DNA of 64,000 nucleotides from the IMG/VR virus record IMGVR_UViG_3300043411_000942, positions 124,001 to 188,000 of that record; one strand, written 5' to 3'. Numbering within the stretch: position 1 is the stretch's first letter; each line of letters opens with the position of its first letter. Position numbers and translations under genes: made by a program. Shown piece after piece: positions 1-64,000 of this stretch. The notes below the pieces were generated by a model, which was given only the letters and a program-made list of their open reading frames with translations, was not told the DNA's origin and did not search any database. The DNA comes from a virus.

Positions 1-749
1 CTAGCTTTGAGTGCTGCAAGGAGGTCTGTCATAGGAGCCTGAGCCTTCACTGGGGTGTCGATAGCAAGACCTTCCTGCTTCTTGGCTACAGCCTCCTTCA
101 CCCGTTTGGCGTAGTTGTCCTCGTACTTCTGAGGCTCGAAGGTCTTGGTAGCCAGAGCTTCCACGAGCATGCAAGCAACCTTCTCTTCTGCTTCCATCAC
201 TTGAGCTTTGGCAGCAGGGACCTCCCCGAAGTCTCGCACTTCGTTGGCGTAGAACATTTGGTGCATCACCAGACCACCCTCGTAGGGGCGGACAAGCACC
301 AAGTGCTCTCGCCCTCGGTTGGACCACTGAGCCACAGCGATCTTGCCTTGCTTCTTCATGACCTGACTAAGCAGGTAGTAAGACTTGTCACCACCCTTGT
401 TGGGACCCAGGTAGTAGGACTTCTCGACCTGGAAGACGTTGAAGGCTTCTGCGGGGATAAACTCCTTTATCTCCATGCTGTTTGCGTTCTCGCTATCGAG
501 AACAGACAGCTCTTCCTTGCTGAAGCGAACAAGGGTTCCGCCCTTCTCGACTTCGTAACCTCGCCCACATTCGGAGTACTCCACAGGGGCTCCCGTGATG
601 GAGTCGGTATACTTCTGCTTCACCTTGTTGCCAGCAGGAGTGACCATGCACAGGCTTACGGTCTCTGCACTTGCAGAGAGGTAGATTTTGACCGGAACGG
701 AAACCAGCCCGAAGGACAGGGTTGCACTAGCGATGGATCGAATGCTCAT
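1..749 (-). CDS. Ku-like DNA end-binding protein (3' end outside window)
   Basis: Reading leftward from ATG 749-747 gives 249 codons with no stop before the window edge. The start 'MSIRSIASATLSFGLVSVPV' matches the bacterial Ku N-terminus (SGxISFGLVxVPVK), followed by the Ku beta-barrel features 'GYEVEKGGTLVRFSKEEL', 'YYLGP' and 'LVRPYEGGLVMHQMFYANEVRD'. Bacterial Ku is a homodimer that encircles DNA ends and recruits LigD for end joining; phage Ku homologues (for example mycobacteriophages Omega and Corndog) act on genome ends. A Lys/Glu-rich C-terminal stretch follows the core. No LigD-like ligase is visible in this window. The promoter-like motif lies 9 nt upstream of the ATG, so the mRNA may be leaderless. 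Confidence 0.9.
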   Translation of the reverse strand, partial: MSIRSIASATLSFGLVSVPVKIYLSASAETVSLCMVTPAGNKVKQKYTDSITGAPVEYSECGRGYEVEKGGTLVRFSKEELSVLDSENANSMEIKEFIPAEAFNVFQVEKSYYLGPNKGGDKSYYLLSQVMKKQGKIAVAQWSNRGREHLVLVRPYEGGLVMHQMFYANEVRDFGEVPAAKAQVMEAEEKVACMLVEALATKTFEPQKYEDNYAKRVKEAVAKKQEGLAIDTPVKAQAPMTDLLAALKA

Positions 750-758
750 ATTATCTCT

Positions 759-786
759 TACGGAAAGGTTTAGGTTCGACTTAACG
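759..786 (-). promoter_or_regulatory. phage promoter-like motif (CGTTAA-N16-TCCGTA)
   Basis: On the minus strand CGTTAA (786-781), 16 nt, then TCCGTA (764-759), with the Ku-like ATG 9 nt further on. It belongs to a motif family repeated before genes and tRNAs in this window. Promoter function is inferred from its position before both gene kinds. Confidence 0.6.
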
Positions 787-806
787 TGAATCTGCGGAAC
801 CCAGGG

Positions 807-1082
807 TCACAGGTCTTCACGGATACTTTTGCGATCCCAGTTGTACTTGACAGCAAGTACAACCGCCTCTTGTAGAAGCTCGGAGTTCTTGAGAGTGTTG
901 TCCAACCCCAGAACCTGAGGTGGGCTAGAGACAAAGCAAAATGCCTCAATAGCCCTTTCGTAGGACTCCCATCGGTAACTCAGGCAGAGACAGTTGATGA
1001 TTTGAACAAGAAGCTTTCGACGCTCCTTGTTCCCACCCTCCGCGTTAACCCAGGCTACCCAAACGCCTTCCAAGTGACTCAT
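807..1082 (-). CDS. hypothetical protein (91 aa)
   Basis: Small leftward gene starting ATG 1082, with the recurring promoter-like motif 9 nt upstream and no obvious Shine-Dalgarno. The protein is mixed alpha-helical with a Trp-rich N-terminus (VWVAWVNAEG). No family recognised. It lies between the Ku-like and GHKL genes, all leftward. Confidence 0.6.
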   Translation of the reverse strand: MSHLEGVWVAWVNAEGGNKERRKLLVQIINCLCLSYRWESYERAIEAFCFVSSPPQVLGLDNTLKNSELLQEAVVLAVKYNWDRKSIREDL

Positions 1083-1091
1083 AGAGTACTA

Positions 1092-1119
1092 TACGGAAAG
1101 ACCTAGGTTCGCCTTAACC
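1092..1119 (-). promoter_or_regulatory. phage promoter-like motif (GGTTAA-N16-TCCGTA)
   Basis: Minus strand GGTTAA (1119-1114), 16-nt spacer, TCCGTA (1097-1092), then 9 nt to the ATG at 1082. The region between hexamers is very similar to the Ku copy (GCGAACCTAGGTCTT against TCGAACCTAAACCTT), so the two are probably duplicates. Confidence 0.6.
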
Positions 1120-1233
1120 CTTACCGACCGTACTCATACACAAAAACAGGGATGTCCCGAAGCTGCTCCTGAATGATTGGTTCAATTACACTCCAATCTA
1201 TCCTCCAATCGAGTTATAGGTAAGTGATTGGCA
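1120..1233. other. short intergenic gap, nothing recognised
   Basis: No ORF, tRNA or strong hairpin seen between the 807-1082 gene's promoter-like motif and the end of the GHKL gene. Confidence 0.4.
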
Positions 1234-2589
1234 TCAATCAGGACTTTCTGAGTTGAAGTAGCCTCGGAGGACGTTGAAAGAGGATCGAAGGTTGCGGTAA
1301 ACCTGAGCCCAGATTTCTTGGACCTTGTTAATATGCTCAAACTCACCATCCTCCCCATTACGATGAGCTACCTCATGGATAAGGGTAAGCAGGACTTCGT
1401 CTTGTTCGAAGCATCTGTGAGAGATGAGGACCTTACCGTTATTGTACTGACCCAGAAGGTCCGACCTGAATTCGACGATACTGACGTCCGAGAGAGTTAC
1501 AGGCTCAACTTCATTGACGACTTTAATTACGTCCAGGAGCTTAGCTTGCTCATCTGTGCTCAAATCTCCCCAAGAGAACGTACGAGTGACTTCCTTCTCC
1601 AGGGACTTCAGGATCTCTTCCTTGGTTCCAAAAGTCTGAGCCAGAACCGCCCCCAGAGGCTTGGAGACAACGATTCCCCGCTTACCCAAGTGTTCTACGC
1701 TCTTGCTTTCTTCCAAGTTGGAGACTGGGATCGCATTTGAACCATAGCGCTCCTGGAAGTTTCCTTGTACATCGTTTGCAATGGACTTGGAAACACCGTA
1801 GTTTGCCGTAACTTCGTCCAGCCCCTCAGTCTCCAAGGTTGGCAGGTCCAACATCTGGATAAACTTAGGGAAAAGGAGGGATGGCTCCTTATTTACCGAA
1901 CTCAGGAAGATGTTACGGCAGTGGTACTTCAGGTTCCACGATTCGACCATCCTACGGTCACGGTCAAGCTCCACATCCTTCAGGTCATACCCAAAGTTGG
2001 TCTCAGGGGAGTGCATCACGAAGATCCCCTTCACGTAGATTCGACCCTTGAGCTTGGGATCGAGCAAAAGAGTTCCGTTACCCGTGACCACTTCAGACCG
2101 TTTGGCGGTACTCAGGAACAGGAAGCAGTCTCGAAACTTGTCCCATTCAGACTTGGAGATACCACCCACTTCCACTCGGACGCGGTTCTTATCTTCCCGG
2201 CCGGTTTCGATTCGGAACGTAAGAACGTCCTCCTGGAATCGATCATCATGTTCGATGGTAGGAACCCACACCTCGCTACCGTTTCGAATCTTGACGTCAT
2301 GTCCAGCCCGAACAAGAGCTAGCACGCCCAACTTGAGACCCTCCCCAAACTTTCCAATCATGTTGGAATTACCATACTTGGTAGTATGCCCCAACAAGAG
2401 GGCCTTGAGGGGTAGGGTGCACCCTTCGTTCTCGATACGAAGGTTGTTGTTGTACCAGTCAATCTTGACTGGCGCGTTATGTTCGACCTCTGCGTCTCTA
2501 GCGTTCTGTACCAGCTCTCGGATGCCCTCGTAGGCCCCCCAGGTAGGGAGGTAACTCGTTTTAATCGTGAGCGGAATTTTTGTAGCCAT
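1234..2589 (-). CDS. GHKL-type ATPase with C-terminal HExxH metallopeptidase motif
   Basis: The N-terminus has a Bergerat-fold ATP site: N-box 'IRELVQNARDAE' (about residues 22-33) and G-box 'GKFGEGLKLG' (about 78-87), as in Hsp90, MutL and histidine kinases. The C-terminus has 'LIHEVAHRNGEDGEFEH' (about residues 415-431), an HExxH zinc-protease motif with a possible third ligand downstream. The middle is unassigned. The combination suggests an ATP-driven chaperone-like or clamp protein with a peptidase-like tail; activity is inferred. ATG 2589 is preferred over 2598 because the motif at 2598-2625 puts its -10-like box over the upstream ATG. Confidence 0.8.
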   Translation of the reverse strand: MATKIPLTIKTSYLPTWGAYEGIRELVQNARDAEVEHNAPVKIDWYNNNLRIENEGCTLPLKALLLGHTTKYGNSNMIGKFGEGLKLGVLALVRAGHDVKIRNGSEVWVPTIEHDDRFQEDVLTFRIETGREDKNRVRVEVGGISKSEWDKFRDCFLFLSTAKRSEVVTGNGTLLLDPKLKGRIYVKGIFVMHSPETNFGYDLKDVELDRDRRMVESWNLKYHCRNIFLSSVNKEPSLLFPKFIQMLDLPTLETEGLDEVTANYGVSKSIANDVQGNFQERYGSNAIPVSNLEESKSVEHLGKRGIVVSKPLGAVLAQTFGTKEEILKSLEKEVTRTFSWGDLSTDEQAKLLDVIKVVNEVEPVTLSDVSIVEFRSDLLGQYNNGKVLISHRCFEQDEVLLTLIHEVAHRNGEDGEFEHINKVQEIWAQVYRNLRSSFNVLRGYFNSESPD

Positions 2590-2597
2590 GCCAAACA

Positions 2598-2625
2598 TAC
2601 GAGAGAGGTGGGGCCAGAGTTAACC
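2598..2625 (-). promoter_or_regulatory. phage promoter-like motif for the GHKL gene
   Basis: Minus strand GGTTAA (2625-2620), 16 nt, then CTCGTA at about 2603-2598, immediately before the GHKL start. A plus-strand copy follows at 2645, giving a divergent pair. Confidence 0.5.
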
Positions 2626-2644
2626 GAAAAATTCTTTCGTTTGA

Positions 2645-2672
2645 GGTTAAACCTTCCTCGTTGGCCTCGTAA
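2645..2672 (+). promoter_or_regulatory. phage promoter-like motif (GGTTAA-N16-TCGTAA)
   Basis: GGTTAA 2645-2650, 16 nt, TCGTAA 2667-2672, then 8 nt to ATG 2681. It is divergent with the copy at 2598-2625. Confidence 0.55.
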
Positions 2673-2680
2673 GTAGTGGT

Positions 2681-2908
2681 ATGGATACCGCAGCCAACCT
2701 CGCAAGATTCCTTCAGGAAAACACCGGGTCCGTCTGTGGGACCTGGGAGGGCCACATGCCCGCTGCAAAGCAGCGTGAGCTTCTCGGTCGCTTCCTCGGC
2801 AAGGGGAAGATCTATATCGAGGGGGATCGTGAGGTGGTGAGCTACACAGTGCGCGTGTGCTTCGGTACGGACTACAACAAGACCACTTTTAGTTGGAGGT
2901 CCTTGTAA
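2681..2908 (+). CDS. hypothetical protein (75 aa)
   Basis: First rightward gene, ATG 8 nt after the promoter-like motif, so possibly leaderless. Small soluble protein with a helical N-terminus and a beta-rich C-terminus (IYIEGDREVVSYTVRVCFGT). Its stop overlaps the next start (taATG). No family recognised. Confidence 0.65.
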   Translation: MDTAANLARFLQENTGSVCGTWEGHMPAAKQRELLGRFLGKGKIYIEGDREVVSYTVRVCFGTDYNKTTFSWRSL

Positions 2909-3117
2909 TGAGGTTCCAAGTTGGGGACGCTGTCAAGCACATCGAATGGCCTGACGAGGGGGTTGTAGTCGAAACCCTCTACGGGAAAAACGACCAATCT
3001 CACAAAGGAGTCGGAATGACCGTACGTTTCGCGTACGGAGAGGTGTGGGTTGCTGTAAGTAAAGCAGCCCTTGTGAAAAAAAAAACCCATGATGGGTTAG
3101 GTTTCGGGGTAGAGTGA
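2908..3117 (+). CDS. hypothetical protein (69 aa, small beta-barrel-like)
   Basis: Starts at ATG 2908, overlapping the upstream stop by 1 nt, so translationally coupled. 'FQVGDAVKHIEWPDEGVVVETL' resembles small SH3-like or KOW-like barrel proteins (VGDxVxH...GxVV). A short inverted repeat (AACCCATGATGGGTT) lies in its 3' end. Function unknown. Confidence 0.65.
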   Translation: MRFQVGDAVKHIEWPDEGVVVETLYGKNDQSHKGVGMTVRFAYGEVWVAVSKAALVKKKTHDGLGFGVE

Positions 3118-3124
3118 GTGTGTG

Positions 3125-3278
3125 GATTGAGAGTTGAGAGCGGGACCTGAGTGTACCTGATGTCACAGGTACGGGCACACATCAGTCTGATGTTGACATG
3201 CATCAGACGGTGCACGGTTCGATCCCGTAACCAGGAAGTTCTTGGTAGTGGCTCGGGTCGCGCTTTCAGCTCTCAATC
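3125..3278 (+). ncRNA. structured RNA with 17-bp closing stem and tRNA-like T-arm (candidate Y-like RNA)
   Basis: The ends pair: 3125-3141 with 3262-3278 (GATTGAGAGTTGAGAGC against GCTTTCAGCTCTCAATC, with G-U pairs). Inside are a hairpin GTACCTG-ATGTCA-CAGGTAC, a second GTCTGATG-TTGACATG-CATCAGAC, and a T-arm-like ACGG-TTCGATC-CCGT. It is not a normal tRNA. A long terminal stem plus a tRNA-like module is the layout of bacterial Y RNAs, which bind Ro60, and this genome has a Ro60-like gene at 10816. The assignment is inference; the strand follows its neighbours. Confidence 0.4.
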
Positions 3279-3289
3279 GGCACTGAGTA

Positions 3290-3346
3290 TCCCCTCCGAG
3301 AAAAAAAGACGTCAAGGTGAAAAAACACCTTGACCCCTCCTCGGAG
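3290..3346. terminator. nested hairpin / possible terminator
   Basis: Inner stem GTCAAGGTG-AAAAAA-CACCTTGAC (3311-3334) inside an outer CTCCGAG/CTCGGAG stem. There is no clean U-tract, so it may instead be a processing signal after the 3125-3278 element. Confidence 0.4.
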
Positions 3347-3398
3347 CAGTACTATAGGTAAGGGGAAGGTGCACTCTTGCACCTAAGTGGAAAGTCTA

Positions 3399-3566
3399 AT
3401 GTCTTCAATTGCCATGAACCTACAAGTCACGAAAGAAGCTCAGCAATCGCTGAAGCTCTCTCATGCTTGCATTCAGGGTAGCTTTGCAGCAGGAGATTTG
3501 GCCACCCCCTGGTATCCCACCTCTAAGCGGAACTCCAATCCAGAGGTGGGTAACAAAGGCGACTAG
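3399..3566 (+). CDS. possible small protein (55 aa)
   Basis: ATG 3399 to TAG 3566 between two structured stretches, beginning MSSIAMNLQVTKEAQQSL. The Shine-Dalgarno is weak (GTGGAAAG). It may be coding or chance; kept because no RNA gene explains the segment. Confidence 0.3.
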   Translation: MSSIAMNLQVTKEAQQSLKLSHACIQGSFAAGDLATPWYPTSKRNSNPEVGNKGD

Positions 3567-3648
3567 TAGAGACAGGAAACTCCTGACTCCTCTAAAGGTC
3601 GCCTGGGTAACCAGAGCGGCCTAAAAGCTTTCTGGGGTACGAGAAAAC

Positions 3649-3676
3649 GGTTAAGGGTTCGAGCGGTGTCTACGTA
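3649..3676 (+). promoter_or_regulatory. phage promoter-like motif before the tRNA array
   Basis: GGTTAA 3649-3654, 16 nt, TACGTA 3671-3676, ending 14 nt before the first tRNA. It supports the motif being a promoter rather than a translation signal. Confidence 0.6.
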
Positions 3677-3690
3677 GGGTACGATGATTC

Positions 3691-3769
3691 GGGGTTGTCC
3701 GGCTGGGACCGGAAGATGTCTGTAAAACAACTGGTTATACCTAACTAGGTTCAATTCCTAGCAGCCCCA
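3691..3769 (+). tRNA. tRNA-Tyr (GTA)
   Basis: Acceptor GGGGTTG/CAGCCCC, anticodon loop CTGTAAA, T-arm CTAGG-TTCAATT-CCTAG and a longer variable region as in bacterial tRNA-Tyr. One mismatch in the anticodon stem. No encoded CCA. Confidence 0.85.
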
Positions 3770-3812
3770 CTGGAAAACAAGGAAAGTCATGAAACAGAAG
3801 TCCATGCCCGTG

Positions 3813-3831
3813 AAAGACGGGCCAAAACAAT
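3813..3831 (+). other. small hairpin between tRNAs
   Basis: GCCCGT-GAAAG-ACGGGC stem-loop between tRNA-Tyr and tRNA-Lys; probably a processing or spacer hairpin. Confidence 0.3.
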
Positions 3832-3833
3832 AC

Positions 3834-3905
3834 GGGGTGTTAGCATCAAGGTGATGCAGGAGGCTTTTAACCTTCGAGAGGCCGGTTCGATTCCGGTGCG
3901 CCCCA
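3834..3905 (+). tRNA. tRNA-Lys (TTT)
   Basis: Acceptor GGGGTGT/GCGCCCC with G-U pairs, D-arm GCAT/ATGC, anticodon loop CTTTTAA, T-arm GCCGG-TTCGATT-CCGGT. Confidence 0.9.
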
Positions 3906-3923
3906 CTCCAGCTTTGCTGGTAT

Positions 3924-3998
3924 AGGTGCGTAGTGGTTAATGGTTAACACACTCGACTCTTAATCGATGAAATGCGGGTTCGACTCCCGCCGCACCTA
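3924..3998 (+). tRNA. tRNA-Lys (CTT)
   Basis: Perfect acceptor AGGTGCG/CGCACCT, anticodon loop CTCTTAA, T-arm GCGGG-TTCGACT-CCCGC. With the preceding gene both Lys codons are covered. Confidence 0.9.
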
Positions 3999-4005
3999 CG
4001 ATTCT

Positions 4006-4076
4006 TCCGGGTTAGCCTAATGGTAAGGCAGTGGTTTCTGATGCCACCCACGAGAGTTCGATTCTCTCATCCGGGA
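4006..4076 (+). tRNA. tRNA-Gln (CTG)
   Basis: Acceptor TCCGGGT/ATCCGGG with wobble ends, D-arm GCCT/AGGC, anticodon stem GTGGT/GCCAC with loop TTCTGAT, T-loop TTCGATT. Confidence 0.85.
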
Positions 4077-4307
4077 CTAGGACCTACGAAGGTAGGTTTA
4101 GCCTAACAAGGCGAAGTTCTTTGACAATCTAACAGGACCTTGAGTGACTACACTGACGAGTTTAGGCTCGTGAAGCAGTTAGCCGTGATCGACTCCCGAT
4201 TATACTGGGGGGCTACAGCGACTAGTATGTGAGTGTGTTGCTCTCTCCTGCTACAAATGAAGTGAAACCTGACCTAGGCCTCACAAGGGCTCGGGTTGGG
4301 TTAGGTA
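4077..4307. other. 231-nt spacer with hairpins, no assigned gene
   Basis: Contains CCTAC-GAA-GGTAGG at the start and CGAG-TTTAGG-CTCG in the middle, with a GATCGACTCC string resembling a T-loop around 4190. No complete tRNA could be folded and no credible ORF was seen. It may hold a degenerate tRNA or a structured RNA. Confidence 0.35.
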
Positions 4308-4331
4308 GGGGGTTGCGAGCCCCCTAATTTT
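4308..4331 (+). terminator. Rho-independent terminator
   Basis: GGGGG-TTGCGAG-CCCCC followed by TAATTTTT directly before tRNA-Asn; likely attenuates or splits the tRNA transcript. Confidence 0.6.
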
Positions 4332-4403
4332 TCACGGGTAGCCAAGTGGTAAGGCAGAAAGCTGTTAACTTTCCTATCGCAGGTTCGACCCCTGCCCCGT
4401 GAG
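4332..4403 (+). tRNA. tRNA-Asn (GTT)
   Basis: Acceptor TCACGGG/CCCGTGA, anticodon stem GAAAG/CTTTC with loop CTGTTAA, T-arm GCAGG-TTCGACC-CCTGC, discriminator G. Confidence 0.9.
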
Positions 4404-4435
4404 CCGCCTGGTTGGAAGTCTCTGACTGGGCCAAT

Positions 4436-4508
4436 GGGTTGTTAGTTCAGTGGTTAGAACGATAGGTTGTTAACCTATGTGTCGTAGGTTCAAATCCTAC
4501 ACAGCCCT
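4436..4508 (+). tRNA. tRNA-Asn (GTT), second copy
   Basis: Acceptor GGGTTGT/ACAGCCC, anticodon stem ATAGG/CCTAT with loop TTGTTAA, T-loop TTCAAAT. The body differs from the preceding Asn gene, so it is not a recent duplicate. Confidence 0.9.
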
Positions 4509-4517
4509 CTCGTGCGT

Positions 4518-4589
4518 GCCCTCAAAGCGTAAATGGTGACGCGTCTGTTTCGTAGTCAGAAAAAGTCGGTTCGATTCCGACTGAGGGCT
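4518..4589 (+). tRNA. tRNA-Thr (CGT)
   Basis: Acceptor GCCCTCA/TGAGGGC, D-stem GCGT/ACGC, anticodon loop TTCGTAG, T-arm GTCGG-TTCGATT-CCGAC. The 31:39 pair is U-U. Confidence 0.85.
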
Positions 4590-4668
4590 CTATTCTGCGT
4601 TGCTTCTTCTTTCCCCCCTCAGCCTAGTAGTGTAGTACGAGGGTAGACGGTAGATAGAGCGTAGGAGT

Positions 4669-4737
4669 GCGGTTGTCCGTAAGGTTCGGCCTATCGTTGC
4701 CAACGACAGGTAGGTGGTTCGATTCCACCCGATCGCT
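4669..4737 (+). tRNA. tRNA-Gly (GCC)
   Basis: Acceptor GCGGTTG/CGATCGC with G-U pairs, D-stem CCG/CGG, anticodon loop TTGCCAA, T-arm GGTGG-TTCGATT-CCACC, discriminator T as usual for bacterial Gly. Confidence 0.75.
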
Positions 4738-4742
4738 CTTGT

Positions 4743-4809
4743 GCAGGATGGGACGGTCCCAGTCAGGCCTCATAAGCCAGACTCTCTAAGTTCAATTCTT
4801 AGTCCTGCT
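4743..4809 (+). tRNA. tRNA with CAT anticodon (Met or lysidine-type Ile)
   Basis: Acceptor GCAGGAT/GTCCTGC, anticodon loop CTCATAA, T-arm CTAAG-TTCAATT-CTTAG. The D-arm is very short (GGGACGGTCCC), a trait shared with the CAT tRNA at 7503. Amino-acid identity cannot be fixed from the anticodon alone. Confidence 0.7.
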
Positions 4810-4835
4810 CCCAACGTTTCGGTGTAGGTGAGGTA

Positions 4836-5237
4836 GTGCAAACGTTTCTACCCTACACAGACTTCCTGAAGACAGCAGAGGTTCTTGATTACCGTCGTCT
4901 AGGTAAGCAACGAGTCGAAGCTCTTCAGCTCCTTCGAGGGCAATGGAAGAATCACCCGGCATCTAAGATGTGGCAAGGCTACGAGTTCCACCTCAGTGTT
5001 TACGCTGAGTTTATGTGTCGAGAGTGGATTTCCCGTGGGTACAAGGATACCTGTCTGGGGAAGATTCTAGCTGAGCGTCAGAAGTTCTCTGATACGGGTC
5101 AGCCTCACTGGTTCGGGGATGATTCGTTCCATCGCGCACACCGGAGCAATCTGCTTCGGAAGCAACCCCTCTACTACCAGAAGTTCTTTGATGAGCCTCT
5201 AGACCTACCTTATGTGTGGCCATCTGCAAGGCTCTGA
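4836..5237 (+). CDS. MSMEG_6572/VC0354-type (pyrimidine dimer glycosylase-like) family protein
   Basis: GTG start with a good Shine-Dalgarno (AGGTGAGG). The N-terminus 'MQTFLPYTDFLKTAEVLDYR' and 'RLGKQRVEALQLLRG', with a later 'HRAHRSNLLRKQPLYY', match the compact helical bacterial family annotated MSMEG_6572/VC0354 and related to T4 endonuclease V. A DNA-repair glycosylase role is plausible but unproven here. 133 aa, near the usual family length. A phage promoter-like motif lies just downstream for the next tRNA. Confidence 0.75.
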   Translation: MQTFLPYTDFLKTAEVLDYRRLGKQRVEALQLLRGQWKNHPASKMWQGYEFHLSVYAEFMCREWISRGYKDTCLGKILAERQKFSDTGQPHWFGDDSFHRAHRSNLLRKQPLYYQKFFDEPLDLPYVWPSARL

Positions 5238-5244
5238 ACTTTTC

Positions 5245-5271
5245 GGTTAAAGTTTTTCCTGACGGTACGTA
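5245..5271 (+). promoter_or_regulatory. phage promoter-like motif (GGTTAA-N15-TACGTA)
   Basis: GGTTAA 5245-5250, 15 nt, TACGTA 5266-5271, 23 nt before tRNA-Tyr. Confidence 0.6.
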
Positions 5272-5294
5272 GGTTACGGTGTAAGACACGATAC

Positions 5295-5377
5295 GGAGAG
5301 TGCCTTAGGCAATGGAAGCCTTAGCTGACTGTAAATCAGTGGCCCTCAAGCAAGTGGTTCGATTCCACCACTCTCCA
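5295..5377 (+). tRNA. tRNA-Tyr (GTA), second copy, CCA encoded
   Basis: Acceptor GGAGAGT/ACTCTCC followed by ACCA (5377-5380), anticodon loop CTGTAAA, long variable region, T-arm GTGG-TTCGATT-CCAC. Confidence 0.85.
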
Positions 5378-5380
5378 CCA

Positions 5381-5585
5381 GACTTGACCCAAACAGAAAG
5401 GTTAATTACCCCTGATTGCAAGTCAAGTCTCTAACTCCCATAGCTCCCCTACCCTATGATAACGAAAGTTCGAGGGGTCAAATAGTGGAGCGACGGAAGC
5501 TCACTGGTCCTTGAGTTGAAATGGTCGGACTACCCTCACGGAAGGGTTGTAATGTCTCTGGTACCGTGCTCTACTAGAGACAAAT
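5381..5585. other. 205-nt structured spacer
   Basis: Begins with GACTTGAC paired to GTCAAGTC about 40 nt on, then several short hairpins. No tRNA or ORF assigned. Confidence 0.3.
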
Positions 5586-5666
5586 GCTGGTGTGGCGAAA
5601 TGGCAGACGCAACAGGTTTAGGTCCTGTCGAGTAAAATCGTGGGGGTTCAAGTCCCTTCACCAGCA
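5586..5666 (+). tRNA. tRNA-Leu (TAG)
   Basis: Acceptor GCTGGTG/CACCAGC, Leu-type D-arm, anticodon stem ACAGG/CCTGT with loop TTTAGGT, class II variable arm, T-loop TTCAAGT. Confidence 0.9.
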
Positions 5667-5761
5667 CTAAATACGTTGAATCAGCAGAAGGTCTGTTGAA
5701 TCACAGCGGAAGTCGAGAATTCAACCGGCTACTGGGGCCGTTTCCGTACCAGTGCTTTCTC

Positions 5762-5844
5762 GCTCAAGTGGTGGAATGGCAGACACAGCAGGCTCAGAAC
5801 CTGCCGCCTTCGATGGTGTAGGGGTTCAAGTCCCCTCTTGAGCA
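5762..5844 (+). tRNA. tRNA-Leu (CAG)
   Basis: Acceptor GCTCAAG/CTTGAGC, anticodon stem GCAGG/CCTGC with loop CTCAGAA, class II variable arm, T-loop TTCAAGT. Confidence 0.9.
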
Positions 5845-6078
5845 CAAAGAGCTACGGTGAAAACGTATCAACGTAGATCTTAGATGTCAGAGTCCCGGCT
5901 AGGAGTCCGGCAAAAAGATACTCGGTAAGTGTGGATAACGAGGGGCTTGCTAAGCTCCTTCCCGTTCGACACGGGATAATACGAGTGGGCGTTTGAGGTG
6001 TGTCGCAACACGCTGATATCGAACCTTTGGTTCATCTAGGAGAGCGGTTCAAGATCTACTTATCGCTTACGCCTAAGT
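5845..6078. other. 234-nt spacer with tRNA-like arms
   Basis: Holds an anticodon-arm-like GGGGC-TTGCTAA-GCTCC (loop reads GCT, Ser) followed by a T-arm-like TCCCG-TTCGACA-CGGGA near 5937-5978. No matching acceptor 5' strand lies close by; the only complement (CGTATCA, about 5860) is 80 nt upstream. Either a degenerate Ser tRNA or one carrying an insertion. No ORF. Confidence 0.35.
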
Positions 6079-6537
6079 ATGGGTCATCCTCGAAAAACCA
6101 GAACTTTGTGTCCGATCTGCGGGAAACTTGTAGGTAACTTGAGATCTACGTTCTGCTCGAACATCTGTCAGAATGAATCTCAGTATCGCTCGTTCATTGA
6201 GCGTTGGAGATTAGGACAGGAGATTGGTAATAAAAGTTCCGGTCGAACCCTTCAAGTATCAAGTCATATTCGCCGTTACCTCCGAGAGAAGTTTGGAGAT
6301 CGCTGCACGAAATGCGGATGGGCTGAGCGGCACCCTACAACGAAGCGGATCCCTCTTAACGTTGAGCATATCAACGGAGATCCATTTGACTCATCAGAGG
6401 GTAATCTCACGCTACTTTGTCCAAATTGCCATTCTTTGACCGTTACATTTGGGATTCTGAATCGCGGACGTGGTAGAACAAGTCGACATGGGGCTGTCGT
6501 CCAACGGGAGGACATGAGACTGGCAGTCTCAGAATAA
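6079..6537 (+). CDS. HNH endonuclease (homing type)
   Basis: 152 aa. N-terminal zinc-binding cysteines (CPICGK..., FCSNICQ), then the HNH core: CTKCGW, 'LNVEHINGDP', 'NLTLLCPNCHSLT', ending NRGRGR. The family is shared with 17897-18595 and 21467-22084. The last codons run into tRNA-Ala(GGC) at 6490-6560, so the C-terminus is encoded by the tRNA sequence. HNH enzymes of this kind nick or cut DNA at a specific site and spread into it; the tRNA neighbour suggests tRNA genes as target sites (inference). Confidence 0.85.
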   Translation: MGHPRKTRTLCPICGKLVGNLRSTFCSNICQNESQYRSFIERWRLGQEIGNKSSGRTLQVSSHIRRYLREKFGDRCTKCGWAERHPTTKRIPLNVEHINGDPFDSSEGNLTLLCPNCHSLTVTFGILNRGRGRTSRHGAVVQREDMRLAVSE

Positions 6538-6560
6538 GGGTTCGATTCCCTTCAGCTCCA
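6490..6560 (+). tRNA. tRNA-Ala (GGC)
   Basis: Acceptor GGGGCTG/CAGCTCC with G3:U70, the alanine identity pair. Anticodon loop CTGGCAG, T-arm AAGGG-TTCGATT-CCCTT. Overlaps the end of the upstream HNH gene. Confidence 0.9.
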
Positions 6561-6772
6561 CTCTTGAACGATAGGATCAAGGAGACCGCCCCCTTGCCAG
6601 GGAGTCGCCGAGTAGGCTGGAAGTGCATGGGTCATATCTATGCTCGTTCAAGAATCATCAAACTCCAACTGGAGCAATGGAATGCAAGGGGCAGATACCC
6701 TTTCATGAAGGTGTTAAATAGGTGTACGGAAGGCTTAACCGTACCCTGGGAGTCCAGTTTAAGCCTGTTTTC

Positions 6773-6847
6773 GGCCCCATAGACTACTGGCGCATAGGTC
6801 GGCAACCTCTCACGTTGCAGGACCGGGATCGATACCCGGTGGGGTCA
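6773..6847 (+). tRNA. tRNA-Glu (CTC)
   Basis: Acceptor GGCCCCA/TGGGGTC, anticodon stem GCAAC/GTTGC with loop CTCTCAC, T-arm CCGGG-ATCGATA-CCCGG (A54 instead of T54). Confidence 0.8.
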
Positions 6848-6874
6848 CTAAAGATTGGATACGGTACCTGAGCT

Positions 6875-7132
6875 ATGCTAGTGCAGGTCCAAGTAGGTAG
6901 GTTCAAGATCTCCTTTTCAGGCTCCGAGTTGTACTACATGACCTTCGAGTGTGTGGACTACAATGGAGTCATTCTTGCAGACTCTACGCAGAGGTATGAG
7001 GTTCTGAACGGGGCTCTTGGGGAGAGATTACTCATTACACGGAAACATGAGTTTGGTTTCTGCCAAGACCTACCCTTTCACTTGGGTACTGCCCACTTCC
7101 TCCCAGAAGGAGTGACTGTCGATTTAAGTTAA
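6875..7132 (+). CDS. hypothetical protein (85 aa)
   Basis: ATG 6875 in the gap between tRNA-Glu and a structured stretch; the beta-rich protein begins MLVQVQVGRFKISFSGSEL. No family recognised. Weak Shine-Dalgarno (GGTACCTGAGCT). Confidence 0.55.
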   Translation: MLVQVQVGRFKISFSGSELYYMTFECVDYNGVILADSTQRYEVLNGALGERLLITRKHEFGFCQDLPFHLGTAHFLPEGVTVDLS

Positions 7133-7502
7133 GACCTGGGTCCTACTTGACGTAGGCACCTAAGACAGGTAAACCACCTACGTAACTAGGTAGGTGCTGA
7201 CCGAACCAGAAGAGTGGTTTCATTCTGGTGTATGTATGGAGGTCTTAGTGCCTCTCGGGACAACGGACATCTAGGGTTATGGCTGGTCTGAAATGGTGGG
7301 GAGTTCCCCAAGAAAGACTATCCTGTACCGCTACCTAAGGGTAGTAACTAGATGTTGTCAGTGTGAAACCAGAACTCCCTCTCTTCACGAGAGAGCCTTG
7401 AAGGATGCGGACGGGGAAAGTAACGCGGTCAAGACAACTTTCTTGTAATCAGGCGTAGGTACGGCCTGAGTCTCCTAAGGGAGTACGAATAACGACCTGT
7501 TT
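7133..7502 (+). ncRNA. 370-nt unassigned, strongly structured region
   Basis: No ORF or tRNA. A long helix GACAAC-gga-CATCTAG pairs with CTAGATG-TTGTC around 7260-7355, enclosing GGGGA-GT-TCCCC. Also CTCTC-TTCAC-GAGAG near 7380, ACCAGA/TCTGGT near 7210, and a GACGGGGAAAGTAACGCGG string at 7411. Large ornate RNAs such as GOLLD and ROOL often sit in phage tRNA arrays, but I could not match a known class. Confidence 0.35.
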
Positions 7503-7571
7503 TGCAGGGAGGGACGGTCCCGACTGGGCCTCATAAGCCTAGTTCTGTTGGTTCAATTCCAACCTCTGCAC
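7503..7571 (+). tRNA. tRNA with CAT anticodon
   Basis: Acceptor TGCAGGG/CTCTGCA, very short D-arm GGGACGGTCCC as in the 4743 gene, anticodon loop CTCATAA with a G-rich stem (TGGGC/GCCTA), T-arm GTTGG-TTCAATT-CCAAC. Initiator against elongator identity not resolved. Confidence 0.7.
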
Positions 7572-7577
7572 CTTTCT

Positions 7578-7650
7578 GGTCCTGTCTGCTAGCGGTTAGG
7601 CAACCGGCTTTTCACGCCGTGTAACACGGGTTCGAGTCCCGTCAGGATCA
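7578..7650 (+). tRNA. tRNA-Glu (TTC)
   Basis: Acceptor GGTCCTG/CAGGATC, anticodon loop TTTTCAC, T-arm ACGGG-TTCGAGT-CCCGT. Confidence 0.9.
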
Positions 7651-7663
7651 CTTAGTAAGTTAC

Positions 7664-7736
7664 GCTCAGGTAGCTCAAATGGTAGAGCATTGGACTGAAA
7701 ATCCAAGTGTAGTCGGTTCGATCCCGACCCTGAGCA
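7664..7736 (+). tRNA. tRNA-Phe (GAA), CCA encoded
   Basis: Acceptor GCTCAGG/CCTGAGC followed by ACCA, anticodon stem TTGGA/TCCAA with loop CTGAAAA, T-arm GTCGG-TTCGATC-CCGAC. Confidence 0.92.
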
Positions 7737-7740
7737 CCAA

Positions 7741-7815
7741 GGGTTCTGAGCTAGTTTGGTAATTCAGCGATCCCCTGAAGAGGGATAGAACTCGGTTCGA
7801 TTCCGAGAGGACCCA
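7741..7815 (+). tRNA. tRNA with GAA anticodon (Phe-like, G37)
   Basis: Acceptor GGGTTCT/AGGACCC, anticodon stem ATCCC/GGGAT with loop CTGAAGA, T-arm CTCGG-TTCGATT-CCGAG. G37 is unusual for Phe, and a shifted reading would give TGA (Ser), so identity is less sure. Confidence 0.65.
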
Positions 7816-7879
7816 CCGTTTACAGGCTTGTGCGTCACTAGTGACGTTGCTGATAATCTTGTTGTCTAACCGTCTAGTC

Positions 7880-8155
7880 ATGACGGTGAAGTACACAAAG
7901 GCAATTCTTGAACAAGCAGTCTCCAGAGCTTACTCTCTTGCGGGGGTGTTAAGGGCCCTTGGGTTTGAAAGCTACTCTGGTGGGACAAGTAGTCACCTTC
8001 GCTCTCGAATTGAGTTGTATGGGATTGACACAAGTCATTTCCTAGGGTTGCATGTTGGTTCATGCCACGCTCAGATTCGGGCTTGTGTAGAAGGCTACAG
8101 TTTTCCCTTGCACGGAGAATTTGCGGGAGCGTTACCCGACAGGTCCACTGCGTGA
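7880..8155 (+). pseudogene. truncated HNH endonuclease N-terminus running into tRNA-Ala
   Basis: MTVKYTKAILEQAVSRAYSL... with 'GVLRALGFESYSGGTSSHLR' and 'YGIDTSHFLG' matches the N-terminal DNA-binding module of the 9682-10518 HNH protein (TMAQVLRALGL, LDTTHWTGQG). The zinc and HNH parts are missing; the frame continues into tRNA-Ala at 8079 and stops at 8155. Probably the remnant of a homing gene lost beside its tRNA target. Confidence 0.6.
8079..8147 (+). tRNA. tRNA-Ala (TGC), non-canonical T-loop
   Basis: Acceptor GGGCTTG/CAGGTCC with G3:U70, D-stem GTA/TAC, anticodon loop CTTGCAC, T-arm GCGGG-AGCGTTA-CCCGA. The T-loop AGCGTTA lacks the usual TTCRA sequence. Closely similar to the 8276 gene. 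Confidence 0.65.
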
Positions 8156-8163
8156 TGTAGTAT

Positions 8164-8237
8164 CGGAGTGTAGCGAAGCCTGGTATCGCACTGCGTTCGG
8201 GACGCAGGGATCGGAGGTTCAAATCCTCTCACTCCGA
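8164..8237 (+). tRNA. tRNA-Pro (CGG)
   Basis: Acceptor CGGAGTG/CACTCCG, anticodon stem CTGCG/CGCAG with loop TTCGGGA, T-loop TTCAAAT. Confidence 0.92.
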
Positions 8238-8275
8238 CTGGTTCTGGTTGGGTAGTTGACTTCCAGAATCTCTTT

Positions 8276-8344
8276 GGGCTTGTGTAGAAGGCTACAATCA
8301 CCCTTCGCACGGGTGGTGTACGGGAGCGTTACCCGTCAGGTCCA
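8276..8344 (+). tRNA. tRNA-Ala (CGC), non-canonical T-loop
   Basis: Acceptor GGGCTTG/CAGGTCC with G3:U70, anticodon stem CACCC/GGGTG with loop TTCGCAC, T-arm ACGGG-AGCGTTA-CCCGT. Covariation of the anticodon stem against the 8079 copy supports a functional RNA. Confidence 0.7.
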
Positions 8345-8353
8345 CTAGAAAAC

Positions 8354-8381
8354 GGTTAAAGGTTGAGGGGCTGGGTACGTA
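8354..8381 (+). promoter_or_regulatory. phage promoter-like motif (GGTTAA-N16-TACGTA)
   Basis: GGTTAA 8354-8359, TACGTA 8376-8381, 21 nt before tRNA-Gln. Confidence 0.6.
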
Positions 8382-8402
8382 AGGTAGGGCGGGCCAGGTC
8401 AT

Positions 8403-8473
8403 TCGGGTGTCGTTCAAAGGTAGGACCTGGGACTTTGACTCCCAAGATCGTGGTTCGATTCCACGCGCCCGAA
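8403..8473 (+). tRNA. tRNA-Gln (TTG)
   Basis: Acceptor TCGGGTG/CGCCCGA, anticodon stem TGGGA/TCCCA with loop CTTTGAC, T-arm CGTGG-TTCGATT-CCACG. Confidence 0.92.
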
Positions 8474-8495
8474 CTAGTGAGTATTGAGTAATTTC

Positions 8496-8568
8496 GGGGC
8501 TGTAGCTCATTTGGTAGAGCGCCTGGTTTGCATCCAGGAAGTGGGGGGTTCGAATCCCTTCAGCTCCA
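8496..8568 (+). tRNA. tRNA-Ala (TGC), canonical
   Basis: Acceptor GGGGCTG/CAGCTCC with G3:U70, anticodon stem CCTGG/CCAGG with loop TTTGCAT, normal T-loop TTCGAAT. It duplicates the decoding of the odd Ala(TGC) at 8079. Confidence 0.92.
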
Positions 8569-8671
8569 CTTCAACACATGATTGGTCGTGGGAGATATCC
8601 CCTACGAGGTTCGATTCCTCAATTTGCCTGGCGGTTAAATGAATCCGTTCGACTCGGCAATGTGTTGATCT
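8569..8671. other. tRNA-like or permuted structured spacer
   Basis: Outer helix CAACACAT/ATGTGTTG encloses a T-arm-like GAGG-TTCGATT-CCTC, a hairpin ATTTGCC-TGGC-GGTTAAAT and CCG-TTCGACT-CGG. It does not fold as a normal tRNA; the T-arm-first order recalls the permuted genes at 16223 and 20998. Unresolved. Confidence 0.35.
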
Positions 8672-8744
8672 CGGCATGTATATCAACGGTTAGATAGCTG
8701 CTCTGATAAAGCAGAGGTTGGAGGTTCAATTCCTCTCATGCCGA
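8672..8744 (+). tRNA. tRNA-Ile (GAT)
   Basis: Acceptor CGGCATG/CATGCCG, anticodon stem CTGCT/AGCAG with loop CTGATAA, T-loop TTCAATT. Confidence 0.92.
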
Positions 8745-8752
8745 CTTGTAAT

Positions 8753-8827
8753 GGCCCTATGGTCCAGCCTGGAGTGGACGTCTGCCTGTCACGCAGAAGA
8801 TCGTGGGTTCAAATCCCACTAGGGTCG
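8753..8827 (+). tRNA. tRNA-Asp (GTC)
   Basis: Acceptor GGCCCTA/TAGGGTC, discriminator G, anticodon stem TCTGC/GCAGA with loop CTGTCAC, T-loop TTCAAAT. Confidence 0.92.
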
Positions 8828-8836
8828 CGAAATAGT

Positions 8837-8864
8837 AGTTAACTCCTACCCTCTGGGTGACGTA
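8837..8864 (+). promoter_or_regulatory. variant phage promoter-like motif (AGTTAA-N16-GACGTA)
   Basis: AGTTAA 8837-8842, 16 nt, GACGTA 8859-8864, upstream of the 8892 gene. One mismatch in each hexamer. Confidence 0.45.
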
Positions 8865-8891
8865 AGGTCTAACAGAGAGAGGCGGTACAAA

Positions 8892-9170
8892 ATGGGTTGT
8901 GGTTCAGGTCTGCCAACTGCGTTGGGTGTTGGGTTCACTCCTCTCAAGGGGGAGCCCGAGGTTACGATCAAATCCATTCTTGGGATCAACTACGTATGTG
9001 TACGTAGGACCGAGCACTGGAAAGAGGTTATTGCGGAGTTCTCTCAGCTTAGTCATGCTGAGTTCTACGTGATGGCTCTTCAAAAGGGGAGGTTGCAGAT
9101 CCCTATGGACGCTGAAGCAAAGTTGCAGGTACCTAGAGACGCTGAAACCCTTAGGGGTTTGGCTGAGTAA
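8892..9170 (+). CDS. hypothetical protein (92 aa)
   Basis: ATG with Shine-Dalgarno AGAGAGG, downstream of a promoter-like motif. Gly-rich N-terminus then 'VTIKSILGINYVCVRRTEHW' and a C-terminus with two near repeats (LQIPMDAEAK, LQVPRDAETL). No family recognised. Confidence 0.65.
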   Translation: MGCGSGLPTALGVGFTPLKGEPEVTIKSILGINYVCVRRTEHWKEVIAEFSQLSHAEFYVMALQKGRLQIPMDAEAKLQVPRDAETLRGLAE

Positions 9171-9303
9171 AGGTTGTCGGGTGTAAGTCGTTCAACAGAT
9201 CGGTGTTCATGGAAGGACTGGATGACATGAATGCTTCGGCTCAAATTGGTCAACATTGCTAGGTAAGCCGAGCGCCTAGAGTAAGATCAACCAGTCATAA
9301 CTT

Positions 9304-9374
9304 GGGTCAGAGGCAAAGGTTGCCGGGTGGTTTCCAAGTCCACCGTCGATAGGGTTCGATTCCTTACTGGCCCG
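9304..9374 (+). tRNA. tRNA-Trp (CCA)
   Basis: Acceptor GGGTCAG/CTGGCCC, discriminator G, D-arm GGC/GCC, anticodon loop TTCCAAG, T-loop TTCGATT. The only Trp tRNA in the array. Confidence 0.8.
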
Positions 9375-9403
9375 CTAGTGTTTTGGTGTAGTGTGTTGTG
9401 TCT

Positions 9404-9477
9404 CGGGGTGTAGCTCAGCCTGGTAGAGCGTCTGGTTTGGGATCAGAAAGTCGCAAGTTCAAATCCTGTCGCCCCGA
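9404..9477 (+). tRNA. tRNA-Pro (TGG)
   Basis: Acceptor CGGGGTG/CGCCCCG, anticodon stem TCTGG/TCAGA with loop TTTGGGA, T-loop TTCAAAT. Confidence 0.9.
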
Positions 9478-9618
9478 CTGTGGGGGATCATCGTCCTCCG
9501 GTCTTGTAGAGGTAAGTGGCCAAAACAAGGGAAGGTTGAGTGTTCTCATCACTGAGAGAATCTTGACTAAGATAGCACCCATTAGGACCTCCTGATCAGA
9601 GGTGTGACCGGTGCGATT

Positions 9619-9691
9619 GTGAGGTATCTAGGCTGGTGCTTAGCCCTTCTTGACAAGAAGGTGTTGGAGGGTTCGATCCCCTCACCTCACA
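9619..9691 (+). tRNA. tRNA-Val (GAC)
   Basis: Acceptor GTGAGGT/ACCTCAC, anticodon stem CCTTC/GAAGG with loop TTGACAA, T-arm GAGGG-TTCGATC-CCCTC. Its 3' end overlaps the stop of the convergent HNH gene. Confidence 0.9.
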
Positions 9692-10518
9692 CCTAGCTTC
9701 TTATCTCTACCGTCAGGTAGATTCGTGACTCCTCGCCTTAGGAGATGTTTACGAACTGCATTATCTGAAACCCCAAGAGACTTTGCCACCGCCATGAAGG
9801 ATGATTTACGTAGCTGCGCCAGTAACTCTTCTATAGATGGCCACACAATTACAGTAGGGCCCATCATCATCCGATGACTGGAGTTGCAATCGTGACAGCA
9901 GGCGCTGTGTGGGGATTTAATTTTGTCGCAGTTTGGGCAAACTAGACCCTTCCACGTAGCTACCTTAGTCTTGACACTACAGGGACCACAATGTCGAGAT
10001 TTCTTACTAACAGCTACTTTCTGACATAACTCACAAAACCTAGGCGGTAGCTTAAGTTTTCTTCCTGCGAAGGTGGGTGTCTGAGAGTGACAGTTGGGAC
10101 ATAGTAACCGTAGGTTGTCAATACGGTTATCGTCGTGAGATCCGTTGATGTGATCAAGTTGCAACGAAAGTGGTGCCCCTAACCATTCGGTTAATCCGCA
10201 TACCTTACACTGGTAGGCTAGAAAGCCTTCCCTCACAAGCTGCACCTTCAAACTTTGAGTGTTAGAGTAGAGGCTATTTTCGACTAGGATGGCCGTGAGT
10301 GGGATTTTTTTACTCCGCTTATGTGTTCCCCCTTTCATGTGCCCCTGACCAGTCCAATGGGTAGTGTCTAGTTGTAACTTCTTAATCTTGACCTTCGCCG
10401 TAGTGTAGTTACCCCCTGTAGCTTTCAACCCAAGTGCTCTGAGTACTTGAGCCATAGTGAGACTGGATCTGACAGCTTCAATGAAGTCTGTTTCTGTATA
10501 TGGTGTGGGTTGGACCAT
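9682..10518 (-). CDS. HNH endonuclease with N-terminal DNA-binding and C-terminal HTH
   Basis: 278 aa from ATG 10518 (Shine-Dalgarno AGAGAGG); an upstream in-frame ATG would lie inside tRNA-Leu. The N-terminal module (TMAQVLRALGL ... LDTTHWTGQGH) is followed by HNH: CKVCG, 'LQLDHINGSHDDNRIDNLRL', CPNCHSQT; then two CxxC zinc fingers (CELCQK, CPNCDK) and a C-terminal HTH (AVAKSLGVSDNAVRKHL). It sits antisense between tRNA-Val and tRNA-Leu, overlapping tRNA-Val by about 10 nt. Its N-terminal module is also found alone in the 7880 remnant. Confidence 0.88.
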   Translation of the reverse strand: MVQPTPYTETDFIEAVRSSLTMAQVLRALGLKATGGNYTTAKVKIKKLQLDTTHWTGQGHMKGGTHKRSKKIPLTAILVENSLYSNTQSLKVQLVREGFLAYQCKVCGLTEWLGAPLSLQLDHINGSHDDNRIDNLRLLCPNCHSQTPTFAGRKLKLPPRFCELCQKVAVSKKSRHCGPCSVKTKVATWKGLVCPNCDKIKSPHSACCHDCNSSHRMMMGPTVIVWPSIEELLAQLRKSSFMAVAKSLGVSDNAVRKHLLRRGVTNLPDGRDKKLGVR

Positions 10519-10573
10519 CTGAACCCTCTCTGTAGTAGACGTACAATGTAGGGGGTATAAGTAGAAAACTGAA

Positions 10574-10652
10574 GCGCGAGTGGTGGAATGGCATACACAG
10601 GACACTCAAAAAGTCCCCCGAAAGGATAAGGGTTCAAGTCCCTTCTCGCGCA
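10574..10652 (+). tRNA. tRNA-Leu (CAA), CCA encoded
   Basis: Acceptor GCGCGAG/CTCGCGC then ACCA, Leu-type D-arm, anticodon loop CTCAAAA, class II variable arm, T-loop TTCAAGT. Confidence 0.88.
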
Positions 10653-10655
10653 CCA

Positions 10656-10765
10656 TAGAGAGTACCAATCCTGTCAGGCAGGGGTAATCTCTAGTTCAAC
10701 CTTGAACCTGGATATAGGGGTTGGACCTTAGGTGGGAGGTAGGCAATATCTCCCACCTAAGGCGT
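10656..10765 (+). ncRNA. structured leader upstream of the Ro60-like gene
   Basis: AGAGAGTACC pairs with GGTAATCTCT around CCTG-TCAGG-CAGG; then GTTCAA-CC-TTGAAC; then a strong 13-bp hairpin CCTTAGGTGGGAG/CTCCCACCTAAGG (about 10727-10765). Bacterial Y RNA genes often adjoin Ro60 genes, so this is a second Y-RNA candidate. It could equally be a leader or an attenuator. Confidence 0.35.
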
Positions 10766-10815
10766 TTCTCTCAACTCGACTCGCTTGAAGCGAGTCACTC
10801 ACGAGACATAAATCA

Positions 10816-12703
10816 GATGAACAAAGAAAATCTAGGCCCAGCAGAGCGCATTCTGCAAACGTTGCTTCAGTACACGGATCATGCTGTCCACAACCGACCA
10901 GGGTACACCGTAAAGGACACCTCTGTTGTCGGAGTGAAGTGGCAACCTGTCACTCACAAGGTAGAGGGTGACGAGAAGGTAGTTTACACTCTCTCGAAGG
11001 TGGGCAAGAAGACTGTCCGTACGAGGTTGGGTGTCCTTCAGCCGGACAATCGAATCACGGGCCCTAGGGGGGCCTTGATTGGGGAGTACCGACCAGCCGG
11101 TCTGTTCCCTGAGGTCGTGACCTGGATGTACCGTCAGGTCACGGAGGTGTGGAAGCTGGATAACGAGTTCGCTGCCCGTTGGGCGAGCTACGCTTTCAAG
11201 CAAGAGCATCGAGACCTGAAGGTCATCCTGGCAGCCCTGATGCTTGTACAGTCCCGTAAGGGAGATCCTGTTCTGGATCAAGGCAAGGTAGCCTTCTACG
11301 ATGAAGACTTCCGAGACGTTGGAGAGGCCATGTTGCTGCTCCATGACAAGGACAACAAGGCTGGGTTGAACCCCAAGCTACTTCTTCGTGTCCAGGAGAT
11401 TCTGACCCTTCCTGGAGTGGTTGCAATCAACCGAGAGCTTGGTTTCTCTCGATCCCTACGTAACCCGGCTCTGGGTCGTTGGCCCAAGGCTGTAACTAAG
11501 TGGCTTCGGTTCCGAGAGGAAAACCCCAAGCTGCTTGCAGGACTCGTTAAGGCTGGATTCAAGTCCACCGTAATGGAGTTGGCACGTAAGGTAGGGTACA
11601 AGCCGGAGTCTTCAAAGTTCTTTGAGGCTCTTCGGTGGAAGCAGGGACAAGCCAAGGACGGTCACCGTTCAATTGCCATTGGGCAAGCGGTAACCGCTGC
11701 GGAATCCTGGAATGGTCTGACTGAAGAGCAAGTCTGTCAAAAGATTGCGTCTACTCGACCTAACTGGAAGCGGATCGTAGGTCTTCTTCCCAAGGAGGTT
11801 GGAGTTACCCGAGCAATCGTGGCTGTAGCGATTGAGTCTGGGTCGTTTAGCGACAAGGACTTGATCATTGCAACCCCGACGCTGGAGGAGCTTGGTCTCC
11901 TGGATGTTCAGGACATTCGAGCCCGCTGGGTTCGAGCCACGAAAGAGGCGGATGACATGCGTGCGGCGAACATTGCCACACGAGTCAAGAGCCAAGCGAC
12001 CAAGGAAGTTCTACAGGATGCTGCGGACACAGCAATCAAGAAGGTTGTAGAGCAGGTCATGAAGGGGATTCGAATCTACTTCATGGTTGACATCTCGGGA
12101 TCGATGGAAGGCGCTATTGAGTCCGCAAAGGGCTACATCGGTAAGTTCCTTCAGGCGTTCCCGAAAGACAAGGTCCATGTGAGCGTGTTCAATACTTCTG
12201 GGCGAGAAGTCCAAATCCCACACGCGTCAGCGGCTGGGGTGGAGAATGCGTTCAAGGGCATTAGGGCAGGAGGCGGTACGGACTATGGGGCTGGCGTTCG
12301 AGCCCTCATGAAGTTCAAGCCTCAGGCTGACGAGGATGTCATCTTCTTCTTCGTGGGAGATGAAGAGGCGAGTGAGTTTTCGACTGCGGTTAGAGATTCT
12401 GGCCTTTCTCCAGTTGCTTTCGGATTTGTAAAGGTTCGAGCAACTACTGGAGCTGGGGCTTGGAGAGCTACACAGTACGAAACTTCGGCAGTACGAGACA
12501 CTGCAACGAACTTGGGAGTTCCTTGCTTCATGGTGGACGCAAATACGTTTGACGACCCCTACGCAATTCCACGTACGATGCGGAATCTCATCTCAGCTAC
12601 CCCTGTTGGTGTAGCTCGTAAGCAGACCGAGACCACGCGAGTGGGTCTTGTGGACCTGATTCTAAAGACCGATATCATGCAGAAGCCGACTTGGGCTTCG
12701 TGA
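10816..12703 (+). CDS. Ro60/TROVE-like protein with C-terminal vWA domain
   Basis: 628 aa from ATG 10816; an upstream in-frame ATG at 10721 would cover strong hairpins. The N-terminal two thirds is helical and lysine/arginine-rich, in the position of the HEAT-like RNA-binding TROVE ring. The C-terminal vWA domain carries MIDAS 'FMVDISGSMEG' (about residue 420) and 'RAGGGTDYGAG' plus 'FFVGDEEASE', corresponding to DxSxS, GGTD and the later acidic residue of Ro60. Ro60 scaffolds Y RNA and binds misfolded RNA. It heads a cassette with L12-like, JAB, Ubl and E1-like genes. The TROVE part is inferred from layout. Confidence 0.7.
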
Positions 12704-12717
12704 AAGAGTAGAGCGCC

Positions 12718-13680
12718 ATGGGGTGGAGAGACTTGCTTCCAGAAAAAGAGGAGACTGTAATCTTCCCTTGGGTTGGAGGTAGGTCTCTTCGCTCCGGCTC
12801 TCGTACTTGGAAAATTCAAGGTGCGCTACCAGACGAGCATGGATGGTATGCGTTTCGGATAGTGGGGCGTAATGCCACTCTAGGTGGACCTAGTGGTCCC
12901 GTAGTTGGGATGCTCGATCCTTACAAGGATGTTGGTTACCTAGTAGGGGACCACTTTGTATCTGACTCAATCCAGGCTCAGAGTACTACTCAGGCGTTGC
13001 GCCAGATGAGCCCAGTGGGGCTAGTTGAGCCAGGACTAGATCGGTTCGCTAGGGTCTCCGTAGGGCGAGCGTTTGAGGGCGGCCCTCTTATCTACATGGG
13101 ACTAGAGTTCCCTTTGGGCCCGGAGGAGCAAGTCCTTCAAATGTTCCTAGACCAAGCTCCAACCGTTCGTGAAGTCAAAGGAGTTACTCCAGCGCTCGAA
13201 GCTGCCTTTCAAGTGGAAACTTGGCAACGTCTGGAAACAGAGAGGTTGCGAGTAGAAGCAAACGAGCGTCGCCGATTGGCGGAGGAGCAACGACGTAAGG
13301 AAGAGCAACGTCAACAGATTTTGAACCAGCTTGGGGACGCAGTTGGTCGCCGTCAAATGGCTCAACTCGACTTTGCAGAAGCTGCAAAAGCCTCCCTTGC
13401 GGTAGGGGGCGCTACTTACCTAGACCATCGTAGAGCCGTCACGAGAGGTGAGATGGTTGTAAGGTTCCGGTACATGGACCGTAGGTTCGAATGTGTGTGC
13501 GACGAGAAGACACTACAGATCATTGACTCTGGAGTGTGCCTTACTGCACACAATGATGATGATGGGTTTGACGAGGGAGTGAAAGGAGACCGTTTCTTTA
13601 CTCTTGAGTCCCTGCCATCCGTGTTGAAGGAAGCTCAGGATCTTGGCCGTCTTGTGGTGTATAGGCACGTAGATGGCTAA
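12718..13680 (+). CDS. coiled-coil protein of the Ubl cassette
   Basis: 320 aa. The N-terminal region (to about 150) is beta-rich; residues about 165-205 form a charged coiled coil (ETERLRVEANERRRLAEEQR). The C-terminal part has 'EMVVRFRYMDRRFECVCDEKTLQIIDSGVCL' and an acidic NDDDGFDEG loop. No family recognised. It starts 15 nt after the Ro60-like gene and its stop overlaps the next start by 8 nt, so it belongs to the same operon. It could be the missing E2-like or adaptor partner, but no E2 motif is visible. Confidence 0.8.
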   Translation: MGWRDLLPEKEETVIFPWVGGRSLRSGSRTWKIQGALPDEHGWYAFRIVGRNATLGGPSGPVVGMLDPYKDVGYLVGDHFVSDSIQAQSTTQALRQMSPVGLVEPGLDRFARVSVGRAFEGGPLIYMGLEFPLGPEEQVLQMFLDQAPTVREVKGVTPALEAAFQVETWQRLETERLRVEANERRRLAEEQRRKEEQRQQILNQLGDAVGRRQMAQLDFAEAAKASLAVGGATYLDHRRAVTRGEMVVRFRYMDRRFECVCDEKTLQIIDSGVCLTAHNDDDGFDEGVKGDRFFTLESLPSVLKEAQDLGRLVVYRHVDG

Positions 13681-14239
13681 CGAAAAAGACCGCTCAGTTT
13701 GGGTTTTCAGGCTGAGTAACGATCCAGTAGGTGTGCGCCCCATCGAGGATGAAGTGCGCCCCATCGAGGATGAAGTCGCGGACGCACTGCAACGACAGGA
13801 CAAAGCCCTCATGGCTAGCAGAGAAGAAGAGCACGTCTCAGCTGTCCCAATCTATGGGGCTCCACTCTACGTGATGCCCGCCAAGGTACCCGTAGGTACT
13901 GGATTTGCAGACCCAGCTTACGAAGAAGAAGTCAACATAAACGTCTCAGCCGTTTCAGCCTATGGCGGGGCTCCACCTTTAGATGATGATCATGACTACG
14001 AGTTTGACGTCTGCTTGGAAGACTACTCTCAAGCCACCCTTACAAAGGTGGTCCAAGTTGTACGTAGGGTGCTCCCCATGGACCTAGCGAAGGCTGTTAC
14101 TCTAGTAAAGAGCACTCCTGTGGTTTTAGCCTCTAAGGTTAGCATCTCAGATGCTTTGGAGCTTGAGTCAGAGTTCACTAAGGTTGGAGCGCAAGTACGA
14201 GTTGTAAACTCGTACACCAAAGAGGTGGTACGAGCATGA
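13673..14239 (+). CDS. protein with ribosomal L7/L12 C-terminal domain
   Basis: 188 aa. The last ~75 residues, from 'YEFDVCLEDYSQATLTKVVQ' through 'DLAKAVTLVKSTPVVL' and 'GAQVRVVNSY', follow the L7/L12 C-terminal domain pattern (EFDV..., LKEAKDLVExxP, L...AGAxVEV). That domain recruits translational GTPases to the ribosome. The N-terminal ~100 residues are acidic and low complexity, with an exact duplication of 7 residues (VRPIEDE). Translationally coupled at both ends. Likely an L12 mimic or an adaptor to ribosomes (inference). Confidence 0.75.
   Translation: MANEKDRSVWVFRLSNDPVGVRPIEDEVRPIEDEVADALQRQDKALMASREEEHVSAVPIYGAPLYVMPAKVPVGTGFADPAYEEEVNINVSAVSAYGGAPPLDDDHDYEFDVCLEDYSQATLTKVVQVVRRVLPMDLAKAVTLVKSTPVVLASKVSISDALELESEFTKVGAQVRVVNSYTKEVVRA
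13733..13774 (+). repeat. 21-bp perfect tandem duplication
   Basis: Two identical adjacent 21-nt units encoding VRPIEDE twice, in frame, in the disordered N-terminal part of the L12-like protein; looks recent. Confidence 0.9.
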
Positions 14240-14703
14240 GCATAGAAACAGGAGTGGTGGTAAACCTTCAAGGGGAGCCGATTCACTGGCACCTCCCACC
14301 AGGACGGTCTGCTGGGTACCTACCGGATAGTAGAGACCTTTGGGATGTGTTCTGGGAGAATCGTGACAACCTACTCGGGTTTGCACACAGCCACCCAGGG
14401 GCAGGCTACCCTCACCCTTCTCACGAAGATCTTACAACCTTCTCAGCGGTAGAAGCTGGCTTGGGTCGAAGGTTGCTTTGGTGGGTTATGAGTAAGACCT
14501 CGGTAGTGGTGTATAGCTGGGTCGGTCCTGGTTTGTACGACTACCGAGTGAACTCTGACCGAGAGGCTAAGTATGAGAGTGGGGACAGCTCAAGCCAACA
14601 GGAACTAAGTTGGGTTGCGAGGTTGTACTCTCTATCTTACCTAAACAATGAGGGTAGTCCAGAGATGGACTACATGAACGTAGACCTTGGCGGAGATAGA
14701 TAA
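14236..14703 (+). CDS. JAB/JAMM (MPN) metallopeptidase
   Basis: 155 aa; start overlaps the upstream stop (ATGA). It contains the JAMM signature 'GFAHSHPGAGYPHPSHED': H51, H53, S62 and D65, the zinc ligands and serine of JAMM deubiquitinases, with E14 a candidate catalytic glutamate. Such enzymes trim or remove ubiquitin-like proteins. Next to a Ubl gene it probably exposes the Ubl C-terminal glycine or reverses conjugation (inference). Confidence 0.85.
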   Translation: MSIETGVVVNLQGEPIHWHLPPGRSAGYLPDSRDLWDVFWENRDNLLGFAHSHPGAGYPHPSHEDLTTFSAVEAGLGRRLLWWVMSKTSVVVYSWVGPGLYDYRVNSDREAKYESGDSSSQQELSWVARLYSLSYLNNEGSPEMDYMNVDLGGDR

Positions 14704-14715
14704 GGGGAATTCAAA

Positions 14716-14973
14716 ATGGAAGCAAATGAAGCACGAGTGAATGTTACTTACGCAGGTGCAAACGGAGACCTGCCCGACCCTGTATCGTTTGATGCAGCGG
14801 ACGGAGACATCAAGCAGTGGGTCACTGAGTCTGTAAGGACCGGGGGAATCCCAGGGATTCCTGCCACGGCAACGGCCAACTTCGCAGACTTTGTGGTGGA
14901 CCGGTTCACGGCGAACGAAGCAAGGCCTTACAATGCAATTTTCTTGAGGCCGAAAACCCCATTTGGAGTCTAG
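14716..14973 (+). CDS. ubiquitin-like beta-grasp protein
   Basis: 85 aa with a clear Shine-Dalgarno (AAGGGGAATTC). It begins as a beta hairpin ('ARVNVTYAGANGDLPDPVSF') and ends 'YNAIFLRPKTPFGV', a C-terminus like small prokaryotic Ubls where a single residue follows the terminal glycine. Size, order of strands and location between JAB and E1 genes support a Ubl; PRTRC protein C and phage Ubls are the nearest concepts. Removing the last Val would expose Gly. Confidence 0.7.
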   Translation: MEANEARVNVTYAGANGDLPDPVSFDAADGDIKQWVTESVRTGGIPGIPATATANFADFVVDRFTANEARPYNAIFLRPKTPFGV

Positions 14974-14996
14974 TTCTAGTTGACACTCAAGCGGCT

Positions 14997-15218
14997 TTGG
15001 TGAGGCCATTCTTACCAGAGTGTTTTCTCTATAAGATTCAACATGTTAGCCACATTAAGCCCAACCCTTGGTGGCAGCGCTCCCGAAAGCTAACCCCTGA
15101 AGCTGTTCGGGTTATCCGGGCTAGCGGAGCGTCACTCTCGAAGTTGGCTAAAACCTACTCTGTCTCCCGTAGGGTGGTCCAACTGGTCCGTGCTGGGGAG
15201 ACTTACCAAGACGTGTAA
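14997..15218 (+). CDS. small HTH protein
   Basis: 73 aa from TTG 14997 (GTG 15000 is an alternative); no good Shine-Dalgarno. The C-terminal half 'KLTPEAVRVIRASGASLSKL' and 'YSVSRRVVQLVRAGETY' is a resolvase-type helix-turn-helix like those at the C-termini of phage HNH proteins. It may be a regulator of the cassette or a remnant of a homing gene. Confidence 0.5.
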   Translation: MVRPFLPECFLYKIQHVSHIKPNPWWQRSRKLTPEAVRVIRASGASLSKLAKTYSVSRRVVQLVRAGETYQDV

Positions 15219-15223
15219 AAACT

Positions 15224-15251
15224 CGTTAAAGGTTCCCGTCCTTGGTACGTA
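15224..15251 (+). promoter_or_regulatory. phage promoter-like motif inside the Ubl cassette
   Basis: CGTTAA 15224-15229, 16 nt, TACGTA 15246-15251, 21 nt before the 15273 ATG, which has its own GGTAAGG. It would start a separate transcript for the E1-like gene. Confidence 0.55.
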
Positions 15252-15272
15252 AGGTTAGGTAAGGTAGCCAAC

Positions 15273-15506
15273 ATGAACTTCCAGACCCTTACGACTCGAT
15301 TGAAGACAATCGGGGAGATTGTGGAGCCAGCCAACGGACCTAAGGTAGGGGATTCTTACCTAGACCTTCACACTTCCTCAGAGGGAGTAATCTGGAAGGT
15401 CATGGAGGTTGACTGGGTTCACGACACCGTCAAGCTGAAAGGCTTGAAAGGCCATGTTGAGTGGGCTGGGTACTACTCAGTTCTCAACTTGATGAGAAAA
15501 CTCTGA
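15273..15506 (+). CDS. hypothetical small beta protein (77 aa)
   Basis: ATG 15273, after a promoter-like motif. 'GDSYLDLHTSSEGVIWKVME' and 'DTVKLKGLKGHVEWAGYYSV' suggest a small SH3-like barrel. Its stop overlaps the E1-like start (TGATG), implying coupled expression. Confidence 0.7.
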   Translation: MNFQTLTTRLKTIGEIVEPANGPKVGDSYLDLHTSSEGVIWKVMEVDWVHDTVKLKGLKGHVEWAGYYSVLNLMRKL

Positions 15507-16081
15507 TGAAAAACATAGTAGTAGTGGGAGTAGGGGCTCTTGGTTCACACCTTGTCCCTCTACTCCGTAACCTGGACGCAACTGTAAAGGTTGTGGACTT
15601 TGACCGAGTAGAGACAAAGAACACGATGTCTCAGTTCCACGCAAAGTCTTCTGTCGGTAAGTCGAAGGTTCAAGCCCTTCAAGCTACCATGCAGTTCTTG
15701 TGGGGCGTAAAGCTGCAAGTCATACCCCACAAGCTTACTACAGACAACCAAGAGCAGCTCCTTGGAGGAGCAGACCTTCTTGTCGACTGCCTAGACAACG
15801 GCCCTTCCAGGAGACTTGTACAGGACTATGCGAAGCGTAAAGGTGTCCCATGCCTACATGGGGCGTTAGCAGCGGATGGTTCGTTTGGTAGGGTAATCTG
15901 GACAGAGTCCTTTACCATCGATGAGGCTCCTGGAGTTGGTACTCCAACCTGTGAGAACGGAGAGCACCTAGCGTTCATCTCCATCGTGGCCTCCTATCTA
16001 GCTCAGGTTACCAGTGCTTTTCTTGCTACTGGTACCAAGTTGGGGTATAGTGTTCATGCAGGTGGTGCGGTTAGGACGTAG
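15506..16081 (+). CDS. E1/ThiF-like ubiquitin-activating enzyme
   Basis: 191 aa. Rossmann ATP site 'VVGVGALGSHLVPLLRNL', then 'VVDFDRVETKNTMSQF' and 'VGKSKVQAL' (the ThiF/E1 D-x-D-xV-E-x-x-N and GxxK pattern), 'DLLVDCLDNGPSRR', and a later 'PTCENGEH' cysteine. This is the adenylation core of E1/MoeB/ThiF enzymes, which activate the C-terminal Gly of Ubl proteins. Short: no extra UBA or E2-binding domain. Pairs functionally with the 14716 Ubl and the 14236 JAB gene. Confidence 0.88.
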   Translation: MKNIVVVGVGALGSHLVPLLRNLDATVKVVDFDRVETKNTMSQFHAKSSVGKSKVQALQATMQFLWGVKLQVIPHKLTTDNQEQLLGGADLLVDCLDNGPSRRLVQDYAKRKGVPCLHGALAADGSFGRVIWTESFTIDEAPGVGTPTCENGEHLAFISIVASYLAQVTSAFLATGTKLGYSVHAGGAVRT

Positions 16082-16149
16082 GAAAAATCGCACGCTTAGC
16101 AAAAGAAAATCTTGCCCGCCCTCTACTCCTGGTGTAGAGGTACTTAACA

Positions 16150-16207
16150 GGAAGAGGTGACCTAATCGGTAGGTACCTCAGGCTGGTTCGAATCCACCCT
16201 CTTCCCC
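16150..16207 (+). other. tRNA-like element lacking an anticodon arm
   Basis: Perfect acceptor GGAAGAG/CTCTTCC, D-arm ACCT/AGGT and a T-arm with TTCGAAT, but only 5-6 nt lie between D- and T-arms. A second helix GAGGTAC/GTACCTC competes around the D-arm, and a 7-bp hairpin CCTCTAC-TCCTGGT-GTAGAGG lies just upstream (about 16120-16140). A decayed tRNA or a tRNA-like regulatory RNA. Confidence 0.45.
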
Positions 16208-16222
16208 TGCTTCTGTCTACTA

Positions 16223-16327
16223 CCTGAATCTTACAAGCAATGTTGGTTCGAATCCAACTGCCCCTTCGGGGGTATGGCGGAATGGAAAACGCAATCACCC
16301 GATAAGTGATCAATACCCAGATTCAGG
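16223..16327 (+). tRNA. circularly permuted tRNA-like gene
   Basis: The order is outer helix strand CCTGAATCT (16223-16231), TACAAG, T-arm GTTGG-TTCGAAT-CCAAC, acceptor 3' strand TGCCCCT (16259-16265), a 2-nt spacer, acceptor 5' strand GGGGGTA (16268-16274), D-arm GCG/CGC, anticodon-like arm ATCAC-CCGATAA-GTGAT, then outer strand AGATTCAGG (16319-16327). All acceptor bases pair but in permuted order. The loop reads GAT with C33. Function would need circularisation and cutting at the 2-nt junction. Confidence 0.55.
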
Positions 16328-16348
16328 ACTCAGTCAGAAGCTACTTTC

Positions 16349-16476
16349 GCCGCATATGACTCCAGGTGGGGTCACTCCCGTTTAAAGGAATAAACCGACA
16401 CTCCGCTCTCAATCCTCGCAAGAGGGTTAACTTGAAGTGTCTACAAGAATGGTTGGTTCGAGTCCAACATGCGGCA
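16349..16476 (+). tRNA. tRNA-like gene with inserted hairpin
   Basis: Perfect acceptor GCCGCAT/ATGCGGC, D-arm GACT/GGTC and T-arm GTTGG-TTCGAGT-CCAAC, but about 80 nt between D- and T-arms. This holds GTTTA/TAAAC and a hairpin closed by GACACT/AGTGTC (16397-16441) with an inner CCTC-GCAA-GAGG, followed by TACAAG. The anticodon is not secure. The insertion flanks (ACC before, TACAAG after) match other elements nearby. Confidence 0.5.
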
Positions 16477-16493
16477 CTAGAGACGGTTACTAC

Positions 16494-16585
16494 GAGGTGT
16501 TTACAAGCATAGTCCAATGGTAGGACATCAGCCCTGATAGCTGACTGTATAGGTTCAATTCCTATTGCAATCAATCCAACACCTC
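16494..16585 (+). tRNA. tRNA-like gene flanked by an outer helix
   Basis: Outer helix GAGGTGTT (16494-16501)/AACACCTC (16578-16585) encloses TACAAG, D-arm GTCC/GGAC, anticodon-like arm TCAGC-CCTGATA-GCTGA, T-arm ATAGG-TTCAATT-CCTAT and a poor acceptor (only GCA/TGC pair). The anticodon could read TGA, or GAT if shifted. Confidence 0.5.
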
Positions 16586-16705
16586 AACTCAATCGTCTCT
16601 TATATCTATGTTACCATTCAAGATTACCTCTATCTTGCTCTAGGTCGTGTGGTGCAAAGTTAGGAGCAGTGCAGAAAAACCGTATCGTTGCTACTTAGTT
16701 ACTTA
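16586..16705. other. spacer, nothing assigned
   Basis: 120 nt without a clear tRNA, ORF or strong terminator. Confidence 0.3.
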
Positions 16706-16836
16706 GCCGGACATAGAGGGTGGGTCCCCTCATTCGTAATGAAGCACGAAAAGCACCAGCATCTCTTCTCGCCCTCTTTACCGAGGGTTCTCTGAGATGC
16801 TTACAAGAAATCTTGGTTCGAGTCCAAGGTCCGGCG
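16706..16836 (+). tRNA. tRNA-like gene with 44-nt hairpin insertion
   Basis: Acceptor GCCGGAC/GTCCGGC and T-arm CTTGG-TTCGAGT-CCAAG are intact. A hairpin AGCATCTC/GAGATGCT (16758-16801) with inner CCCTC-TTTACC-GAGGG lies in the variable region, preceded by ACC and followed by TACAAG. The anticodon arm may be CA-TTCGTAA-TG (reads CGT, Thr). Confidence 0.5.
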
Positions 16837-16853
16837 CTAGAGCGATCACTCTG

Positions 16854-16952
16854 GGATGTTTACACGCTAAAATTGCTCAACTGGTAGAGCAGCCGCCTCA
16901 TAAGCAGCATGTTGCTGGTTCAAGTCCAGCTTTCAGCATCAAAACAACATCC
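16854..16952 (+). other. outer helix around tRNA(CAT)
   Basis: GGATGTT (16854-16860) pairs with AACATCC (16946-16952), enclosing a complete tRNA with TACAC before it and TCAAAAC after it; the same plan as the 16494 element. Confidence 0.55.
16866..16938 (+). tRNA. tRNA with CAT anticodon
   Basis: Acceptor GCTAAAA/TTTCAGC (one A-C mismatch), D-arm GCTC/GAGC, anticodon loop CTCATAA, T-arm GCTGG-TTCAAGT-CCAGC. Confidence 0.8.
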
Positions 16953-16975
16953 AATCTCGATCGCTCTTACTACTT

Positions 16976-17060
16976 GGAATGGAAACCTATCGGGGATAGG
17001 CTTGGTTTTGAAAACCAAAGGAGCGAGAAATCGCCTGGGGGTCGGGACCTCTTCATTCCT
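16976..17060 (+). tRNA. tRNA-Ser (TGA), odd T-loop
   Basis: Acceptor GGAATGG/TCATTCC, D-stem CCTA/TAGG, anticodon stem TTGGT/ACCAA with loop TTTGAAA, class II variable arm GCGA-GAAA-TCGC. The T-loop GTCGGGA lacks T54 and A58. Confidence 0.75.
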
Positions 17061-17065
17061 CTCTT

Positions 17066-17148
17066 GCGTGGGTGGCGAAATGGCAGACGCAGTAGATTCA
17101 AAATCTACCACCCTTAGAAGTGTACGGGTTCAAGTCCCGTCCCACGCA
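17066..17148 (+). tRNA. tRNA-Leu (CAA), second copy
   Basis: Acceptor GCGTGGG/CCCACGC, anticodon stem GTAGA/TCTAC with loop TTCAAAA, class II variable arm, T-loop TTCAAGT. Confidence 0.9.
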
Positions 17149-17161
17149 CCGAGGTGACTTC

Positions 17162-17410
17162 ATGGAGCCTGTAAAGAAGGTACACGGTATCGGGTACGCC
17201 TCTCAACCTGATCATCAATTCCGATGCGACGGTAAATGGGGACAGCCTGCATGGGCTGGAGCTAATCAGAGCATGGGGTCGGATGGTCGTATCCGAGATG
17301 GCTCAGGGGAGCCTCTCACTCCAGAGCGTGTGTATCTATCAGATGAAGACGACCGACTCTTCTCGTTTGATGAGTCCCTCGTCACATGTGAAGCTTGTCT
17401 CGGTAAGTAG
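17162..17410 (+). CDS. hypothetical protein (82 aa), Cys pair at the C-terminus
   Basis: ATG 17162 with GAGGTG upstream; a longer in-frame start would lie inside tRNA-Leu. Contains an RCDGKWG motif and a C-terminal CEAC, perhaps a small zinc site. No family recognised. Confidence 0.6.
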   Translation: MEPVKKVHGIGYASQPDHQFRCDGKWGQPAWAGANQSMGSDGRIRDGSGEPLTPERVYLSDEDDRLFSFDESLVTCEACLGK

Positions 17411-17433
17411 GGTAGGGTTTGATTGTGTGTAAT

Positions 17434-17514
17434 GCGAACGTGGTGGAATGGCAGACACGCCAGACTAAGGATCTGGTGCCGTAAGGTGTGAGAGTTCAAG
17501 TCTCTCCGTTCGCA
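17434..17514 (+). tRNA. tRNA-Leu (AAG)
   Basis: Acceptor GCGAACG/CGTTCGC, anticodon stem CCAGA/TCTGG with loop CTAAGGA, class II variable arm, T-loop TTCAAGT. A34 is unusual for a bacterial Leu tRNA and would need deamination to inosine or direct A34 decoding. Confidence 0.85.
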
Positions 17515-17526
17515 CTAGGTGTTTCA

Positions 17527-17712
17527 ATGAAGCTGATAGCTGCTATGGTTTTGAGTGACGAAGGAAAACTGCTTCCGTATACGTGCCAGAGTTCCATGTC
17601 TGCTTGCGAAGAGGAAGCAGCTGTAACTCTTCCTTGGTACAGGATGAAAGCACTCGGGGCTAAGGTGGTTCAAGTCGAAATCCGCACCTTAGATTCGCCA
17701 GAAACCGAATAA
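17527..17712 (+). CDS. hypothetical protein (61 aa)
   Basis: ATG 17527, 13 nt after tRNA-Leu; an upstream in-frame start would be inside the tRNA. Sequence starts MKLIAAMVLSDEGKLLPY. No family recognised. Confidence 0.5.
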   Translation: MKLIAAMVLSDEGKLLPYTCQSSMSACEEEAAVTLPWYRMKALGAKVVQVEIRTLDSPETE

Positions 17713-17714
17713 TT

Positions 17715-17801
17715 GGGTTGGTAATCCGTTAGGAACGGAGCCAGTTTCGAAAACTGTGCAGGTCCCGAAAGGGGTCAGGGGTTCGAGTCCTCACCTTCCC
17801 G
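17715..17801 (+). tRNA. tRNA-Ser (CGA)
   Basis: Acceptor GGGTTGG/CCTTCCC with two U-U mismatches, D-stem TCCG/CGGA, anticodon loop TTCGAAA, long variable arm, T-loop TTCGAGT. Confidence 0.75.
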
Positions 17802-17882
17802 CTGGTTGTCCGAGAACCTCATCTCGGAATTAGGTTCCGCCAGTAAGCCTAGAGGGATAAGATCCTTGAAACCTGGCCTCTT

Positions 17883-17967
17883 GGAAGGTGAATCGATCAG
17901 GGATCGGCGCGACTTGGAAAGTCGTTGGGGCTCGAAAGGGTCTGGAGGTCGGGACTTCCTCCTTCCG
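17883..17967 (+). tRNA. tRNA-Ser (GGA), odd T-loop
   Basis: Acceptor GGAAGG/CCTTCC, anticodon stem GCGAC/GTCGT with loop TTGGAAA, long variable arm, T-loop GTCGGGA as in Ser(TGA). Overlaps the convergent HNH gene's 3' end. Confidence 0.75.
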
Positions 17968-18595
17968 CTTTAGGTTTTACGCGCCTATCAGGCCTTCCTC
18001 GGCCTTTGTTCAGTGCCCCATAGGTCGGAGTCAGTGAGTGGCAATTAGGGCATAGGAGGCGTAAGTTCTGTTCCGAACTATTGCTCCAATCCCCGTCTAT
18101 GTGGTCAACATGTAGAGGCACCTTTTTGGTGGTTGGGTTTACCCGCGACCAGTTACACTCAGAGCACTTTGAGCTATACTTCTCGAAAAGGTAATGGCGT
18201 ACTCGATACGAGACTGAGGCCCCCTTTATACCCCCTGAGACACTACCGTTCCTCCAGAGCACAATAAATTCTCTGTACTTACCCTCCCAATGGGCGGGTA
18301 CACACTTTTTGGAGCAGTATTGCCGGTCCTCTTTGAAGTGGGTCCTACAAGTAGGGCACTCCTTCTCTTTAGCTCTACCTTTCCCTTGGTCCTTGACTCC
18401 GCCCTTAGGCTTTAGTTGTCGACATACCTCGCAGTATGTCCAGTAAGACCGAATGGGTGCGCTACATACCTTGCACTTGTTCTTGAGCTTTATTTTCGGG
18501 CTTATTGAGTTGTTGTGGCTGTTGGCACAGCTTCTAGAGCAGAACTTGAGGTTACTCGAAAGTGAACCACATACGGGACATACTATTTGACTCAT
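17897..18595 (-). CDS. HNH endonuclease (homing type)
   Basis: 232 aa. Four N-terminal CxxC knuckles (CPVCGS, CKVCSA, CEVCRQ, CPTCRT), then HNH: CSECNW, 'LHVDHIDGDWSNSSEQNLRL', CPNCHSLTPTYG, NKGRGR. Paralogue of the 6079 and 21467 proteins. The last ~30 residues run antisense through tRNA-Ser(GGA); the functional C-terminus is probably near NKGRGRPD. Confidence 0.88.
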   Translation of the reverse strand: MSQIVCPVCGSLSSNLKFCSRSCANSHNNSISPKIKLKNKCKVCSAPIRSYWTYCEVCRQLKPKGGVKDQGKGRAKEKECPTCRTHFKEDRQYCSKKCVPAHWEGKYREFIVLWRNGSVSGGIKGASVSYRVRHYLFEKYSSKCSECNWSRVNPTTKKVPLHVDHIDGDWSNSSEQNLRLLCPNCHSLTPTYGALNKGRGRPDRRVKPKAEGGSPDLQTLSSPNDFPSRADP

Positions 18596-18661
18596 TGCCT
18601 ATCGTGCGGTATAAGTTGAATCTCCAACTCCGCATCGCAGTAGGTGTAAATTCTTGCTTGG

Positions 18662-18742
18662 GGAGAAAATCGGGCAGGGCCCGGACTTGCATGCTAGGCA
18701 AAGTGGCGGTAACACGCTGGGGATCAAGACCTCTTCTCTCCG
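18662..18742 (+). tRNA. tRNA-Ser (GCT)
   Basis: Acceptor GGAGAAA/TCTCTCC (one A-C mismatch), anticodon loop ATGCTAG, long variable arm, T-loop ATCAAGA (A54). Adjacent to the HNH gene's 5' side. Confidence 0.75.
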
Positions 18743-18776
18743 CTAGTGGTTGTGTTAGTTACGCTAGAGGAAGTCC

Positions 18777-18944
18777 ATGAAGTCTTTTCTACGTAAGCGA
18801 GATCTGCTCGGTCAAGTTATGAGTGCTCACATCAGGCTCTCTAGGGCCATTGAGCTAGAGGTACGTCGTCGAACACCCGTCCAGCAGATCTCCGATGAGA
18901 TGCTTGCCCAGTTTGAGGTCAACCGACAAAACGAGATTAAGTAG
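18777..18944 (+). CDS. small basic protein (55 aa)
   Basis: ATG 18777 with Shine-Dalgarno AGAGGAAG, stop TAG 18944. MKSFLRKRDLLGQVMSAHIR... is helical and basic with an acidic C-terminus. No family recognised. Confidence 0.6.
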   Translation: MKSFLRKRDLLGQVMSAHIRLSRAIELEVRRRTPVQQISDEMLAQFEVNRQNEIK

Positions 18945-18969
18945 TGGGGAATAGTGGTTGGTGTTCTCT

Positions 18970-19052
18970 GGTAGATGAATCAGTCGGGGACTGAACCGGT
19001 TTACTAAACCGAGGGACGGTAATACGTTGGGGTTCGAGCCCTCCATCTACCT
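18970..19052 (+). tRNA. tRNA-Ser (ACT)
   Basis: Perfect acceptor GGTAGAT/ATCTACC, anticodon stem CGGT/ACCG with loop TTACTAA, long variable arm, T-arm TGGGG-TTCGAGC-CCTCC. The anticodon ACT is very rare in bacteria; Ser(GCT) at 18662 already covers AGU/AGC. Confidence 0.7.
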
Positions 19053-19062
19053 CTTGTGTTAT

Positions 19063-19135
19063 GGTGAGTGTACTCGTTTGGTAACGAGGGTTGTCTGTGA
19101 AACAACGGAAGCGGGTCCGATTCCCGTCACTCACC
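19063..19135 (+). tRNA. tRNA-His (GTG)
   Basis: Has the His-specific extra G-1 opposite C73 around acceptor GTGAGTG/CACTCAC, anticodon stem GTTGT/ACAAC with loop CTGTGAA, T-loop TCCGATT. Confidence 0.92.
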
Positions 19136-19139
19136 CCAT

Positions 19140-19212
19140 GCCCTTGTAGCCTAGTGGATCAGGCGACACTTTCCTAAAGTGTTTTACGTAGGTTCGAATC
19201 CTACCAAGGGTG
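19140..19212 (+). tRNA. tRNA-Arg (CCT)
   Basis: Acceptor GCCCTTG/CAAGGGT, anticodon stem ACACT/AGTGT with loop TTCCTAA, T-loop TTCGAAT. Confidence 0.9.
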
Positions 19213-19238
19213 CTAAGTTAGCGGTGTAGTAACAGGCA

Positions 19239-19553
19239 ATGCTGTCTAATCCTGAAGAGCCTATCCCTGAAGAACCTAGTCGAGATGAGCCGGGGTCTCA
19301 GCTCCCCCTCACCAGAAGTGAGTGTCTACCCGATGGGTCCAACAGCAGTAGGCCCTGTGGGTACGTCAAATGTAGGCACCACTTGAACAACTCGAAGCAC
19401 TCCTGCTCCCTAGATCTAGCTGAGCTTGGAGGAATGACCTTAGACGAGGTAGGGCAGGTGATGGGGGTAACCCGAGAGCGTGTCCGTCAGATGGAGGTTG
19501 CTGCCCTTCGTAAGTTTAGGCTTCGGGTAAATTGGGACCCCTCCGATTTTTAG
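19239..19553 (+). CDS. sigma-70 region 4-like DNA-binding protein
   Basis: 104 aa. The C-terminal 'GGMTLDEVGQVMGVTRERVR' is a sigma-70 region 4.2 helix-turn-helix, preceded by 'RPCGYVKCRHHL' and 'SCSLDLAE'. This RPC-x-CRHHL-(n)-SCALD-x-AE-GGMTLEEVG layout is common in Myxococcota genomes, as I recall. Regions 1-3 are missing, so it probably acts as a regulator or partner rather than a full sigma. It is a candidate reader of the phage promoter-like motif (inference). Confidence 0.75.
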   Translation: MLSNPEEPIPEEPSRDEPGSQLPLTRSECLPDGSNSSRPCGYVKCRHHLNNSKHSCSLDLAELGGMTLDEVGQVMGVTRERVRQMEVAALRKFRLRVNWDPSDF

Positions 19554-19613
19554 TTAAGCCTCTCGGTTGGGTTTTCGTAGGTTCAAGTGTAGGGCGTAGA
19601 GTTCCTACATTAT

Positions 19614-19685
19614 TCGGGTATCGTCCAACGGTTAAGACGGTTGACTTTGAATCAATAGATCGTGGTTCGATTCCACGTACCCGGA
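19614..19685 (+). tRNA. tRNA-Gln (TTG), second copy
   Basis: Acceptor TCGGGTA/TACCCGG, anticodon stem TTGA/TCAA with loop CTTTGAA, T-arm CGTGG-TTCGATT-CCACG (same T-arm as the 8403 gene). Confidence 0.9.
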
Positions 19686-19689
19686 CTAT

Positions 19690-19793
19690 GGGCACTTAGC
19701 TCAGATTCTCATATACGGTGGCGCCGCTTGTATGTGGGTGGTAGAGCGAGGGGCGAAACCCCTAGGTCACTGGTTCGACCCCAGTAGTGTCCA
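19690..19793 (+). tRNA. tRNA-like gene with hairpin inserted in the D-loop
   Basis: Acceptor GGGCACT/AGTGTCC and T-arm ACTGG-TTCGACC-CCAGT are good, and AGCTC...GAGCG form the D-stem, but the D-loop carries a ~36-nt hairpin CTCATATAC/GTATGTGGG. The anticodon arm AGGGG-CGAAA-CCCCT has a 5-nt loop; if the last pair opens it reads GAA with C33. Probably Phe-derived and perhaps non-functional. Confidence 0.5.
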
Positions 19794-19807
19794 CAACAGA
19801 TACGTAA

Positions 19808-19878
19808 GCCCCTAAAGCATTATGGCGATGCACCGCACTTGTAATGCGGAGATGAGAGTTCGATTCTCTCTTGGGGCT
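19808..19878 (+). tRNA. tRNA-Thr (TGT)
   Basis: Acceptor GCCCCTA/TTGGGGC, anticodon stem CCGCA/TGCGG with loop CTTGTAA, T-arm GAGAG-TTCGATT-CTCTC. Confidence 0.88.
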
Positions 19879-19897
19879 CTAGGTTACGGAGGTTCGC

Positions 19898-20062
19898 ATG
19901 ACTAAGAAGAAGATTCAACCCAAGGCAACCCCGGAACCGCTTGATGTGTCTATGGGGTGTCATTCAGCCACTCGGTGTGACCACTGCGGTCACGGAAAAC
20001 ACACGGTGGGTCGTTGTCCAGATGAGACCATGAACGGGTACTCGTGTCGGTGTAAGTTGTAA
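19898..20062 (+). CDS. small Cys/His-rich protein (54 aa)
   Basis: ATG 19898 with Shine-Dalgarno GGAGG, TAA 20062. MTKKKIQPKATPEPLDVSMG then 'CHSATRCDHCGHGKHTVGRC', a likely zinc-binding cluster, and C-terminal CRCKL. No family recognised. Confidence 0.65.
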   Translation: MTKKKIQPKATPEPLDVSMGCHSATRCDHCGHGKHTVGRCPDETMNGYSCRCKL

Positions 20063-20067
20063 GACTT

Positions 20068-20138
20068 GCGGACGTAGCTCTAAGGCAGAGCAGAGGGTTT
20101 CCAACCCTAGGGAACGAGTTCGATTCTCGTCGTCCGCT
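20068..20138 (+). tRNA. tRNA-Gly (TCC)
   Basis: Acceptor GCGGACG/CGTCCGC, anticodon stem AGGG/CCCT with loop TTTCCAA, T-arm ACGAG-TTCGATT-CTCGT. Confidence 0.9.
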
Positions 20139-20162
20139 CTGGTGTATTCAACACATGGAGAG

Positions 20163-20918
20163 ATGAAAATGAAGCTGAATCAGATTATCGCGGTTGAGAA
20201 GGGTGTTCGTGGTCGAGGAGTGGAGCGACTCACTGGAGTGTACAAGACCCTCCAGCGACAGGACGTTTTTACTGGTCTTCAACGTCGGTATACTCCGATG
20301 AACGATGACGTGGCAACTCCTCAAGGGGAGATGCTCCCTCCGGAAACCAAGAACATCCAGGAGGATGTTCACCTGCTTCTTCAGCAAGTGGCTGAGGCGT
20401 CGAGTGAGATCATCGACGTTACCTGGCAGCGGGACTTGACGAATTGTGTCGCAAAGGCGGATGTGGTTGTGGATGGAAACGTCCTGATCAAGGGAGCCCC
20501 TGTTCCGTTTCTCCTGTCCCTTGAGAAGTACCTCAATGACATTCACAGCGAGGTGAAGAAGATTCCCACGCTGGATGCTAGTGAGAAGTGGACGTTTGAC
20601 TCGCAGCAAGGCTGCTGGGTGTCTGAGGTTACGGAGACGACCCGTACCAAGAAGGTTACGAACGTCCTGGTCCTTCATCCTGCCACGAAGGAGCATCCTG
20701 CTCAAGTGAAGGAAGTCTCGGATGATGTTCGGGTTGGCACTTGGCGTACAACGAAGCAGGCGAAGTCTGTTCCGGTTACCGTGAAGGCTGCCTACCTCTC
20801 CCGAGTGGAGACCCTCCAGAAGGCTGTAAAGTTTGCTCGTGAAGAAGCAAACCAGACGAACGTCGTGGAGGACAATGGGCCAGGAAAGGCGCTTTTCGAG
20901 TACCTCTTCCCCACCTGA
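20163..20918 (+). CDS. conserved phage protein (DUF7873-like)
   Basis: About 251 aa; GGAGAG precedes ATG 20163 and 20169 (the latter is better spaced). The start 'MKMKLNQIIAVEKGVRGRGV', the 'VTWQRDLTNCVAKADVVVDG' block, 'PVPFLLSLEKYLNDI' and 'HPAQVKEVSDDVRVGTW' match a widespread phage/actinobacterial family that I recall as DUF7873. Function unknown; soluble, helical C-terminus with EEAN. Confidence 0.75.
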   Translation: MKMKLNQIIAVEKGVRGRGVERLTGVYKTLQRQDVFTGLQRRYTPMNDDVATPQGEMLPPETKNIQEDVHLLLQQVAEASSEIIDVTWQRDLTNCVAKADVVVDGNVLIKGAPVPFLLSLEKYLNDIHSEVKKIPTLDASEKWTFDSQQGCWVSEVTETTRTKKVTNVLVLHPATKEHPAQVKEVSDDVRVGTWRTTKQAKSVPVTVKAAYLSRVETLQKAVKFAREEANQTNVVEDNGPGKALFEYLFPT

Positions 20919-20997
20919 AAGTTTTGCTTGACCTAGGTTTCGGCCTGAGTTAAGCTGAAAAGTGAGCACTAAGCTCAAGTTGAAGCTGAAGATAACT

Positions 20998-21126
20998 GGT
21001 TGAGTTTTTCGCCGCAAGGTTTGTAGGTTCGAGTCCTACCCCTCCAACCAAGATTCCGAGTACCCACAGGGTGGTTCGGGGTTTTGGTTGGAGGGTGGTG
21101 AAACGGTAAACACAAACGACTCAATC
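20998..21126 (+). tRNA. circularly permuted tRNA-Leu-like gene
   Basis: The 3' half comes first: T-arm GTAGG-TTCGAGT-CCTAC, acceptor CCCTCCA (21040-21046) and encoded ACCA (21047-21050). After a 38-nt spacer with its own hairpin comes the 5' half: TGGAGGG (21089-21095), a perfect 7-bp match to that acceptor, then a Leu-type D-arm GTG/CAC and AACGACTCAATC. The outer strands GGTTGAGT (20998-21005) and ACTCAATC (21119-21126) pair. A weak sigma-70-like promoter (TTGACC, N17, TAAGCT) lies at 20928-20956. An encoded CCA before the 5' half is strong evidence for permutation. Confidence 0.6.
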
Positions 21127-21208
21127 AACACGAGAATTAAGCTATCGCTCAAATCTCGTAAGACATGCAGAGACTCCAATCGAACGGGACCTAAGTAATT
21201 CTCATCAT
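21127..21208. other. intron-like structured segment between permuted tRNAs
   Basis: Outer stem GAGAATTA/TAATTCTC. It contains GCAGAGACTC and later GAACGGGACCTAAG, which resemble the P7/P3 region of cyanobacterial tRNA-Leu group I introns, with a possible P7 partner GAGTCTTT at 21250. Suggestive only; no complete group I core was traced. Confidence 0.3.
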
Positions 21209-21293
21209 GCGAGTTCAAATCTCGCCCGAGCCGCTACTCACGTAAAGTGAGTCTTTCAATCAAGGCTCGGTGGACTAACGGTAAGTCGTTGAG
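21209..21293 (+). tRNA. second circularly permuted tRNA-like gene
   Basis: T-arm GCGAG-TTCAAAT-CTCGC and acceptor 3' strand CCGAGCC (21226-21232) precede the acceptor 5' strand GGCTCGG (21264-21270), a perfect match, followed by D-arm GACT-AACGGTA-AGTC. The 30-nt spacer holds ACTCAC-GTAA-GTGAGT. The 5' half TGAGG (about 21289) can pair with TCTCA before the T-arm (about 21200) as an anticodon stem; the anticodon itself is unresolved. Confidence 0.5.
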
Positions 21294-21392
21294 GCGTCAA
21301 GATAACTAGGGACCTTAAAAGTCTGTGGAGACTCAAAATAAGCATAACAACGTAGGGGAGCCAATCTAGGCTAGTGTTGGTTCCCCGCTTAT
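21294..21392. other. spacer downstream of the permuted tRNAs
   Basis: Contains AGTCT-GTGG-AGACT and AAGATAACTAGGGACC, which shares AGATAACT with the segment just before 20998. Possibly the trailing half of an intron-like element. Confidence 0.3.
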
Positions 21393-21464
<72 letters not shown>

Positions 21465-21466
21465 CA

Positions 21467-22084
21467 ATGAAGTCCAGGTACAGCTTAGCAGGAAAGTTAG
21501 GGGCAGTAGAGTCTGCCAAAACAGCTTCGCTTCGGAAGCAGCAGCGTACTCAAGCCTACGACTTAGAGCCTAAGTTCTGTAAGTACTGTAAACTTCCTAT
21601 TGCTTACGAGCAAAGACGAAATGACTTCTGCGGTCATTCCTGTGCAGCTAGTGTCACTAACAAGGGGGTGAAGAGGTCCAAGCTAAAGCCACCACCTTGT
21701 AGGTTATGCTGTGCCACCTTGAAAAGGAACGCAGCAAAGTTCTGCTCTCACACTTGTCAACAAAAATTTACATACGATGCGTTCGTTATTGCTTGGAAGG
21801 CTGGGGTTGAGGTTGGTGGATCTTGGTCGCATGTCTCTAGGTATGTTCGCAAGTGGTTGATTGAGGAGTTCGGGGAAAAGTGCTCTAAGTGTGGTTGGAG
21901 TGAGCGACATACCGTAACTCAAAGAGTTCCCGTTCAGGTGGACCACATCGACGGAGACCCTAACAATCACAGACCGGAGAATCTTCGGCTGCTTTGCCCT
22001 AACTGCCACAGTCTTACAGCGACCTATGGAGGGTTGAATCGAGGTAGAGGTCGAAAAGAGAGGTACCTCAGCGATTCAGGTTAA
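21467..22084 (+). CDS. HNH endonuclease (homing type)
   Basis: 205 aa from ATG 21467, 2 nt after tRNA-Thr(GGT); the longer frame would cross that tRNA. Zinc knuckles CKYCKL, FCGHSC, CRLCC, FCSHTC, then HNH: CSKCGW, 'VQVDHIDGDPNNHRPENLRL', CPNCHSLTATYG, NRGRGR. Paralogue of 6079 and 17897. Confidence 0.88.
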   Translation: MKSRYSLAGKLGAVESAKTASLRKQQRTQAYDLEPKFCKYCKLPIAYEQRRNDFCGHSCAASVTNKGVKRSKLKPPPCRLCCATLKRNAAKFCSHTCQQKFTYDAFVIAWKAGVEVGGSWSHVSRYVRKWLIEEFGEKCSKCGWSERHTVTQRVPVQVDHIDGDPNNHRPENLRLLCPNCHSLTATYGGLNRGRGRKERYLSDSG

Positions 22085-22227
22085 GGTTCCCACCTCCCGC
22101 TTCGTAGGGTAGGTTAAGCAGGAAGGACCTGCAAAAGTTTAAGCGCCGAGTTAGGCGTAGGTCTTCTCGACTCACACTTCGGTGAGTTGTGAAGTGGTGG
22201 AGGGTGGCCGGGAACGGTCGCCCCTAC
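22085..22227. other. spacer downstream of HNH
   Basis: No ORF or tRNA; includes CTCAC-ACTTCG-GTGAG near 22172. Ends at a terminator. Confidence 0.3.
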
Positions 22228-22260
22228 GGGGCTCAGGTAGACCCTGAGCCCCAATTTTTC
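22228..22260 (+). terminator. Rho-independent terminator
   Basis: Perfect 10-bp stem GGGGCTCAGG-TAGAC-CCTGAGCCCC followed by AATTTTT. Confidence 0.85.
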
Positions 22261-22274
22261 TCCTTGAGGTAGTT

Positions 22275-22550
22275 GTGTGGATTCGATTCTGGTACAAGGT
22301 AAACTGCTCCTCAGGGTCTACCTCAGTAGAGGCAGATTACGCATGGTACGCCACTCGACCTTCGGAGGAGATCTTGGAGGATACCGCAGAGGAGAACGTC
22401 CCCTCCTGGTGTAGAGAGTCTGAGCGTGGTTACCAGTACGGGTACGATGACGTTGAGGTTCTACTTGACCTAGATAGAGCTAGGCTTGTTGCCAGGTATA
22501 CGAGGCAAAAGGCTTACGCGGAAGAGATGCTACGAGTCCTGGGACAATAG
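22275..22550 (+). CDS. hypothetical protein (91 aa)
   Basis: GTG start 22275 after TTGAGG, just beyond a terminator. 'VEADYAWYATRPSEEILEDT' and 'YDDVEVLLDLDRARLVARYT' suggest an alpha/beta protein; no family recognised. The stop overlaps the next tRNA by 9 nt. Confidence 0.65.
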   Translation: MWIRFWYKVNCSSGSTSVEADYAWYATRPSEEILEDTAEENVPSWCRESERGYQYGYDDVEVLLDLDRARLVARYTRQKAYAEEMLRVLGQ

Positions 22551-22613
22551 ATCAATTGGTTAGATCCCCCGGCTCATAACCGGGCTCGTTTCGGTTCGAA
22601 TCCGAATTGTCCT
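22542..22613 (+). tRNA. tRNA with CAT anticodon
   Basis: Acceptor GGACAAT/ATTGTCC, anticodon stem CCCGG/CCGGG with loop CTCATAA, T-loop TTCGAAT. May be lysidine-type Ile or elongator Met. Confidence 0.88.
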
Positions 22614-22633
22614 ACTAGATAGTGTGAAGACTT

Positions 22634-22705
22634 GCGGGTGTAACTCAGTGGTAGAGTTCTTGCTTGCCAAGCAAGTTGTCGAGGGTTCGAATCCCTTCGC
22701 CCGCT
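22634..22705 (+). tRNA. tRNA-Gly (GCC), second copy
   Basis: Acceptor GCGGGTG/CGCCCGC, anticodon stem CTTGC/GCAAG with loop TTGCCAA, T-loop TTCGAAT. Confidence 0.92.
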
Positions 22706-22794
22706 CTAGTGTATCGACCATGCACTATAACATGAGTATAGGTTGGCAGTGTAACCTACATGTGAACCGAATCTAGATCGGAAAACTGCCCAAT

Positions 22795-22866
22795 GCGGGT
22801 GTAACTCAGTGGTAGAGTGCTGCCTTCCCAAGGCAGTTGTCGAGGGTTCGACCCCCTTCGCCCGCT
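22795..22866 (+). tRNA. tRNA-Gly (CCC)
   Basis: Same acceptor and D-arm as the 22634 gene, anticodon stem CTGCC/GGCAG with loop TTCCCAA; an evident duplication with anticodon shift. Confidence 0.92.
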
Positions 22867-22869
22867 CGA

Positions 22870-23079
22870 ATGAAACAGGAACACACGAAGGCACCGGACC
22901 CTCAACGGTACGAAAAGTTTAAGGCCAGACTCGATTGGTGGTTCATCCTTTCGAGGCATGCTTCAATCATCATCGTGGTGCTAGGTACTCTGTACCTAGC
23001 TCACGCTTTGGCCGATGGCCGTCTGGAAGTGTTTAGACTTACGAAGGAAAATCAACAATTACGTGAAAAGTGTCACTGA
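22870..23079 (+). CDS. small membrane protein (69 aa)
   Basis: ATG 22870, 3 nt after tRNA-Gly. Basic N-terminus, one transmembrane segment 'ASIIIVVLGTLYLAHALA' (about residues 31-48), then a short helical tail. Topology resembles small phage inner-membrane proteins; function unknown. Confidence 0.6.
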   Translation: MKQEHTKAPDPQRYEKFKARLDWWFILSRHASIIIVVLGTLYLAHALADGRLEVFRLTKENQQLREKCH

Positions 23080-23084
23080 TACCT

Positions 23085-23156
23085 GTCGAGATGGCTGAAT
23101 GGTAAAGCGTGGAGCTGCAACCTCCATTTTCATCGGTTCGATTCCGATTCTCGACT
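23085..23156 (+). tRNA. tRNA-Cys (GCA)
   Basis: Acceptor GTCGAGA/TCTCGAC, anticodon stem TGGAG/CTCCA with loop CTGCAAC, T-loop TTCGATT. Confidence 0.92.
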
Positions 23157-23162
23157 CTCTTT

Positions 23163-23236
23163 GCCCTTGTGGTCTAACGGATTAAGGCACGACACTTCTA
23201 ATGTCGAAGATGGGAGTTCGATTCTCTCCAAGGGTG
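23163..23236 (+). tRNA. tRNA-Arg (TCT)
   Basis: Acceptor GCCCTTG/CAAGGGT, anticodon stem CGACA/TGTCG with loop CTTCTAA, T-loop TTCGATT. Confidence 0.92.
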
Positions 23237-23260
23237 CTATAGTGCAGTGCGGGTGTATTT

Positions 23261-23333
23261 ACCCTTGTAGCTCAACAGACAGAGCAGGTGGCTTCGAACC
23301 ACAAGGTTGTAGGTGCAATTCCTACCAAGGGTA
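23261..23333 (+). tRNA. tRNA-Arg (TCG)
   Basis: Acceptor ACCCTTG/CAAGGGT, anticodon stem GTGG/CCAC with loop CTTCGAA, T-loop TGCAATT (T55 changed to G). Confidence 0.85.
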
Positions 23334-23364
23334 CTAAGGTTCTACTTGTCAACGGACGGTTAGT

Positions 23365-23766
23365 ATGGCCTACTCCTATGACCGTCGTGTTGCTGCTGGT
23401 CGTGTGACCTTCAAACCGTTTAGTCGAATAGACCCCAACGGTGGTATGGGCTCATCTAAGGTCCTACTGGATGGCGTTGTTGTGGCTTACATCGAACGCG
23501 ATGTGGTTATGGAGTCTGTTGGAGTGATGCAGAAGAAGTACACGGTTAGAGCGTACGTTCCTACCTTGCAGGGGCCAATAGGTTACTTACCAGGGTCAGA
23601 TCTGTTCGAGGATAAAGAGTACCCAGACCTCTCGGAAGTGAAGCGACTCCTTACTGCGTTCCTCAGTAAGATTCCTGAGGTGGTCCCAGAGATCTACACC
23701 CTCTACTGGGCCAAGAAGATTAACTCCACTGAGTGGAAAGACCGTGTCCTGGATGCCTGTAAATGA
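23365..23766 (+). CDS. hypothetical protein (133 aa)
   Basis: Soluble alpha/beta protein with 'SSKVLLDGVVVAYIERDVVM' and a helical C-terminus. No family recognised. Its stop overlaps the next start (ATGA), so the two genes are coupled. Confidence 0.7.
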   Translation: MAYSYDRRVAAGRVTFKPFSRIDPNGGMGSSKVLLDGVVVAYIERDVVMESVGVMQKKYTVRAYVPTLQGPIGYLPGSDLFEDKEYPDLSEVKRLLTAFLSKIPEVVPEIYTLYWAKKINSTEWKDRVLDACK

Positions 23767-24278
23767 CCACTAAGCCCTTTGACCCGAAGTTGGACCCGAA
23801 GGTTACTCTAGCCCAAGCTCAAGAGATTCTCCGAGAGCATGCCATGAAGGGGAAGGGTGCGGTCTGCCCTTGTTGTCGGCAAGTTGTGCAGATCGACAGG
23901 AAGTCCATTACATCCTCGATGGCGTACGCTCTCATGGTTCTCTTTCGAGAGAAGACCTTGGAGTGGGTAAGCGTAGCGAAGTACCTGGGTGACATGCAAA
24001 AGTTAGGCTCTCTGAGTAAGGGGGGCGACTGGGCTAGGCTTTGCTACTGGGGCCTCCTCAAGGAGCAAGAAGGTAAGTCTGCTAAAAAAGGCTACTACCA
24101 GCTGACTGAAAAGGGTAAGCTCTTTGCGAGTGGTCAGGTAAAGGTACCTAAAACAGCTCTCTTCTATGACGGGCGCTTGCTAGGCTTCGCCCCAGGAGAC
24201 ACCTCTATCCAAGAGTGCCTTGGGGATCTTGACCACGCGAGCTTACTGGAAGGTAAGTTCTTGCAATTTGCGGTGTGA
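23763..24278 (+). CDS. zinc-finger/winged-helix-like phage protein (171 aa)
   Basis: N-terminal half has a CPCC knuckle ('GAVCPCCRQVVQIDRKSI'); the centre 'WARLCYWGLLKEQEG' and 'KKGYYQLTEKGKLFASGQVK' resembles a winged-helix of the type found in phage transcription-associated proteins. DNA-binding role inferred. Confidence 0.65.
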   Translation: MTTKPFDPKLDPKVTLAQAQEILREHAMKGKGAVCPCCRQVVQIDRKSITSSMAYALMVLFREKTLEWVSVAKYLGDMQKLGSLSKGGDWARLCYWGLLKEQEGKSAKKGYYQLTEKGKLFASGQVKVPKTALFYDGRLLGFAPGDTSIQECLGDLDHASLLEGKFLQFAV

Positions 24279-24354
24279 CTTTTTTCGAGGGTGTTTGTCG
24301 ATTGTGGTTGAAGAAGTTCCAGCTACTACGTACTAGTAGTAGAGGTGAATTTTT

Positions 24355-25167
24355 ATGACTCGAAAGACAATTGCATTCTTGTTTACGGTACTCGGGGTTG
24401 CGCTCGTGGTTGCGTGCTCTTCCAACCCTGTTGTTCAGGTAGGTGGAGGTCAGGACCCACCACTGACCCTAGACTCTGTGGAGGGTGGAGGGTCGCCTGA
24501 GGGGTCAGTGCCTCCTCCGGATGCGGGGACCTCAGACGCCAACCCAGAAGACTCAAGCGTAGATAGCTCTCCTGACGCTGCTACTGACGGCCCCATCTCG
24601 GATTCGGCTACCGATAGCTCTCCTGACGCTGCTGACAGCGCTTCTGCTTCAGATGGAGGTGCTGACAGTGGGGATGCGGCTCCTGTTTGTACGGTGGGTG
24701 ACACTCAGTGTGTGGGTAAAGTACCTCAGACTTGCGAAGGGGTGGATGGGGGAGTGGCTTGGAAAAGTCAGGCTGCTTGCTCATTTGACTGCTTGGATGG
24801 TCGATGTATTGAGTGCAATCGTGGAGCCGATTGCACCCTACCTTCTGCCCCCTTCTGTGTTGATGGTGCTTGTCGTGAGTGTAACCCTGGTAGTTTGAGG
24901 TTTAGTAGTGTGGGGCAGAATCGTCAGAAGTGTATGGGTGGAGCATGGGAGGTAATTGAGATTTGCCCCTTTGCTTGCCTACCCTCTTCTGTTCGGTGTG
25001 ACGGGAATTGTGTTCCAGGGACTCGTAGGTGTAACCCAGATAAGGTAGATAATGGAGGAGTCTTCTTAGACTCTACCCAAGAGTGTGACCAAGGTGTGTG
25101 GGTGGAGCAACTACGGTGCAACCGTGGCTCCTCTTGTGACATCGCTCGGGTGGTCTGCCTCCCGTAA
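24355..25167 (+). CDS. secreted Cys-rich lipoprotein of Myxococcota type
   Basis: 270 aa. Signal peptide with lipobox VACSS (Cys about residue 21), then a ~75-residue Asp/Ser/Pro/Ala-rich linker (SSVDSSPDAATDGP), then repeats of ~45 residues with paired cysteines (TQCVGKVPQTCEGVDGGVAW...CSFDCLDGRC; RRCNPDKV...ECDQGVWV). This architecture is abundant in Polyangia/Myxococcota lipoproteins and rare elsewhere, in my experience. Probably a surface protein acquired from the host (superinfection exclusion or lysis aid; inference). Confidence 0.8.
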   Translation: MTRKTIAFLFTVLGVALVVACSSNPVVQVGGGQDPPLTLDSVEGGGSPEGSVPPPDAGTSDANPEDSSVDSSPDAATDGPISDSATDSSPDAADSASASDGGADSGDAAPVCTVGDTQCVGKVPQTCEGVDGGVAWKSQAACSFDCLDGRCIECNRGADCTLPSAPFCVDGACRECNPGSLRFSSVGQNRQKCMGGAWEVIEICPFACLPSSVRCDGNCVPGTRRCNPDKVDNGGVFLDSTQECDQGVWVEQLRCNRGSSCDIARVVCLP

Positions 25168-25217
25168 GTCTCTCATGAGGTCTTTAGCTAGTATTCCTTT
25201 TATCATTCAATGTAATC

Positions 25218-25463
25218 ATGAAGTTCGCTCCAGCTGAAGACCGTAAGGGCCGCTCTCTAAACCCAGGAGACAAGGTCAGGTTCAAGACTTACCCTCGTGG
25301 GGATGCGGAGGGTGTTGTCATTGTGAGCTTGCGAGCGATGGAGGTCATGCCTGATGGCTCTACTCTCCCCGCACTTGCCATCGAGGTTGAGGGTGGTCGT
25401 TCCTACGGAATGCCGTCCCCAAAGGGTGTACTAAAGCTAGCCTACGACTACGATCGTCGATGA
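25218..25463 (+). CDS. hypothetical protein (81 aa)
   Basis: ATG 25218; begins MKFAPAEDRKGRSLNPGDKV. 'NPGDKVRFKTYPRGDAEGVV' suggests a small SH3-like/KOW-like barrel, as in the 2908 gene. No family recognised. Confidence 0.65.
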   Translation: MKFAPAEDRKGRSLNPGDKVRFKTYPRGDAEGVVIVSLRAMEVMPDGSTLPALAIEVEGGRSYGMPSPKGVLKLAYDYDRR

Positions 25464-25501
25464 CTTACGGGTCCTTAGCTACTACCTGTAAAGTAGCTTA
25501 C

Positions 25502-25574
25502 GTGCTCATAGCCTAATGGATGAGGCAACAGTCTACGAAGCTGTATTATGTAGGTTCGAGTCCTACTGAGCACA
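25502..25574 (+). tRNA. tRNA-Arg (ACG)
   Basis: Acceptor GTGCTCA/TGAGCAC, anticodon stem ACAGT/GCTGT with loop CTACGAA, T-loop TTCGAGT. Normal bacterial A34, read after deamination by host TadA. Confidence 0.92.
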
Positions 25575-25619
25575 CAAATTGTTGTGGGATTAGATGTAGA
25601 CCCGGTGTAGAGAACTCCC

Positions 25620-26033
25620 ATGAGTGATCCGAAGCCTTTGCGTATCTCGTTCGACATAGGGGGCGTACTCTCAAAGTACCCCACGATCTTTCGGCCGATG
25701 GTTGCCGCCCTTCAAAAGGGTGGTGCAGAGGTCTTCGTCCTCACGGATATGCACGATCACGCCCAGAGTTGTCGGTTCGTGCAAGGCAACGGCTATGACA
25801 TCCCGGCCGAGCGCATCCTCAACGCCGACTACAAGGAGCATGGCGAGGAGTGCAAGGCTGTAGTCATCGAGAAACACTTGATCGACATCCATGTCGATGA
25901 CTTTCCTGGTTACTGCGCCCACACCAAGGCATTGTCCCTCTTCACATGGCCGAACCCAGAACTCCCTTACTATCACGATGATTTCAAGACGGACGGGTCT
26001 GAGGGAGACTTCGGGAGGCGGCGAAAGCGATGA
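25620..26033 (+). CDS. HAD-like hydrolase
   Basis: 137 aa. N-terminal 'ISFDIGGVLSKYP' is a HAD motif I (nucleophile D12; second Asp changed to Gly-Gly as in several small phage HADs), with 'VFVLTDMHDH' as motif II and 'IDIHVDDFPGYC' near motif IV. Single compact domain; substrate unknown. Confidence 0.65.
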   Translation: MSDPKPLRISFDIGGVLSKYPTIFRPMVAALQKGGAEVFVLTDMHDHAQSCRFVQGNGYDIPAERILNADYKEHGEECKAVVIEKHLIDIHVDDFPGYCAHTKALSLFTWPNPELPYYHDDFKTDGSEGDFGRRRKR

Positions 26034-26067
26034 GCGGCTGATATCAAGGGTGGCAGCGAGAACTTAC

Positions 26068-26295
26068 ATGCAATTCATCAAAATCACGAATGCAGATAAC
26101 CGGCACGGGCTCCCTTTGGGTGCTGTAGGGGTGCGTACCCCAGAGGGTGGGCCAGCATGGGCACGAGTTATGATGCTCCGCCCACGTCGTCGAGCTTACT
26201 ACCTGAGCGAACGTGACATTGTAGACGTTGAAAGGCCAACGGACCTAACGACGGAAGAAGTTTTTGTTGTGGACAACACCAACTGGGGTATCTGA
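26068..26295 (+). CDS. hypothetical protein (75 aa)
   Basis: ATG 26068; an upstream in-frame start would overlap the HAD gene. Sequence MQFIKITNADNRHGLPLGAV...; no family recognised. Confidence 0.6.
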   Translation: MQFIKITNADNRHGLPLGAVGVRTPEGGPAWARVMMLRPRRRAYYLSERDIVDVERPTDLTTEEVFVVDNTNWGI

Positions 26296-26305
26296 GTGTG
26301 TACTA

Positions 26306-26374
26306 CGCGGTAACCATAGGATGGACGGGCCTTTCATACGGGCTTCGGTTGAAGTTCGAATCTTCTTACCGCGA
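26306..26374 (+). tRNA. tRNA with CAT anticodon (fourth or fifth CAT gene)
   Basis: Acceptor CGCGGTA/TACCGCG, short D-arm CCA/TGG, anticodon loop TTCATAC, T-loop TTCGAAT. Short overall (69 nt); identity uncertain. Confidence 0.65.
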
Positions 26375-26387
26375 CAATTGCTAGGGG

Positions 26388-26603
26388 GTGTCTGTGAGCA
26401 TCAAAGTCGGAGATAAGGTCTGCCGTAAGTCCCACCCAGAGATGACCGTTACGAGAATCGTGGATTTCGGGGTTCTTATGGCGGAGTGTACGTGGTTTCG
26501 AAGTCTCGTACACCCACCACACCGTGCGTTGTTCGACATTACCACCCTACAAGTCGTTGTAGAGCCAGAGACCTCGTTTACCCGATGGTTGCCTCTGCGA
26601 TAA
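26388..26603 (+). CDS. hypothetical protein (71 aa)
   Basis: GTG start (26388 or 26394). 'IKVGDKVCRKSHPEMTVTRI' is a small barrel start like other GDKV proteins in this region. No family recognised. Confidence 0.55.
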   Translation: MSVSIKVGDKVCRKSHPEMTVTRIVDFGVLMAECTWFRSLVHPPHRALFDITTLQVVVEPETSFTRWLPLR

Positions 26604-26608
26604 AATCT

Positions 26609-26636
26609 GGTTAAGCCTTCCTGACCGGTGTACGTA
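26609..26636 (+). promoter_or_regulatory. phage promoter-like motif (GGTTAA-N16-TACGTA)
   Basis: GGTTAA 26609-26614, TACGTA 26631-26636, 8 nt before ATG 26645; leaderless transcript likely. Confidence 0.65.
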
Positions 26637-26644
26637 GGTAGGGC

Positions 26645-26872
26645 ATGGACATCACGAAGATCACTTGCAGCCAAGCAGCGAAACTCCTCTACTTCACGGA
26701 GAACGGCACGGATAAGCCTACGCGGGAGATTGCCTTCACCCTGGCTGCGTTTGGCGAGGTCCCGCTTCCTGAGGTCCTTGTGGAGCGGTACGATTGGGAG
26801 CGCATGAACTCAAACTTTGAGCGGCAAGTTCAAAGGGACTCGCAAATGCGAGCTGCGGAAGGTACTCCGTGA
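26645..26872 (+). CDS. hypothetical protein (75 aa)
   Basis: ATG 8 nt after the promoter-like motif. Helical protein starting MDITKITCSQAAKLLYFTEN; the SQAAKLL stretch could be HTH-like but is too short to call. Its last codons overlap the next gene by 4 nt. Confidence 0.65.
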   Translation: MDITKITCSQAAKLLYFTENGTDKPTREIAFTLAAFGEVPLPEVLVERYDWERMNSNFERQVQRDSQMRAAEGTP

Positions 26873-27075
26873 AAATCATCCCCTACGTTCTCGTCGCTGT
26901 TACGTTACTTGCCATCCTCTTTTCTTTCCCCCTCTCGTGTACAAACGACCCAGATTCTCATCGAACTCTGGAGAGTTCTGGGTACACTGACATCGCACTT
27001 GAGGGTTACGATTGGTTCGCCTGCGGTAAGGACGACGCCTACCACACGAAGTTTACTGCCATGGTTAAAGAGTAG
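26869..27075 (+). CDS. small lipoprotein (68 aa)
   Basis: GTG start. Signal peptide 'IPYVLVAVTLLAILFSF' with lipobox PLSC; mature part CTNDPDSHRTLESSGYTDIALEGYDWF with a CGKDD motif. Small phage lipoproteins of the 'GYxWFxCGxDDxYxTxFxA' type are common and unassigned; a superinfection-exclusion role is possible (inference). Confidence 0.65.
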   Translation: MKIIPYVLVAVTLLAILFSFPLSCTNDPDSHRTLESSGYTDIALEGYDWFACGKDDAYHTKFTAMVKE

Positions 27076-27163
27076 GAGGTCTGAGACGTAGTAGAGGTGA
27101 GAGAGGCTTAGGGTATCGAAGAGTGAGACTTACCTACTTGCGTAGACTTGTAAGTCGTGTTAT

Positions 27164-27235
27164 GCTCCTGTAGATCAATGGTAGATTGCCGCTTTTACAA
27201 GGCGGATGTCGGGGGTTCGATTCCCTCCGGGAGTA
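27164..27235 (+). tRNA. tRNA-Val (TAC)
   Basis: Acceptor GCTCCTG/CGGGAGT with G-U ends, anticodon stem CCGCT/GGCGG with loop TTTACAA, T-arm GGGGG-TTCGATT-CCCTC. Confidence 0.88.
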
Positions 27236-27241
27236 CTGAAG

Positions 27242-27679
27242 TTGGAAAAAATCTGCCCTAAGTGTAAGCTTTCCAAGGCGTTAGCTGAGTTCCACTGGAG
27301 GAATAAAGCTAAGGGTACTCGACAAGTGTGGTGTAAGCCTTGTGCAATTGGGGCTCGTGTTAACCACTACAAGAAAAATAAGCCTCGTTACCACACCTAC
27401 AACATCGAACGTCGTCGAGACCTTCTTACTAAGGTGTACTCCTACTTGGAGGGGAAAAGCTGTCAGGATTGCCCAGAATCTAACCCTATTGTGCTGGAAT
27501 TCGATCATGTTCGAGGGGTGAAGCTTGCTGGGGTAACTGTACTGGCTAACCGAAATTCCAGTTGGGAAAAGATCCAGAAGGAGATACAGAAGTGCGAGGT
27601 AGTTTGCGCTAACTGTCATCGTAAACGTACTGCGGAGCGTGCTGGGTGGACTAGGTCTGTCCCAAAGATTGAAGTGTAA
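27242..27679 (+). CDS. HNH endonuclease (small)
   Basis: About 145 aa. The start is probably TTG 27242, just after tRNA-Val, since the longer frame from 27206 lies in the tRNA. N-terminal knuckle ICPKCKLSKALAEFHW, WCKPCA, then 'CQDCPESNPIVLEFDHVRG' (D-H of the HNH) and C-terminal 'CEVVCANCHRKRTAER'. Small HNH of the phage type, different from the 6079 family. Confidence 0.8.
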   Translation: MEKICPKCKLSKALAEFHWRNKAKGTRQVWCKPCAIGARVNHYKKNKPRYHTYNIERRRDLLTKVYSYLEGKSCQDCPESNPIVLEFDHVRGVKLAGVTVLANRNSSWEKIQKEIQKCEVVCANCHRKRTAERAGWTRSVPKIEV

Positions 27680-27687
27680 GTGTGTTT

Positions 27688-27770
27688 GGCCTAGTGAGGG
27701 TAATGGCAAATGGAACAGTCTGCGGATTTAAAATCCGTCCCTTTTGAGGGTTCAATTCCCTCCTGGGCTA
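27688..27770 (+). tRNA. tRNA-Leu (TAA)
   Basis: Acceptor GGCCTAG/CTGGGCT, anticodon stem GCGGA/TCCGT with loop TTTAAAA, T-arm GAGGG-TTCAATT-CCCTC; the variable region is short for a Leu tRNA. Confidence 0.8.
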
Positions 27771-27783
27771 CTGAGGTGAAAAA

Positions 27784-27990
27784 ATGAGTACGCGTTGGTA
27801 TAGAATGTTTGCGGCTGAGTTCATGGTGTCTGAAAGCGCTTCTGAAAGCGCTAGCTCGTCACGTCAGTGTGATATGTGCGATGAAGCAGATAATGACTAC
27901 TGCTTTAAGTGTGGTACTCCACACGGCACAATGCGTGATCTAGTTGAAGGGGAATGGTCGGACCAACTCGACAGGATGTACATGGGGTGA
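27784..27990 (+). CDS. small zinc-finger protein (68 aa)
   Basis: ATG 27784 with GAGGTG. A Ser/Glu/Ala stretch encoded by a 12-bp tandem repeat (27828-27851), then 'CDMCDEADNDYCFKCGTPHG', a C4-type zinc ribbon. Overlap-free but only 3 nt before the next start. Confidence 0.65.
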   Translation: MSTRWYRMFAAEFMVSESASESASSSRQCDMCDEADNDYCFKCGTPHGTMRDLVEGEWSDQLDRMYMG

Positions 27991-27993
27991 GCT

Positions 27994-28161
27994 ATGGAAG
28001 TCTGGAAGAAGCTTGCGAATAGGAAGCGTAACGAAGGTGCTCGCGAGTTACGTCTCTCCTCTAGGATTGGGTACAACGCGCTACGCGGGCGTAAGCGGAA
28101 GTTCAATCGGGCGGCTTTACGGAAAGACGCTAAGTTGGACCTCCAGTTGGGTTTGAACTAG
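27994..28161 (+). CDS. small basic protein (55 aa)
   Basis: ATG 27994, 3 nt after the previous stop, TAG 28161. MEVWKKLANRKRNEGARELR..., strongly basic and helical. Possibly nucleic-acid binding; no family recognised. Confidence 0.55.
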   Translation: MEVWKKLANRKRNEGARELRLSSRIGYNALRGRKRKFNRAALRKDAKLDLQLGLN

Positions 28162-28167
28162 AGACTT

Positions 28168-28258
28168 GGGACTGTAGCCTAACGGTTAAGGCACCCGGTT
28201 TATAACCGGTTTAGCGTCTGATAAGCGCGAGATGGGGGTTCAAATCCCTCCAGTCCTA
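28168..28258 (+). tRNA. tRNA-Ile (TAT) with enlarged variable arm
   Basis: Acceptor GGGACTG/CAGTCCT, anticodon stem CCGG/CCGG with loop TTTATAA, T-arm GGGGG-TTCAAAT-CCCTC. About 23 nt between anticodon and T stems, forming AGCG-TCTGATAA-GCGC. Ile tRNAs normally have a 4-5 nt variable loop. Confidence 0.75.
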
Positions 28259-28261
28259 CTA

Positions 28262-28337
28262 AGGTGCAGGAATCCCCAAAGGGTTCCTCAGAAAGGTAAG
28301 CTGTAAACTTACCAGGTTGGAAGTAACCAAGCACCTC
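28262..28337 (+). other. tRNA-like element just upstream of tmRNA
   Basis: AGGTGC/GCACCT acceptor-like stem, a D-arm-like GGAATCC/GGGTTCC, an anticodon-arm-like GGTAAG-CTGTAAA-CTTACC (loop reads GTA) and GGTT-GGAAGT-AACC in the T position without TTC. Perhaps a degenerate Tyr tRNA or a tRNA mimic. Confidence 0.4.
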
Positions 28338-28342
28338 GATCC

Positions 28343-28370
28343 TTGACATAGTGTGACCTTAGACTGTACT
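28343..28370 (+). promoter_or_regulatory. possible sigma-70 promoter for tmRNA
   Basis: TTGACA 28343-28348, 16 nt, TGTACT 28365-28370, ending 19 nt before the tmRNA 5' end. The -10 is a 4/6 match. Confidence 0.4.
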
Positions 28371-28389
28371 TAACTTGTGTTTGAGAGAC

Positions 28390-28744
28390 GGGGTTGAAAT
28401 AGTTTCGACGTTGGAGAGAAGTAGTGCTTGCATGTAGGCGGTCCTTGACCCGCCTTGACCAATCAAGGAACGTTAATTGCGAACGATAACGCATACGCGA
28501 CTCCCGCTCTCGCAGCGGCTTGAGTAGCTGTCCTCCAGGGAGATCGTCCTGGTACCTGAACGGGGGCATCAATCACTAGGGCTGGTCGAAGAGCTGGGCT
28601 AACCGAGCACGAGATGAGATAAACAGGGTAGATAGGTCCTAGCCGAATCGAGGAACTCAGTTGACGGGGATACGTCAACCAATCATGTGGAAGAAGGCAC
28701 TTACGTATTTCTGGCGGACCCGAGTGCGATCCTCGGCAACTCCA
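28390..28744 (+). ncRNA. ssrA: tmRNA (SsrA)
   Basis: The 5' end GGGGTTG pairs with CAACTCC at the 3' end, with the alanine identity pair G3:U70; T-arm CCGAG-TGCGATC-CTCGG. Early sequence GAAATAGTTTCGACG is the conserved tmRNA 5' region. The resume codon GCG at 28479 opens ANDNAYATPALAAA, ending TGA at 28523, matching the AND...LAA type of proteolysis tag. The rest forms several long pairings expected for pseudoknots. tmRNA rescues stalled ribosomes; a phage copy would tag with its own sequence. No smpB gene is visible in the window. Confidence 0.95.
28479..28523 (+). CDS. tmRNA-encoded proteolysis tag
   Basis: 15 codons (including TGA) decoded after ribosome transfer: tag (A)ANDNAYATPALAAA. 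The first Ala comes from the charged tmRNA. The AND start and ALAAA end fit recognition by SspB/ClpXP-type systems. Confidence 0.88.
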   Translation, partial: ANDNAYATPALAAA

Positions 28745-28752
28745 CAGTAATC

Positions 28753-28772
28753 CCACCCGAAACGGTGGGGTT
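28753..28772 (+). terminator. hairpin after tmRNA
   Basis: CCCACC-CGAAAC-GGTGGG followed by GTTGAATTT; weak terminator-like. Confidence 0.5.
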
Positions 28773-28787
28773 GAATTTGTAGCAGGC

Positions 28788-28815
28788 GGTTAAATTGGTT
28801 CGATACTTTTACGTA
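28788..28815 (+). promoter_or_regulatory. phage promoter-like motif (GGTTAA-N16-TACGTA)
   Basis: GGTTAA 28788-28793, TACGTA 28810-28815, upstream of the 28889 HNH gene with a hairpin-rich leader (CCCTC-GAAA-GAGGG) between. Confidence 0.6.
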
Positions 28816-28888
28816 GAAGAGAGGGACTAGAAGTTCTAGCCCTCGAAAGAGGGTACGGACATGAGGAAGAGGCAAAGGTAGGTGTAAC

Positions 28889-29449
28889 ATGAGCGGAACG
28901 TTACTTCTGAATACGTGGGGTCTCCCCCACGCCATCCTTAGTTGGGAGGAGGCGATTTGTCTCCTCTACCAAGAGAAGGCAATAGTCTTGGAGGATTACG
29001 AGGAGACGGTAAGTTCACCGTCAACAGCGTACTTCATCCCAGCTGTTATGCAGCTCAAGGTACCAGTAAAGGGGTACAAGAAGGGCGTTAAGTTCTCGCG
29101 CATCAACGTGTTCACACGAGACTCGTTCTCCTGTCAGTACTGCGGGGAGCGGAAGTCGATGAAGGACCTGAACTATGACCATGTGCTTCCTCGGAAGCAG
29201 GGTGGTCGTACGAACTGGGAGAACATCGTCACTTCTTGCTACAAGTGCAACGAGAAGAAGGGTGGTCGTACTCCTGAGGAGGCTAGGATGAAGCTCCTCA
29301 AGCGGCCAGCAAAGCCCCACTCTCTGCCACTCCATGCCGTGTTCATCCACTCCATGGACGTTCCTGCTCCTTGGGTGCCGTACCTAGACTTCTCCAAGGC
29401 CTACAAGCATGGGGATGGGTTCTACATGCTGGGTGGGGTAGCTGCGTAG
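28889..29449 (+). CDS. HNH endonuclease (McrA-like bacterial family)
   Basis: 186 aa. The core 'RINVFTRDSFSCQYCGERKS', 'LNYDHVLPRKQGGRTNWENI', 'VTSCYKCNEKKGGRTPEEAR' is the very common CxxC...DHxxPxxxGG...NxxxxCxxCNxxK HNH family. It differs from the tRNA-linked HNH genes and has its own promoter-like motif and terminator. Confidence 0.85.
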   Translation: MSGTLLLNTWGLPHAILSWEEAICLLYQEKAIVLEDYEETVSSPSTAYFIPAVMQLKVPVKGYKKGVKFSRINVFTRDSFSCQYCGERKSMKDLNYDHVLPRKQGGRTNWENIVTSCYKCNEKKGGRTPEEARMKLLKRPAKPHSLPLHAVFIHSMDVPAPWVPYLDFSKAYKHGDGFYMLGGVAA

Positions 29450-29464
29450 CTAGTCTGAGACCGA

Positions 29465-29508
29465 AAAGGGCGAAGTGGGGAAACCTGCTTCGCCCTTTCT
29501 CGTTTTGT
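29465..29508 (+). terminator. Rho-independent terminator
   Basis: AAAGGGCGAAG (29465-29475) pairs with CTTCGCCCTTT (29488-29498), followed by CTCGTTTTG. Confidence 0.7.
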
Positions 29509-29531
29509 GGTGTATAAAGTTACGGTACTCG

Positions 29532-29969
29532 ATGCACCCTTTTGACCACTCCTCTAACCATACTCTTCGACCTTCTAGCGCCAGAGTAAGTATCACCCCT
29601 CCTGTAGGGGGGTGTGTATTGGCTCTTCAAGCTGAGATTAAGTCTGCTCTCGATCGCGCTTACGACCTAACTAAGGCTGGTAAGCCAATCCTAGCTACCG
29701 ACCTTACCCTAGGTGTTGTAGACCGATGGATTTGGAATCGTAAGTTCGATCAAGTGTCGCTCTTTCTTCAAGAGGCCGATCCGTTTCGACTTCCTCCTGC
29801 GAGTATCACTGGGCTCCTGTGTTTAACCTTACCTAAGAATCTTGGAGCCGATGCTGAGGTGCTGGGAAAAGCTAGGGTTGACTTCTTTGACCGCTCCATG
29901 TTAGCCTTGACGGAAGTCTCACACTGGTCTGAGGAGTCCATCCAGCTCGTTACGTTGAGGTTGAGGTAG
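29532..29969 (+). CDS. hypothetical protein (145 aa)
   Basis: ATG 29532 chosen because an upstream start would cross the terminator. Helical protein with 'ALDRAYDLTKAGKPILATDL' and a hydrophobic stretch ITGLLCLTLPKNLG. No family recognised. A downstream start near residue 30 is also possible. Confidence 0.55.
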   Translation: MHPFDHSSNHTLRPSSARVSITPPVGGCVLALQAEIKSALDRAYDLTKAGKPILATDLTLGVVDRWIWNRKFDQVSLFLQEADPFRLPPASITGLLCLTLPKNLGADAEVLGKARVDFFDRSMLALTEVSHWSEESIQLVTLRLR

Positions 29970-29973
29970 GTAC

Positions 29974-30156
29974 ATGACAACTCGCTATGACGTCTCCAAC
30001 CGTGCTCTTGAGAAGCAGCGTTCTCGCGAAGAGGATGAGCGCGCTCTAGCGTCCGGAGAGATTGACCGCGATACGCTCAGGGCCCGGAACGGAGCGTTTG
30101 CGTTCCCTCGCCATCGAGCTAGGCCTAGGTTTGACTTGATCAAGCGCTTCGGTTGA
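29974..30156 (+). CDS. small basic protein (60 aa)
   Basis: ATG with [28 protein letters not shown]... is highly charged and Arg-rich; probably disordered or nucleic-acid binding. No family recognised. Confidence 0.6.
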
Positions 30157-30163
30157 GGCGTGT

Positions 30164-30724
30164 ATGGAGATGACTGTGGAAGAAATCTACGTAAGTACGG
30201 ATATTGAGACGGACGGCCCAATTCCTGGACCGAACTCGATGTTGTCGTTTGGCTCTGCTGCTTTCACGTTGAGTGGTGGCTTGGAGGGTACGTTTGAGGC
30301 TAACCTTGAAACCCTACCTGGGGCGACAATGGACCCGATAACAAAGTCTGAGTTCTGGGACAAGAACCCAGAGGCTTGGGCTGCTTGTCGGAAGGACCTT
30401 AAGCCTATCGCTGAGACGATGAGGCAGTATGTCCTGTGGGTTAAGTCCCTACCTGGAAAGCCTGTGTTTGTAGGATACCCAGCAACTTTTGACCACGCCT
30501 TCATGCATTGGTACCTCGTGTACTTCACTGGAGGTGACCCCTTTAGCTGCTCAGCTCTAGATATGAAGTCCTACGCGATGGCGAAGTTGGGGACTTCATT
30601 CAAAGAGACTACGAAGCGAAATATGCCTAGGAGTTGGTTTAACTCGAAGACTAAGCATACTCACGTTGCGTTAGAGGACGCTATCGAGCAAGGGTATCTC
30701 TTCCTAGAGATGCTTAACTATTAA
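30164..30724 (+). CDS. DnaQ-like 3'-5' exonuclease (DEDDh-type)
   Basis: 186 aa (ATG 30164 or 30170). '[20 protein letters not shown]' is exo motif I (DxE), '[20 protein letters not shown]' motif II, and '[16 protein letters not shown]' motif III with H-x4-D. RNase H-fold exonuclease in the family with DNA pol III epsilon; role may be proofreading, repair or RNA trimming. Confidence 0.8.
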
Positions 30725-30745
30725 GCCATTTGTAGCAGGAGAGGC

Positions 30746-32765
<2,020 letters not shown>

Positions 32766-32766
<1 letters not shown>

Positions 32767-33653
32767 TGGAGGATCCTGAATTAGGTTCAACTAACTACGG
32801 GCGTGCAACACTGGTGAACGGGGATTGTCTTAGGTGGATGCGTGATCGTGCTCCTAATTCGATTCATGCGGTGGTTACTGATCCGCCATACGGCCTGCGC
32901 GAGTTCAGTGAGATCGAGAAGGTTAAGCTCCGCACGGGTCGCGGTGGAGTCTGGCGCATTCCACCTGAGTTCGATGGTTGCAAGCGCATGCCTTTACCAA
33001 GATTTACTACCCTCACGGCGAAGGAGCAGCTCGTGATGAGGGACTTTTTTGCAGAGTGGGCTAGGCATGTTCTGCGTATTTTGGTTCCTGGTGGGCATGT
33101 AATCATTGCTGGTAATCCGCTCGTATCCCATCTCGTCTACATTCCCATGTTGGAGGCTGGATTCGAGAAGCGTGGGGAGATTATTCGACTTGTTCAGACA
33201 TTGAGAGGTGGGGACCGTCCCAAGAACGCACATGAAGAGTTCTCAAATGTGACGGTCATGCCACGATCAGCTTGGGAGCCTTGGGGACTCTTCAGAAAGC
33301 CCTGCGAGGGACTTGTCCAAGATAATCTTAGGAAGTGGAAGACCGGGGGTCTCCGTCGTGAGTCGAAGGAGCGCCCCTTCACTGATGTGATTCAATGCTC
33401 TCCGACAAGACCAGCGGAGCGTAAGATCTCCAACCATCCGTCACTCAAGCCGCAGAGTTATATGAGACAGGTTGTGAGGGCATCCCTTCCACTTGGTGAG
33501 GGTGTAGTGCTCGATCCATTCATGGGAGGTGGTTCCACCATCGCTGCCGCAGAGTTCAATGGTTACCAGAGTGTTGGTATCGAACTTGATTCAATCTACT
33601 TTGACCTTGCGACAAGAGCGATACCTCGTCTTGCACAATACACTAGGCCGTAA
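32766..33653 (+). CDS. DNA methyltransferase (beta class, N4-C or N6-A)
   Basis: 295 aa; GTG 32766 shares its first base with the groEL stop. 'VTDPPYGLREFSEI' is catalytic motif IV (DPPY) near the N-terminus and 'VVLDPFMGGGSTIAAAEF' with 'GYQSVGIELDSIYFDLATRA' is the SAM site at the C-terminus, the beta order (motif IV before I). No restriction partner adjacent; probably an orphan that protects phage DNA. Confidence 0.88.
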
Positions 33654-33661
33654 GGATCAAA

Positions 33662-33970
33662 GTGCAACCTAAGATCAAAATTACCAAGGACTCTCAGGGC
33701 AAACGAGACATCATGTTTTGGTGCCCTGGGTGTAACGGGAGAGTTCACTGCGTTGACGATAAGTGGTCGTTCAATGAGGACTTGGTACTGCCTACAATTC
33801 GTGCAAGTATCCTAGTGACCTATGATGGGTCGGATGCGGGCGTGGACGGATCACCTCCGGCAAGGTGTCACTCTTTTGTGACGGACGGTAAGATAGCTTT
33901 CTGTAGTGACTCTACCCACGAACTTGCAGGCCAAACAGTGGACATCCCTCCTTGGGAGAAGATTCCCTGA
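33662..33970 (+). CDS. DUF6527-like phage protein
   Basis: 102 aa, GTG start. 'IMFWCPGCNGRVHCVDDKWS', 'FNEDLVLPTIRASILVTYDG', 'CHSFVTDGKIAFCSDSTHEL' and AGQTVDIPPW follow the short phage family now called DUF6527, often misnamed ammonia monooxygenase. CxxC and a later Cys/His probably bind zinc. Function unknown. Confidence 0.75.
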   Translation: MQPKIKITKDSQGKRDIMFWCPGCNGRVHCVDDKWSFNEDLVLPTIRASILVTYDGSDAGVDGSPPARCHSFVTDGKIAFCSDSTHELAGQTVDIPPWEKIP

Positions 33971-34002
33971 AGCTCAGGATGTAGTTATGCTCCTACGTAA
34001 GA

Positions 34003-34389
34003 GTGGACCAAAGACTACTCGGGAATCCCAGGCCTCATGTGTTACGTAAGAACGATACTCCAGCTCTAGCTAGAGCTATCGTTGCAGTTCAACGAGGTAG
34101 GGCCATCGTTGGACGGTGTGCCATACAGGGAACGGATTGCATCCTCTTTGAGGATAAGCGTACCCACATAAAGCTGCTAGTGCTTGCACAGGATTGGTTG
34201 AAAGTGGTACCGTACTTGAGTGACGGCACCTTCGACCCACTAGTGATTCCGACTTACCATTGGGTCACGGTAAATCAAGACCGTTTTGATTCTGCGGTTA
34301 CGGACATTAGAGACCAAGAGCTATACTCAAGAGTCCTTACAGTGCTAGAGCGACTTTTCCCCGTTGAGTTTCCAACTACCAAGATCTAA
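34003..34389 (+). CDS. hypothetical protein (128 aa)
   Basis: GTG 34003 (alternative 34039). 'GRAIVGRCAIQGTDCILFED' and a helical C-terminus. No family recognised. A short out-of-frame ATG ORF precedes it. Confidence 0.6.
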   Translation: MDQRLLGNPRPHVLRKNDTPALARAIVAVQRGRAIVGRCAIQGTDCILFEDKRTHIKLLVLAQDWLKVVPYLSDGTFDPLVIPTYHWVTVNQDRFDSAVTDIRDQELYSRVLTVLERLFPVEFPTTKI

Positions 34390-34403
34390 GGAGTGCAGGC
34401 AAG

Positions 34404-34625
34404 ATGAGTTTTGACCCAACAGGTACGAACCCAGGAGTAGAGTCCTCAACCCCTGAGCCGAAGACCCTGAGTTTGAAATGCATGAATAATGGGTGCAAAT
34501 CCATTCAGGCGATTGAGATTGTAGCCGCAGGTACAGACTCAGCGGCTACTCACAGCAGACTCTACCAGTGCGTGAAGTGTAAACACTCGTGGGCTGTTCC
34601 CGTGGGAGGCAGCTTCAACTTCTGA
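34404..34625 (+). CDS. small zinc-ribbon protein (73 aa)
   Basis: ATG with GGAGTG. 'LSLKCMNNGCKSIQAIEIVA' and 'YQCVKCKHSWAVPVGG' form a C4 TFIIS-like zinc ribbon. Likely nucleic-acid or RNA-polymerase binding (inference). Confidence 0.7.
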   Translation: MSFDPTGTNPGVESSTPEPKTLSLKCMNNGCKSIQAIEIVAAGTDSAATHSRLYQCVKCKHSWAVPVGGSFNF

Positions 34626-34655
34626 TCGCTAGTTCACTTCTGAGCTTCCCTTGGT

Positions 34656-35339
34656 ATGTACTTGCAAGATTTAAGGGCGTTCGAAGCAGACACGTCTAAC
34701 GCGATTCCAGGGTTCAAGGTATGTTGGAAGGACACCTCTAGGTTACAACGTGTACTGGGTTGGCTGGTCAAACCATTCAACCCAGACTACCTAACGAGGT
34801 ACACCACAACTTTGCATCCTAACGTGTGGTTCCCCTCAAGGGAATTTTACGATAGGGACCCGACCCAATCCTTTCTCGTGCTGGCGCATGAGCGGGTCCA
34901 CTTGTCGGATACGCTGAAGCGTTCCGTGTGGTTTAGGGTGTCCTACTTACTACCTCAAGTCTTGGCTATCCCTGCTCTGGTTCTGACTCTAGCTCTAATT
35001 CCGGTCGTTGGCTGGAAGGCATTGGGGTTGCTAGGGTTGGTTGCCCTGTGTTTGGCTCCCTGGGGATCTCCATGGCGAACACATTGGGAGCAACGAGGGT
35101 ATGCCATGACTCTCGCCTGTGCCTATTGGATTAAGGGTGAGTTCAGTCAGGCGACAAAGGATTCGGTCCGTAGGCAGTTTCTGGGTTGGAGTTACTACCG
35201 CATGGCCTGGAGATCTAGCTCTATCGATGCCTGGTTTGTGCAGGTTGAGAAGGATATCCGGAGTGGGGACATCCTAAAGGAAGACGTTTACAACCAAGTC
35301 CACGAGTTCCTTAAAAATAGGGGTATGGCCCGCAAGTGA
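34656..35339 (+). CDS. membrane protein with HExxH-like motif
   Basis: 227 aa. 'FLVLAHERVHLSDTLKRSVW' carries H-E-R-V-H (about residues 79-83), then two hydrophobic segments (VLAIPALVLTLALIPVV and ALGLLGLVALCLAPW) and a soluble C-terminal half. Possibly a membrane-anchored metallopeptidase, though a third zinc ligand was not identified. Confidence 0.6.
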   Translation: MYLQDLRAFEADTSNAIPGFKVCWKDTSRLQRVLGWLVKPFNPDYLTRYTTTLHPNVWFPSREFYDRDPTQSFLVLAHERVHLSDTLKRSVWFRVSYLLPQVLAIPALVLTLALIPVVGWKALGLLGLVALCLAPWGSPWRTHWEQRGYAMTLACAYWIKGEFSQATKDSVRRQFLGWSYYRMAWRSSSIDAWFVQVEKDIRSGDILKEDVYNQVHEFLKNRGMARK

Positions 35340-35503
35340 TGACCATGCGGTGTATACGAGAGGGTTGTTCTGGCTACCTTTGCACAAGCGGGCAGGAAGT
35401 GTATCGAATGATTTGCGATAAGTGCGGTCAAAACTACATCGTACGACTCACGTTAGACCCCGTAGAGCCTAAACTACAACCCTTGGTGCTCCTTGCTAAG
35501 TGA
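35339..35503 (+). CDS. small Cys-rich protein (54 aa)
   Basis: ATG overlaps the upstream stop (TGATG). MTMRCIREGCSGYLCTSGQE then MICDKCG: two CxxC/CxnC pairs, a probable zinc ribbon. Overlaps the delta' start by 11 nt. Confidence 0.65.
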   Translation: MTMRCIREGCSGYLCTSGQEVYRMICDKCGQNYIVRLTLDPVEPKLQPLVLLAK

Positions 35504-36437
35504 CGTCCTGCATCAAGAATATGGCGTACAGAGTCTACAACGTGTAATCACCGGCCAATCCAAGTCCCCTCTACTATGCGTAGGGGCTGAGGGGGTAGGG
35601 AAGAGGTTTGCAGTGATCGAGGCCTTCAAGGAGGCGCTTCAACTCTCGGGGGGCACTGACTCGGACATCTTTCAGGTGGAGCATGGGGTCCATCCGGACC
35701 TGTTGATCGTTGCACCTGAGAGTAAGGGTAAGAGTCTTGGGGTAGATGAGGTACGAAGAGTCGTCACCCAAGCTCTGATGTACCCTACAAGGGCCCCCTA
35801 TCGTTTTTTTGTGCTCGATGATGTCGACCAAATGACCGAAGCAGCCTCGAACGCGCTGCTGAAAACCTTGGAGGAGTTGACGGCCAAGTCTCGGTTCTTC
35901 CTGTTAACTAAGGACTACAATCGAATCCTCCCAACAGTTCGGTCAAGATGCCATCGTATCGACTTTCAACGACTACCTGAAGCCTTTGTCGTGGATTACC
36001 TAGTTAAGGCTGGCACCCTCAACGCAAGTGATGCTCTAGTGTATGCTCGTATGAGCGATGGGTCTATTGGGAAGGCGATTCGATACCATGCCTCCAACCA
36101 CCTTACCCATAGGGATAGGGCTATTGAGGTTTGCCAATGGGTGGGTAAGGACCTCGTCAAGGCCTTCTCAATTGTAGACGAAGAGGAAGACCTTTCGACC
36201 TTTCTAGAGCTACTTTGCATTGTCGTACACGATTGCCTAGTGTATAAGGTAGCCTCGAAACGAGTCGTCAATCAGGATCGGTTGGCATCCATCTCAGAGT
36301 TACATGGGCAAGTAGGTTTTGAGGTGTGGGTTGCCCTTTGGTTAGGTCTCAAGAAGCTGACTGCCCAGTTGGTTCAAACCCCATTGAACGTGTCGTTTCA
36401 GCTCAAGACAGTGCTAGCTTCATCTAGGCTTCAATGA
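35493..36437 (+). CDS. clamp-loader subunit, DNA pol III delta'-like (HolB)
   Basis: 314 aa, TTG start overlapping the previous gene. AAA+ fold with 'LLCVGAEGVGKRFAVIEAFK' (Walker A), 'RFFVLDDVDQMTEAASNALL' (Walker B), 'KTLEELTAKSRFFLLT' and the SRC sensor/arginine-finger 'TVRSRCHRIDFQRL'. Bacterial clamp loaders are delta-delta'-gamma/tau; delta is at 36609 and DnaX at 54967. Phages rarely carry bacterial-type loaders; most use T4-like 44/62. Confidence 0.85.
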   Translation: MLSDVLHQEYGVQSLQRVITGQSKSPLLCVGAEGVGKRFAVIEAFKEALQLSGGTDSDIFQVEHGVHPDLLIVAPESKGKSLGVDEVRRVVTQALMYPTRAPYRFFVLDDVDQMTEAASNALLKTLEELTAKSRFFLLTKDYNRILPTVRSRCHRIDFQRLPEAFVVDYLVKAGTLNASDALVYARMSDGSIGKAIRYHASNHLTHRDRAIEVCQWVGKDLVKAFSIVDEEEDLSTFLELLCIVVHDCLVYKVASKRVVNQDRLASISELHGQVGFEVWVALWLGLKKLTAQLVQTPLNVSFQLKTVLASSRLQ

Positions 36438-36616
36438 AGGCCTACGGTTTTTGCCATAGCTTGTACCGTCAAATCGAAGATCGTAAGCGAGGTAAGACTC
36501 TTCGTAGGCCTAACGCTCCTGGCAATCTTGCTATCTATCGCACCCTTCGTAAGAGGGAGCGGCGTGCTTCAAACTTAGAGACAAAGACCCTCACCGAAGA
36601 CGCAAAGTGTGCCTAA
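36434..36616 (+). CDS. small basic protein (60 aa)
   Basis: ATG overlaps the delta' stop and its end overlaps the delta start. MKAYGFCHSLYRQIEDRKRG..., very basic. Placed as a coupled gene between the loader subunits. No family recognised. Confidence 0.65.
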   Translation: MKAYGFCHSLYRQIEDRKRGKTLRRPNAPGNLAIYRTLRKRERRASNLETKTLTEDAKCA

Positions 36617-37592
36617 GCCTCAACTCAAAACTCCAATCACCGTATCATTCGGAGCCGAGAGCTTCTTTGTAACTCAGGACCTACTCCAGTTCCGCAGTCA
36701 ACCAGGTAGGACGGCTATTCTCTTGGAGGGCTCGGACCTTACGGACCAGAGCTTAGTGAACCTATGCTCAAGCCCTCCTATGGACTTTCTGGACCCTGCT
36801 ACAACGAAGCCTTGTGTAGTTGTGGTAGACAATGCTCATAAGTTCAAGCCTGGGAAGGCGCTGAAGGCTTACTTGGAGGAGAAGGAAGACCTAAGCTGCA
36901 TCTTAGCTTTGGCAGTGTACGGTAAACTCCCAACGTTTTGGGCTAAGTTGCCAGAGAAAAAGGTAACTCTGATTGAGCATCCAAAACTCAAGACCTGGGG
37001 TGCCAATGAGGTTGTGAGCTGGATTGAGGTCACAGCGAGAGAGTTGGGGCTAACCCTAGACTCCACAGTCGCAAAGGCGATCTTTCACCTTACGAGTGGA
37101 GATCTATACCGCATAAATAGTGAACTACGCAAGTTGCTCCTACTCGTAGGGGGGTCCACTCCAGTAACCGTCGAACACCTGCAATTGGTCCTATCTCCAG
37201 GCACTACAACTACGCCTTGGGATGTTTCGGATGCAACCTTCAGTAAGAAGCCAAAATCGGCTCTCAACCTAGCGTCTTCGCTCTACCAACATGCCCCTGA
37301 GGATCCTTCTATGGTCATCCTAGGAGCACTCATGAGTCAGGCGGAAAGGCTTTTGATTGTAAGGTCTATGTTGGACTCGGGGGTTGAGTCAGAGGCCATA
37401 GCCTCACGACTGGGTATGCACCCCTATCGATTCAAGATGTCTCAGCTTCCGGCACAGGCAACCTTGTTTACACGGCATAGCTTGATAGCTGGGATGCAGT
37501 TGTTGTGCAATTTAGACGCCAACCTAAAAGGCGGTAGCGGTTGCCAACGGCAAACGAATGTGGAATTAGCGATTCTTACTCTCTCAAGTTGA
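36609..37592 (+). CDS. clamp-loader subunit, DNA pol III delta-like (HolA)
   Basis: 327 aa, GTG start. N-terminal AAA+-like region without a clear Walker A, as in HolA ('KPCVVVVDNAHKFKPGKALK'), then 'GANEVVSWIEVTARELGLTL', 'HLTSGDLYRINSELRKLLLL', and a helical C-terminal collar ('LASSLYQHAPEDPSMVILGA', 'AERLLIVRSMLDSG'). These are HolA hallmarks; HolA opens the beta clamp. Confidence 0.8.
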   Translation: MPKPQLKTPITVSFGAESFFVTQDLLQFRSQPGRTAILLEGSDLTDQSLVNLCSSPPMDFLDPATTKPCVVVVDNAHKFKPGKALKAYLEEKEDLSCILALAVYGKLPTFWAKLPEKKVTLIEHPKLKTWGANEVVSWIEVTARELGLTLDSTVAKAIFHLTSGDLYRINSELRKLLLLVGGSTPVTVEHLQLVLSPGTTTTPWDVSDATFSKKPKSALNLASSLYQHAPEDPSMVILGALMSQAERLLIVRSMLDSGVESEAIASRLGMHPYRFKMSQLPAQATLFTRHSLIAGMQLLCNLDANLKGGSGCQRQTNVELAILTLSS

Positions 37593-37603
37593 AATAGGAA
37601 GCC

Positions 37604-40486
37604 ATGCCAAGCACTGAATCTACTGCACCTCAGACAAAATCCGAACGGCTAATCACCCGACGCTTCACTCAAGATGGAGTTCCTTGGGATTGTGTTTGGG
37701 AGAAGAGAGAGGCAAAGATCACGGACCCAGACGGTACCGTGGTTTTCCAGTCTGATGCTGAGGTGCCATCCACCTTCTCTCAGCTAGCTACAGATATCGC
37801 AGCTAGTAAGTACTTCCGCAAGGCTGGTGTTGCTGGGGGCGGAGAGGTGTCGTTCAAGCAGGTCGTGTACCGTATAGCTAATACGATACGCAAAGCTGGA
37901 GAGAGTAGGGGTTACTTTTCTGACCTTGAGGAGGCAAACGCTTTCGAGGCAGAGTTGTCCTACATGCTAACGACTCAAATGGGTGCGTTCAACTCGCCAG
38001 TATGGTTCAACTGTGGCCTATGGCAGCGGTATGGGATTAAGGGTGGGGCAGGTTTGTGGGCTTACAACGAAAGCTACAACCCAAGCCTTAACGGTCAAAA
38101 CGAGCACCCAGAGATCATGGGGATGGAGAATGCTTACGAGCGTCCCCAATCCTCAGCGTGCTTTATCCAGAGTGTGGATGACGACCTACGGAGCATCTAC
38201 GACCTAGCCAAGAATGAGGCAATGCTCTTCAAGTACGGGTCTGGTACAGGCTCAAACATGAGCTACCTTCGTAGTAAGTACGAGAAGTTGTCCGGAGGCG
38301 GACTATCTAGCGGTTTGATTAGCTTCCTAGAGATGCTTGACCGGGTAGCGGGCTCCACCAAGTCTGGTGGTACGACTAGGCGAGCTGCCGTTATGCGCTG
38401 CCTAGACATGGACCACCCTGAGATCGTGGACTTCATCGAGTGGAAGTCTAGGGAGGAAAAGAAGGCTAAGGCTCTTATTGCTGCTGGTTGGCCTAGTGAC
38501 TTCAACGGGGAGGCCTATCGAACCGTATCAGGTCAAAACTCAAACAACTCTGTTCGGGTTACTGACGAGTTCATGCGTAACGTTCAATCGGACGGTGACT
38601 GGTCTACTGTGAGTCGTACTACTGGAGAGGTTTTACACACCTACAAGGCTAGAGACTTGTGGAGTAAGATTGCTGAGGCGGCTTGGCAGTGTGCAGACCC
38701 AGGATTGCAGTTCGACACCACCATCAACGAGTGGCATACTTGCTCAAATACAGCGAAGATTAGGGCAAGTAACCCCTGCTCTGAGTTCATGTTCCTTGAC
38801 GAGTCAGCTTGCAACCTGGCCAGCCTAAATCTGACCAAGTTCTTGCAGGATGATGGGACATTTGATGTCGAGGCTTACCGCCACGCTATCCGAGTGTTTC
38901 TACTGGCTCAAGAGATCCTGGTAGACTTCTCGTCTTACCCAACAGAGCGTCTTTGTAAGACGAGTCATGACTATAGGCCTCTAGGTCTGGGGTACGCTAA
39001 CCTAGGCACGTTATTGATGGTATCTGGTATCCCTTACGACTCAGATAAGGGTCGAGCTATCGCAGGGTCTTTGACGGCCATACTCACGGGTCATGCCTAC
39101 AAGGTAAGCGCTCAGATTGCTGCTAAGCGAGGCCCCTTCGCTGGCTACCTTAAGAACAAGGAGCCCATGCTCCAGGTTATTGGTAAGCATCGCTCAGCAG
39201 TGGCAGCCATCAACGATGGACTCACTGGAGTTCTTTTCTCTGAACGGGCGCCAAACTACTTGATCCAAGCAGCCCAGCAAGACTGGGATGATGCCCTACG
39301 GCTAGGGGAGCAGTTCGGTTATCGGAACTCTCAGACCACTGTTCTTGCCCCTACAGGGACAATCGGGCTGTTGATGGATTGCGATACCACGGGCATCGAA
39401 CCCGACTTCTCGCTGGTGAAGTACAAGAAGCTGGCGGGTGGGGGTACGATCAAGATCGTAAACCAGTCCGTCACTAAAGCCCTCAAGAACTTGAAGTTCA
39501 GTGAGGACGATATTCGGTCGGTACTCGCCTACGTAGAGCAGTACGATACGGTTGAAGGTTGCCCGCTTATTACTCCGAGCATGCTTCCAATCTTCGACTG
39601 TGCGAATAGGTGTGGAAAGAATGGTACAAGGTACCTAGCTCCGATGTCGCATGTGCTCATGATGGCTGCGGCTCAACCGTTCCTATCGGGAGCAATTAGC
39701 AAGACAGTCAACCTGCCCAACGAGTCTACGGTCGAGGAAATTAAGGACATTTACGAGCGTAGTTGGAGTCTAGGTCTGAAGGCCGTTGCGTTGTATCGCG
39801 ATGGTTGCAAGTCCAGTCAACCTCTGAACTCCCAGGCAGACAAGACTAAGGAAGTCGAGGTAGCTCCTAGCAAGCCTTCAGAGGTGGCCGTCAAGACTCC
39901 AGAGGTGAAAGCCAAGGAGCCTGCTCAGAGGCCTACAGGGTCAAGGGTGCGGCTACCTACACGCAGGTCTGGGATAACCCAGGAGGCCAGGGTTGGTGGT
40001 CACAAGGTGTTCCTACGCACTGGAGAGTACGAGGATGGTTCGATAGGTGAGATCTTCATCGACATGCACAAGGAAGGAGCCACCTTCCGTAGCATCATGA
40101 ATTGCCTAGCCATGTCTGTAAGTCTGGGGCTACAGCATGGGGTGCCTCTAGCGTCCTATGTGAGGCAGTTCACCTTCACTAAGTTTGAGCCGTCTGGCCC
40201 AGTCCTTGGACACGCTAAGGTGAAGCTGGCAACAAGTGTTGTTGACTATGTCTTTCGAAGCTTGGCTGTTGAGTACCTAGGTCGTGAGGACTTAGCTCAC
40301 GTCAAGTCCGAGGCTTATGCTGACGAAACCCCCAAGGGACCTTTGACCGAGTCAATCTCAGCTGACCAGCACCATGCGGAGATGATGGGGGACGCTCCTG
40401 CTTGTGACGGTTGTGGGCACATTACAGTCCGCAATGGTACCTGCTATAGGTGCTTGAATTGCGGGAATAGTATGGGATGCTCCTAA
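37604..40486 (+). CDS. nrdJ: class II (adenosylcobalamin) ribonucleotide reductase
   Basis: 960 aa. 'TQMGAFNSPVWFNCGLWQRY', 'SSACFIQSVDDDL', 'GSGTGSNMSYLRSKYEKLSG', 'NPCSEFMFLDESACNLASLN' and 'GTIGLLMDCDTTGIEPDFSL' are class II NrdJ motifs (active-site NPCxE). A C-terminal domain of ~200 residues ends in a CxxC...CxxC zinc ribbon (CDGCGHITV, CYRCLNCGN). It reduces ribonucleotides to deoxyribonucleotides using B12, independent of oxygen; supports phage DNA synthesis. No thioredoxin adjacent. Confidence 0.96.
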   Translation: MPSTESTAPQTKSERLITRRFTQDGVPWDCVWEKREAKITDPDGTVVFQSDAEVPSTFSQLATDIAASKYFRKAGVAGGGEVSFKQVVYRIANTIRKAGESRGYFSDLEEANAFEAELSYMLTTQMGAFNSPVWFNCGLWQRYGIKGGAGLWAYNESYNPSLNGQNEHPEIMGMENAYERPQSSACFIQSVDDDLRSIYDLAKNEAMLFKYGSGTGSNMSYLRSKYEKLSGGGLSSGLISFLEMLDRVAGSTKSGGTTRRAAVMRCLDMDHPEIVDFIEWKSREEKKAKALIAAGWPSDFNGEAYRTVSGQNSNNSVRVTDEFMRNVQSDGDWSTVSRTTGEVLHTYKARDLWSKIAEAAWQCADPGLQFDTTINEWHTCSNTAKIRASNPCSEFMFLDESACNLASLNLTKFLQDDGTFDVEAYRHAIRVFLLAQEILVDFSSYPTERLCKTSHDYRPLGLGYANLGTLLMVSGIPYDSDKGRAIAGSLTAILTGHAYKVSAQIAAKRGPFAGYLKNKEPMLQVIGKHRSAVAAINDGLTGVLFSERAPNYLIQAAQQDWDDALRLGEQFGYRNSQTTVLAPTGTIGLLMDCDTTGIEPDFSLVKYKKLAGGGTIKIVNQSVTKALKNLKFSEDDIRSVLAYVEQYDTVEGCPLITPSMLPIFDCANRCGKNGTRYLAPMSHVLMMAAAQPFLSGAISKTVNLPNESTVEEIKDIYERSWSLGLKAVALYRDGCKSSQPLNSQADKTKEVEVAPSKPSEVAVKTPEVKAKEPAQRPTGSRVRLPTRRSGITQEARVGGHKVFLRTGEYEDGSIGEIFIDMHKEGATFRSIMNCLAMSVSLGLQHGVPLASYVRQFTFTKFEPSGPVLGHAKVKLATSVVDYVFRSLAVEYLGREDLAHVKSEAYADETPKGPLTESISADQHHAEMMGDAPACDGCGHITVRNGTCYRCLNCGNSMGCS

Positions 40487-40504
40487 CCTAGTCTCGTAGG
40501 TCGA

Positions 40505-40551
40505 AAAAGAGGAGAGGTGCCCTGAATTTTGAGGGGCACCTCTCCTCTTTG
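40505..40551 (+). terminator. Rho-independent terminator
   Basis: A long stem AAAGAGGAGAGGTGCCC with GGGGCACCTCTCCTCTTT around TGAATTTT; ends the nrdJ transcript. Confidence 0.8.
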
Positions 40552-40564
40552 GTGTATAGGAGGT

Positions 40565-40828
40565 ATGTCAGATTCCTACCTAACTAAGGACACTTTCATT
40601 GTAGAAGGCATCGTGGAGCTAGACCCTATGTCGGGGCGTTACGTTATCCGACAAGTAGAGGAGGAGTTCGAGTCTCAATCCAAGATGGTAGGTGTATTCG
40701 ATCCTCAAGCTGCCCTGGCCACCCTACATGGGCAGGAGGTACGAGTTATTGTCGTACCTTTGGCAACCGTTCAGGCTGTGGAGAAAACCCTTCAAGCCCT
40801 TGAGGCTTCTTCCAAAGAAGGGTCCTAG
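40565..40828 (+). CDS. hypothetical protein (87 aa)
   Basis: ATG 40565 with TAGGAGG. 'FIVEGIVELDPMSGRYVIRQ' and 'EVRVIVVPLATVQAVEKTLQ' suggest a small alpha/beta barrel. No family recognised. It precedes the RecD2-like gene by 1 nt. Confidence 0.7.
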   Translation: MSDSYLTKDTFIVEGIVELDPMSGRYVIRQVEEEFESQSKMVGVFDPQAALATLHGQEVRVIVVPLATVQAVEKTLQALEASSKEGS

Positions 40829-40829
40829 T

Positions 40830-43001
40830 GTGGATACGATTACCGGTATAGTTAGCGCTGTAACCTACGTTAGCGGAGATTTTTTCATCTTCTCAGTGGA
40901 GCTTGACAGTGGGAAGGTGTGTACCTGTAAGGGTAATCTACTAGGGGTTAAGGGGTTATCTGCTGGAGTCCCATTAGAGCTTACCGGTAAGTGGGTAAAT
41001 CACCCGAAGTATGGGAGACAGTTGGAGCTACACAGCTGGGATGTTTACCCACTGTCTGAGTCTGGGGCAGACAAATTCCTAACTTGCTGCTTAGGTCTGG
41101 ACTACACCTTAGTTGGTGTGTTGTTATCCACGTTTGGTGTAGGCGTCATTCAAGTAATTCGGGAGACCCCAGAAAAGCTTAACAGTATTGACGGACTAGA
41201 GGAGGGTCAAGTCGAGAGTGTGGTAGAGGCTTGGGCCCTTGTACAAGCAGCAAAAGACCTAGCAGGGTTCTTCTCAGATCACACGGTGACTTCTAGTCAG
41301 GTTCGAGCTATCTTTTCTTTGTTCGGAGCCGACTCGAAGGCAGTTATCACGGAGAATCCATATCGCCTCCTGGAAGCGGACGGGTTTTCCTTCAATCAGG
41401 TAGACTCCATTGCCTCGAACTTGAAAGTCTCTCGTCAGGACTCTCGTAGGTTGGAGGGTGCTGTACTGTGGCTACTACGAGAGTCTGCCCTTTCGGGGCA
41501 CCTTTGCTTGAAGTTGGACTCATTAGCTACACACCTAAAAGAACTACTGAGGCAGTACCCCGAAGTTGACTCGTTTAGAGAGCTTGGTTTGGGGGCGGAT
41601 TTACTCGTAGCTGTCCAACGCTTAGAGTCTCGTGATGTCGTGAAGGTGGATGAGGTTGGGGTTTACCTAGGCGTCCATTACAAACACGAGAGGGACTCCG
41701 CTTCCCACCTAGCTAAGTTCCTGACTCCGCTCAAACTAGAAGTGGATGCTGAGGACTTCCTTAACAACTACGAGATGACGCACCAGATAAAGCTTTCAGA
41801 TGCTCAGCGAGTTGCAGTAGAGCAGCTGACAAAGCATCGAGTGTTGGTCCTTACAGGATTGCCTGGTACGGGTAAAACTACGGTGATTAAGGCCATCGTA
41901 AGTCTATTCGAGAGAGCTGCGATTCAGTTTACTCTGATGGCCCCTACCGGTATTGCGGCAAAACGACTGGCGTCTGTGACGGGGCATCCAGCGGCTACGA
42001 TTCACAGGACACTACGGTACGATGGGGACACCTGGGGTTACGACCACCTCAACAAGTACCCTATTGGAGCTGTAATTGTAGATGAGCTGTCCATGGTCAG
42101 CATGGAGTTGTTCTACCGAGTCCTTACGTCCCTAGATGAGAGTACCATCCTTGTGCTTGTTGGAGATGACGCTCAGCTCCCCTCGGTAGGTCCAGGTAAT
42201 GTGCTGCGAGAGCTGGCAAATTGCCCAGCGTTACCTACAGTGAGGTTGACTCAGATCTTTAGGCAAGCTGAGCAAAGCTCTATCGTCGTCAACTCCCACA
42301 GGGTAAATAGGGGGGAGTCGATCCTTGCTGGCGGTGTAGATTCTGACCTCAGGTTCGTACCCATTGCGGAGGAACCTCAAATTGCAGAGTTGATTGTCCA
42401 GATGGCTGTAAAGTTGAAGCATCGGGACGCCAACTTCCAGGTTCTTACCCCAAAGTATGATGGGGTGGTGGGGGTAAATTCCTTGAATGACCTCCTACGA
42501 GAGGCCTTAAACCCAGAGTCCTCTTACAAGAAAGAATGGTCAAGCGGCTCCCTGAGGTTTCGCGAGGGGGACCGTTTGATGATCATCAAAAACGACTACA
42601 AACTTGGGGTGTACAACGGGGACATGGGTAAGTTGATGGCGGTAAAGACCGACCACTTTATTGTCCGTATTCACGGGATTGGGGAGGGCGGCTTGGATGT
42701 GTACGTAGAGTTCCCCAAAAAGGATGTGCTGCAAAAGCTACGTTTGGCCTATGCAATTACGGTACATAAGAGTCAAGGGTCTGAATTTGACACGGTCATC
42801 CTACCCGTTGTTAGCAGTCAAGGTAGGATGTTGCAACGCAACCTGTTCTACACGGCCATAACGAGAGCCAAGCGTAAAGTTTGGCTCTTGGGTGGAAGTG
42901 ATGCCGTACGCAGAGCAATAGCCAATGACCAGGTAGTTCAACGAAATACTGGGTTGTCTTTGGCAGTCGAGAACTCCTTTAAGCAGTTGACAGGAAACTA
43001 A
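40830..43001 (+). CDS. RecD2-like superfamily 1 helicase
   Basis: 723 aa from GTG 40830, 1 nt after the previous stop. Order: OB-like N-terminal domain ('ITGIVSAVTYVSGDFFIFSV'), HhH-like helices, then helicase motifs: I 'VLTGLPGTGKTTVIKA', II 'GAVIVDELSMVSMELF', III 'LVGDDAQLPSVGPGNV', IV 'LTQIFRQAEQSS', V/VI 'AYAITVHKSQGSEFDTVI' and 'LFYTAITRAKRKVWL'. RecD2 is a 5'-3' helicase used in repair and replication; phage homologues probably aid recombination-dependent replication. Confidence 0.92.
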   Translation: MDTITGIVSAVTYVSGDFFIFSVELDSGKVCTCKGNLLGVKGLSAGVPLELTGKWVNHPKYGRQLELHSWDVYPLSESGADKFLTCCLGLDYTLVGVLLSTFGVGVIQVIRETPEKLNSIDGLEEGQVESVVEAWALVQAAKDLAGFFSDHTVTSSQVRAIFSLFGADSKAVITENPYRLLEADGFSFNQVDSIASNLKVSRQDSRRLEGAVLWLLRESALSGHLCLKLDSLATHLKELLRQYPEVDSFRELGLGADLLVAVQRLESRDVVKVDEVGVYLGVHYKHERDSASHLAKFLTPLKLEVDAEDFLNNYEMTHQIKLSDAQRVAVEQLTKHRVLVLTGLPGTGKTTVIKAIVSLFERAAIQFTLMAPTGIAAKRLASVTGHPAATIHRTLRYDGDTWGYDHLNKYPIGAVIVDELSMVSMELFYRVLTSLDESTILVLVGDDAQLPSVGPGNVLRELANCPALPTVRLTQIFRQAEQSSIVVNSHRVNRGESILAGGVDSDLRFVPIAEEPQIAELIVQMAVKLKHRDANFQVLTPKYDGVVGVNSLNDLLREALNPESSYKKEWSSGSLRFREGDRLMIIKNDYKLGVYNGDMGKLMAVKTDHFIVRIHGIGEGGLDVYVEFPKKDVLQKLRLAYAITVHKSQGSEFDTVILPVVSSQGRMLQRNLFYTAITRAKRKVWLLGGSDAVRRAIANDQVVQRNTGLSLAVENSFKQLTGN

Positions 43002-43004
43002 CCC

Positions 43005-44165
43005 ATGGACTCTGATCGTATTGAGCAGGTATACACTGAGCTATTTAGTATGGGTATTGAGCTAGACTCAGACCCTACAATCTCTGGCCCTCGGTACCTG
43101 AATGAGGTTGTGGCTAGGTGCCGCAACTACATGAATAGGGTAACGATGATGTTGCTGGAGTTGCAACGAGAGAATCGTGCGCTTTCTAAGGCGGTTGCTG
43201 GTCTGAAGCTGGAGTTCAAGATCGAGTTTGACCAGCTGATAGCAGAGAATGACTCCATTAAGCGGCTACCCAACATCAAAGATAGGGAGTCTACTGCGAA
43301 TGTGATGCTGGCTGCGAAAAGGAGGGAGATTGCAGATCTGGAGCTACAGATCTCAGACCTAGATACAATCGAGAAGACGGTTCGCCTTAGGCACCAAGAG
43401 TTAGTGCGAACCAGCGATAACATCAAAACTCAACGCTCCTTGTTGCAGACCGATCGTAATACCGGTGCAGGGTACGGAGATGAGAGTAGGGGCGACTCTA
43501 GGGATACTACCGCTAGCTCTATCGACGAGAGTGAGCTAGATAGGCTACTCCAGGAGTTGAGTCCTGGGGCTGCCCCTGCTCCTGCTCCTGTTGAACCAGA
43601 GGCACTCCCAGAGGCCTCTGTGAGGTTCTACGAGACCACCAGAAACGACCTTCTAGACTACGAGCGGACCAGTGCCAATGCTCTAGCCGACGAAGAGGGT
43701 AAGGTCATCGCGGCTACACTGAAGGAGGATCCAACTCCTGAGGTCTCTCCTACCCTTGAGAAGGTTGTCACTGAGGCCTCCTCGCGCCTGATTCAGAGGA
43801 GGTCATTGACCTCGACAAGCTCTTCTACCCCTGAGGCTTCTATCCCTGAGGTCTCTCCTATTCCTGAGGTCTCTCCTACCCCTGAGGTCTCTCCTATCCC
43901 TGAGGCTTCTACCCCTGAGGCTCCTACCCCTGAGGCCCCTACCCCTCCTGCCTCTGAGGCGACCGAAGACTTTGAACTCTCCAGGTTCCTAGATGATGTG
44001 GGGCGCGACACTCCTAACCTTATCGCAACCCCCAAGGACTCCCCCAAGGAGGCGACTACAAGCAGCAAGGCCAAGGCCTCTAAGCCTACTAGTAAGGAGG
44101 TAACGAAGCCAAATATCGACGACTTCTCAGACTTCGACTTTGCGGAAATCTTAAGTAAGATGTAG
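43005..44165 (+). CDS. coiled-coil protein with Pro-Glu repeats
   Basis: 386 aa. Residues about 30-150 are strongly coiled-coil ('LLELQRENRALSKAVAGLKL', 'RREIADLELQISDLDTIEKT'). Then a long disordered region with tandem PEVSP/PEASP and TPEAPT repeats, ending in acidic 'IDDFSDFDFAEILSKM'. No family recognised. Its C-terminal acidic tail resembles those of SSB-interacting proteins; a replisome scaffold is conceivable. Confidence 0.75.
   Translation: MDSDRIEQVYTELFSMGIELDSDPTISGPRYLNEVVARCRNYMNRVTMMLLELQRENRALSKAVAGLKLEFKIEFDQLIAENDSIKRLPNIKDRESTANVMLAAKRREIADLELQISDLDTIEKTVRLRHQELVRTSDNIKTQRSLLQTDRNTGAGYGDESRGDSRDTTASSIDESELDRLLQELSPGAAPAPAPVEPEALPEASVRFYETTRNDLLDYERTSANALADEEGKVIAATLKEDPTPEVSPTLEKVVTEASSRLIQRRSLTSTSSSTPEASIPEVSPIPEVSPTPEVSPIPEASTPEAPTPEAPTPPASEATEDFELSRFLDDVGRDTPNLIATPKDSPKEATTSSKAKASKPTSKEVTKPNIDDFSDFDFAEILSKM
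43824..43950 (+). repeat. imperfect 15-30 bp tandem repeat
   Basis: Repeats of CCTGAGGTCTCTCCTA and CCTGAGGCTTCT encode (T/I)PE(V/A)(S/P) units in the 43005 gene. A similar CCCCTCAGGT-type repeat occurs in the DnaX gene at 56050-56170. Confidence 0.7.
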
Positions 44166-44319
44166 TGGACAAAATGGGACTCGTGTGGTAACCTTCGTGT
44201 AGAGAGTTAACTGGATAGGAAGCTCGTTCTTCTGCCTTAGTAAGCTCTCAACTAACCAGCCTGTTCCTGGCAATATCCTTTGGAATATCCAGGCGGCACG
44301 TTTAATCAGCAAAAGGAAA
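44166..44319. other. spacer before the SSB-like gene
   Basis: A leader with GGCAATATCC-TTT-GGAATATCC-like inverted repeat near 44265-44290 and no ORF; may hold a promoter or regulatory hairpin. Confidence 0.35.
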
Positions 44320-44325
44320 ATGATC

Positions 44326-45189
44326 ATGGGCGATTACGATCTTGAGGATGATGACATTGGTCTTGGCGATGAGGACCGTCATCGTGTCAATAGTACCAAG
44401 ACTGACTGGTACAAGGGTGAAAAGGGTAGAACGGATCGTGTAGCGATCGTCTACTTCAACTCAGTGGAGATGACCTCTCTACGTCGGGCCCTTCGCGCAG
44501 ACCCCAAACTAGCGGATGCTCAAAAACGAGAAGTAGTTGAGCAGGCAAAGCTTTCGGTCGCCAAGAAGTTGAACAAGTCCGCTGACCTCTTGGATGAGGT
44601 GGACTTGTTGGACCTTACCGAGGCACGCTTTAAGCCGGTATCTGGGTACTACTCTAAGACCCCTGGGTTGGGTTACATTGCAGCGCCAAAGGGTACCCTA
44701 AGCGCAGAGGACGCGAAAGTGTTCGAGAAGTTGGGGGAGCGTAAGGATTACCTATGCACTCTCCTTGTGGTTTACCCCACTGACCGAGAGGGTGAGCTTA
44801 CGAGCAAGGAAGACTTGATCCGTAAGTTCAAGATCATGCCTTGGCGATTCCCAGCCGAGAAGTATGAGGTAATCCGCAAGATCAACAAGGGTCTCGTGGA
44901 GAGCAATAGTACGGTATCCTCAGTAGACCTCAGTATCTCTTGTACGGATACCGGGTTCCAGAAGATGACCATTACTCAGTGCGGTCCTGCACTGTACCAG
45001 AGAAACGATAACTTCCGTAGGCTGGTCCTAACGAAGGCGATTGCTTCCTACAAGAAGCTATCCCCCTTCCGTGAGATGAGCGTGGACGACCTACGAGAGA
45101 AGCTTGGGATGTCTTCCGGAGGAGGGGTTGTGTCCCCTGGTTCGGACCTCTCTACAGAAGACTTCACCAACATTCTGAACAACGTCTGA
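44326..45189 (+). CDS. probable single-stranded DNA-binding protein
   Basis: About 287 aa (ATG 44320 or 44326, AAAGGAAAA upstream). Not a classical OB SSB by eye, but location between helicase and RuvC/RecA, an N-terminal acidic leader (DLEDDDIGLGDEDR), a basic central part, and an acidic C-terminus 'DLSTEDFTNILNNV' match the pattern of phage SSBs such as gp32 and gp2.5. Function assigned from context. Confidence 0.5.
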   Translation: MGDYDLEDDDIGLGDEDRHRVNSTKTDWYKGEKGRTDRVAIVYFNSVEMTSLRRALRADPKLADAQKREVVEQAKLSVAKKLNKSADLLDEVDLLDLTEARFKPVSGYYSKTPGLGYIAAPKGTLSAEDAKVFEKLGERKDYLCTLLVVYPTDREGELTSKEDLIRKFKIMPWRFPAEKYEVIRKINKGLVESNSTVSSVDLSISCTDTGFQKMTITQCGPALYQRNDNFRRLVLTKAIASYKKLSPFREMSVDDLREKLGMSSGGGVVSPGSDLSTEDFTNILNNV

Positions 45190-45198
45190 CGTTACCCC

Positions 45199-45247
45199 CT
45201 AAGGGGAAGGGGCTTTAATGTAGCTCCTTCCCCTTTCGCCTTTGTTT
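45199..45247 (+). terminator. Rho-independent terminator
   Basis: AAGGGGAAGGGGC (45201-45213) pairs with GCTCCTTCCCCTT (45223-45235), then TCGCCTTTGTTT. Confidence 0.75.
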
Positions 45248-45255
45248 GAGGGGTA

Positions 45256-45897
45256 ATGCTGTCTATTGGTTTAGACCCATCGATGTCTGGGTTTGGTTGG
45301 TGCGTCCACGACTCAAACGCCCTAGGTAAGTCTAGGGTTCTGGATAAGGGTAGGTTCGCAAGTCCATCCTCTGCGGCATTCATTAGTCGCTATATTGGAC
45401 TTAGGGCTTGCGTTTGTGACTTGCTGGATGGTTGGCCAGAGGTGACTCATGTTGGTGTAGAGTCTCCTCCGTTTGGGGAGCTGTGGTCAGAGGGTCTGTA
45501 CGGGCTGTTCTTGTACGTGAATGAGGCTATCTACACGCGTAAGCGGGATGTAGTCTACTTTGATCCTCTCACACTGAAGTACCTAACTAAGGAGGATCCT
45601 ACCCTACGACAAGGTAAGATGTTCAAGGCAGACATGATCGCCTTGGCAAAGGCCGACACTGGCATCGTAAAGTGGAGTGCCGATGAGGCGGATGCTTACC
45701 ACCTAGCTAGATTTGCAGCTAGGTTTTGGAGTTTGATGGACGGGACAATCACCCAAGACGTCCTGTTACCCACTGAGCAACGAGTGTTTCTACGTGAGCA
45801 AACCTTCACCAAAGGCAAGCATAAGGGGGAGACTCACCAGGACGGGACAATATTTCGTGAGAACGACAGATTCTTTAGATTCTCGGAGCGCAAATGA
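45256..45897 (+). CDS. RuvC-like Holliday junction resolvase
   Basis: 213 aa. 'LSIGLDPSMSGFGWCVHD' (first acidic residue of the RNase H-fold, DxSxxxxG), 'VTHVGVESPPFGELWSEG' (second acidic, E), and 'KWSADEADAYHLARFAARF' (last acidic pair). These are RuvC family features. Likely resolves recombination intermediates. Stop overlaps the RecA start by 4 nt. Confidence 0.8.
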   Translation: MLSIGLDPSMSGFGWCVHDSNALGKSRVLDKGRFASPSSAAFISRYIGLRACVCDLLDGWPEVTHVGVESPPFGELWSEGLYGLFLYVNEAIYTRKRDVVYFDPLTLKYLTKEDPTLRQGKMFKADMIALAKADTGIVKWSADEADAYHLARFAARFWSLMDGTITQDVLLPTEQRVFLREQTFTKGKHKGETHQDGTIFRENDRFFRFSERK

Positions 45898-47144
45898 GTA
45901 AGATCGCTGCTACTACGGTAAAGTCTCAACCCAAAGACAAGTCTTCAGTGACTAGGGCGAATGTTCTAGGGGCTTTAGCCGCTATCAAGAAGATAACTGG
46001 GGCAACTCCAGTTGGGTCTACTACGGTTACGTTCCCCCATATCCCATCCAACATCATCCAGATAGACAACCTTTTGGGGGGCAGTCCACTACCAGACGGT
46101 AGTGGACTGACATGTCCAGGCTACGCAAGAGGTCGCATTATCGAGGTGTACGGTGCTGAGTCTAGCGGCAAGACTACCCTAGCTTTGGGGGCAATAGGGA
46201 ATGTGCGTAAGATGGGAGGCACGTCCATGTTCCTGGACTTCGAGAACTCCCTGCACCATGGGTACGCTCAGAAAGTCATTGGAGGTCCCTTCAACGATAC
46301 GGACACAATCTGCTATGCGCCTGACACGCTTGAAGATGGCTTCAAGATGCTGTACATCGCAATCAAGGCTGGATTCGACCTGATTGTTGTTGACTCTGTT
46401 GCGGCTATGATTCCGAAGAAGGAGCTGGACAAGAAGCTAGGGGATGTTGCGGCTATTGGCGCCCTCGCACGAGCTATGTCGGAGAATATCTCTAAGCTCG
46501 TTCAGTGGCAGAAGAAGGCCCCAAACACAGTGGTTATGCTGCTGAATCAGATTCGGTCTACGATTACATCCGGACCTGGGGACAACGAGACTACAGCTGG
46601 TGGAAAGGCAGTGAAGTTCTACGCAACTCACCGTCTCAAGCTCACTCGGATTCGTTCGGACATTATCGAGAGAGTCGATCTAAACACTGGCAAGAAGAAG
46701 AAGGTCCCATTCGGAAACGTCACCCTCGTGAAGGTGGTGAAAAACAAGCTGGACGGTAAGCAGGGACATACGGCTGAAGTCTTCATTCGGTACGGGTACG
46801 GGCTAGACGAGTTCATGTCCCTCATTGAGTGCGGCATCCCAAGGAAAATTATCCACAAGGATGGTGCTACTTACACCTACAATGGTGAGAAGTTCAAGGG
46901 TAAGGATCGACTGCGCAAGTACCTCATTGAGAACCCTAAAGCTGCTGCGGAGCTTCGCGCAAAGATCCACAAGGCCCTACTCCAGGAGAAACCTGAGGCG
47001 GCATCTCAGGAGGAAGACGTAGAGGATGACGACATCCAGTCTGACTCGACGGCTGGAATCTCTGATGATGACCAAGCGGATAGTGGCATTGACGAGGAAG
47101 CGCTAGATGTAGCTATGTCCGCAGAAGAGCTTCCTGAGGGCTAA
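45894..47144 (+). CDS. RecA-like recombinase
   Basis: 416 aa. 'IIEVYGAESSGKTTLALGAI' (Walker A), 'AGFDLIVVDSVAAMIPKKEL' (Walker B and the VDSVAA segment), loop L1/L2 'VVMLLNQIRSTI' and 'SGPGDNETTAGGKAVKFYAT', 'RLKLTRI' and an acidic C-terminal tail. Drives strand exchange in recombination-dependent replication; longer tail than host RecA. Confidence 0.95.
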   Translation: MSKIAATTVKSQPKDKSSVTRANVLGALAAIKKITGATPVGSTTVTFPHIPSNIIQIDNLLGGSPLPDGSGLTCPGYARGRIIEVYGAESSGKTTLALGAIGNVRKMGGTSMFLDFENSLHHGYAQKVIGGPFNDTDTICYAPDTLEDGFKMLYIAIKAGFDLIVVDSVAAMIPKKELDKKLGDVAAIGALARAMSENISKLVQWQKKAPNTVVMLLNQIRSTITSGPGDNETTAGGKAVKFYATHRLKLTRIRSDIIERVDLNTGKKKKVPFGNVTLVKVVKNKLDGKQGHTAEVFIRYGYGLDEFMSLIECGIPRKIIHKDGATYTYNGEKFKGKDRLRKYLIENPKAAAELRAKIHKALLQEKPEAASQEEDVEDDDIQSDSTAGISDDDQADSGIDEEALDVAMSAEELPEG

Positions 47145-48365
47145 ATGCTTGAAGTTGAGGTCAGAGGGTTTCAATCGATAGAGCATGTAAAGCTCCAGAT
47201 TGATGGATTTACCGCACTAACGGGTAGGTCTAACATAGGTAAGAGTGCGTTCGTGAGGGCTATGAAAGTGGCCCTCACGAACTCAGGTGGAGTTGCCTTT
47301 GTTCGACACGCTATCGATTGCGCAAGAGCGCTAAGAGGAGCCAAAACCTGTAAGTGTCAATCCTCTGTTCATATCGTAGGTGAAGGCTTCGACTTACTGT
47401 GGGAAAAGGGGGATGCCGTCAACCGGTATGTGTTCAATGGTAACACGTACGATAAACCGGGAGCTGGTACCCCAGATTTCCTTATGTCTAGTGGGTTTGC
47501 GCCTGTGAAGATAGGGGGTAACTCCGTACTGATTCAGGTGTCGGACCAATTTTACCCCATCTTCATGCTAGATCAGTCTGGCCCAGCAGCAGCAGAAGCT
47601 ATCTCTGATGTGGCTAGCCTAGGTAGGGTAAATAGTGCTCTACGACTTGTGGAAAAAGATCGTAGAGAGGCTCTCGCTACTCAAAAGGTGCGGGATAAGG
47701 ACCTAAAGGAGACCCAGGAGCACCTTACGCAATATGTCGACTTAGACCTAGGTTTGAGTTGTGTAGATGCTGTAGTTCAACAGCTCGCTACCGTAAGGGG
47801 GAAGCTCCGAGACCTAGATGAGGTGGATGGGTTCATCCTTGCCCTACAGGGCATCTCAGATAGGTTAAGGACCATATGGCGAATCAGCTCAGTGGTAACC
47901 CCAGAGTCCGAGTCCATCTCAGGTCCCCACCGTAGGCTGCTACAGATTCAGGAGTTTAACTCGGAGGTTGAGAAGCGAGAGGGTAGCCTAGCCAAACTCC
48001 TTCCCCTTCAGGGGCTACTGAACTCGACTAAGCTGGATGTTGACTTGACCCTTGGGCATAAGCAATTACGTCAACTTAGTAACTGGGTACTTCGACTTAA
48101 GGACCTCAAGTTGAAGTTTGCTAGTCTTGAGCGAGCTGGAACGACTTGGCAGGGGGTAGGTGCAGCCGACCTTAACCTCTCTGCCCTTAAGCAGCTCCAG
48201 CAATTTCAAGTGAAGTTGGCCAGCCTACAGAAGACTATTGCAGACATCGAAGCTCAAGTGTCTAACCTCGATCAAGTGGAGGTCGGGTTGCAGGCTGAGT
48301 TGGATGAAATAGGGGCGTGCCCAACCTGCCTACAAGCTATTCACGGAGAGCACCACCATGCCTAG
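47145..48365 (+). CDS. Rad50/SbcC-type ATPase, N-terminal half
   Basis: 406 aa, starts 1 nt after the recA stop. 'LEVEVRGFQSIEHVKLQIDG' with Walker A 'LTGRSNIGKSAFVRAMKVAL', then a long coiled coil, ending 'IGACPTCLQAIHGEHHHA': a CPTC zinc hook at the very C-terminus. Signature and Walker B motifs are missing here and occur in the 51750 gene. Together they would make one split Rad50/SbcC subunit (like T4 gp46). Overlaps the Mre11-like gene by 8 nt. Confidence 0.88.
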   Translation: MLEVEVRGFQSIEHVKLQIDGFTALTGRSNIGKSAFVRAMKVALTNSGGVAFVRHAIDCARALRGAKTCKCQSSVHIVGEGFDLLWEKGDAVNRYVFNGNTYDKPGAGTPDFLMSSGFAPVKIGGNSVLIQVSDQFYPIFMLDQSGPAAAEAISDVASLGRVNSALRLVEKDRREALATQKVRDKDLKETQEHLTQYVDLDLGLSCVDAVVQQLATVRGKLRDLDEVDGFILALQGISDRLRTIWRISSVVTPESESISGPHRRLLQIQEFNSEVEKREGSLAKLLPLQGLLNSTKLDVDLTLGHKQLRQLSNWVLRLKDLKLKFASLERAGTTWQGVGAADLNLSALKQLQQFQVKLASLQKTIADIEAQVSNLDQVEVGLQAELDEIGACPTCLQAIHGEHHHA

Positions 48366-49335
48366 GGTTGCATTTGTATGTAGGACTGACACTCACTTGT
48401 CAGATCGAAGCCCCATTTCCTGGAAGGCCGACTACCCAATGGAGGTGTGGTCTAGCCTAGAGCAGGTAGGAGCCCTGGCTAAGAAGTGGGAAGCTAACGC
48501 TGTCCTGGATGCAGGGGATTACTTCCACGTAAAGGCTGCTACAAAGAATCCGCATCGACTAGTGGAGCGCTCTGCCAGGCTGCATCAAGGGTACTCATGT
48601 CCTACGTTCTGTGTGGAGGGTAATCACGACATAGCCTACAACAACCTTGATACGCTCGCGGATCAGCCGCTTGGGGTACTGTACGCCACGAAGGTGTTCC
48701 AGCACCTGCGGGAGGAAGTCTTCCGAGATGGGAACTTACAGGTCCGTGTGGTCGGGGTTCCCTACAGTCCGGTTCGTAAGCTGAGTGAGTTGTTGCAGAT
48801 CCAAAAAAAGCCTGGAGATACTCACCTTATTGCCGTAGTTCACACGCTAGCATCGAAGACCCCTCCACCTCAAGTCGAGGACTTCTGGAACGAGCCAGTC
48901 TTCTCCTACGAGTCTCTAGTGAGTAGGAATGGGCCAGATTGCTGGGTATTTGGGCATTGGCACAAGGATCAGGGTGTCGAAGAGATCTCAGGGGTAAAGT
49001 TCGTGAACAATGGTGCCCTATCGAGAGGTGCGCTCGTTCGAGAGAACCTAACTAGGATCCCTAAAGCCTCCATCATCGAGATCGATAACGGCAAGCTATC
49101 TGTCACGTCCTCTCTAATTTCCGTGGCGTCCGCTGAAGACGTGTTCGACTTGGAGCGAAAAGCTACTCAAGAGCGAGAACGTAAAGATATCGAGCAGTTT
49201 GTTCTACAGTTGATGATGAAGGGTGCTATTGACCCTACGTCTAGCATCGAGGAGAACATTCGAACGCTTGGTTTTGCAGATGAGGTTCGGGATGCTGCTC
49301 TACGCTACTTTGAACTTGTTGACACAGTGGGGTAA
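48358..49335 (+). CDS. Mre11/SbcD-like nuclease
   Basis: 325 aa. 'FVCRTDTHLSDRSPISWKAD' (D-x-H, motif I), 'AVLDAGDYFHVKA' (GD, motif II), 'CVEGNHDIAYNNLD' (GNHD, motif III), 'IAVVHTLASKT' and 'CWVFGHWHKDQGVEEISGVK' (motifs IV-V). Binuclear metal phosphoesterase; partner of the split Rad50. Makes 3' ends for RecA. Confidence 0.92.
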   Translation: MPRVAFVCRTDTHLSDRSPISWKADYPMEVWSSLEQVGALAKKWEANAVLDAGDYFHVKAATKNPHRLVERSARLHQGYSCPTFCVEGNHDIAYNNLDTLADQPLGVLYATKVFQHLREEVFRDGNLQVRVVGVPYSPVRKLSELLQIQKKPGDTHLIAVVHTLASKTPPPQVEDFWNEPVFSYESLVSRNGPDCWVFGHWHKDQGVEEISGVKFVNNGALSRGALVRENLTRIPKASIIEIDNGKLSVTSSLISVASAEDVFDLERKATQERERKDIEQFVLQLMMKGAIDPTSSIEENIRTLGFADEVRDAALRYFELVDTVG

Positions 49336-49337
49336 TC

Positions 49338-50303
49338 GTGTACATTTCATACTCTGGTTACAAGTCTAACGAGCAGTGCCCGTTGTCCTACTGGCATCGG
49401 TATGTAAACAAGACGGTGCTAACTGCCCCAGATAACGGTGTGAATGCCCTCTACGGGATAATCATTGGCACGGTTTTCGAGATCTTCTATCGAGATCGAA
49501 TTTGGAAGCACGTCAACTACGTAGATAAGTTGCAGGATCTCGTTGAGCCCGTCTACCTTGAGTCCACAAAACCTCAAAAGGGTAGGATTATTGACTGGGG
49601 GGACGAGAGGTCGAACTATGCAAGTAAAGAGGCCTTACTAGTCGATGTTCGAGACTCTATCCCACGGGGCATAGACACTATCCGACGAAATAGGCTCGTT
49701 GGTAGGTATGCGGAGGCTGAGGTAAAGCTTGACACGAAGTTTGGGGAGCATCTTATTGGAGGTAGAGCTGACTTCCTAATCCAGAGGGTGGCTCCTGACG
49801 GTGACCTCGTGTTGCTTGACGGTAAGGGGTCAAAGCACAGAGATAAGTATGTCGATGGGCACGCTAAGAAAGCTGGAAAGCAAGTAGAGGGTGTGCAGCT
49901 CAAGTGGTACGCCTTCCTGCATAGAGCTAAGCTAAATAAGGTCCCTGACCAGCTAGGCTATGTCTTCTGGAGATTTGAGGGGGACGCTGCTATGGAGTGG
50001 ATCCCGTTCACCAAGTTCGATCTAGACCAGCTTCAACACGAGGTGTTGTCAACGGTCGACAGGGTGTCCGGGTCAATCCAGAAGCTTGCTAAGGTGAGCG
50101 GTAAGGCTCAAGAGCACTCGGAGTTGCTACAGGAGTTGTTCCCAGCTCAGCCAGGTTGGCACTGTTCGTTGTGTTCGTACCTTCCGGTGTGTGAGGAGGG
50201 TAAGAAAAAAGTAGCTTCCATTCAAAATCAACAACGAAAACCTAGGCCTACCATACCCCAGAGTGGTGTACTAGAGGATGGCCTGTCTTTAGATGAGGAG
50301 TGA
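49338..50303 (+). CDS. Cas4/RecB-type PD-(D/E)XK nuclease
   Basis: 321 aa, GTG start. 'ISYSGYKSNEQCPLSYWHRY' (N-terminal Cys), 'LIGGRADFLIQRVAPDGDLV' and 'LLDGKGSKH' (catalytic D...D-x-K), and C-terminal 'WHCSLCSYLPVCEEG', giving the C-x(n)-CxxCxxxxxC of [4Fe-4S] Cas4/AddB-type nucleases. Probably a 5'-3' resection or repair nuclease in the same operon as Mre11/Rad50. Confidence 0.85.
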   Translation: MYISYSGYKSNEQCPLSYWHRYVNKTVLTAPDNGVNALYGIIIGTVFEIFYRDRIWKHVNYVDKLQDLVEPVYLESTKPQKGRIIDWGDERSNYASKEALLVDVRDSIPRGIDTIRRNRLVGRYAEAEVKLDTKFGEHLIGGRADFLIQRVAPDGDLVLLDGKGSKHRDKYVDGHAKKAGKQVEGVQLKWYAFLHRAKLNKVPDQLGYVFWRFEGDAAMEWIPFTKFDLDQLQHEVLSTVDRVSGSIQKLAKVSGKAQEHSELLQELFPAQPGWHCSLCSYLPVCEEGKKKVASIQNQQRKPRPTIPQSGVLEDGLSLDEE

Positions 50304-50306
50304 GTC

Positions 50307-50585
50307 ATGTTAGCACCCGATGAACTTGAGCGTAAAATTGCAGACCTTATCTCCAGGAACCAGCGGGTTCTTAAGCGTAAGACTGAGCTAGGGGGAGAGT
50401 TGAAGTCTAAGAAGGAGGAGCTGGCGAATCTCGTTGCAGAGATCAAAGCAGCTGGGTACAACCCCAAGACTTTGGTGGAGGACCGAGACAAAACGCAGCA
50501 GGAGCTAGAGACCCTAATGCTCTCCTTTGAGAAGGGGCTGGTTGAAGCTGAGACCACAATCGAGGATTACGACAAGAAGAAGTAG
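50307..50585 (+). CDS. small coiled-coil protein (92 aa)
   Basis: ATG 50307 after GAGTC. Nearly all coiled coil ('LERKIADLISRNQRVLKRKT', 'TQQELETLMLSFEKGLVEAE'). Position between nuclease and clamp genes suggests an accessory to the Rad50-like complex. Confidence 0.65.
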   Translation: MLAPDELERKIADLISRNQRVLKRKTELGGELKSKKEELANLVAEIKAAGYNPKTLVEDRDKTQQELETLMLSFEKGLVEAETTIEDYDKKK

Positions 50586-50589
50586 TCCG

Positions 50590-51786
50590 ATGAAATTTGC
50601 AGCAAACATTGCAGACTTATTGGAAGCCGTTAGTCTCGTTGGCATTGTCACCCCAGCGAAGGACTCTGGCTATCTATTCAAGGTAGTGGGCGAGCGTTGC
50701 TACGTCTACTCCAGTGATAGTCTGTGTGTGGCAAGAGCTGAGTTCGCTGTAAGCTCTGACGCGGATGGGGAGTTTATCTACCCCGTTGCGAACATCGACG
50801 CCTTGCGTTTCCTCGGTAAGCATACCGTTAGGTTTGAGACCGTGGAGGAGGAGGGGAAGTTCATTGTACGCTACCAAGCGTCGAATGGGGCCAAGTCTGA
50901 GCGCACCACAAGGAACCCTAAATCCCTATCTACTTGCGACCAGGAGTTGCAAAAAGCAGAGGAAGCTTACACTGTCTCAGCTAAGGTGCTCCAAAAAGCC
51001 CTTGTGCTCAGCAAGCCATTCATGGGTAAGGACGCCCCACAGGAGAAGTTCAGGTCCATACGGTTGCATACAGACCTGGGTGACGGGTACCTTTGCGCCT
51101 CAGATGGGCAGAAGGCATCCTTCTTTTGGTCTGAGGCCTTTCAGGGTAAGGCCTTCTCCGTTCACCAGCTCCACCTAGACAATCTGATAGGGTTTCTGGC
51201 AAAGAGTCCTGGGGAGATTCAGGTCCTCTTTGGGGCCCAGTTTACCTTTGCTCGAAACACGAAAGGTCAAGTGTTTGGCTGGCCAAAGTACGCAAATGCG
51301 GATGGTATTTTCAGCACTTACGCTCTAGATATCGACTACTTTGTTCTTGGGGTTGATCGGCAGCAACTGTACGGGACTCTCCAGTATCTGAAGAAAGAGC
51401 TGGACTCCAATTACGAGAAGGTGCGGATAGTCTACTCTCACGAGCAATGTAACCTTGAGTTTGTGATTGCAGATGGGTCCTCTAAGATCAAGAGCCCCCC
51501 TACAGCCGTGAGGTTAAAGTCAAAACCGGACGGTGAGGTTTGGGCTCTACCTGAAAGTTGGTCTTTCGATATCAGCTTAGACCACCTCATGTCCTTGGTT
51601 AAAGATAACCTCAGCCCTGAAGTGGAGCTGCGAGTGTGGTGGTGTCAAGTAGCCGAAGCTCGAAAACCAACTGGGGTGTTTCGCACTATAGATGAGTTTC
51701 GATTGGACTCCAATGGAGAGTCAGTCCCTGACTCGGAAGGTTCCGTGCTATGTCGAGTCATACGATTCATGTCCTCCCGAATGTAG
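50590..51786 (+). CDS. sliding clamp-like protein (DnaN type)
   Basis: 398 aa from ATG 50590. 'MKFAANIADLLEAVSLVGIV' resembles the DnaN start (MKF...LL.AL..V), and three repeated domains of similar strand/helix order can be guessed ('CYVYSSDSLCVARAEFAV', 'DGYLCASDGQKASFFWSE', 'HEQCNLEFVIADGSSKI'), length near the DnaN norm. Fits the presence of delta, delta' and DnaX genes. Remote similarity; a structural check is decisive. Its 3' end overlaps the next gene by 37 nt. Confidence 0.6.
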   Translation: MKFAANIADLLEAVSLVGIVTPAKDSGYLFKVVGERCYVYSSDSLCVARAEFAVSSDADGEFIYPVANIDALRFLGKHTVRFETVEEEGKFIVRYQASNGAKSERTTRNPKSLSTCDQELQKAEEAYTVSAKVLQKALVLSKPFMGKDAPQEKFRSIRLHTDLGDGYLCASDGQKASFFWSEAFQGKAFSVHQLHLDNLIGFLAKSPGEIQVLFGAQFTFARNTKGQVFGWPKYANADGIFSTYALDIDYFVLGVDRQQLYGTLQYLKKELDSNYEKVRIVYSHEQCNLEFVIADGSSKIKSPPTAVRLKSKPDGEVWALPESWSFDISLDHLMSLVKDNLSPEVELRVWWCQVAEARKPTGVFRTIDEFRLDSNGESVPDSEGSVLCRVIRFMSSRM

Positions 51787-52448
51787 ACGATCTAACCTTG
51801 CGTGTTCGTGCCCTACAGGACAAGGCGTTACGAGCTAAGACCATTCGAGACCAGCTGGTCACTACCGCGACTGCCAGAGAACTTGAGATCCTAGAGCTGA
51901 AAAAGAAGCAGGACATCCTAGTGAAGGTGTCCGAGCTGTACCGAACCCTTATGGATCGACTCGTCCTGCATCAGGTGAAGATGACAGAGGACATCGTTAC
52001 AGAGGGGTTGAAGGCTATCTTTTTCGATCAAGACCTCAAGTTTAAGGCCGAAGTAACGTCCAAGTACAACAAGATAAGCGTTGAGTTCCTTATCTGTATC
52101 GGGGATCCGGACAATGGTGGGTTTGTAGGTGCCCCATTGGAGTCCTTTGGGGGTGGTCCTGCTACGGTTGCCAGTCTCATTCTCCGTATCTTGACGCTTT
52201 TACGTCTCAAACGACAGAAGTTACTGTTACTAGATGAGACGCTTGCTGCGATATCGGATGAGTACATAGAGCCGACTGCTCAGTTCCTATCTAAGCTTGC
52301 AGGTGCAAGTGGATTGAATCTACTCTTAATTGCACACAAAGCTGCTTGGTCGGACTATGCCAATAGCAGCTACCACGGGGATCTTAAGGCTGAGGTTGGC
52401 TCTAAGCCGAAACTCCACCTCAAAAAAGTACGAGGCCCTACGTGTTAA
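51750..52448 (+). CDS. Rad50/SbcC-type ATPase, C-terminal half
   Basis: 232 aa. A short coiled coil ('TARELEILELKKKQDILVKV'), then 'APLESFGGGPATVASLILRI' (ABC signature), 'KLLLLDETLAAISDEYIEPT' (Walker B and D-loop) and 'LNLLLIAHKAAWSDYANS' (H-loop). Walker A is absent and supplied by the 47145 protein. So Rad50 is split and its halves are separated by four genes. ATG 51750 lies inside the clamp-like gene. Confidence 0.88.
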   Translation: MSSHTIHVLPNVDDLTLRVRALQDKALRAKTIRDQLVTTATARELEILELKKKQDILVKVSELYRTLMDRLVLHQVKMTEDIVTEGLKAIFFDQDLKFKAEVTSKYNKISVEFLICIGDPDNGGFVGAPLESFGGGPATVASLILRILTLLRLKRQKLLLLDETLAAISDEYIEPTAQFLSKLAGASGLNLLLIAHKAAWSDYANSSYHGDLKAEVGSKPKLHLKKVRGPTC

Positions 52449-53116
52449 AGGTGCAGGTCGAACATAGGTTGAGTGAGTTACTAGCTAGTGCTCGTAATAG
52501 CTACATTGCAGAGTTTACCGAGTGCTTACCTCACCACTGTGTGCACAACTACAGGCACTCCTTAGATCAACGAAAGCTGATTGGGTCAGAGGCTAACCCT
52601 GATTACAATCGGGTTACGTCATCGAAGCGCAGCTTGCCCGTCCTCCAAACAATTGGGCTGTGCATGTTAGGGTCCGACGATCCTGAGAGTTGGAGTGGGA
52701 CTATCTGTGAGGAGCCTCTTGACGCCAAGCGTTGTGGTGACTTCACTTTAGCTCGCTCAGAGAGTGAACTTTTAGGTGAATTCGAGGCGTTGCTTCAGGA
52801 CGATTCTTGGGTGGAGTTGAATCTCCCTCAGGTTCATACCCTACGTTGGGTCCTCTCACTGGAGGGTGGTGCCGACCCTAGCCCGATCCTCGTAGAGGCG
52901 CCACAGGCCACAGTAGAAGCGTCACAGGCCTCAGTTCTGTTCCCTTGTTGCCACTGTGGGGTACCCCTTGAAAACGAGTGGTCCCCTACCTCCTGCTGTC
53001 CCTCCTGCGACAAGACCCCAGAAGCGCTGCCGACTCTTGTAGAGACGTTGCCCCTCGTACCAGTAAGGGTCACCCTATGGGGTCGAATACTTCAATGGTT
53101 TCGGAGCTTTCGCTAG
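52442..53116 (+). CDS. hypothetical protein with zinc ribbon (224 aa)
   Basis: GTG 52442, overlapping the previous gene by 7 nt. C-terminal 'LFPCCHCGVPLENEWSPTSC' and CPSC form a C4 zinc ribbon, preceded by a mixed domain with 'EFTECLPHHCVHNYRHSLDQ'. No family recognised; replication-region location. Confidence 0.7.
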   Translation: MLKVQVEHRLSELLASARNSYIAEFTECLPHHCVHNYRHSLDQRKLIGSEANPDYNRVTSSKRSLPVLQTIGLCMLGSDDPESWSGTICEEPLDAKRCGDFTLARSESELLGEFEALLQDDSWVELNLPQVHTLRWVLSLEGGADPSPILVEAPQATVEASQASVLFPCCHCGVPLENEWSPTSCCPSCDKTPEALPTLVETLPLVPVRVTLWGRILQWFRSFR

Positions 53117-53701
53117 ATGCTATCTATCCTATCGCAGTTACTCGTTCCTGATCGACATCGACCTAAGTCTGCAAAGGTGGGCTTAGCAGTGCCGATGATG
53201 ATTGAGTTGCCAGGGGTAAGTACAGCCAAACAGGCGCTTGCTACGAATACGAGGGGGGACTTCGTTCAAACTCGTAGGACGGCAGATGGTACTTTACGTC
53301 TAGGGTTGTTCGATTGCCCCTTGGAGGACGAACCCAAGGTACTAGCTAAGCTTTTCCGAACCCTTCAGAGGGAGGCTAAGTTAGAGGGATGGAAGACGTG
53401 CCACCCTGACTTGGTTTCAGCTCTGAGTAAGATGCGGGAGGTTGGTACGACCCCTAAGTCCGTGGTACTGGCTAGTGATCTAGCGAAAGCTGTCACAAAC
53501 CATGAGCTAAAGGAGGGGGAGACTTTGACCTTGAGTGGGTTGAATGTAATCACCACGAACGGATTAGTGGACGGTCAGGCTATGGTGGCAGCTAACCCTA
53601 CAGCTCTTGGGGTTTATGTGCGCATTGGAGACCAGCTTGGTATCCAATTGTACGATGTTCAACATAACCTCTACCTTGTTGACCCTAGCTATGTGGGTTG
53701 A
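53117..53701 (+). CDS. hypothetical protein (194 aa)
   Basis: ATG immediately after the previous stop. Mixed alpha/beta: 'LAVPMMIELPGVSTAKQALA', 'LFRTLQREAKLEGWKTCHPD', 'MVAANPTALGVYVRIGDQLG'. No family recognised. Overlaps the primase start by 11 nt. Confidence 0.65.
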   Translation: MLSILSQLLVPDRHRPKSAKVGLAVPMMIELPGVSTAKQALATNTRGDFVQTRRTADGTLRLGLFDCPLEDEPKVLAKLFRTLQREAKLEGWKTCHPDLVSALSKMREVGTTPKSVVLASDLAKAVTNHELKEGETLTLSGLNVITTNGLVDGQAMVAANPTALGVYVRIGDQLGIQLYDVQHNLYLVDPSYVG

Positions 53702-54386
53702 TACGTTTACAGCTCACACTCACGAGCTACTCCTTACCTCAGAGCCTGTTCTGGAGTTTCTTTGGGGTAGAGGAGTCTCTAACGATCAGATTGAATCGTT
53801 CAATCTCGGGTACTTTGATGGAGAGTTACCTCCAGCTCAGTACTCCAGCGAGTTCCTAGATTGGGCTAAGGGTGGCCTAAAGCTCAGGCAGACCCTCGTT
53901 TTCCCTTTGACGAATGCGCTAGGCAGTGTAAGAGGAGTTCAAGTACGAGCCTTGGACCGTAGCAAGTACTCTGACTTCTTCTTGACTAGCTCTGAGCCGG
54001 TACTATTCGGACTGGGGCAGGCAATGCCCCATATTTGGAAGGACGAGTCTACGATAGTCGTAGAGGGGGTGTTCGATTTATTCCCTGTCCAAAGAGTCAA
54101 CCCCACGGTTGTATCCACCTTAACTGCAAAAGTCAGTGAGTCTTTTGCTCGCACGCTAAAACGAGTCGCTCACACCATTTACCCGTTCTACGATTCGGAC
54201 GCGAAGGGTAGACATGGTGTAGAGGCTATACGCACCAAGTACGGTAGAGACCTTACTGTACGCCCTATCGAATACCCACTAGGCCTAAAGCTAATTGATG
54301 GTACCCCCATCAAAGATCCTGGTAACCTGTGGGAAGCCTTGGGTGATGAACGTTTCGCTCAATTTTTGACCCAACAACTGGAGTAA
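53691..54386 (+). CDS. DnaG-type primase (TOPRIM core)
   Basis: 231 aa from ATG 53691; short compared with DnaG (no CHC2 zinc finger or helicase domain). 'FLWGRGVSNDQIESFNLGYF' is the N-lobe of the polymerase domain, 'VFPLTNALGSVRGVQVRALD' follows, and 'TIVVEGVFDLFPVQR' (TOPRIM E) with 'TIYPFYDSDAKGRHGVEAIR' (DxD) form the metal site. Makes RNA primers. The partner helicase is not in the window. Confidence 0.88.
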   Translation: MWVDTFTAHTHELLLTSEPVLEFLWGRGVSNDQIESFNLGYFDGELPPAQYSSEFLDWAKGGLKLRQTLVFPLTNALGSVRGVQVRALDRSKYSDFFLTSSEPVLFGLGQAMPHIWKDESTIVVEGVFDLFPVQRVNPTVVSTLTAKVSESFARTLKRVAHTIYPFYDSDAKGRHGVEAIRTKYGRDLTVRPIEYPLGLKLIDGTPIKDPGNLWEALGDERFAQFLTQQLE

Positions 54387-54389
54387 GTT

Positions 54390-54875
54390 ATGCAAGTGTA
54401 CGCTGAGGCTGAGGCTGTTCAGGCCATCGCAAACGACCTAATCGCCACCTACCATCCAACCCTGGCTACGGCCAAGTTCAGGTTCCTCTTCAAGGAGAAG
54501 GCCTCGAAGAAGGGTGGTAAGGTTCAACCTGGGTCAGTGAAAAAACTCTCTGACCAGATGCTCTTCCTGATTGACGCCAACTTCCTAATGGAGATCCCTC
54601 TTGAGACATGGAATGAGATGGATGCCACGAAGCGAGTAGCTCTCATCGACCACCTACTGGAGCGCTGCGTAGGTGAGGAGGATGAAGATGGCGGTGGGGA
54701 TATGAAGTGGTCTGTTCGAGAGCCAGACGTAAATGAGTTTGCTACAATCCTTCGTAGGTATGGGGCTTGGCACGATGACCTTGCCGCCTTTGTGTCTGTT
54801 GGGCAATCCATTGACTTGGGGTACCTAACTGAAGTAGAGTCAAGTACTGAGACCGTGCAAACCACCACAAACTAA
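54390..54875 (+). CDS. phage metallopeptidase-like protein with lost active site
   Basis: 161 aa. Layout fits the small phage family 'putative phage metallopeptidase' (PF18894-like): '...KLSDQMLFLIDANFLMEIPL', 'WNEMDATKRVALIDHLLERC', '...VNEFATILRRYGAWHDDLAA'. The usual DHELxH zinc site reads DHLLERC here, so catalysis is unlikely. It may be a pseudo-enzyme. Confidence 0.6.
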   Translation: MQVYAEAEAVQAIANDLIATYHPTLATAKFRFLFKEKASKKGGKVQPGSVKKLSDQMLFLIDANFLMEIPLETWNEMDATKRVALIDHLLERCVGEEDEDGGGDMKWSVREPDVNEFATILRRYGAWHDDLAAFVSVGQSIDLGYLTEVESSTETVQTTTN

Positions 54876-54899
54876 AGTTTGCTGGGTAAGCTCGCTAAG

Positions 54900-54933
54900 A
54901 CAGGAGAGGGAAAGACTACTTCCCCTCTCCTGT
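54900..54933 (+). terminator. terminator-like hairpin before dnaX
   Basis: ACAGGAGAGGG-...-CCCTCTCCTGT, 11 bp, followed by CGTCTAT with a weak T-run; possibly an attenuator. Confidence 0.55.
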
Positions 54934-54966
54934 CGTCTATGGTAGTAAAGACTTGAGGGGTGAATT

Positions 54967-56418
54967 GTGTGGGATACTCGATATCGTCCACTAGTATTCT
55001 CTGATGTGCTGGGCCAGCAAGGCACAGTGCAGGTGCTTAGAGCTAGGTTAGCCAATGATACAGCTTTGGATACGAGTTACCTCTTCTCCGGGGCTTCTGG
55101 TCAGGGGAAAACCACTCTTGGTCGTATCTTAGCTCGGGCGTTACTTTGCACCCACCTGGACAAGTCTCTCCCAGACCCCTGCAATGCTTGCCCTAATTGC
55201 GTAGCTTGCCTCGAAGACACCTCGTCTGCGTTTGTCGAGAAAGACGCTGCGAACCAGGGCACCACTGAGCACATTCGAAAAATTGTCGAGGACCTACCCT
55301 TCGCTGTGTTCGGCGCCAGAAAGAGGGTTTACCTCTTTGATGAGTGTCATCGCATGAGTCTAGCTGCCCAAGACGGCCTATTGAAGCCTATTGAGGAGAA
55401 GCAGCTTGTAAGTATTCTTTGCACTACCGAGCCTGAAAAGGTTCGACACGCCATTCGTGCTAGGTGTGAAGAGTATGCGATTCGGAGAATCACCAGAGAA
55501 GACATCCTAGGTAGGATGGTGTCTATCCTTCAATCGGAGAAGGTGGACTACGAGGAAGATGCAGTTCTTACCGTGATCGACTTCGCTGGGGGACACGTTC
55601 GAGATGTGTTGAATCGTCTAGAGATGCTAGCGCAAGTTGGGGCAATCACTGTAAGCAGTGCTCGGGCCCATTTGAACTTGTCAGCAGTCACTACCTACTA
55701 CAAGATCCTACTTAGCTTGGTCTCCAATACGCAAGAAGCTCTGGATCTACTAGACTCGCTAGGTGATACAAGTACTCCGGACGAGGTTGCTTCAGGTTTG
55801 ACCGAAGCCGCAATGAACTCCTATCGTTTGGCTATGGGGATGTGTGCTAACTTTAGGTACGCTGACAAGAATCTTGGCTCACGGGTATTCGAAAGTTATG
55901 GTGGTAGTGGGTTAATTGAGTTGGTTAGGGTGCTCACCTCCACGAAGTACTCGACACAAAATGGGCTTGTTTGCGACCTAGTGATCCTCGCTGATAAGTT
56001 GAGTTCGACCGCTCAAGCGCCTGTCCAGGTTCAGATTCAGAGTCCAATCCCGGCCCCTCCTCAGGTCCAGGCGGCCCCTCAGGTCACTGTTCCTGTTGCT
56101 GCCCCTCAGACCCCTACCCCTGCTCCTCAGGTCACTGCTCCTACTCCTGCTCCCGCCCCTCAGGTCCAGGCTCCTGTCACCCAGGATAAAGCCCCTACTC
56201 TGAGCTTCGTACCTCAACCCCCCTTAGGGGATTTAGGGTCTAACGACGTTTGCGCATTGACAGAAGTAGATTCTAAGGCAATGCCTACCGAGAAACCTGG
56301 AGTGGGTCGGATACGAAAACCACTCATCTTTGAAAAGCGAGGTGACAACAATGCCCCTATCCCTCCTAGTACATGGAGAAAGCACTTTGAGGCTCTTTGG
56401 GGCAGGAGACCTAAGTGA
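54967..56418 (+). CDS. dnaX: clamp-loader DnaX (gamma/tau-like)
   Basis: 483 aa, GTG start. 'YLFSGASGQGKTTLGRILAR' (Walker A), zinc 'DPCNACPNCVACLEDTSSAF', 'RVYLFDECHRMSLAAQDGLL' (Walker B), 'ILCTTEPEKVRHAIRARCEE' (SRC-type). AAA+ and domain III match DnaX. Residues about 350-430 are a Pro/Ala/Gln-rich disordered linker (PAPPQVQAAPQVTVPVAAP), then a short C-terminal domain. Assembles with the delta' and delta genes at 35493 and 36609, far upstream. Confidence 0.92.
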   Translation: MWDTRYRPLVFSDVLGQQGTVQVLRARLANDTALDTSYLFSGASGQGKTTLGRILARALLCTHLDKSLPDPCNACPNCVACLEDTSSAFVEKDAANQGTTEHIRKIVEDLPFAVFGARKRVYLFDECHRMSLAAQDGLLKPIEEKQLVSILCTTEPEKVRHAIRARCEEYAIRRITREDILGRMVSILQSEKVDYEEDAVLTVIDFAGGHVRDVLNRLEMLAQVGAITVSSARAHLNLSAVTTYYKILLSLVSNTQEALDLLDSLGDTSTPDEVASGLTEAAMNSYRLAMGMCANFRYADKNLGSRVFESYGGSGLIELVRVLTSTKYSTQNGLVCDLVILADKLSSTAQAPVQVQIQSPIPAPPQVQAAPQVTVPVAAPQTPTPAPQVTAPTPAPAPQVQAPVTQDKAPTLSFVPQPPLGDLGSNDVCALTEVDSKAMPTEKPGVGRIRKPLIFEKRGDNNAPIPPSTWRKHFEALWGRRPK

Positions 56419-58286
56419 CTGCTAGTCCCCTAGATGAGTGGGTTGTCATCGAGCTAAGTGCTCAAGGGGAAGAGGAGGACCCGGATACTATCCTACAGGC
56501 CATACGACGGCTCCTAAAGAGGGAGGTAGAGATTTTCCTTCCGGTGTCTATACGTACTTCCGGAGACAGTAGGGTCGTTCACAAGCTAATTGACAATTAT
56601 GTCTTCGTTCGACGAACTCTACCCGATACAGCGTACCTGAGGTTGGAGGGGACACGGTATATCGACTCAGTCCTCACTAGCAACAAGTCGACTGGCACAT
56701 CAAGAAAAATTACTGGAGTGCGCAACTCTGACATAGAGAAGATGCGACGTCAGATCCATGTGGAGTGCGAACAGGGGATCAATGTTGGGGATGAGGTCCA
56801 GATTACTGGGGGCGCTTACCGCAATATTGTAGGTAAGGTGATAGAGGACATCCCAGAAACAGAGTCCGTTCAAGTTCACATTCAGCTAAGGTCAAAGGAG
56901 GCGATTGTCACACTCCCTCGATCGTTCCTAAGATTTGTCGCTAAGGGTCAGCAGCAAGCAAGCTCAGACTTTGCCCCTTTCGCCAACAAATTGACCCGCA
57001 TTAGGGACTGGATTGAAGGGCTAAGGCCACTTGCTATCGTGCCCGGTAAAGTCTCACCTTTACTTGAGTGCTACGTAAGATGGCGGAGGCTAACTCAATG
57101 GTGGACCTCCCACCAGAGCCTGAAGTTCGATCCAAACCAGCTCCTACGTGGTACCAATCTCTTAGAGACTCAAATCCTATCTAAGTTGGAGGTACTTAGG
57201 CAGCAAGTAGCACTTACGCGCAGTCGTCCTTTCTTTGAGCTTGTGGCTATTAGCAAGGGCTTAGAGCGCGCAGACAACGTGAGGAGTAAGTTGTCCGCTA
57301 CCTTAGGTAAGGTGCGGCAACTCCAGCGACTGCACCAAAGATTGGCTGCGATTAACAGTGAAGTTCGATGGCTAGAGGCTAGCCTGTTGGGTAAAGGTAG
57401 ACATATGGTACAGAATGTAGTCGTAGATGGACTTAACTTGGCGTATCGAGTTTACTATGCGTACGCAGCTTCCCGAGGATATATGGCCCCTGCAACTGAG
57501 GGTACAGTCCTGGCTCAAACCTTCCTCAAGAGTCTAGCTAGCCTTAGAAAGAAGTTCGATCGCGCCAATATCTATGTCGTGTGGGATGGCTCTTCTCAGT
57601 ACCGAAGAGGGTTGTTCTCGGACTACAAGAAGGGTAGATCCTCCCCACCATGGAAAGAATCCGAGATGCAAAGTCTCAGAGAGGTTCTGTCCGGACTAAA
57701 GGTGCAACAAGTCTGTAACCCTACAGAGGAGGCGGATGACGTGATTGCTTGCCTGGTAAGAGGTCCTCTCAAAGGTCAAGCAAACGTCATTGTGTCCACA
57801 GACCGAGACTTCCTACAGCTTGTCACCCACTCCGACTTGTTGCTGGTCCCAAAGCAAGGAGCACGAGCAGAGCTTTTGTACGACCGGGATAAGGTAGTGT
57901 CGGAATTTGGCCTGGCCCCAGAGAGACTCAACCAGTACAAGGCGTTCTGTGGGGACAAGTCCGACAACCTTCCTGGAGTTCCACGCGTACCGAAGAAGGT
58001 ATTCGTCGACCTAATCAATACTTTCCACGACGTCGAAAGTATCTTCGCATCTAGCCTGTCCAACTTGACTGTCAAACAGTGTGCGCAAATGCGAGGTTCC
58101 GAGGCTCAGGTGAAGTTGAACCTACACCTGGTCACGCTACGCTCTGACCTAACCTTTGAATACTTCCCTGAGTTGACGCCAGATGAGACTGAGGGAGTAC
58201 TGACACGACATGGCGTCTCTACTACCCTAGCAAGCAGTGTGCGGCGTAAGTCAGGGTTCGAAAAGTTCGGTACCTCTAACCCATAG
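56415..58286 (+). CDS. NusG-like/KOW and 5'-3' exonuclease fusion
   Basis: 623 aa in one frame, overlapping dnaX by 4 nt. The N-terminal ~190 residues resemble NusG: NGN-like 'DEWVVIELSAQGEEEDPDTI' and 'VHKLIDNYVFVRRTLPDTAY', then KOW 'VGDEVQITGGAYRNIVGKVI'. A linker follows; from 'MVQNVVVDGLNLAYRVYYAY' (about residue 331, ATG 57405) is a PIN/FEN 5'-3' exonuclease: 'TEEADDVIACLVRGPL', 'NVIVSTDRDFLQLVTHSDLL', 'AFCGDKSDNLPGVPRVPKKV'. A downstream start may also make a free exonuclease. Confidence 0.82.
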   Translation: MTASPLDEWVVIELSAQGEEEDPDTILQAIRRLLKREVEIFLPVSIRTSGDSRVVHKLIDNYVFVRRTLPDTAYLRLEGTRYIDSVLTSNKSTGTSRKITGVRNSDIEKMRRQIHVECEQGINVGDEVQITGGAYRNIVGKVIEDIPETESVQVHIQLRSKEAIVTLPRSFLRFVAKGQQQASSDFAPFANKLTRIRDWIEGLRPLAIVPGKVSPLLECYVRWRRLTQWWTSHQSLKFDPNQLLRGTNLLETQILSKLEVLRQQVALTRSRPFFELVAISKGLERADNVRSKLSATLGKVRQLQRLHQRLAAINSEVRWLEASLLGKGRHMVQNVVVDGLNLAYRVYYAYAASRGYMAPATEGTVLAQTFLKSLASLRKKFDRANIYVVWDGSSQYRRGLFSDYKKGRSSPPWKESEMQSLREVLSGLKVQQVCNPTEEADDVIACLVRGPLKGQANVIVSTDRDFLQLVTHSDLLLVPKQGARAELLYDRDKVVSEFGLAPERLNQYKAFCGDKSDNLPGVPRVPKKVFVDLINTFHDVESIFASSLSNLTVKQCAQMRGSEAQVKLNLHLVTLRSDLTFEYFPELTPDETEGVLTRHGVSTTLASSVRRKSGFEKFGTSNP

Positions 58287-58432
58287 CATTCCACGTAGAT
58301 TGGTGGAGTATCTGGAGATTATAGACGATTAGCTAATTTTGGTTGGATCTTTTGGGTGTGTTGTGGCAGAGTTACCTCTAGTAGCTTTGAGTGGGTACCT
58401 TTGTGCCTTGCTCGTTACAAGAGGTCTAAACC

Positions 58433-59050
58433 ATGGCAGACGGATATCTTATCCTTGTAGACCCGACCGAGTTAGCTAATCGATTCTCCACTCAGCCAAA
58501 GGAATTTGAGGAGGAAGAAGAGCCCGAAGTAGGCACTAGTATGACTCTGAGCTATGAGAGTCAGATTCAGCCTCTACTAGACCGGATCCCTAAAAGGGAG
58601 GCGGATCTCATGGAGTTGTACTACATGCAAAAGAAACGGCAGGCGGACCTTGCCGAGATCTTTGGGGTGACTCAAGCTGCAATCAGCTATAGGTTGAACC
58701 GAGGATTGCAGAGAATTAGGTTCCTGTTGTCGATCCCAACCCTTAGCGAAGATGGGTTACGTCAGGACCTCCCAGAGGTGCCCTTCAAGCCGACTGACGT
58801 CAACATCCTTGTGGGTATGTGGCAAACAACCTGCCAGTCTGAAGTAGCTTCCAAGTTAGGCCTAACTCAAGGTAGAGTTAGGCATCGTTTTTTTGGGGCT
58901 GTAGTAGTCCTAGAGAAGAGGGCTGCGGAGGACCCTAAGTTCGTCCCCTATTCCAAAGTCTTCAGTTCCATTGCGAATAAAAATTTCAACGTGCTCAGGG
59001 AGGTGCGTCTACCCCAATGGCAGGGGCGTGGTGGAGATGGCTGTTTTTAA
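58433..59050 (+). CDS. sigma-like/dual HTH transcription factor
   Basis: 205 aa. 'IPKREADLMELYYMQKKRQA' and 'DLAEIFGVTQAAISYRLNRG' is a sigma-70 region 4-like HTH (about residues 55-95); a second HTH-like motif 'SEVASKLGLTQGRVRHRFFG' follows at about 135. Candidate recogniser of the GGTTAA/TACGTA promoter motif, along with the 19239 protein. It has no region 2. Confidence 0.7.
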   Translation: MADGYLILVDPTELANRFSTQPKEFEEEEEPEVGTSMTLSYESQIQPLLDRIPKREADLMELYYMQKKRQADLAEIFGVTQAAISYRLNRGLQRIRFLLSIPTLSEDGLRQDLPEVPFKPTDVNILVGMWQTTCQSEVASKLGLTQGRVRHRFFGAVVVLEKRAAEDPKFVPYSKVFSSIANKNFNVLREVRLPQWQGRGGDGCF

Positions 59051-59100
59051 GGTGGTTTCCAGGTACACTAGGCACTACTGGTAAATGTTTTGAATTTGAG

Positions 59101-59129
59101 TTGCCAAGGCTAAGGAAGTCTGGTATGCT
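59101..59129 (+). promoter_or_regulatory. sigma-70 promoter (TTGCCA-N17-TATGCT)
   Basis: TTGCCA 59101-59106, 17 nt, TATGCT 59124-59129, 6 nt before ATG 59136. Host-type, unlike the phage motif. Confidence 0.65.
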
Positions 59130-59135
59130 CCACCC

Positions 59136-60236
59136 ATGAATGTGAAACATGGGTATAGTAAACGACCTGAATATGCCTGTTGGTTGCAACTTAAAGCTAG
59201 GTGCTTAGACCAAAACCATCGAATGTACCCAAATTACGGGGGGCGTGGTATTACGGTTTACGAGCCTTGGGTTCATGACTTTCAAGCGTTCTTTGATTAC
59301 GTTGGAGTACGGCCCTCCGCGAAACACTCTTTGGATAGACTTGATAACAACTCAGGGTACTTACCTGGTAACCTAGCCTGGCGGACTCAACAGGAGCAGT
59401 TACGTAATCGTCGTTCCTTTGGGAGTGGGTTGAAGACCTCTCCTCGCAACCCAAACAGAACTACTAACTTTAAGCATGGGATGATTCACACCTCAGAGTA
59501 CGCCTCTTGGTCAACGATGAAAGACCGATGTCTTAACCGTAACTCAAGTAATTACCCTCGTTGGGGAGCCCGTGGGATTAAGGTTTACGAGCCTTGGGTT
59601 CACGACTTTCAAGCCTTCTACACCTACCTTGGGCCAAAACCATCCCCGCAACACTCCCTCGATCGGTTCCCCAATCCAGATGGTAACTACGAGCCTGGTA
59701 ACGTTCGTTGGGCATCCAAGACTGAGCAGAGTCAAAACCGACGACCAACGATTACCGGACCTACTCACGGTAATTTTGACCACGGTTACACGGGCACCCC
59801 AGAATACAAGACCTGGACGAGCATCAAGACCAGGTGCTTCAACGAAAAGCACGACCGGTATGTCTCCTACGGTGGAGCTGGCATCACGATGTGTCAGCGA
59901 TGGAAGAGCAGTTTCCCTGCCTTCTTTGAGGACCTTGGGTCGAAGCCAACCTCAGAGCATAACATCCTCCGAGAGAGCCAAGAGGGGCATTACTCTTGTG
60001 GTGGATGTGTGGAGTGCCTTGAAAATGGCTGGAAGCTCAATGCGCGTTGGGCTACACGAACCGAAGTTAACCAAAACCGCCGTCCTTCTACGAGGTCCGG
60101 TAAGCTCACTTTAGAGAAGGTGCAAGACATCCGTGCTCGTATCCTTAAAGGTGAGACGCACAAGCAACTCGCTGAAGTGTTTATGGTGGGCGTTACCTTG
60201 ATTGGAAAGATAGCTAGACATGAAATCTGGCTTTAG
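59136..60236 (+). CDS. AP2/HNH-like homing protein with three repeats
   Basis: 366 aa. Three ~90-residue repeats, each with a 'HGYSKRPEY..W..LK.RC' start and 'YG..GI.VYEPWVHDFQAF' (positions about 3-90, 110-195 and 205-320), and repeats of 'NRR'. It ends in a resolvase-type HTH ('RARILKGETHKQLAEVFMVG'). These modules are common in phage AP2/homing-type DNA-binding proteins. Driven by its own sigma-70-like promoter, with a start 6 nt after it: probably a mobile, self-transcribed insertion. Confidence 0.8.
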   Translation: MNVKHGYSKRPEYACWLQLKARCLDQNHRMYPNYGGRGITVYEPWVHDFQAFFDYVGVRPSAKHSLDRLDNNSGYLPGNLAWRTQQEQLRNRRSFGSGLKTSPRNPNRTTNFKHGMIHTSEYASWSTMKDRCLNRNSSNYPRWGARGIKVYEPWVHDFQAFYTYLGPKPSPQHSLDRFPNPDGNYEPGNVRWASKTEQSQNRRPTITGPTHGNFDHGYTGTPEYKTWTSIKTRCFNEKHDRYVSYGGAGITMCQRWKSSFPAFFEDLGSKPTSEHNILRESQEGHYSCGGCVECLENGWKLNARWATRTEVNQNRRPSTRSGKLTLEKVQDIRARILKGETHKQLAEVFMVGVTLIGKIARHEIWL

Positions 60237-60247
60237 AGGTAGCATCC

Positions 60248-60373
60248 ATGCCTACAATCTGGCGTATTGTCCACAACGTAGTTGCTCACCCCCTCTTGGA
60301 ACTTCTACCCACTAGCTGGGGGAGTTCGTTTCATGATTGGACCGCCCACAAAGCGTGGGGCAGGGAGGAGTAG
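60248..60373 (+). CDS. small conserved phage protein (41 aa)
   Basis: ATG 60248 to TAG 60373. 'RIVHNVVAHPLLELLPTSWG' then 'FHDWTAHKAWG'; the HN-x-VxHPLL...WG-x-x-FHDWTA pattern recurs in many small phage proteins of unknown function. Confidence 0.6.
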   Translation: MPTIWRIVHNVVAHPLLELLPTSWGSSFHDWTAHKAWGREE

Positions 60374-60374
60374 G

Positions 60375-60770
60375 TTAAAGGTACTTCAGCGCCAAGCCGT
60401 TGATCAGGATGTGCATCAGGTTGTCCGTGATAATCATTAACCACACTGCCATCCAAACAGGCTTTTCTGGGCCGTAACCAGTGGCTTTACACGTCTCCCA
60501 GGAAGAGGGCCACCCCGTCCTTGGTGCGATAAAGTTCTTGATCCAGCAGATATACCTTGCAAGCCGCCAACGGTCGATAACAAAGTGGGTAGTTAGGATG
60601 ACGGCCAGTGCAGGTATGCTGCGAGTTACGGCTAAGAACGGGATAGTGTACGTTACTACATGAGCAAAGGCGGCTAAAGAGCGTTTCGTTTTTTCTGTAG
60701 CCATCCAATCGCTTTGAAAAACGTAGTCCCCAATGGCGTGAGCAATGAGTTGGTCGGTAGAGATGAGCAT
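60375..60770 (-). CDS. DUF3307 family membrane protein
   Basis: 131 aa, the only leftward gene in this part. 'DQLIAHAIGDYVFQSDWMAT', 'HVVTYTIPFLAVTRSIPALA' and 'LTTHFVIDRWRLARYICWIK' match DUF3307, a small multi-pass membrane family with a conserved H-x-x-x-D/E pattern. Common in phages; unknown role. TM segments around residues 40-60 and 100-120. Confidence 0.85.
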   Translation of the reverse strand: MLISTDQLIAHAIGDYVFQSDWMATEKTKRSLAAFAHVVTYTIPFLAVTRSIPALAVILTTHFVIDRWRLARYICWIKNFIAPRTGWPSSWETCKATGYGPEKPVWMAVWLMIITDNLMHILINGLALKYL

Positions 60771-60866
60771 GTTTGTAGGTACCCTAGCTTCATAGTTGAG
60801 TCAAGCTCGTATTGAGGTAGGGGTTGTTGAGGTTCCTTTTATGCTATTCTTGTTAAGAGGGACCCT

Positions 60867-61772
60867 GTGCCACTTATCTCAAACTTAAGGTACCACGACT
60901 ACCAGTTTGAATTGCCTGTTTCCAGTGGGAAATGGAAGTGGGTAACTCGACTTGACGTGTCGCAGTCCAGTCCAGCCTTCTACATTAGGGATGTGATCTC
61001 TCCCTACGGGTTGCTGCGAGACTCGATTCCTATCCCTGGGGAAGTTGTCCAGTCGATGGCTCAGTCCATCCAAGACCTTAAGGACAACTTCAAGCCACAC
61101 ATCCTTGTAGGACCTCCAACCTCCTTGACCTTTTTGGTCGATGAGGGTCGGGGGACCTCCTTGCCTCAGACTCTCATTCTCACGAATGATGGAGTTTACG
61201 GTTCGCTACTTGGGATGAGCTTGACTCCGTCAGCTGCTTACGTGAGAGTGACTCCAGGTAGTGTGGGTAACCTAGCGTTCAACGCGTCAGGTCAGATCTC
61301 TGTGGACGTAAACTCCACCAACCTACTATCAGCGAACTCTCCTTATGCTGAGAGCATCACAATTCAGGACTCGACGGCAACAAATAGTCCTCGTAATCTT
61401 CCGATTACCATTGTGGTTAGACCCAAAGCTACAATCCAGGTAACGCCAAGCCTACTCTTCACCTTTACGGTAGCTAAGCCGCTTACTGGGGACTTCCCAG
61501 CTATCCCAGCGCAAACCTTTAACGTGGCCAATATCGGCCTTACCGGGTCGGTACTAGAGTACACGGTCAAGAAACTCTTAGGTCTCTCGGATTGGCTACC
61601 GAGCTTCCTACCCTCTTCTGGTACCCTAACTACCGTAACCTCTGATACGGTTACGGTAACGGTAGCTCCAGCGAGTACGTTATTGGTTGGTACCTATACC
61701 GAGAAGTTGCGTGTTGCTGGGTATAGCTCAAATTCGTACGTCGACGTTGAGATCCGTCTTGTGATTGTGTGA
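60867..61772 (+). CDS. Ig/BACON-like repeat protein (probable virion or adhesion protein)
   Basis: 301 aa, GTG start. An extended -10 (TGCTATTCT) lies at about 60842-60850. N-terminal domain then two Ig-like domains: 'VGPPTSLTFLVDEGRGTSLP' to VDVNSTN, and 'QTFNVANIGLTGSVLEYTVK', 'WLPSFLPSSGTLTTVTSDTV', 'LLVGTYTEKLRVAG', a BACON-like pattern. Rich in Ser/Thr and beta strands. First of a rightward block probably coding for virion proteins. Confidence 0.6.
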   Translation: MPLISNLRYHDYQFELPVSSGKWKWVTRLDVSQSSPAFYIRDVISPYGLLRDSIPIPGEVVQSMAQSIQDLKDNFKPHILVGPPTSLTFLVDEGRGTSLPQTLILTNDGVYGSLLGMSLTPSAAYVRVTPGSVGNLAFNASGQISVDVNSTNLLSANSPYAESITIQDSTATNSPRNLPITIVVRPKATIQVTPSLLFTFTVAKPLTGDFPAIPAQTFNVANIGLTGSVLEYTVKKLLGLSDWLPSFLPSSGTLTTVTSDTVTVTVAPASTLLVGTYTEKLRVAGYSSNSYVDVEIRLVIV

Positions 61773-61778
61773 GGGACT

Positions 61779-62048
61779 ATGACTAAGAACTTCGACCTAG
61801 GTCAATTTCAGGTGCAAGGTGCTACAGGATTCGATGCCTTCTTCTCTCGCGAGGGGGCTCAGATCGTCACCCCTACTCACCGTCGAAAAGTAGCCTCTAT
61901 CCAAGATCTCAAAGAGTTCATACGAGTGGGGGCAGACCAGCTGATCCACAAGTCTGAGCGAGACTTGTGGTCAATCAAAAAAGAGGGGGATGGAAGTCTC
62001 TCGATTGAGCGCCAGTTTGACGACAACGGACAACCTCTAAAGTTTTAA
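61779..62048 (+). CDS. hypothetical protein (89 aa)
   Basis: ATG 61779 with GAGGGAC. 'VASIQDLKEFIRVGADQLIH' helical centre. No family recognised; ends 14 nt before the next gene. Confidence 0.65.
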   Translation: MTKNFDLGQFQVQGATGFDAFFSREGAQIVTPTHRRKVASIQDLKEFIRVGADQLIHKSERDLWSIKKEGDGSLSIERQFDDNGQPLKF

Positions 62049-62061
62049 GGTACCCACCAAG

Positions 62062-63390
62062 ATGGATGTCCGCAAGAAAGTTCGAGTAATCCTAGCACGG
62101 GAGGAAGCTGAAAACCCGCTTCCTCCAGAGGAGACGTCGTTTGTGGGTAGTGGGAAAAGAGACATTCCCCCTAAGCACAAGTTCGACCCCAAGGCTCTTA
62201 AGCCCCTCTCTAGGACCCTACTTTCTGCTAGCGTTGCGCTTGGGCACTCTGTCACAGCCTTCAAAGAGTTCACTCGAATCAAGTCATCTAGTATCTCTCC
62301 AGATGGTAAGCTTGGGGGTCGGGGTTACGTACTAGAGGTGAAGGACGTACGAGCGAAGTTGCAACAAGCTTGTGAGCTACTGTCTTCCGTGACAGATACG
62401 ATGTTCGATGAGATCAACGCCCCACATTGGACTCCGAGCCTTGGGGAGTTGGATGTGAATGAGGCTGAGGATATCACGGAGCTAGTGGAGGAGGCTGGGG
62501 AGGTTCTGGAGGACCCCGAGAAAGCTGGAGAGAAGGACCTAGACGCCATAGAGAGTAAGAATGATGGGCCTGGAGGGTCATCCAAGAGCACTCTGTGGAA
62601 AGATACAGAGAAGGGTAAGGCCTCAGAGGTACCCAATGGGGGAGCCAAGGAGCAGGGAACTCAAGCAAGACCGTTCGGTCAAGTGAAGCAAGCCAATAGC
62701 TCTCTTCCCGTAGACACTCTTCCTGGCCCTAGGGTAAACCACTTGGACCGTGGAGACCAGTTGGGACCAGAAGGGTCCTATAATCGAGATGAGCCCCTCG
62801 TTGAGGACGCTTGGGGGATGTCGAGCACCCTAGAGCCTATCTACGGGGAGAAGTGGGCTACCGGAGATGCCTGGGGAGAGGCTGCCATCCCTGACGGTAA
62901 CGATGGCGTAGCTACAGACGCAAATGACTTTGGGCTAGGGTTTGGGGCTAAGGGTCAAGGTTCTGGGGGTTACGGAGTTACAGCTCCAGACGGGCGAGGA
63001 GTTTGGGGGCCTTCTAGTGACCTCCCTCAAGACTTGGGAGCCCCTACAACAGCCCCACAAAACGCTCCTTATCTAAATGAGAGTGGGCGGAACGTTTGGG
63101 CGTCAAGTGATGCTTGGGGTGTTGCGAAGCTTCCTACGGACAGTCCTGTTGCACGGTCTGATTACTACGATGGGGACAAGGGTGGGAATCAGTTCAACGT
63201 TCTAACAGGAGACTCTCAGCTACCTGGACAGGATGTCTCTTTCAAAGTAGATGTCAATCTACCTAACGTGGGCTACTCTTATGAGCACCAAGACGTCCCA
63301 TACGCTAAGTACGACTCTAGTACGCACTCTCATCGCCACGATCAACAAGACTTGTGGAATGACGAAAACTTTGATAGGGTAGGTAAGTAA
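62062..63390 (+). CDS. hypothetical disordered protein with DAWG repeats (442 aa)
   Basis: The N-terminal ~170 residues are helical ('LSRTLLSASVALGHSVTAFK'); the rest is low-complexity, Gly/Asp-rich, with W-rich repeats (EDAWGMS, GDAWGEA, SDAWGVA, GVWGPSS). Possibly a virion or scaffold protein. No family recognised. Confidence 0.65.
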   Translation: MDVRKKVRVILAREEAENPLPPEETSFVGSGKRDIPPKHKFDPKALKPLSRTLLSASVALGHSVTAFKEFTRIKSSSISPDGKLGGRGYVLEVKDVRAKLQQACELLSSVTDTMFDEINAPHWTPSLGELDVNEAEDITELVEEAGEVLEDPEKAGEKDLDAIESKNDGPGGSSKSTLWKDTEKGKASEVPNGGAKEQGTQARPFGQVKQANSSLPVDTLPGPRVNHLDRGDQLGPEGSYNRDEPLVEDAWGMSSTLEPIYGEKWATGDAWGEAAIPDGNDGVATDANDFGLGFGAKGQGSGGYGVTAPDGRGVWGPSSDLPQDLGAPTTAPQNAPYLNESGRNVWASSDAWGVAKLPTDSPVARSDYYDGDKGGNQFNVLTGDSQLPGQDVSFKVDVNLPNVGYSYEHQDVPYAKYDSSTHSHRHDQQDLWNDENFDRVGK

Positions 63391-63391
63391 C

Positions 63392-64000
63392 ATGACTGAT
63401 CTAGGTGACATTTCTGACCTCCTAAAGGAGGGTTCGGTATCGGACCTTGATTGGCTCGACGTTAACGAAAAAGACTACCGAGCTTTGGACACCCTACCTA
63501 AGCAGAATCTCGATATAGCTCCTGACTTAGAGGCTATGTGGGCACATGAGGATAAGCCTGCAACAAACTACCTCGTCCCAAATACTGGAGCACCTCGGAC
63601 CCTAAGTGACTTGAGCGAAGCTCATATCAAGAGTGCGTCGGTACCTCAAGTTGCCAAGGTGGCTCGATTTGCAATCATGCAGTCGACAAACGCCAATAAG
63701 ATTGCACATGCCATCACCTCCAGGTTCGATGCAGGTACAATTCTAGTAGCCAAAAGCGCCTTAGGTCAAGTCCTACAGGAAAAAGGCTTGCTAGGTGGGT
63801 ACTACATTGCGGCATCTGACTTTGATGGGTGTAACCAAGCCGCTCAGAAGGTAGTCGCCTTTACTCGTAAGTTTGCAGGTGGGGCTAGATTCGTACTAGC
63901 CAAGGACAAGTGCCAAGGCTGCGTACACAATGCTGGCGGAGCTTGTGGTGTTTTCCAGAAGCAGTTGGTCACTGAGGTTCCCTACACGGAAGAGCTTGCA
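63392..64000 (+). CDS. hypothetical protein, C-terminus outside window
   Basis: ATG 63392 and an open frame to the window edge (203 codons). Features: acidic N-terminus, 'LSDLSEAHIKSASVPQVAKV' helical region, then a cysteine cluster 'KDKCQGCVHNAGGACGVFQK'. No family recognised; continues the right-end block. Confidence 0.7.
   Translation, partial: MTDLGDISDLLKEGSVSDLDWLDVNEKDYRALDTLPKQNLDIAPDLEAMWAHEDKPATNYLVPNTGAPRTLSDLSEAHIKSASVPQVAKVARFAIMQSTNANKIAHAITSRFDAGTILVAKSALGQVLQEKGLLGGYYIAASDFDGCNQAAQKVVAFTRKFAGGARFVLAKDKCQGCVHNAGGACGVFQKQLVTEVPYTEELA

Follow-up and report, generated by a model that had tools for sequence, protein, structure and literature searches.

The window, a stretch of 64,000 nucleotides from a virus (positions 124,001 to 188,000 of IMG/VR record IMGVR_UViG_3300043411_000942), carries six closely spaced genes followed by a group of small RNA genes. 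All six genes named in the original prediction are found, on the + strand. Its vWA gene is present, with the ATG at 10817 and not at 10816, and its span of 10816-16081 stops short of the system's RNA genes, which occupy 16349-16967. Beyond that prediction go the RNA family, an invariant Cys in the CC protein, versions of the system in bacterial chromosomes and Ubl tails of 0-61 residues.

10817..12703, + strand: Ro60-like protein, 628 aa (VWA_2, 2.7e-9; in 72/74 loci)
12718..13680, + strand: CC (coiled-coil) protein, 320 aa (AF2 pLDDT 90.9; in 72/74 loci)
13673..14239, + strand: L7/L12 C-terminal-domain protein (PF00542, 1.9e-9)
14236..14703, + strand: JAB/JAMM metalloprotease (Prok-JAB, 2e-5)
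14716..14973, + strand: Ubl modifier, 85 aa, precursor ending in RPKTPFG followed by V (AF2 pLDDT 93.9)
15506..16081, + strand: E1/ThiF-type core, 191 aa (ThiF, 2.2e-24)
16136..16266, + strand: possible degenerate type A RNA, uncertain (R1 26.9 bits, E 3.5e-4)
16349..16476, + strand: type A RNA no. 1 (R1 86.6 bits, E 2.3e-20; fold z -3.9)
16479..16600, + strand: type B RNA no. 1 (P:P' and S:S' helices; fold z -2.5)
16706..16836, + strand: type A RNA no. 2 (R1 77.5 bits, E 6.4e-18; fold z -5.6)
16839..16967, + strand: type B RNA no. 2 (ARAGORN calls the core tRNA-Met, 16866-16938)

Five of the genes, for the Ro60-like vWA protein, CC, JAB, Ubl and E1, keep one order and one strand in 66-72 of the 74 distinct loci that make up the set after de-replication. 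Taken singly, Ro60 is present in 72, CC in 72, Ubl in 71, E1 in 66 and JAB in 66 of them; the exceptions to the order are a few bacterial loci where JAB is missing or lies 3' of Ubl. The cassette is carried by IMG/VR contigs (the largest of 619 kb), by phage Rctr197k and by Myxococcota chromosomes, which also hold a second, divergent cassette clade. A contig of 3.2 Mb holds one copy. When the neighbourhoods of the loci are compared, strong conservation is limited to the five-gene block. Within the phage group the cassette is near-universal and tRNA genes are always nearby; at 5 loci it is adjoined by an RtcB gene. The expectation that these genes are kept together in other phages is borne out and, judged from sequence, the cassette is a fixed block of giant bacteriophages and some soil bacteria.

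The sixth gene stands apart. It resembles the L7/L12-type ribosomal protein genes of phages, but it occurs in the window only, being missing from every other locus compared, and no relative of its product was found in viral_contigs. We regard it as an insertion specific to the window's phage, outside the conserved cassette. Since every other locus lacks it, the L12-domain protein was rejected as a partner in the system, and the suggested role for an L12-like protein or the ribosome is left unsupported.

In the Ro60-like protein, a divergent, TROVE-like N-terminal part of ~400 aa precedes a C-terminal vWA domain with the MIDAS motif DISGSM and GGTD; D425, S427 and S429 are invariant. A C-terminal MIDAS vWA is common to the Ro60/Rsr (TROVE) family, whereas the Pfam TROVE profile (PF05731) does not match the window's protein. 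Comparison of narrow profiles with TROVE found nothing. With a broad profile, hhalign gave a weak similarity (E 0.0026, probability 11%), collinear up to the MIDAS, and its score exceeded 60/60 column-permuted controls. As in the Ro60/Rsr family, Y-type RNA genes, with a tRNA-like part and a predicted protein-binding stem, lie adjacent. The weak collinear similarity and these neighbouring RNA genes support the Ro60-like identity that had been proposed.

Structures of Ubl and CC were predicted with AF2 from window and fetched-locus sequences only, leaving out the Rctr197k row. The CC model has an N-terminal beta domain, a long helix (158-206) and a C-terminal alpha-4beta-Cys274-alpha domain. 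Cys274 lies in the motif D[AS]G[IV]CL and is invariant (79/79) in both clades. The order of the elements and the site of this Cys fit UBC, whose catalytic Cys follows the fourth strand. No known family or fold is matched: the search for an E2 or adaptor that had been advised for the 12718 protein, made with Foldseek (PDB, BFVD), a PDB profile and Pfam, returned no E2 by sequence or by fold. With its invariant Cys in an E2-like position, CC could be an E2 or an adaptor.

JAB keeps E4, H51, H53, S62 and D65 in 71/71 sequences from both clades, its active residues (E, H-x-H, S..D) aligning without exception. It is predicted to process the C-terminus of Ubl, to de-conjugate it, or both. The Ubl model (pLDDT 93.9) has the strand order beta-beta-alpha-beta-beta, and its nearest PDB folds by Foldseek are mostly beta-grasp, at weak scores (best E 0.09, none below 0.05); the beta-grasp assignment of the 14716 protein holds. 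No family, Prok_Ub included, matches Ubl.

Towards its C-terminus Ubl carries the almost invariant sequence ..RPKTPFG, after which come 0-61 variable residues; the C-terminal Gly is present in 76 of 77 aligned Ubls. In all five loci without JAB, Ubl stops exactly at this Gly (5/5), and no JAB of the cassette family is found in the genome assemblies of these five. The association of JAB absence with a Ubl ending at Gly gives a Fisher value of 0.003 for the four intact loci and 0.0008 when the truncated fifth is added. Because variable tails follow the Gly, while the Ubl of JAB-less genomes ends there, JAB very probably matures Ubl and exposes its C-terminal Gly. The tail pattern and the JAB-less control agree with the processing first proposed.

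The start of E1 is best placed at ATG 15506, not at GTG 15461. Its ThiF match (2.2e-24) speaks for the partner of Ubl that had been predicted, and its best PDB match is MoeB (8.7e-14), Cys149 aligning with MoeB Cys187. K54, D97 and C149 are invariant in both clades, and the nucleotide loop GxGxxG and a further Asp are also kept. The alignment of active residues that had been expected is therefore seen for the loop, Lys, Asp and Cys, but not for MoeB Arg73 (NLxRQ motif), whose equivalent is Ser, Ala or Gly in 70/70 sequences (64 aligned rows and 6 divergent ones). The protein also lacks the N-terminal helix that bears MoeB Arg14. Because both are missing, adenylation by E1 is not assured.

Next to the cassette lie tRNA-like RNAs with the predicted shape of Y RNAs, which form a family not described before. 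It has two permuted forms, types A and B, built on one module. Type A is a complete tRNA, with a perfect acceptor stem, a plausible anticodon arm and varied anticodons, in whose variable region the module of 60-70 nt is inserted (helix S, CTC loop, hairpin, S', TACAAG). We know of no described counterpart of such RNAs. They were rejected as group I intron tRNAs, the insert being far too short and differently structured. Type B is a tRNA core in which the module takes the place of the acceptor stem, as in bacterial Y RNAs; it is closed by helix P and helix S and has the TACAAGC and CTC sequences. This architecture is YrlA-like: in YrlA a tRNA-like core without acceptor stem is closed by a long terminal stem, and the acceptor-less core and long closing stem are common to our 26 type B cases. 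In type B RNA no. 1, only positions 5-66 of the 71 of the Rfam tRNA model are matched, at 16507-16568. Searched against Rfam, the RNAs give tRNA matches alone and no match to a Y RNA family.

The family counts 103 matches at E<=1e-8. Its alignment has a covariation of 0.637, against 0.223 when shuffled, with two-sided changes in 28 of 34 pairs. Type B RNAs lie 26 times on the coding strand and 0 times on the opposite one, and their P:P' helix provides independent evidence, at 9.3 bp against 5.5 bp with partners swapped.

Across 19 phage records, 52 of 69 RNA copies lie near the cassette, whose surroundings make up 4.4% of the sequence. All RNA-positive Myxococcota genomes carry CC (8/8), and the RNA is found in 0 of 362 CC-negative genomes of this phylum. 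Some copies lie far from the cassette, inside tRNA arrays (G004, G006, G010); near the remote RNA clusters of L155-L159 a second cassette was sought and tRNA arrays only were found. Rctr197k has the cassette and no R1 match, and R1 matches in the divergent bacterial clade are weak.

The rsr-yrlBA-rtcBA operons combine Ro60/Rsr, Y RNA and RtcB (PMC7790460). The cassette resembles them in its vWA-bearing Ro60-like protein, its adjacent tRNA-like Y-type RNAs (type B) and its occasional RtcB. It differs in a TROVE domain too divergent for Pfam and in having Ubl, JAB and E1, all three absent from those operons as described (PMC7790460). With the Bil/type 6 Ubl-E1-E2-JAB operons (Iyer et al. 2006, row 6d) it shares a separate Ubl whose C-terminal Gly is conserved, JAB, E1 and possibly an E2-like protein; here, in contrast, no E2 is recognisable by sequence or fold, and a Ro60-like protein and RNA genes form a fixed part of the set. 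PRTRC systems likewise group JAB, small Ubl and ThiF genes, but the cassette has no ParB or other PRTRC gene; membership in PRTRC/Prok_Ub was rejected, E1 scoring 36 bits against a PRTRC_ThiF cut-off of 145 and Ubl lacking a Prok_Ub match. The TROVE proteins of phages and Borgs (jumbo phages, Iyer et al. 2021) are alike in being Ro-type RNA-binding proteins of large, tRNA-rich phages or elements; that paper, however, mentions no JAB or ThiF, and these RNAs are unreported there.

The cassette, the RNA family, their co-occurrence, the catalytic residues and the Ubl maturation pattern all come from comparison of the loci. We favour, with moderate confidence, a Ro60/Y-RNA-like RNP that has its own ubiquitin-like conjugation pathway. 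For it we count the conserved gene order, the Ubl tails and the invariant residues of JAB, E1 and CC, together with the covariation, location and co-occurrence of the RNAs, the strand and helix of type B, the TROVE collinearity and RtcB. Against it count the Arg losses of E1, a CC without E2 match, the Pfam TROVE miss, the remote RNA copies, Rctr197k without R1 and the weak R1 matches of the divergent clade.

From this we infer RNA binding, conjugation, its target and its benefit. The Ro60-like protein, a ring to judge by its architecture, would bind the helix-loop module common to both RNA types. The tRNA-like bodies of these RNAs may tether enzymes that bind or cut tRNA, or act as decoys for them, a role also proposed for YrlA. 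JAB would cut Ubl back to its C-terminal Gly, a step strongly indicated, and might also reverse conjugation. E1 would activate Ubl and hand it on, probably via its own Cys149 and Cys274 of CC, the putative E2 or adaptor. The likeliest targets would be Ro60 and CC themselves, or host proteins bound to tRNA. In phages with large tRNA arrays, this may protect, sort or repair tRNAs in the face of host anticodon nucleases and other defences that target translation. Since a Ubl-adenylate chemically resembles an aminoacyl-adenylate and the type A acceptor stem is intact, Ubl might even be attached to the tRNA-like RNAs, or its conjugation guided by them; we think such an RNA-directed ubiquitin-like modification quite improbable.

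MoeB and ThiF, the closest relatives of E1, and the tRNA-rich surroundings would also suit a sulfur carrier: Ubl, matured by JAB, would be thiocarboxylated for tRNA thiolation or other sulfur transfer (TtuB/ThiS-like), with the RNAs as modified tRNA-like substrates. Sulfur operons do contain JAB, Ubl and E1 sets (PMC1779556). We consider this unlikely, as the loci show no conserved rhodanese, sulfurtransferase, cysteine desulfurase or thiouridylase, and the Ro60-like partner and the invariant-Cys CC would go unexplained. It is improbable, too, that Ubl acts as a tag for assembly or maturation, put just once on either the Ro60-like protein or CC, or kept in a stable complex. Strict co-conservation restricted to five genes would fit such a tag, and in lambda tail modules Ubl and JAB act in morphogenesis without conjugation (PMC1779556); yet in the loci read the cassette adjoins tRNA and RNA genes, not recognisable structural genes, and bacterial chromosomes also carry it.

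Type A RNAs might instead be tRNAs with small introns that a tRNA-splicing pathway removes, linked to the cassette merely through a common tRNA-rich hotspot. Their perfect acceptor stem, plausible anticodon arm and varied anticodons agree with this, as does RtcB at 5 loci. Type B, however, has the same module permuted and no acceptor stem, so that a mature tRNA is impossible; moreover, the insert sits in the variable region, CTC and TACAAGC are conserved, and among Myxococcota the RNA occurs only in CC-positive genomes. We hold splicing very unlikely. An anti-phage cassette of bacteria, like Bil, captured by giant phages for use against rivals or hosts, would account for its presence in phages and Myxococcota chromosomes alike, and the literature ties E1/JAB/Ubl systems to defence (PMC10097602). 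This too is rather unlikely, as near-universality in the phage group and the constant tRNA neighbours suggest a core infection function.

To our knowledge, no known system joins a Ro60-like RNA-binding protein with ubiquitin-like tagging machinery. The role of bacterial Ro60 and Y RNAs is poorly understood, and bacterial ubiquitin-like systems are known mainly as defence islands. The fixed genetic link between Ro60 and Ubl, with a dedicated RNA family and in both phages and chromosomes, offers a testable way into both fields. It raises the questions of which substrate receives Ubl and what the Y-type RNA contributes; should protein tagging here be directed by RNA, a new regulatory principle would emerge.

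The virus record is 232,937 bp long, of which the window takes in bases 124001-188000, and ARAGORN finds 46 RNA genes in the window, one of them a tmRNA. All six genes named in the original prediction are present, in the same order and on the + strand. Family searches match the first protein to VWA, and one further protein of the cassette region each to Ribosomal_L12, Prok-JAB and ThiF (E1); the coiled-coil protein (CC) and the 85-aa ubiquitin-like protein (Ubl) have no match in these searches. The E1 start codon is best read as ATG 15506. Two small ORFs lie between Ubl and E1, at 15273-15506 (77 aa, unknown) and 14997-15218 (73 aa, weak HTH); no conserved counterparts of either were noticed. 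More than 40 tRNA genes and the tmRNA (tag ANDNAYATPALAAA), with HNH endonuclease genes in between, surround the cassette at 1-30000. A tRNA-Ser called by ARAGORN at 13068-13147, within the CC coding gene, lacks Rfam support and is probably a false positive.

The Ro60-like protein, Ubl, CC and E1 served as queries for scans of IMG/VR; together with one GTDB genome-contig scan and a named-phage search, these gave 73 de-replicated loci, or 74 with the window. Iterated profiles recover Ro60 in 72/74, CC in 72/74, Ubl in 71/74, E1 in 66/74 and JAB in 66/74, the absences being partly contig ends. These counts bear out the expectation that the genes are conserved together in other phages, and no other gene family at the loci rivals them. 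The L12 gene, originally cast as a partner, is confined to the window among the 74 loci and drops out of the combination. The order is Ro60-CC-(JAB)-Ubl-E1 on a single strand, except at locus L148, where JAB follows Ubl; the block may be interrupted by tRNAs, by HNH genes or by genes of other kinds. Rctr197k is the only named phage with the cassette. Twelve MAG contigs, for the most part Myxococcota, carry it, and 379 sampled Myxococcota genomes yielded an additional divergent clade (n = 7) with recognisable Ro60, CC, JAB, Ubl and E1 in identical order, some loci being incomplete at contig ends and one copy lying inside a 3.2-Mb contig. Since IMG/VR loci, MAG contigs and this clade all carry it, the cassette is at home in giant phages and bacterial chromosomes. 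An unrelated second vWA protein of about 780 aa is encoded near the cassette in 8 loci (as at L093:3021-5333, - strand), and at one locus a partial second CC copy adjoins the intact gene (L016:10854-11237).

The 85-aa protein had been proposed to be a beta-grasp, and its AF2 model, built from 69 natural sequences, agrees: the beta-beta-alpha-beta-beta fold is confident (pLDDT 93.9), and its Foldseek neighbours in the PDB are weak (best E 0.09) and mostly beta-grasp domains:
Foldseek beta-grasp matches of Ubl: PI3K Ras-binding domain; FAF1 and UBLCP1 UBLs; PB1; RA

The C-terminal motif of Ubl, ..RPK[TVS][PA]FG, is nearly invariant. Its Gly is followed by no residue in 18 loci, by one in 23 and elsewhere by up to 61, unrelated between loci; the tail pattern of this putative modifier is that of a ubiquitin precursor. 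The JAB gene is absent from five loci, one on a truncated contig, and in 5/5 Ubl terminates exactly at Gly (Fisher test, 0.003 for the four intact loci and 0.0008 with the fifth added, values that are approximate because these loci are related). No JAB of this family occurs in the five corresponding genome assemblies, which are incomplete; it is present in two control genomes.

The predicted active residues stand in full for JAB, whose Glu, HxH, Ser and Asp are kept in 71/71 sequences of both clades, and in part for E1. The top PDB match of E1 is MoeB (8.7e-14); the Gly-loop, D31, K54, D97 and C149 are invariant, Cys149 aligning to MoeB Cys187. None of the sequences has an Arg at the position of MoeB Arg73, which is taken by Ser, Ala or Gly, and E1 lacks the N-terminal helix that bears Arg14 in MoeB. 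Both arginines have roles in activation by MoeB; the invariant R21 and R102 of E1 may stand in for them. Because of these two losses, activation of Ubl by E1 is probable but not assured.

The AF2 model of CC (pLDDT 90.9) has a beta domain at the N-terminus, then a helix of 49 residues, and at the C-terminus a domain made, in order, of a helix, four strands, a Cys274 loop and helices. Cys274 is the sole invariant Cys (79/79, including the divergent clade); its position and motif, D[AS]G[IV]CL, resemble the active site of E2 enzymes, where the motif is GxICL. Neither profile nor fold search matched CC to an E2, and we regard it as a candidate E2 or adaptor.

The Ro60-like protein is a vWA protein with an invariant MIDAS and is not matched by Pfam TROVE. 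When a broad profile (70 sequences, of which 69 were used) is aligned with TROVE proteins of Myxococcota, the match is collinear and runs from the helical part to the MIDAS (E 0.0026, probability 11%); it scores above 60/60 column-permuted controls and the reversed control. A relationship to TROVE is suggestive only.

Beside the cassette we find a family of tRNA-like RNAs in two permuted forms. An Rfam tRNA match without acceptor stem lies at window 16507-16568, and bacterial loci have over-long Rfam tRNA matches immediately upstream of Ro60. The motif TACA[AC]G precedes T-arms 115 times against 17 by chance, a sevenfold excess that includes a few normal anticodon loops of Val tRNAs. Type A consists of a 7-bp acceptor, D arm, anticodon arm, helix S, CTC(G) loop, hairpin, S', TACA[AC]GC and T arm, with an acceptor-to-T-arm span of about 105-115 nt versus 50 in tRNAs. 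In an unfitted MAFFT alignment (n = 17), two-sided changes occur in 28/34 pairs, and pairing cells reach 83%, against 60% after shuffling and no more than 50% after sliding. In type B the elements of the type A module come in a permuted order, namely P, loop, S, TACA[AC]GC, an acceptor-less tRNA core, S', CTC(G) and P'. It occurs 26 times on the coding strand and never on the opposite one, CTC sits 2 nt past S' in 17/26, and the P:P' helix, which was outside the search criteria, averages 9.3 pairs versus 5.5 with exchanged partners. The window has the order A-B-A-B at 16349-16967. Among Rfam families, only tRNA exceeds the cut-offs for these RNAs. The bacterial Y RNA YrlA has a tRNA-like domain (PMC7790460), and the architecture of type B is like that of YrlA.

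A type A covariance model, R1, detects 103 copies at E<=1e-8. It is present in 19/20 phage records, where 52/69 copies fall within the 4.4% of sequence surrounding the cassette, a proximity whose binomial value is not usable as a probability because the copies are clustered. Among the 379 Myxococcota genomes, 8 are positive, 8/8 being CC-positive (several known as such beforehand), as against 0/362 unselected CC-negative genomes; looser filters add one further positive genome. Type A clusters (in L155, at G004:92000-106000, L156 and L157) lie remote from the cassette inside tRNA arrays, with no second cassette in the stretch read. Two bacterial contigs (L198, G026:C256; L199, G023:C34) carry type A in fetched stretches without cassette genes, contig ends being near.

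TROVE proteins have been described in jumbo phages (PMC7824862) and Borgs (PMC11208441), and Ubl/JAB/E1 operons are likewise known (PMC1779556), each separately. In the open-access literature searched, with subscription papers and preprints mostly outside its scope, neither the union of TROVE/Ro with Ubl/JAB/E1 nor the type A and B RNAs are described.

Several rival readings compete. Ubl could be a sulfur carrier, or the RNP could modify itself. The RNAs could be intron-bearing tRNAs, and the cassette could be a defence island.

tRNA arrays flank the cassette in phages and several bacterial loci; the divergent-clade bacterial cassettes L190 and L192 have 17 and 12 flanking tRNA genes, so that the arrays are chromosomal too. 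An RtcB gene adjoins the cassette in five loci (for example the RNA ligase gene at L111:1430-2842).

Judged by sequence and by comparison, the components that travel together are a modifier and its protease, an activating enzyme, two further proteins, one of vWA/Ro type and the other with an invariant Cys, and a dedicated family of tRNA-like RNAs. The simplest reading is a Ro/Y-like RNP whose activity is tied to conjugation of Ubl. Because RtcB adjoins the cassette and tRNA arrays flank it, the loci point to a role in tRNA protection, sorting or repair.
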